A stretch of DNA of 24,007 nt from Chromera velia (lineage: Eukaryota; Sar; Chromeraceae): contig JAHBMJ010003138.1 in assembly GCA_018398765.1 (NCBI GenBank), forward strand, positions 4,223 to 28,229, written 5' to 3'. The notes beneath the pieces are model-generated. The model was given only the letters and a program-made list of their open reading frames with translations, had not been told where the DNA came from and did not search any database. The first letter of the stretch is position 1, and each line of letters starts with the position of its first letter. A program made the position numbers and the translations under genes. This document shows positions 1-24,007 of this stretch, in pieces.

Positions 1-533
1 AACAAGCAGACTCTCATTTCACCTTTCTCCTCTTTTCCCCCCAGCCTGAAAGCAGGCTGGTCAGTCGAGTCTCCCTCCCCCTACCAACACACGCTGCCGT
101 CTGCCTCCTTCCTTTTTTCTCTCTCTCTCTGTCTGCCCCCTGCCTCTCCCGGAAAGGCCGGAGAAGGCGACGCCGCACCGCATGCCGACGCCTTTGGAGG
201 GACAATACAAAAACCATACACAGACAACAACAGGAAGGCAAAAAGACAGGCAAACACACAGCACAACTTTTAGTGACACCCTCCTTCCACGAACGCCAGA
301 CAGACAAACAGCTCCACCCAGAAGAACCCCCCCCTTTCCCTGAGCCCCTCCCATCCCCCCAGCCTCTCCCCGCCTGGTCATGAGCACGGCGCTTCTCTTT
401 CAGGTCCCCTCCTCCCTTCTCTCTTCATCCACCCTCCTCAGTTCTTTCCAGCCGGCCTGCACCTCTCCTCTCACCAAGTGACCGTCACGAGGGAGAGAGC
501 TCAAAATCCCTCAAGACCTTACTTAAAATATAT
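1..533. other. 3' flank of the LHC gene, no gene seen
   Basis: This stretch lies beyond the stop codon of the minus-strand light-harvesting gene. It is rich in CT and CCTCC tracts on the plus strand. Open frames crossing it are low-complexity and resemble nothing I know. A CTTTCAG followed by GTCC near position 400 looks like a plus-strand acceptor, but no sensible exon follows. The 3' UTR and polyadenylation site of the LHC gene should be here; I see no clear signal. Confidence 0.5.
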
Positions 534-4072
<3,539 letters not shown>

Positions 4073-5532
4073 ATGTCTGGGATCTTCAGCAGGGTTTTTG
4101 GTCAGAAGGATGACGGACCGAAGGCCACCAGGGTTACTACAGGAGTCAGTCTGAGTCTGACAACTTCTTTCCATCTCTTTGATGATCTTGTCCAAGCAGT
4201 CACTTATCCTCCCTTTATTCCTTCTGTATGCAGCTGGGAGGCGCAAACACGATGTATTATAATGAGGTGAGTCTCTTCAGCTCCTTCTTTCCCCTTCCTT
4301 TAAGGCTCCTTCTCTTTGCCGTTCTTCTTGCGCTGCACCGCACATACCCACCGTCTACCACCTTGGCGCACTACTGCTTGATTGCGTTGGTTTGCTCCAG
4401 CTCGTCAGTGACGAAGCAAAGTGACACAAGCTTGTGGACACTTGATCCGGTCTTGCTCTCTTGTGCCTGCAGGATTTGAAAAGATGGGTGGAAAGAGGAA
4501 AGGAAAACGAAGTAGTGGAAGAAAAACCGCCTTCCCCACCTCCAGTGGACAGAAGGCCCCGTGTGCCTCCTCAGAATGAGGGGGACACCGCAAGTCCTCC
4601 TCGCAGTGCAGGTCAGCAGGGGGGGGGGGGTTATTGGAGTCTCGTCAATGTCGTTTTTAAGGGGCAGCGAGAGTGTCTCACTGACTGGGAATCTCGTCTG
4701 TGTATCTTTGTTTGTTTGTTTCTTGCTCAACCTTGCAGGTGCCAACCCATTTAGACGCGCGCCAGCTACTGCTGCGAGCCGATACGTGAACCCAATGGCC
4801 ACCAACGGCACAGGGCCGCAGACCAAAGCGGGCACGACAGCATCGAGACTGCCCGGGATCCCCAACCACGGCGTGGGAGGGCCCATACGGCCGCCTGGGT
4901 TGATCGCTTCTCCTTTCCCTCCATCAGTCAGTCAACGCTTCTGTGCAATTCGGTCGGTATCAGCGATTTTGTCCTTCAAAGCGAGCAGCACTGACTGATT
5001 GAAGTGGTCGGACGAATCATTCGATGCGGAGGAGATGAAGAAAGAAAGGACGGGCAGGGCACAAGAGACAGAGAGGGTTTTTGACCAGATTGCAGATTCA
5101 CTGAAAAACATATCAGAGTGTCTGAAAAGGCAGGGGGGGCAGGTGACCTTATCTGACCTTTTTAAGGAAACAAAACAAAGCAATACCCTCGACATTTAAT
5201 TCAACACCTCACTAAGCCATTTCCTTCCGCTGCTTCATTGTGCAGCAACAAAGCATTTTCGTTCCCCTGCTTCATTGTGCAGCAACAAAGCGTTTTCGTT
5301 CCCCGAGCACCCCCCCCGGAGGTATCACCGGATGATTCTCAAGAGAACGCTGAAGGCACTCCAACAGGAGACGGCGAGAGTGATGCGAGAGAGACGAACG
5401 CGCAAGATTCATCGGTGAGGCTCCTTCCCCCAACTGTTGTGGGAATGAATCAATTTTCTCCCGTTAACCTTCCCCCAACTGTTGTGGGAATGAATCAATT
5501 TTCTCCCGTTAACCCTCTTTCCTCCCGTCTTC

Positions 5533-5564
<32 letters not shown>

Positions 5565-6065
5565 GCTTGCTTTCTTTCTTTCTTCCTTTCTTTCTTTCTT
5601 TCTTTCCTTCTTGCATATGTGCACGCATGAAGTCCCCCCCCCCCTCCGCTCTCTACTCTCTGCAGCCCCGACAAAAGGACGATGCATCCCCAAAGGGCAA
5701 CCCGTTCGGCGTCCCTCCCCCCATTGGAGGGACCAACGGGTTTGCGCCGCCACCTGTGCCTACGGGACCCTCGGGCGTCTCCGCAATTCCCCCAATCCCT
5801 CGCGGCAATTCGATTCCGTCTAGTCAGTCAGTGAATTTCTCTTTCGCTTCCACACAGTTGGCAGGCAGGCAAGCAAGCAAGCAAGCGCCAGAATTGTCTT
5901 CTACCTCCACCTCTGCTCGTTTTCCCTCCGACCCCCATTCTCCCCATCCTTCCTTCCTTCCTTCCTGCCTTCTCTGCCTCTCTGTGTCTCCCCTCCTCCT
6001 CCCAGACGAAGAGCCTGTAAGGGACCCCCCCCTGAAGCCCCCATGTCATTTACTCGCTCTCCATG

Positions 6066-6110
<45 letters not shown>

Positions 6111-7507
6111 CTTTTTGCGCACCTGCATTGTGCTTTACCTTCTCTCTCTCTCTGTTGGTGCCTGCCTGCCTGAATGCCTCCAGGTGCCCCTCCAGTCCCT
6201 TTTGCCGCCCCACCCGCAAGAGAGACGACAGGAGAAGGAGGGTCAACCGTCGGTGGAATGCACCAAGCCCCTAAGGTCTGTCTGTCTGTCTGTCCGTCAG
6301 CGTGAGTGCCACCGTGTGCCAGAGTAGGCAAGGGCTCATTTGCCGAAGCATTGTCTCTTTTCTGTCTCGTCCTTGCTGTGAGGGAAGGAATGGTTGAATA
6401 GAACAGGACAGAAGGAAGGCTAGACACAGAAATGAATTCCGAGAAAGAGAGAGAAAGAAGCGACCTCTTCCGAAGAGACAGGCAGACAGACGCGTGTTAT
6501 GGACAGATGAAGCAGACCAGTGAAACAAAAGAAGCTGAAAATCGGAGTTGTCTTTCGCTGCCTATTCAATTTGTGCTTTTTCGATTCGTTTATCTTGTCT
6601 TCCCCTCTCTCTGTTCTGTTCGGTCGCTTCCTGCAGCCTTCCATGTTTGTACCAGGAGAGAATGGCCACTTTGGAGAGACTACAGCAGAGGCAGGAGAGA
6701 CTTCAGCAGAGATGGACAAGAACAGAGAAGCCTCGTCGGTGAGTTTTGGTGCTTCATTTTCTATGGAGTATGAGCGACCGGCCGGATGGATTGAGTTCGT
6801 CTCTGCAAGCCTCTTTTTCCCTTACCTCAGAGATGGCCCCTTGCATTGCATTCTTCCTCTTTCCGGCTCTCAGCAAGATGCGCACATGCACGTCCACACC
6901 CTTGCATGCAAGCCTCATCAGTCAGTTTCTTTCTTTCCATTCCATCCACAGCTAGCTGCCTGCATTGTTTGTCGAATTGTTGTGGTCTTGCCTGCTGTAC
7001 TGCTTTCTTTTTTACCGACCTTTCTCTCCATTCTCCCTTCTTGATCGAACGAACTCTGAAGACTGTCCTCCACTCCGCGTAGACTCTCTCTCTACTCTCT
7101 GTCTGCAGCCCCGACAAGACGACGATTCATCCCCAAAGGGCAACCCGTTCGGCGTTCCTCCCCCCCTTGGAGGGACCAACGGGTTTGCGCCGCCACCTGT
7201 GCCTACGGGACCCTCGGGCGTCTCCGCAATTCCCCCAATCCCTCGCGGCAATTCGATTCCGTCTGGTCAGTCAGTGAATTTCTCTTTCTCTTCCACACAG
7301 TTGGCAGGCAGGCAAGCAAGCAAGCAAGCGCTAGAATTGTCTTCTACCTCCACCTCTGCTCGTTTTCCCTCCGACCCCCATTCTCCCCATCCATCCTTCC
7401 TTCCTTCCTTCCTTCCTTCTGTGTCTCCCCTCCTCCTCCCAGACGAAGAGCCTGTGAGGGACCCCCCCTAAAGCTCCCATGTCATTTACTCGCTCTCCAT
7501 GCTCTCT

Positions 7508-7541
<34 letters not shown>

Positions 7542-10037
7542 TTCTCCTTTTTGCGCACCTGCATTGTGCTTTACCTTCTCTCTCTCTGTTGGTGCCTGCC
7601 TGCCTGCCTGATGCCTCCAGGTCCCCCTCCAGGCCCTTTTGCCGTTCCCCCCACAAGACAGGAGACAGGAGAAGGAGGGTCGACCGTCGGGGGAATGCAC
7701 CAAGGCTCATCGGTCAGTCTTTTTCTTTCCATTCCATCCACAGCTAGCTGCCTGCATTGTTTGTCGAATTGTTGTCGTCTTGCTTGCTGTACTGCTTTCT
7801 TCTTTACCGACCTTTCTCTCCATTCTCCCTTCTTGATCGAACGAACTCTGAAGACTGTCCTCCACTCCGCGTAAACTCTCTCTCTACTCTCTGTCTGCAG
7901 CCCCGACAAGACGACGATTCATCCCCAAAGGGCAACCCGTTCGGCGTCCCTCCCCCCATTGGAGGGACCAACGGGTTTGCGCCGCCACCTGTGCCTACGG
8001 GACCCTCGGGCGTCTCCGCAATTCCCCCAATCCCTCGCGGCAATTCGATTCCGTCTGGTCAGTCAGTGAATTTCTCTTTCTCTTCCACACAGTTGGCAGG
8101 CAGGCAAGCAAGCAAGCAAGCAAGCGCTAGAATTGTCTTCTACCTCCACCTCTGCTCGTTTTCCCTCCGACCCCCATTCTCCCCATCCATCCTTCCTTCC
8201 TTCCTTCCTTCCTTCCCTGCCTCTCTGTGTCTCCTTTTCTCCTCCTCCCAGACGAAGAGCCTGTAAGGGACCCCCCCCTGAAGCCCCCATGTCATTTACT
8301 CGCTCTCCATGCTCTCTCTCTCTCTCTTTCTCCTTTTTGCGCACCTGCATTGTGCTTTACCTTCTCTCTCTCCGTTGGTGCCTGCCTGCCTGAATGTGTC
8401 CAGGTCCCCCTCCAGGCCCTTTTGCCGCCCCACCCGCAAGACAGACGACAGGAGAAGGAGGGTCGACCGTCGGTGGAATGCACCAAGCCCCTAAGGTCTG
8501 TCTGTCTGTCTGTCCGTCAGCGTGAGTGCCACCGTGTTCCAGAGTAAGCAAGGGTTCATTTGCCGAAGCATTGTCTCTTTTCTGTCTGCTCCTTGCTGTG
8601 AGGAAAGGAATGGTTGAATAGAACAGGACAGAAGGAAGGCTAGACACAGAAATGAATTCCGAGAAAGAAAGAGAAAGAAGCCACCTCTTTCGAAGAGACA
8701 GACAGACAGACGCGTGTTATGGACAGATGAAGCAGACCAGTGAAACAGTCGCTCAGACGGTTGGCTTCTTTCCTTCCTTCCTTCCTTCCGGCCATGGGAG
8801 GGAAGGTTCTCTCTCTTCTTCCCTCCCTGGCTGGTGCATTTCTTTCTTTCATCTGCCTCTCCCCTTCAAATCGAGATAGATAAATGCATAGGGTCTGTTT
8901 GCACGCTCGGAGGGCGGCTTCTTCGGCCTTCCTTCGTTTCTGAAAAATAATACGGACGCGCATCTGAAGGCATGCCATGACCACTCCCTGCACCCTTCCC
9001 GCTTGCTGCATGGCCTATTTGTATGCGTGCGTGCGTGGATGTGGTGGTTCTTTGCAGGCTGAGGAGAGCAGGGAAGAGATCGAGCCGATCGATGTCGATG
9101 TGGACGCAACGATCGCGGAGTTGGAGAGAATGATCAAGGTAGGTAGGTGGGTATTTTGCCGCCTATCCACGTCTTTTTTCTCCTCCCTCTTTGTGGCTGG
9201 CTGCCTACCTCTCTATCTGCCTGCCTGCTGGTCCTTTTGCCGGTCTTTGGCCCTTCCGCTTGCGCAAATAAAGGGGTCCGAACTGAACGAAGGAATAGTT
9301 TCTATCTGTTGCTCCTTCTCTTGTTCTCTCCGTATCGCAACCATCTGCCTATTTCACTCCTTCAAATGTTTTCTGCTTGCCTTGCGTCGTTGTCAATGCA
9401 GTCAATGTCAGCACGGATGGCATATTTTGAGAACAACCAGGCAAGGGAAGAAAAAACACGGAGGAAACACGAAGTCAAACGCCAAAATTTTATGAAAAGG
9501 GTGAGTGAGTGAGCGAGCCTTTTTTTGTCGGCGCATCTCTTTTTTTTTCCTTTCATTCACGAGAGGTCTACAAAAAGACTTTCAGGTGGCGAAGTGTTTT
9601 TTCTGCGTTCGTCATTCCTTTGTGCTGGTCGTTGCCTCTACTTAGGGATTCTTTCGCTAACTGCCTGCCTGACTGCGTGCTGAAGTGGTTGACTGATTGA
9701 CTCCTTTATTGTGTCCCTAACTGGATTTCTTTCTGTCTTTCTTTCTTTCTTTCTTTCTTTCTTCCTTTTCTTTCTTTTTTTCTTTTTTTCTTTCTTTCTT
9801 TTCTTTTCTTTCGTTTCTTTTCTTTCTTTCTTTTCTTTTCTTTTCTTTTCTTTCTTTCTTTTCTTTTCTTTCTTTTCTTTTCTTTCTTTCTTTCTTTCTT
9901 TCTTTCTTTATCCTTCCGAAAAACCCTGCCTGCAGGCGACAAACATTAAGGTCCTTTGCGACACACTCCAGGCCTGCTGCCCTTCTTCCTCGGGGCAGGG
10001 GAACGATCTGCTGCCGGGGCCTCCGGTTGTTTTTTAA
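4073..10037 (+). CDS. Sec16-like (COPII assembly factor C-terminal-type) protein with amplified Pro-rich exon modules, fifteen exons
   Basis: Predicted exons: 4073-4144, 4234-4266, 4473-4611, 4739-4926, 5283-5414, 5666-5822, 6184-6275, 6637-6738, 7109-7265, 7621-7712, 7901-8057, 8404-8495, 9058-9138, 9402-9500, 9936-10037. The frame stays open through all fourteen junctions to TAA, giving 564 aa. Residues 3-11 (GIFSRVFGQ), 32-43 (YYNEDLKRWVER) and an acidic then Pro-rich stretch, followed by NPFRR (84-88) and RYVNP (96-100), match the order of motifs I know from the Sec16 C-terminus, which helps organise COPII coats at ER exit sites. Large Sec16 proteins carry a central conserved domain upstream; none is visible here, so this is a short or partial relative. 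Residues 145-471 are repeated modules (see repeat entries). Residues 472-531 are charged and probably coiled coil; the C-terminus has a CC pair and ends in PVVF. Donors are GTCAGT/GTGAGT-like; exon 1 could end earlier, at GTTACT. The gene model is good; the Sec16 relationship is moderate. Confidence 0.7.
5231..5304 (+). repeat. 37-bp tandem duplication spanning the exon 5 acceptor
   Basis: Two adjacent copies (5231-5267 and 5268-5304), differing at about two positions, each contain TTGTGCAG followed by CAACAAAGC. The 3' splice site of exon 5 is therefore present twice, 37 bases apart. Only the second keeps the reading frame; using the first leads to an early TGA. Confidence 0.85.
5424..5513 (+). 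repeat. 45-bp tandem duplication in intron 5
   Basis: Two consecutive copies starting CTTCCCCCAACTGTTGTGGG lie just after the exon 5 donor. I saw no difference between them apart from the final base. They do not affect the coding sequence. Confidence 0.9.
5528..5612. repeat. (TTTC)n tract in intron 5
   Basis: A TTTC-type tetranucleotide run with a few TTGC and TTCC interruptions forms a long pyrimidine tract before the exon 6 acceptor at 5665. Open frames through it are artefacts. Confidence 0.9.
5650..6527 (+). repeat. Exon-module repeat, copy A (modules M2 and M3 plus flanking intron)
   Basis: Contains exon 6 (module M2, 157 bp, about 52 aa rich in Pro and Gly, with NPFGVPPP and GFAPPPVPTGPSG) and exon 7 (module M3, 92 bp, APPVPFAAPP then a Gly-rich end). 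The intron between them and about 250 bp after M3 are shared with copy C. M2 differs from later copies by K and A in place of D and S near its start. Intron homology to copies B and C, including CTTCC and CT runs, shows duplication of genomic DNA rather than exon convergence. Confidence 0.9.
6919..7712 (+). repeat. Exon-module repeat, copy B (intron 8 part, M2, M3)
   Basis: Contains the downstream part of intron 8, exon 9 (M2; PPPLGG where the others have PPPIGG) and exon 10 (M3 variant ending GSS rather than APK). It is directly followed by copy C, so B and C form a near-perfect tandem with a unit of about 792 bp. Confidence 0.9.
7713..8747 (+). repeat. Exon-module repeat, copy C (intron, M2, M3, downstream intron)
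   Basis: Contains exon 11 (M2) and exon 12 (M3 ending APK). Its first part matches copy B and its last 250 bp match the end of copy A, up to TGAAACA at 8747 where similarity stops. It has no following M1 module, so the third round of duplication was incomplete. Confidence 0.9.
9724..9910. repeat. Long (TTTC)n/(TTTTC)n tract in the last intron of the Sec16-like gene
   Basis: About 190 bp of nearly pure T and C occupy the last intron, ending about 25 bases before the exon 15 acceptor. The predicted Phe/Ser and Lys/Arg frames are repeat artefacts. Confidence 0.95.
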
Positions 10038-10300
10038 GTGAGAGAGTGAGCGATTGAATGATTAATTGAACGAACGAGGGAAGGAGGGAGGGAAGGAAGG
10101 AATTTCATGACTCGGTCGAGGGAGTGAGGAGGGCAAGGGGAGAGGGAGGAAGGTTGGGGGAAGAAAATCGCTGTTGAGGAATTGTGAGGTCGTGGCCCTC
10201 AGCAGAAGAGGGCAGCATGGGCCAACAAGGTCGACTAGAGGGCAGGGAGCGCCCTTGACCCTGTTTGCGTTGGAGCTCTTGTGCCGGAGGTGGACGCGGT
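10038..10300. other. 3' flank of the Sec16-like gene, no gene seen
   Basis: GA-rich on the plus strand (GGAGGGAGGGAAGG type). This should hold the 3' UTR of the Sec16-like gene. I see no AATAAA close to the stop and no coding sequence. Confidence 0.45.
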
Positions 10301-10525
10301 GGAATCTAAAGGAATTTAAAGACAGGAATTTAGAGGAGTTTAGCAAATTCTGGAGGTCTAAAAGCACCGTTAATGTCAAGTTCCAACTCATCACTATTCA
10401 TGAGAAATTGACCTCTAATGTTTAGGAATTGAGGCGTCTAAATTCCTTTATGGATAATTAGACTCGGATTGAACGACGGATTCTTAGCTGAATTCCTCTA
10501 AATTCCTAGTTTAAATTCTTAGGTC
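10301..10525. repeat. Inverted-repeat element with GGAATTTAGAGG arms
   Basis: The left arm (10301-10339), which carries GGAATTTAAAG and GGAATTTAGAGGAGTT, is repeated in inverted and slightly imperfect form at 10487-10525 (AATTCCTCTAAATTCC then AGTTTAAATTC). The roughly 150-bp interior has more CTAAATTCC-type motifs. It looks like a small non-autonomous foldback or MITE-type element. I could not identify a target-site duplication. Confidence 0.5.
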
Positions 10526-12141
10526 GTTGCAGGGTAGGGCATGGTAGGGCGCTGTTGAGGATCCGCCTTGGTCCTACAAACCAACAACAGAGCAGTGGCT
10601 AGCGTATACGAAGTGATGATAAGGGCGAACCCACAACTTTGAAGTTCGAGGTTCTTCCCAGCCTCTATCGACAAGATCCACTAACCAAAAGGTCTGAAAC
10701 CTTCAGATGGAACAACAGGTCAATCAAGCCTCATTGAGTCTCTGTGCAATCTTTCTCTTCCATACAGAAATATATAACATACAATTTGCATGCGCTTTAT
10801 CTGTATTTGTCAGCCTCAGAAATGCATGCTCTGTATTGCACTCTGTATTGCATGTTCCGATCTAATTCTGCTTGACGCGTGACATGCGTGTGCGCGACTT
10901 CAGGACTGGTCATACGCATCTGTCACATGCATGCTTGCTTCGCTCGCATGCACTTGCTCTCTCTGTATGTAATGCTCTTTCTGTAACCATCACTCTCTCC
11001 TTAGGACGTGAACCGAAGGTGCACTTCTTTTAGACTCTATTCTTATTCCTTTTTGGCTGTGCCGTCCATAATAGGCGCGTTAGGCATGCTGTCTAAAGTA
11101 ACCGGGGGGATCCGGGGAGGCGAGGGGTCCCCCCCAGTACTAGACAAATTTTCAATTAGGGCAACCGGGGGGGGAGGGTTTATTACTGGTTTACTTAAGC
11201 ACCTAGCTGTCCAAAAGGCAGCCGGGGGGGGGCCGTCCGGTTATCTTTTTATAACTTTCTAGATAACTGTAGACAATATAGCGTTAAGGGGTATGTGACT
11301 TAGGGGCCGGCTACAGGGGCTCGGGGAATGTGTCTTGCATTCATGATTGGCGGGGGTCATAGCAACGGGCGTGAAATAAAACCTCCTTAAACCTAAATCT
11401 CACTGAAAAAAATATAATCAAAATGATCTCCAATGATCTCCATCTCAGACTATCTGCATCGTTTTTTAAGATCGGGACCGTCCACGCCTACGGCGTTGAC
11501 GGTCAAGACACCGTCCAGGCAGATATGCATATAGCTTTAGCTTTCAAGACACCGTAAATGATCAAGCTTATCTAAAAATGCCGCTTAAACGTTCAAGTGG
11601 TTTAGGTTTAGGGAGGTCCGAAATATTAATCAGAAATATGCTTTTCAGGACCGTGCGTAAGTTATAATCGCATAACTCCGTGCTACTCCGTGCTAGCCTC
11701 AAAATTCACTTGTAAATTTACTAAATTAATTTAAATTCACCTAAATTCATCTAAATTCACTGCTTAAATTCACGTAAATTCATCTAAATTCACTTAAATT
11801 CATTTATAAATTTACTTGATCATATTTGTACGGTTATATTATCTATTTTTCCTAAAAATTTTTCTTTGTGCATGATTAGTCTTTAATTGTGATTCTCTGA
11901 GGGGAAATTTGATTTCCAAAAAATAATTTCAATGTTATTAATTTAAGTAAAAAACTAGGTAAAAAATGGTTAAAAAACATTTAAAAGAATTTTAAAAGAA
12001 CTTTTTAAAGAAGATTTGATTCGATCGCCAATGAAATAAAAAAGAAAGCCTGGAGAAGCTAGTGGAGAAGGCACCATCAATGGGGAAAAACCGGATTGTG
12101 GGTAATTTGAGGGGCTAGTTGGGGGGTTAATTGGACTGTAT
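10526..12141. other. Gene-free region with AT-rich and G-run segments
   Basis: No gene is recognised. The region shifts in character: mixed sequence to about 11000, a stretch with three oligo-G runs (11100-11235), a hairpin at 11476-11504, then AT-rich DNA with repeated TAAATTCA-type units (about 11700-11820). One TTTAGGTTTAGGG occurs at about 11609-11621, a near-double of the plant-type telomere unit. The open frame at 11008-11262 (84 codons with an ATG) has no recognisable motif. Confidence 0.5.
11476..11504. repeat. Short hairpin (13-bp arms)
   Basis: GACCGTCCACGCC is followed by a 3-base loop (TAC) and GGCGTTGACGGTC, a 12-of-13 inverted match. The arms are GC-rich in an AT-rich setting. 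Its role is unknown; it is not followed by the T-run of a bacterial-type terminator. Confidence 0.6.
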
Positions 12142-12543
12142 TGTGGAGTCCTACCCTGTGGTGCCGCCCTCTGTAGAGTCCTACCCTATGGCGCCGCCCT
12201 CTGGACCCTTGTATACGCTGTTACAGTATTTGAATGAGCCCACGTGCCGATGCCATGCTCCGCCGCCGCGTGTATATGCAATCGACTTGCATGCATGTAC
12301 GTGTCGTACGCATCGATCAAAGTTGTTGAAGTCGAGTCTGACCTTCGCATTTAAGTATACAATATGTTACTCGAGCAACAGATAGCATCGTTTGAGTCTG
12401 ATGTCTGTTTGTCATAGATGGGGAGTCTGAGACTCTGAGAGAGAGGAACAGAGAGGAGTATAAGTAGAGATTGTGCAATGATAGAATGAACCTAGCTGAT
12501 TGGAATCCCAGATAGCTCTAGAGCTAAACCTTCTGCAAACTGT
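12142..12543 (+). mobile_element. LTR-like repeat, copy 1 (3' truncated)
   Basis: Starts TGTGGAGTCCTACCC and carries two 30-bp direct repeats at its start, a TATAAGTAGAG motif near 12459 and the shared GATAGCTCTAGAGCTA palindrome. It matches 14723 onward in the same orientation but stops at AAACTGT, where the inverted copy 2 begins. The TG start, internal TATA-like motif and multi-copy state suggest a long terminal repeat of a retrotransposon. No reverse transcriptase is nearby. Confidence 0.55.
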
Positions 12544-12975
12544 TGGCCGAACAGAAGGTAAAGCGAGAATAAGAACCTTAGGGAAGATCTAGAGAAGGAA
12601 TGTGAGCAACACTCATTCAGGCAGCAGTTTACAGAAGGTTTAGCTCTAGAGCTATCTGGGATTCCAATCAGCTAGGTTCATTTTATCATTGCACAATTTC
12701 TACTTATGCTTCTCTCTAGCTGTTCCTCTCTCTCAGAGTCTCAGACTCCCGATCTATGCCAAACAGACATCAGACTCAAACGATGCTATCCGTTGCTCGA
12801 CTGATATGTTGCATGCTTGAATACGAAGGTCAGACTCGATTTCAACAACTTTGATCGACGCGCGCGATACGTACGAAGCAAAGCGCGGCGGCGGAATGTG
12901 GCGCGGCACGCTGGCTCACTCAGTCACGGCACATGCGAAGGCTCAAAGGGCGGCGCTACAGGGTAGGACTCCACA
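12544..12975 (-). mobile_element. LTR-like repeat, copy 2 (inverted)
   Basis: Read on the minus strand this runs from TGTGGAGTCC (at 12975) to TTCGGCCA (at 12544), so it has the TG...CA ends of an LTR. Immediately before its TG on the minus strand lies a purine run (GGGGGGATC) that resembles a polypurine tract. Together with copy 1 it makes a large inverted repeat of about 400-bp arms. I see no target-site duplication. Confidence 0.55.
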
Positions 12976-14722
12976 GATCCCCCCATATGTCGAAAGGAGC
13001 AGCAAGGGGATGAAACGAGACAGAAAGAAGAGACGAGATAAAAAGAGACCAGCAGGGCAATCTGCAATGTGTCCGGTCCCTTCCCTCCCTCCTTTTATGT
13101 AGCTACTGACATGCGTAGAGTGTGTTTATGCTCGACAAGACTGTTGAGTCCTTCTGTCGACGAGGACTCCAACTCAATTGCTTATCCCTACGTCAGCTAC
13201 GTATGAAAAGGGCAGAGGACTGTCTGATTATCGCCGCCATGTGCTTAATATGCCTGCGCGTGCCCGCGACTGCCTATGACCACCCTTGTGCCCCTGCACT
13301 GAACTTGGAGGGGGAGTGAGCATTGCAAGGCTGAGCATCAAAGAGGAGGACTGCGAGAACAATAAGCCAAGCGCCGCATGTGCCGCGCATTCCAAACTTC
13401 TGGAGCTCCTTTTAGAAGAGTGACTTTTCTTCTCTCTCGGCTTCTCTTCTTTGTGCATGGCTTCGGAGTCAGACCCCTCATATGGCTGAGAGCACGAGCG
13501 CACGAGGGGGCGCCTTCATTCGCTGTCTCCTTCTCGTTTCCGTCTGCTGCTTTAAAACGTTTTGTGTTATCCCCGGTTTCTTTCTTTGAGAGAAAAAGAC
13601 TGGAAGAGGCCAAGGAAAAATGAGTAGAGGAGGAGTAAAGAAAGAATAAATCTTGAGAGAAACAGAAAGAGATGTCTGTTTCAACGAGAAGAGAAGAAGA
13701 AAAAAAAAGAAAATGAGGGGATAGCCCGTACATGTCTCTTTGTCCCTTCTGTATCTTCTCCCTGCAAGGGGATGTCGGTACTTTGGAAGCCCTTTGGGAT
13801 CTCTAGGTATCGCCTCTCCCCCTTGCAGCATGGGAGTTGATGGGAGCCTTGGTGGAGCCAGCCGCCTCTGCACAAGCATCTGCATGGAGCCAGACGGTAT
13901 GCCGGCAGGCGTCTCCCTCCGATAAGTCTGACCAGGTGCCGTTCATTCGTTGATATCTGTTTTTGGGTGTTCGGTCGATCTACGGTGTTGTTAACAACAG
14001 GCGAAGATGCGTATGCAGTCTTTGGAAAGGAAGTGAGATAGAAGAGAGAGAAGGCAGAGAAGGGAGAGCAAAGCGGAAGTGAGAAGTAAGGGAGCGAAAG
14101 AGGGAAAGATGAAAAAAAAAAATATAGAAAGCTAGGTAGACGACTGTGTGTACATGCATCGGCATGGAGATGCATGCGTGCATGTGACCGCATGCCACTA
14201 GGCCTGACTGTGCCTCACTGTATCTTTCTCTCTGTCGCTCTTTCTGTCTAGCATTTCCGTCTCGTTCTTTCTTTCGCGAAGATCTGAGAGGTCAATGAAA
14301 AGCTGCGGAAACGTAAGACCTAAGGTTTGCATTGGGAAGCTTGCGGCCGTCGAGTGACGGGCTCTGCCGTCAGGTAGAGATGGTGTGCTTTTGCAGGCCA
14401 CGAGCAAGCCAACGTCCCTAAAACTGGTTTTTCGAGGAAAGACCTGGCGGGTTGGCGTTGCCGGCAAGGCAGTGGTGATAGTACCTTTGCGTACATTAAT
14501 CTGATTGACTTGCATCAATGGGAGGAAACTTTTTTGTTTGTCAGCTTTCGCGTCTAGATTTTTTCGACTACCTCCTTGAAGGTGTTCTGTTGGTTGCATG
14601 GGTTTGCATTGTGTCTAGTTGATCGTGTCCTTTTGCTCACCTTTTTTCCCTTTCCGCGCATGCTCGAATGTGTCTGACTGATCGCGGGGACGTGATTTTC
14701 TTGTCCGTGGCCAGGGGAGATC
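12976..14722. other. Region between LTR-like copies, no gene recognised
   Basis: The two flanking LTR-like copies point away from this region, so it is not the interior of one ordinary element. Open frames at 13122-13319 and 14198-14599 (minus, 133 aa, starting with ATG) have unremarkable composition and no motif I recognise. The first contains an internal Met start followed by a signal-peptide-like stretch ending in ATA. No reverse transcriptase, integrase or protease motif is visible. Several GA-rich and CT-rich tracts occur. Confidence 0.45.
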
Positions 14723-15195
14723 TGTGGAGTCCTACCCTGTGGTGCCGCCCTCTGTGGAGTCCTACCCTGTGGCGCCGCCCTCTGGACCCTCGCATGCGCT
14801 ATATTTGAATGAGCCCGCGTGCCGACGCCATGCTCCGCCGCCGCGTGTATATGCAATCGACTTACATGCATGTACGTGTCGCACGCGTCGATCAAAGTTG
14901 TTGAAGTCGAGTCTGACCTTCGCATTCAAGTATACAATATGTTACTCGAGCAACAGATAGCATCGTTTGAGTCTGATGTCTGTTTGTCATAGATGGGGAG
15001 TCTGAGACTCTGAAAGAGAGGAGTATAAGTAGAGATTGTGCAATGATAGAATAAACCTAGCTGATTGGAATCCCAGATAGCTCTAGAGCTAAACCTTCTG
15101 CAAACTGTTGCCTAATTGAATGAGTGTTGCTCACATTCCTTCTCTAGATCTTCCCTAAGGTTCTTATCCTTGCTTTACTTTCTGTCTGGACGCCA
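14723..15195 (+). mobile_element. LTR-like repeat, copy 3 (most complete)
   Basis: Starts TGTGGAGTCCTACCC, with the 30-bp unit repeated at 14723 and 14753, and ends about GGACGCCA. It shares with copies 1 and 2 the TATAAGTAGAG motif (about 15024) and the GATAGCTCTAGAGCTA palindrome, and has AATAAA in the position where copy 1 has AATGAA. A purine run (AGGGGAGATC) precedes the TG. The TATA motif, AATAAA and TG...CA ends fit a U3-R-U5 layout. The neighbouring sequence shows no coding capacity, so it is a solo LTR or decayed element. A tRNA primer site cannot be confirmed. Confidence 0.55.
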
Positions 15196-15930
15196 TAAGG
15201 TGGCCGGACAGGAGGGACAAAGCAGTATTAAGGAGTAAACCTAGGAGTAAACAGTCCTTGCACGCAATGCACGGAAACAGAGAGCCAGGAGACAACAAAA
15301 AAATTTAAGAGACTGTCAGGATCACGGCGATTTGAGCATGCAGCCAAGATACGTGGAAAAAAGCGAAGAAGGATCGAATGCAAATAAGCCGATTGGCTTG
15401 TAGAGACAATATGAGACAGACACGATTCACGTGTCACGAAGTGAGAAACACGAAGGCAGAAACGAAACAAAAAATCGAAGGGGAAAAACTAGGACAAGAG
15501 ACAAACTCGGTGGCAATAGGCCCTGCAGTTGATTGTTCTTTCCACAATTTCACATTAAGTTTGCTCATACCGATCATCAATCTGTTATCATTCTTCAGAC
15601 TGCGGGAAGGACCCCTCAATGCGAATGTAAACGAGACCTGCACCCTGCTACTATTTTTCCATTCATCTCCCATCCACTCGTACTTGACCGCATGTTCTCT
15701 TCCCTTTTTCCACCTCCAATGCCCCTCCCCGCTCGAGTGAAAGGTGAGAGCAGCTCTCTTCTCTGCCCCTCTCTTGTTTCTTACTCTAATTTTGAACGAC
15801 CATGCCTCTCGACCTCTCTCTGAAAGTACATGGTACGTTGTCAGCACAGAAAGTGCTTCTTTGAGCAGCATTGGATTGTCCGTGCTCTGACGGAATGTTG
15901 TAAGAACAGAAAGTTGGATGGTGGGTGACT
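15196..15930. other. Gene-free spacer downstream of the TBP-like gene
   Basis: No coding sequence recognised. It includes the 3' flank of the minus-strand TBP-like gene. Open frames on both strands (for example 15434-15871) lack motifs and overlap each other. Confidence 0.4.
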
Positions 15931-16671
15931 TCAGCCTCTGTGCGCCATTGGGTTTCGTCTTTCAAACATTTTGATGTGCGGTGAGATTTTCGTCCACGCC
16001 GCTTGGAGGACCTCTGGGTGGACCCCCCCCGCCACGTTGGCCTTCCCACTGGTGAATGCAGAAACGCGAACGTCCACGTGGAAGTCTTCAAGCTTTTCGA
16101 ACTTTGCAGCCTTCGCCTTGAAATGGGCATCGAAGGCATTCAGGGCGCTTTGCGTTTTCAAATCAGTCCTCTTCACTGGGACTGTGAGCTTTACTCCAGA
16201 GAAGAAAGTGGTGTCGTACTGTGCTTTCCATCTGGTCGACTTTCCTGCCAATAAATTCAAATTGACGGGAACGCCCACGTCCCCAACTCCCATGACACTC
16301 GACACACTGAAATTGGAAAAACGAATGGGAACGTTCAGCTTGTCCTTTATCCGCTTCGCTACCTGTTTGCACAGAACCTGAGCCTTCTCCATGTCAACAT
16401 AACCTGCCACGTTGATTTGTCCTCCCCTGTAGATGTTGATGTGGACGTACTTTTTGCCCCCTGTTTGGATCTTCACGACCTGTTTACTGGCCCTGAAGTC
16501 ACTGTTGATGAAACACTTCGCAACGTCAGCAAGTTCGATATCACAAGGGGGGTTCAAATCACACCGGGCCCCAAGATTGTGAGGGTATACCCTCGTCGGG
16601 TCTCTCTCACCCGCGAATTCATGCTCCTCTCGCTCAGCAAGCTCCAACTCTTGCCCTATTTCATCGTCCAT
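15931..16671 (-). CDS. Divergent TATA-binding-protein-fold protein (TBP-like)
   Basis: 246 aa in one uninterrupted frame, from ATG at 16671 to TGA. After an acidic N-terminus (1-25) come two TBP-type half repeats. Repeat 1 (about 36-112) has the strand-turn-strand segment YVHINIYRGGQINVAG, and repeat 2 (about 115-236) has HVDVRVSAFTSGKANVAGG, both in the position of the conserved hydrophobic-F-SGK-TG core of TBP. F156-F157-S-G-V fits the FPG element of repeat 2, and F206 fits the second intercalating Phe. Repeat 1 has Y81 and lacks an obvious first Phe. About 30 extra residues (169-197, Lys- and Ala-rich) sit inside repeat 2. Canonical TBP is far better conserved, so this is a TBP-like paralogue or an NCLDV-type TBP. 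The frame continues upstream without an ATG until MVF (25 residues earlier). A GTAGGC...AAGCAG pair (16757 to about 16692) suggests a 5'-UTR intron, which favours the ATG chosen here. Head-to-head with GCSH. Confidence 0.7.
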   Translation of the reverse strand: MDDEIGQELELAEREEHEFAGERDPTRVYPHNLGARCDLNPPCDIELADVAKCFINSDFRASKQVVKIQTGGKKYVHINIYRGGQINVAGYVDMEKAQVLCKQVAKRIKDKLNVPIRFSNFSVSSVMGVGDVGVPVNLNLLAGKSTRWKAQYDTTFFSGVKLTVPVKRTDLKTQSALNAFDAHFKAKAAKFEKLEDFHVDVRVSAFTSGKANVAGGVHPEVLQAAWTKISPHIKMFERRNPMAHRG

Positions 16672-17193
16672 CTCTGCTCTGTCAAAACTTCCTGCTTGAA
16701 AGACCATGTGAAAACAGAAAACGGAAGCCCAGCAAAACTGAGAGGACTTGCGCCTACCGGTTACGCGAGTCACTGCTGGGTTTTTTTAGGCTAAATAGAC
16801 GGGCTCTTATGTCGGAGCGGAAGCGAGATCGAGGTCCTGTACGTTTTGCATCGTTTTGCACGTCAACCCAATGATTGAATCAGACGACTCCGCGATCTGC
16901 GATTTTTGTGTTCTGCGCGGTTCGGCACTATTTCGGCACTGCATGGCCCGGCCGCGGTCCCGACAAAATTAATGGGCCCCGGCGCGCGCGGGCTTGCATG
17001 TACCCCCGCCGCGGCGTTCGCTTGGAGACGGCTGCGACTCCTGCAGCTTCAACCAAATTCCCAGACACATTTTGTGTCTGAGAGAGCATGACTGCGTCAG
17101 CAGTTCCGATGCTTTCGTCACGTCATCTTCCGCCTTCGCAATTCACTCTTTGTTTTCTCTACAAGACTAGCCTGTGCCCTGTCTGTTCCCAAG
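16672..17193. promoter_or_regulatory. Head-to-head promoter region of the TBP-like and GCSH genes
   Basis: These 522 bp lie between two outward-facing start codons. The centre (about 16940-17035) is GC-rich, with GGCCGCGG and GGCGCGCGCGGG, contrasting with the flanks. No clear TATA box is seen near either gene. The probable 5'-UTR intron of the TBP-like gene lies inside it. Confidence 0.5.
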
Positions 17194-17692
17194 ATGTTCG
17201 CAGTGTCTCTGGTTCGTTCCTCCCTCAGTTCGAGTCTTCGCAGTTCGCTTACTTCTGCTCAGCGCCGTCTCTTCTCCACTACGTACTATGCAAAGACCCA
17301 CGAGTGGCTGAAAGTAGACAAGCCGGGCGAGGGCACTCTCGGTATCACCAGTTATGCGAAGGAGCAACTCGGAGAAGTCGTGTATGTAGATCTTCCTGAC
17401 GTCGGAAAGTCTGTGCAGCAGAAGCAGACTCTGGTCTCAATTGAATCCGTCAAAGCCGTCGGAGAAGTCTATGCTCCAGGTGAGTCGAACAGAAAAGAGG
17501 GAGAGAACGGGAAGCGCTAGTTTGTAGACACTTGAAGAGAACTTTCGATTGGGCGTGTCTGCATTGCTTGTGCCTTCGATTCACTGTTTCTTCTCGTAGG
17601 AAGTCGTGCGACTGTTTGAGGAAGTCTTTCGTCTCCGCCCCCCCCCCCTCTGTGTGTGTAAAAAAGAGAGAGTGAGTGGGTGAGTGAGTGAG

Positions 17693-17744
<52 letters not shown>

Positions 17745-18460
17745 ACTCACTCACGCACACACACACACACACACACACGCGCGCGCGCGCACACAGAACG
17801 AGAGCGAGAAGGAGAGCGAGAGCGTATGTCTGTGTATGTGTGCGTGTGTGTGTATGAATGTATGTGTGTGCGTCATATACTCCGTCTGCTGTGTTGTAAT
17901 GAAAAAGAGAGAAAAGAAATAAACGTATGGTCGGTCTGTCTTTGTCGTCAGGTGAAGGCCTCTGGGGAGGTTTCGAGGCAAGGGGCGCTTAAGTCTACAC
18001 TTTTCGGCACCTCTTGTCCATGTTATCTGAACGGCCTGTTGTTATTTTGCTTTGGTCCCTCCTTCTCTTTTGTCGTTTGTGTCCGTGAAAAGACGGAGGG
18101 GAGAGAAAGAAACAGACAGTTTGTCTGTCTGTCTGTCTGTCTCTGTATCTCTTTCTCTGTGCCTGTGCACGCATATATATATATATATATATATAATATG
18201 TGTACGTGTATACATATATACACACATATATATATACATGTATATATGTATATATATACATATGTGTGTGTGTGTGTGTGTGTTTGAGTGCAGTCGACTG
18301 CGAGGTAGTGGCTGTGAACGACGCACTGAAGGACGACCAGGCAGGAATCAACGACGACCCTGAGGGAGGCGGGTGGCTGGCTAAGATCAAATTCTCCGGA
18401 GAGATTGAGGGTATGCTCGACAGGGCAGCTTATGACAAGCACCTTGAGGCAGAGGGATGA
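17194..18460 (+). CDS. gcvH: Glycine cleavage system H protein, mitochondrial, two exons
   Basis: Exon 1 is 17194-17479 and exon 2 is 18294-18460, joined in phase 1 across a GT-AG intron of 814 bp, giving 150 aa. Residues 1-30 are Ser/Arg-rich without acids and end RRLFS, a typical mitochondrial presequence with a cleavage site. The mature part reads YAKTHEWLKV, then SIESVKAVGEVYAP, with K87 as the lipoyl-lysine, then VNDALKDD and DPEGGGWLAKIKF, all H-protein hallmarks. The lipoylated arm shuttles the aminomethyl group of glycine between the P, T and L proteins in the mitochondrial matrix, in photorespiration and one-carbon supply. The length is normal once the presequence is removed. The intron is filled with CA, TA and GT microsatellites. 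GCSH is the usual eukaryotic gene name. Confidence 0.95.
17690..17793. repeat. (CA)n/(GC)n microsatellite in the GCSH intron
   Basis: A CA run of about 80 bp with CACTCA interruptions passes into CGCGCG and then CACA. It follows a GTGAGTGAGTGAGT stretch (about 17671-17690). No coding content. Confidence 0.9.
18170..18284. repeat. (TA)n and (GT)n microsatellites before GCSH exon 2
   Basis: A TA run (about 18173-18196), a mixed TATACA/TACATA stretch and a GT run (about 18263-18283) precede the exon 2 acceptor at 18293. The 3' splice site therefore lacks a normal pyrimidine tract and has a TG-rich one instead. Confidence 0.85.
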
Positions 18461-19931
18461 GCGCGCAGTGAGAGAGAGACTTCGGGGAGGGGCTGAAGGA
18501 GGAATGCGTTAGAGGAAGAAAAACTAGACAGACATTCTTTCTTTCGGATCTCTCCCTATCCGATCTCCACGTCAGCGTGAGGTTTTGTTATGGGTCTTGC
18601 TTGCTTGGTTGTCCGCACCTTTGTGGCCGTCTTTCCGTGCGTGCGGCGTTTTTGCCGTTGCGAAGACAGTGAATGAGGGAATGAGTGGGTTTTGGGGAGG
18701 GAGAGAAGGCAGGACAGGACTTGTGGGGCGCGGGGGGGGGAGAGTTTACCTTTCTTAGTCGATGGATCTGATCTTTCCTTCCACTCTCTTCACATGTTAT
18801 TCAGCTTTGCTTCAGACACTGGTTCAGTCACCTATCGTGTCTGTTGTTACTCAAGTCACTCACTCAATCCTTCGAAGACTTATTTGCCCATCCGCCGCTC
18901 TTCGATTCGTGTAGTCTTTTTTGAGTTTCTGTCCTCTTTCTCTTTTCGAGGCTGGTGGACAGGCGTGGAGGTTGCGTGAACGTCTGCTGAACAAATGCTC
19001 GCAGTCCTTTTTTGCTTCTTCCATCTATCTGTATATGCCCGACTTCTTGGCTTGGTTGTTGCTTGTGTTTTGTTGCTGGAGAAAAAGGAGAAGGGGGTGA
19101 TAAGTGCGGGAGTAAGGAGGCAGCTTTGTTCGTCTGTTCGCACAAGCAGGGAGAGGTTTGTAAGGGAGGGGAGAAAAGAAAGCAGGAAAAACAGTGTGGA
19201 TGAGGCACGCAGGGGAAAAACAAGTGATGTGAACCACGAAACCGCCTTGCGGCACAAAGCAGCTTGCTGAGTGCGGTGAGAGGAACTTGGAAGAGACGGA
19301 CTACCGATCATGGTCGGCCTTTTGAATCTCTTGGGAATGAAGGAAAAATGGGGAAAAGGTGACACAGCGATAGATCCCCGTGGACGTTGGAAGAAGAAAA
19401 GCAGATCGATGCACTCGATCACTCTGTACGTGCCTACCCGACTTAAATGTGAAAGAAGCGATCTGATCACTTCACTTCTGTTAATTCCCTGCACGCATAA
19501 TTGATTGCTTGGTGGTAATCTGGTCTGTTTGAATCATGACCGGCTCGATGAAGACGAATGGAAAGAGTGAGCGTGTGCATCCCTGATCGAAACGAAGCAA
19601 AGAAAAAAACGAACCAACGAACGAACAGTCGAATGAATTCAGAGCCGCAGCTGAAGTGGGGAGAAGTGGGTCGATCAACTGGCATCTGTGTGAGTGCGTG
19701 TGTGGAAGAGAGTGAGTGAGTGAGTGTCTCGGTGACATCCAGGCCGTTTCGGTTGACTCTTTCAGTATGTTCCGAGACAGTAGTAGATGCAAACACAACA
19801 TGTAAGTGACTGACTGATTCAGTCTGACTAAGACATTGCTTAGTAACTGATATCATCATGTTAGTCATCACTAGTTATCATGATTACTGAATAACATACT
19901 GACCTAGAATCGGTTCTAGATACCGACTGTA
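18461..19931. other. Gene-free region downstream of GCSH
   Basis: Contains the GCSH 3' flank and CT-rich, GA-rich and GTGA-rich low-complexity DNA (GTGAGTGAGTGAGTG at about 19711-19725). The long minus-strand frame at 18880-19494 is biased toward Ser, Phe and Leu and has no motif. I see no RNA gene. Confidence 0.45.
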
Positions 19932-20359
19932 GTAACCAGGTTTGATTTGATAGATTTGAATTTGATTTGATTTAATTTAAAAGTTTGATTTGAGGTTAAG
20001 GCTGTAGATTTATAAATCTAGGCAGATTTCATGTTGGATTTGAGGTTAAACTTCATAAGGTCCCGAACATGCGAGCTCTCCTAGTTTTTACCAATAACAA
20101 CTCACAATTTTATGTTTTTAACTGTTTTTGAAGAAATGATTCGATTTGAAACACCTTTGAAACAATTATCTTTTATAATAATCGAAATGGGGGGTCTGGA
20201 GGGCAAAGCCCCCCAAGGTACAGATTTGAGGTTAAAAGTCAGATTTGAGGTGAATTTGATGTAGATTTAATAAGAATGTCAAAGTAAACCCCATCAGACC
20301 TGCAGATTTGATTTGAGGTTAAGCGCAACCTCAAATCAAATCAAATAAAACCTGGTCAC
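19932..20359. mobile_element. MITE-like element with terminal inverted repeats and TA flanks
   Basis: The left end GTAACCAGGTTTGATTTGAT is mirrored at the right end, which read inward is GTGACCAGGTTT then TATTTGATTTGAT. Each end is flanked by TA (19930-19931 and 20360-20361), the target duplication of Tc1/mariner-type elements. The 428-bp interior is AT-rich with recurring GATTTGAGGTTAA units and one GC-rich segment near 20190-20215. It includes a perfect 16-bp-arm palindrome at 20305-20342. No transposase is encoded, so it would be non-autonomous. Confidence 0.6.
20305..20342. repeat. Perfect palindrome inside the MITE-like element
   Basis: GATTTGATTTGAGGTT and its exact reverse complement flank a 6-base loop (AAGCGC). 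It lies just inside the right terminal repeat, so that end can fold on itself as well as pair with the left end. Confidence 0.8.
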
Positions 20360-21024
20360 TAACTGACTAAAATTAGGAGGCTATAAGATAGTCTACGGGA
20401 CTCTAAGATTAAAGCTTCGACTTTCAGTTTTGTTTAGGAATCTACTATAAGGAGCTAGATAAGGAGTCCAGTCTAGCCTAAGTCTAGCTAGTATAGGCTG
20501 TTAATAGAATATTATGTAAAACAAAAACAAACCACTAGATAAACCAATTATATTAAAATGAATGATTCAAGTTATATATAAATGAATCTAGACTGTTACT
20601 TATTCGAGAAGTGAAGCTAGATATGATGAAACTCGGATAAATATATAGGAATATAGTATGACTATACTTAGCATTTAACGCTAAAGGACCAGTAAAATTA
20701 AGTTTAGGTAAAAATATAAATATTAACAGAATCTAACCCAGAACTAGACTTGAAATCTGATGGATAAAGATCATGTTTGATGATATTGATTGATAATACA
20801 TAGATTTTCAAGTTTTGGACGTCGACTGCCATACGAATCGCAAAGGCAGCAACGTTTCATTTCTCAGTGTTCTCACTGAGTGATCATTATATTGATCAAG
20901 ACCATCACCAGCCCCTCTGCCTCGGAATCTTCCGCATAGCGGACATCAAAGCCGGACCGTCCATCCTTCTTTTCCAATTGATTGCCAGCAAGTCCGTCCG
21001 TAGTGGAGATCCGGGAGCAGTCAG
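20360..21024. other. AT-rich spacer, no gene seen
   Basis: Strongly AT-rich to about 20830, with many CTAGAT/ATCTAG-type words and small inverted repeats such as TTAGCATTTAACGCTAA, then a return to mixed composition. The only open frames are short. Confidence 0.45.
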
Positions 21025-21390
21025 CAGCCAACCGGGTTGATCTCATCTTTTCCCTCCCTGTCCCTCTTCCCGTTTGATCCGATCAGATGCCATCATTGCA
21101 CCGAACTAAGTGCCCCAAGCCCCAATACACGCATGCATCGCTTGTATAGCCAAAGTCAGGTTGTCCGGTAGTCAAGTATCGTGTGCGTGCAACATGCACA
21201 GCAGACTCAGCCAACCGGGTTGATCTCATCTTTTCCCTCCCTGTCCCTCTTCCCGTTTGATCCGATCAGATGCCATCATTGCACCGAACTAAGTGCCCCA
21301 AGCCCCAATACACGCATGCATCGCTTGTATAGCTAAAGTCAGGTTGTCCGGTAGTCAAGTATCGTGTGCGTGCAACATGCACAGCACCCT
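21025..21390. repeat. 183-bp tandem duplication
   Basis: Two adjacent copies, 21025-21207 and 21208-21390, both start CAGCCAACCGGGTTGATC. I saw a single interior difference (GCCAAAG versus GCTAAAG near 21152 and 21335). No gene or RNA is recognised in the unit. An open frame starting with a non-ATG codon crosses the second copy but is unsupported. Confidence 0.9.
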
Positions 21391-24007
21391 CAGCGAGGAA
21401 AGAAACGACGCCAGTCAGTCAGTCAGTCAGTCCCGTGGTCCGCATGGGTTTGAAAGAAGGAGGAGAAGCCGCTCTTTCTGTCCCTCCACCGCTTCCTCCC
21501 TCTCTCGCTCTTTCAGTCCCCCAGCCTATCCTTTCCCTTTCCGTCTTGCCGCTTTCTTTCCTTCTTCTTCTGCTGCTGCATTCATGATTGCTTCTTCACA
21601 GATCGATGGATGCCCTGTTGGATTTTTTAAAGTGAATTCAGAATTCGGTCTCTCTCTTTCCTTCGATTTCCCCGACTGCTTCGATCGATCAATGTGTCTG
21701 TTCACCTTCGTGAACCTTCTAGAAGTAGGAATGGATAGTGCGCCTTCATCCATCCTTTCGACAAAAAAAGACAGACTGACTTGCGGTGCAAAATTTGGAC
21801 AGATGAGTGCATGAGAGTTGCTTCTTGCCGGCCCCTCTTCATTTCTTTTATTTCTCTGAAAAGGGACCTGAGTCGATCTAGAGATCCATTGTGTTCGAGT
21901 GCATGCATGCACGACAATAAAACGAAAGAGACGAACGGAACGGAACGGAACGGAACGGAACGGAACGGAACGGTCAAACAAAACAGAACGGAATACCCCT
22001 GTTTACGTCCTTCTGGCTTCCCATTGAACTTCCCCCCCCTTTCGTCCTCCCCCCCTTCTGTTTGACCCACCACCATTTCCTTCTTCGAACAGAATTCTTT
22101 TTGACGACGGACACCTGCCTGCATCATGCAGCCACCCTTTGATCCTCCCATCCCTTTCTTCTTTCTTTCTTTGCGGCGTTTACACGCACCCCACGCTTGT
22201 TCAGGTCGGCTGGAAAGACTTGAAGACAGAAAAAAGAGCAGCGCGTACTCATGGGCAGTCTGTCCCTCCCTCCACGAAGGTCTCACTGACCGTCATACTG
22301 CTTTCAAATTGTGCGAGTTTCAATCTGATTCTCCCCCCTATCTCCTTTTCATTGAAGCGTGAAAATAGGCAGAAGGAAAGAATGGGTTGACTCATGCTCT
22401 GAAACGAAGGCAGATAAGGGAGAGAAAGAAATCCAAAAACCCCTTGACGAGGGCGACCTGATGAAGCCTTCTCTTCATCATTGTGGTTGTTCTCTCTCTC
22501 TCTTTCTCCCTCTTCTCCTGCCTCTGGCGGTCTGACACGGCTTCCAGAGCCTTTCCGCCTTCCACCATTTCCGCCATTCTTTCCGGAGGTCAAACAAGAC
22601 CCACGCGTCGACGGACGGAGGACTGACACAAAGAAAACAGAGATCAGAACAGCAAGAGAGAGACGGAAAGCAAGGACAGGACCACCCTCCGGAACCGCAC
22701 AGGCTACTCATGCTCCACTCCCGAAGCGCGCGCCTGTTTCCTTTCTTTACTCCCGCACCGTGCTCCATCCTTCCTTCTTCCCAACAGACAGACTCACTCT
22801 TCCTTCCATTGACTCATCGGATGGATGGATGGTTTGCAAGATGGTTGACTGACGTAGTGACCGACCGAATAATTCAATGCGGCTGTGCGAAAGTGGGACG
22901 AGGCATCAGTGGACAAGAGGACCATGAAAACATCAAAAAACCCAGGCGACAGATAGATGACAGAGAAGAGAAGAGAAGAGAAGAGACGAGGGAGGGAGAG
23001 AGAACAGAACAGAACTAGGTGGTTGTTGGAGGGAGACGAGGAAGCGAACGGGAGAGAGCCCCCAAGCAGCTTGTAAGCAGTCAGGAAAAGGGTTCATTCG
23101 TTTCATGCACATCTCCACAACATGAAGCACACTATGAGAGTGTTCGATCCCATCCAAACATGCAGACAGTCAGGTCAACAAATCCCTCCGGACCCTGAGT
23201 GAGTGTACGATGAAACGAAAGGGAAGGAACGGAAGTGGAAAGTTTCAAAGAATGACAGACAGAGGCAGAAAGACGATCGGGCGGTCAGGCCACGAGGAGG
23301 CGAAGGAAACGGGGGAGAGGAATGTGCTCAGTCAGTCCCTCTGCGCGAATGCCTCTTGCCAGTCTCCTTGCATTTCGACTTCTGAGCCACCGGCAAGGAA
23401 AGAGAAGGCAAGAGGACAAATTTAAAAGACCACACCGACCACCCCCACCAATTCATCCTCGAGACGTGGTGGGTAGACCTCTGAAAGGAAAAAGAGACAG
23501 GCGGGCGGGCAACGGGTTTTGACGAAATTCCTCTTGTGTCTGCTGTTCGAGAGCAAGTGCACCTGCCTGCCTGCCGGCCGTTTGACATTCCAACCGATGG
23601 AATGTCAACAAACAAACAAACGACGGAAGGAAGGATTCAGCCTGCCTGCCTGCCTTCCTGAAGGATGCACGGGACGGGACGAGACGGGATGGGATGATGC
23701 CCCGACAGGAGGGGGGATCTCCTTTGCTCCCTGACTGACGTCAGACACCCTCCCTCCCTCCCCGCACCAGCATTGCAGGAGGGGGAGAACGCCGCGTCGT
23801 CTGTTTTGATGCCTGCATGGCCCCGTGTTGAGTAGGGGGGGGCGTTCGGGGACATACACTGTTCTTCCGGTCTGGTGCGTGTGGCGAAAGAGGAAGAACG
23901 AAAGATGTGGCGAAAGAGCATGACATGTTGCACCTTATTTTTGTTTGCATTGGACATTGGAGTCTCTCTTGTTGCTCTCTCTATCTTGTCTTCGCCCCCC
24001 CCCCCCC
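21391..24007. other. Right-hand region, no convincing gene
   Basis: CT-rich and GA-rich low-complexity DNA with overlapping frames on both strands. One exon-like segment follows a good pyrimidine tract and CAG near 22205, but no partners with matching phase were found. The last 12 bases of the window are C only. Part of a gene with exons mainly outside the window cannot be excluded. Confidence 0.4.
21936..21973. repeat. (CGGAA)n array
   Basis: Seven full CGGAA units plus CGG occur without interruption. They read as a Phe-Arg-Ser-Val-Pro type frame on the opposite strand, which is an artefact. Confidence 0.95.

Follow-up and report, generated by a model that had tools for sequence, protein, structure and literature searches.

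TBP is among the most conserved eukaryotic proteins and is thought to be necessary for every transcription start. The canonical TATA-binding TBPs, exemplified by those of yeast, Arabidopsis, and human, adopt a two-lobe saddle shape with four characteristic intercalating Phe residues, one pair in each lobe, and bind and bend TATA DNA.

Several related organisms depart from this arrangement. According to a review (PMC5029490), the TLF of the dinoflagellate Crypthecodinium cohnii lacks all four Phe, and Lingulodinium possesses TLF but neither TBP nor, with e-25 as the threshold, TFIIB; apicomplexan and ciliate genomes are described there as having a single TBP and lacking the same factors. TBPs with three Phe are reported for Plasmodium, Toxoplasma, Cryptosporidium, and Perkinsus (PMC5825884), and a Plasmodium survey (PMC2821373) lists a TBP (PFE0305w), a TBP-like protein (PF14_0267), and TFIIB. 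A further survey (PMC7221094) defines the position names N.L5.1, C.L3.2, and C.L3.4, reports that 90% of viral TBP-like sequences carry Phe at L5.1, describes the loss of the TFIIB signature in these proteins, and gives Trp at N.L5.1 of the animal paralogue TBPL1/TRF2. TBP in Chromera velia is covered by a 2025 survey (PMC12235521).

The window, i.e. the whole stretch of 24,007 nucleotides analyzed here, carries a gene for a TBP-like protein of 246 amino acids (Table 1). The initial annotation gave its limits correctly and left the strand unstated; translation assigns it to the minus strand, the plus strand having two stops in the same frame. An alternative in-frame ATG at 16707, 12 codons upstream, would extend the product to 258 amino acids, and an acceptor-like CAG/G, which may belong to the 5'-UTR intron suggested at first, was noticed by eye at 16692/16691. 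The coding sequence is uninterrupted, as first described, with a stop-free run of 284 codons; since such a run was matched in 3 of 200 simulated windows, the case is carried by homology and not by frame length. The protein scores above the curated cut-off of the Pfam TBP family PF00352 (E 3.5e-9, 36.8 versus 22.9 bits) over two stretches, the best of which covers residues 121–234. With phmmer, 32 distinct PDB sequences match at E ≤ 1 (best E 4.9e-5), 31 of them TBPs, alone or in fusions, and a profile built from archaeal, viral-contig, and eukaryotic TBPs gives it 29.0 bits, against 5.5 bits for the best of 1000 shuffled sequences. The NCBIfam TBP models yielded five weak matches, all far under the cut-off, and the PHROGs search yielded none. 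The protein is a genuine, highly altered member of the TBP family, with about 20% identity to the reference TBPs.

Table 1. Features of the TBP-like gene, its nameable neighbors, and the one clear TFIIB-family gene detected in the assembly
Feature	Position	Strand	Evidence
TBP-like CDS, 246 aa + stop (15931-15933)	15931..16671	-	translation; PF00352
Repeat 1 (N-lobe), residues 28-112	16336..16590	-	model secondary structure; alignment with five reference TBPs
Repeat 2 (C-lobe), residues 117-234	15970..16323	-	model secondary structure; Pfam stretch 121-234
S3'-S4' loop insert, residues ~169-200, helix 174-185	16072..16167	-	gap in five reference TBPs; model helix
Gln64, equivalent of yeast F99, S2-S3 turn	16480..16482	-	yeast mapping; model
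Tyr81, equivalent of yeast F116 (N.L5.1)	16429..16431	-	yeast mapping
Phe157, equivalent of yeast F190, retained, S2'-S3' turn	16201..16203	-	yeast mapping; model
Phe206, equivalent of yeast F207, retained, directly after S4'	16054..16056	-	yeast mapping; model
Glycine cleavage H-protein first exon, head to head with TBP-like gene, then GTGAGT	17194..17480	+	PF01597 E 5.7e-21
Chlorophyll a/b-binding type antenna (LHC) exon	2735-3241	-	Pfam
BRF1 gene, uninterrupted core frame	L095 1252-2238 (G000:C4021)		PF00382; PDB chains

The two half repeats recognized from the sequence are borne out by the predicted model, in which the succession S1-H1-S2-S3-S4-S5-H2 occurs twice and the two tandem lobes form one saddle. 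When compared directly, the repeats match over 34 residues with 32% identity (E 2e-4, for this single comparison). The strand-SGK-strand core that had been ascribed to both has its canonical form in repeat 2 (FTSGKANVAG) and an altered one in repeat 1 (YRGGQINVAG). The insertion of about 30 residues in repeat 2 is likewise found: it occupies 32 gap columns relative to the five reference TBPs, and a second alignment, which took in 33 of the 90 fetched TBP loci, splits it into 5 + 27. Its predicted helix sits between S3' and S4', with pLDDT values of 76–81. A Foldseek comparison of the model with the PDB, a check proposed at the outset, ranks eukaryotic TBPs in the first 28 rows (best E 3.2e-13; TM-scores of 0.54–0.61 over the eukaryotic rows), with archaeal TBPs at E 4.8e-11 to 2.5e-9. 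Archaeal-type TBPs were part of the alignment from which the model was made, which helps the fold call. Canonical eukaryotic TBP, the top-ranked structural match, shares with the TBP-like protein the two-lobe saddle, the C-lobe Phe pair, and the SGK hairpin of repeat 2; the TBP-like protein differs by its low identity, the loss of the N-lobe Phe pair, the helical S3'-S4' insert, and altered contact residues, among them N159, several Val/Leu, and two inner Thr.

Mapping on yeast TBP shows that the loss of the first-repeat intercalating Phe, one residue in the initial annotation, is larger than was claimed, both positions being replaced (F99 by Gln64 and F116 by Tyr81), while both C-lobe residues, Phe157 and Phe206, are retained. 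Two of the four Phe of a canonical TATA-binding TBP are thus present. By the published descriptions, this compares with none in dinoflagellate TLF, which shares with our protein its origin in a related algal group, a TBP fold with lost Phe wedges, and the lack of a canonical TBP found alongside (PMC5029490), and with three in the TBPs of related organisms that also break the four-Phe rule (PMC5825884). Animal TBPL1/TRF2 is likewise a cellular TBP paralogue with an altered N-lobe aromatic residue, but carries Trp where Tyr81 is found here (PMC7221094).

Among 48 positions invariant across the five reference TBPs, 17 are retained. Taking as DNA contacts a set of residues, in yeast numbering, that we presume to be the relevant ones, 5 of 20 contact positions are kept, versus 12 of the 28 other invariant positions (Fisher p 0.24); because contacts are retained no better than the rest, DNA binding is not certain. 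Both C-lobe Phe, S209, K211, and N69 are retained, and the 15 altered contact positions include N159, L114, L205, V161, V213, T124, and K120. The same substitutions recur in each repeat (GGQINVAG and SGKANVAG), where Asn stands for Val and Ala for Thr at the pseudo-symmetric sites; M. jannaschii TBP likewise carries Asn at the first of these. Such matched changes lead us to read the DNA-binding face as a surface that was probably rebuilt rather than randomly decayed. The glutamate pair that holds TFIIB is broken: E186 (C.L3.2) is replaced by Asp153, which keeps the charge, and E188 (C.L3.4) by Thr155.

Twenty of the 73 window ORFs (at least 90 amino acids) were scanned with Pfam: GCV_H and LHC scored above the cut-off, two weak DUF matches fell below it, 16 had no match, and no viral family was seen among the 20. 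Both nameable neighbors, the glycine cleavage H-protein and the chlorophyll-binding protein, are ordinary algal genes. In the assembly searched (177.8 Mb, 4040 contigs), 58 chlorophyll-binding matches were found and a search for the plastid psbA family found none; the best PDB chains for one alpha-tubulin are 7tnt and 7miz (924 bits), which we take to be from Toxoplasma, followed by 9r4x (901 bits). The host sequence has the look of an algal nuclear genome, from a photosynthetic relative of malaria parasites; together with its size, photosynthesis and an apicomplexan-like tubulin suggest a chromerid, most likely Chromera velia. The window also contains a tandem 183-bp unit in two copies with 98% matches (21025-21394), a pair of short arrays, about 2.5 kb apart, whose 30-bp units resemble each other (TGTAGAGTCCTACCCTATGGCGCCGCCCTC at 12142-12203 and TCTGTGGAGTCCTACCCTGTGGCGCCGCCC at 14721-14784), and an AT-rich zone (19940-20370; GC 0.35-0.39 around it) where words like GATTTGAGGTTAA were seen by eye to recur in both orientations.

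An open frame is not special in this genome, since an LHC gene is complete within one frame of 211 amino acids and no interruption occurs in the conserved core of either BRF1 (328-aa frame) or alpha-tubulin (407 residues), both genes seeming to enter an intron near the 3' end. In codon use, the TBP-like gene (log-likelihood per codon -0.14) falls inside the broad range covered by four other genes from this assembly (BRF1 -0.59, GCV_H exon -0.08, tubulin 0.31, LHC 0.35) and exceeds 2000 of 2000 composition-based synonymous nulls (maximum -0.148), which, with a small reference, are weak tests.

No canonical TBP was found in the assembly with three TBP queries or with PF00352 (E ≤ 10). The TBP-like protein recovers its own locus only and Arabidopsis TBP this same locus only (E 0.0015); PF00352 gives nothing at E ≤ 0.001 and, at E ≤ 10, this locus alone (E 0.034). 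M. jannaschii TBP adds one weak match (C2455, E 2.65), which on inspection by eye overlaps P-type-ATPase-like frames on the other strand and was rejected as a second TBP. The sensitivity of the search was gauged on the LHC family and not on a eukaryotic TBP: exon pieces of 23–30 residues were detected, so that a 60–70% identical TBP in short exons would be expected to be visible. For TFIIB, PF00382 at E ≤ 10 yields a single gene, which is BRF1 and not TFIIB (BRF1 chains 6cnb, E 1.7e-47, and 6eu0, 1e-46, versus 4.7e-15 for the best TFIIB chain). PF08271 at E ≤ 10 places the same gene first, under the family cut-off, with 30 weaker matches; the one of these that was inspected, C3097, has no TFIIB likeness. 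By sequence, BRF1 is the only TFIIB-family gene that we could identify with assurance in the assembly. The TAF1 family gave zero matches, but its control was equally silent.

The initial annotation had offered two readings, a TBP-like factor specific to the lineage and a viral gene that became endogenised, and the missing introns had been taken as a hint of the latter, a weak one given the long open frames of other genes here. A viral source accords with the single frame and the strong divergence, and a search of BFVD returns 60 viral models at E ≤ 1e-3, the best being annotated as TFIID of a Mimiviridae species (E 6.3e-11). These giant-virus proteins share the two-lobe fold and high divergence, and the TM-scores of the best overlap with those of cellular TBPs; among the 50 matches listed, TM-scores by query span 0.23–0.60 and identities 7–17%. 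By E-value eukaryotic TBPs lead, with the best viral models comparable, as judged on the predicted structure, with archaeal TBPs. The Phe at N.L5.1, typical though not absolute in giant-virus TBPs, is Tyr81 in our protein, its C-lobe counterpart being Phe206; in the survey, 10% of viral sequences lack this Phe (PMC7221094). Scans of viral contigs, which reach close relatives only, gave zero relatives of the TBP-like protein; with other TBP queries, at the same reach, one was empty and another found 10 TBPs (L003 to L012), all of archaeal type with 35–48% identity to the M. jannaschii-led query. In a tree of 35 rows (29 of the 90 fetched TBP loci, the five reference TBPs, and the TBP-like protein minus its first 27 residues), the seven of these 10 included (all but L004, L007, and L008, cut to 98 aa by the choice of frame) lie on the archaeal side. 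A branch with support 99/100 separates our protein, together with the eukaryotic rows, from the archaeal and viral-contig TBPs, but its own branch is saturated, at about 10 changes per column with an odd composition, and the rows contain no giant viruses. With two ordinary neighbors, the ranking of E-values, Tyr at N.L5.1, and intronless frames that are ordinary here, an endogenised giant-virus TBP gene is very unlikely, and the origin of the protein is most likely cellular.

Within a cellular origin, it is possible, though we would not expect it, that the protein is the sole TBP, serving all three polymerases in place of a canonical TBP that has disappeared, a replacement reported for dinoflagellates. 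The single TBP locus returned by all four queries, the detection of LHC exon pieces, and the recovery of BRF1 alone with PF00382 are consistent with such a replacement. However, the Chromera velia genome measures about 194 Mb, so that the assembly is perhaps incomplete, and a canonical TBP rich in introns might escape the search. Moreover, Plasmodium is reported to have a TBP alongside its TBP-like protein (PMC2821373), and the 2025 survey covers TBP in Chromera velia (PMC12235521). PF14_0267, likened here by its description, is also a myzozoan TBP-like protein and could be an orthologue, and Plasmodium has, unlike the assembly searched here, the ordinary TBP PFE0305w in addition. A TBP-fold regulator that no longer binds DNA, for instance a decoy for TBP partners, would explain why 15 of the 20 contact positions are altered, yet the retention of both C-lobe Phe, S209, K211, and N69 and the lack of a detected second TBP to regulate make it improbable. 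A decaying pseudogene is hardly credible: it would fit the great divergence, but 284 codons are open, both lobes are present, and the predicted fold is confident.

We therefore favor, with moderate confidence, the reading that a photosynthetic myzozoan alga, most likely a chromerid, has in its nuclear genome a gene for a TBP-like factor specific to its lineage, which would act at non-TATA promoters with a TFIIB-family adaptor; this reading overlaps with that of a sole TBP. If the gene is expressed, as we infer, its product would keep the two-lobe saddle and wedge into DNA through Phe157 and Phe206 of the C-lobe, while the N-lobe, deprived of both wedges and most base contacts, would contribute less; the C-lobe would lead DNA contact, at promoters other than TATA boxes. 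Asp153 may still offer an acidic contact to a TFIIB-family partner, and docking of such an adaptor, for which BRF1 is the only clear candidate, would place a polymerase. The low identity and saturated branch, the second TFIIB-contact glutamate replaced by Thr155, the retention of DNA contacts that leaves binding itself uncertain, and the help given to the fold call by archaeal-type TBPs weigh against this lineage-specific factor.

A bolder and rather doubtful extension is that a photosynthetic relative of the apicomplexans has dropped canonical TBP and TFIIB and initiates transcription with a half-rebuilt TBP that wedges by its C-lobe alone. If so, at least one further loss of TATA-based initiation would have happened outside dinoflagellates, or else the loss would predate the chromerid/dinoflagellate split and then be only partial in apicomplexans. 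An only detectable TBP devoid of N-lobe wedges, together with a missing TFIIB signal, would make it directly testable in an alga how much of TBP is needed, and would bear on how the transcription machineries of apicomplexans and dinoflagellates diverged.
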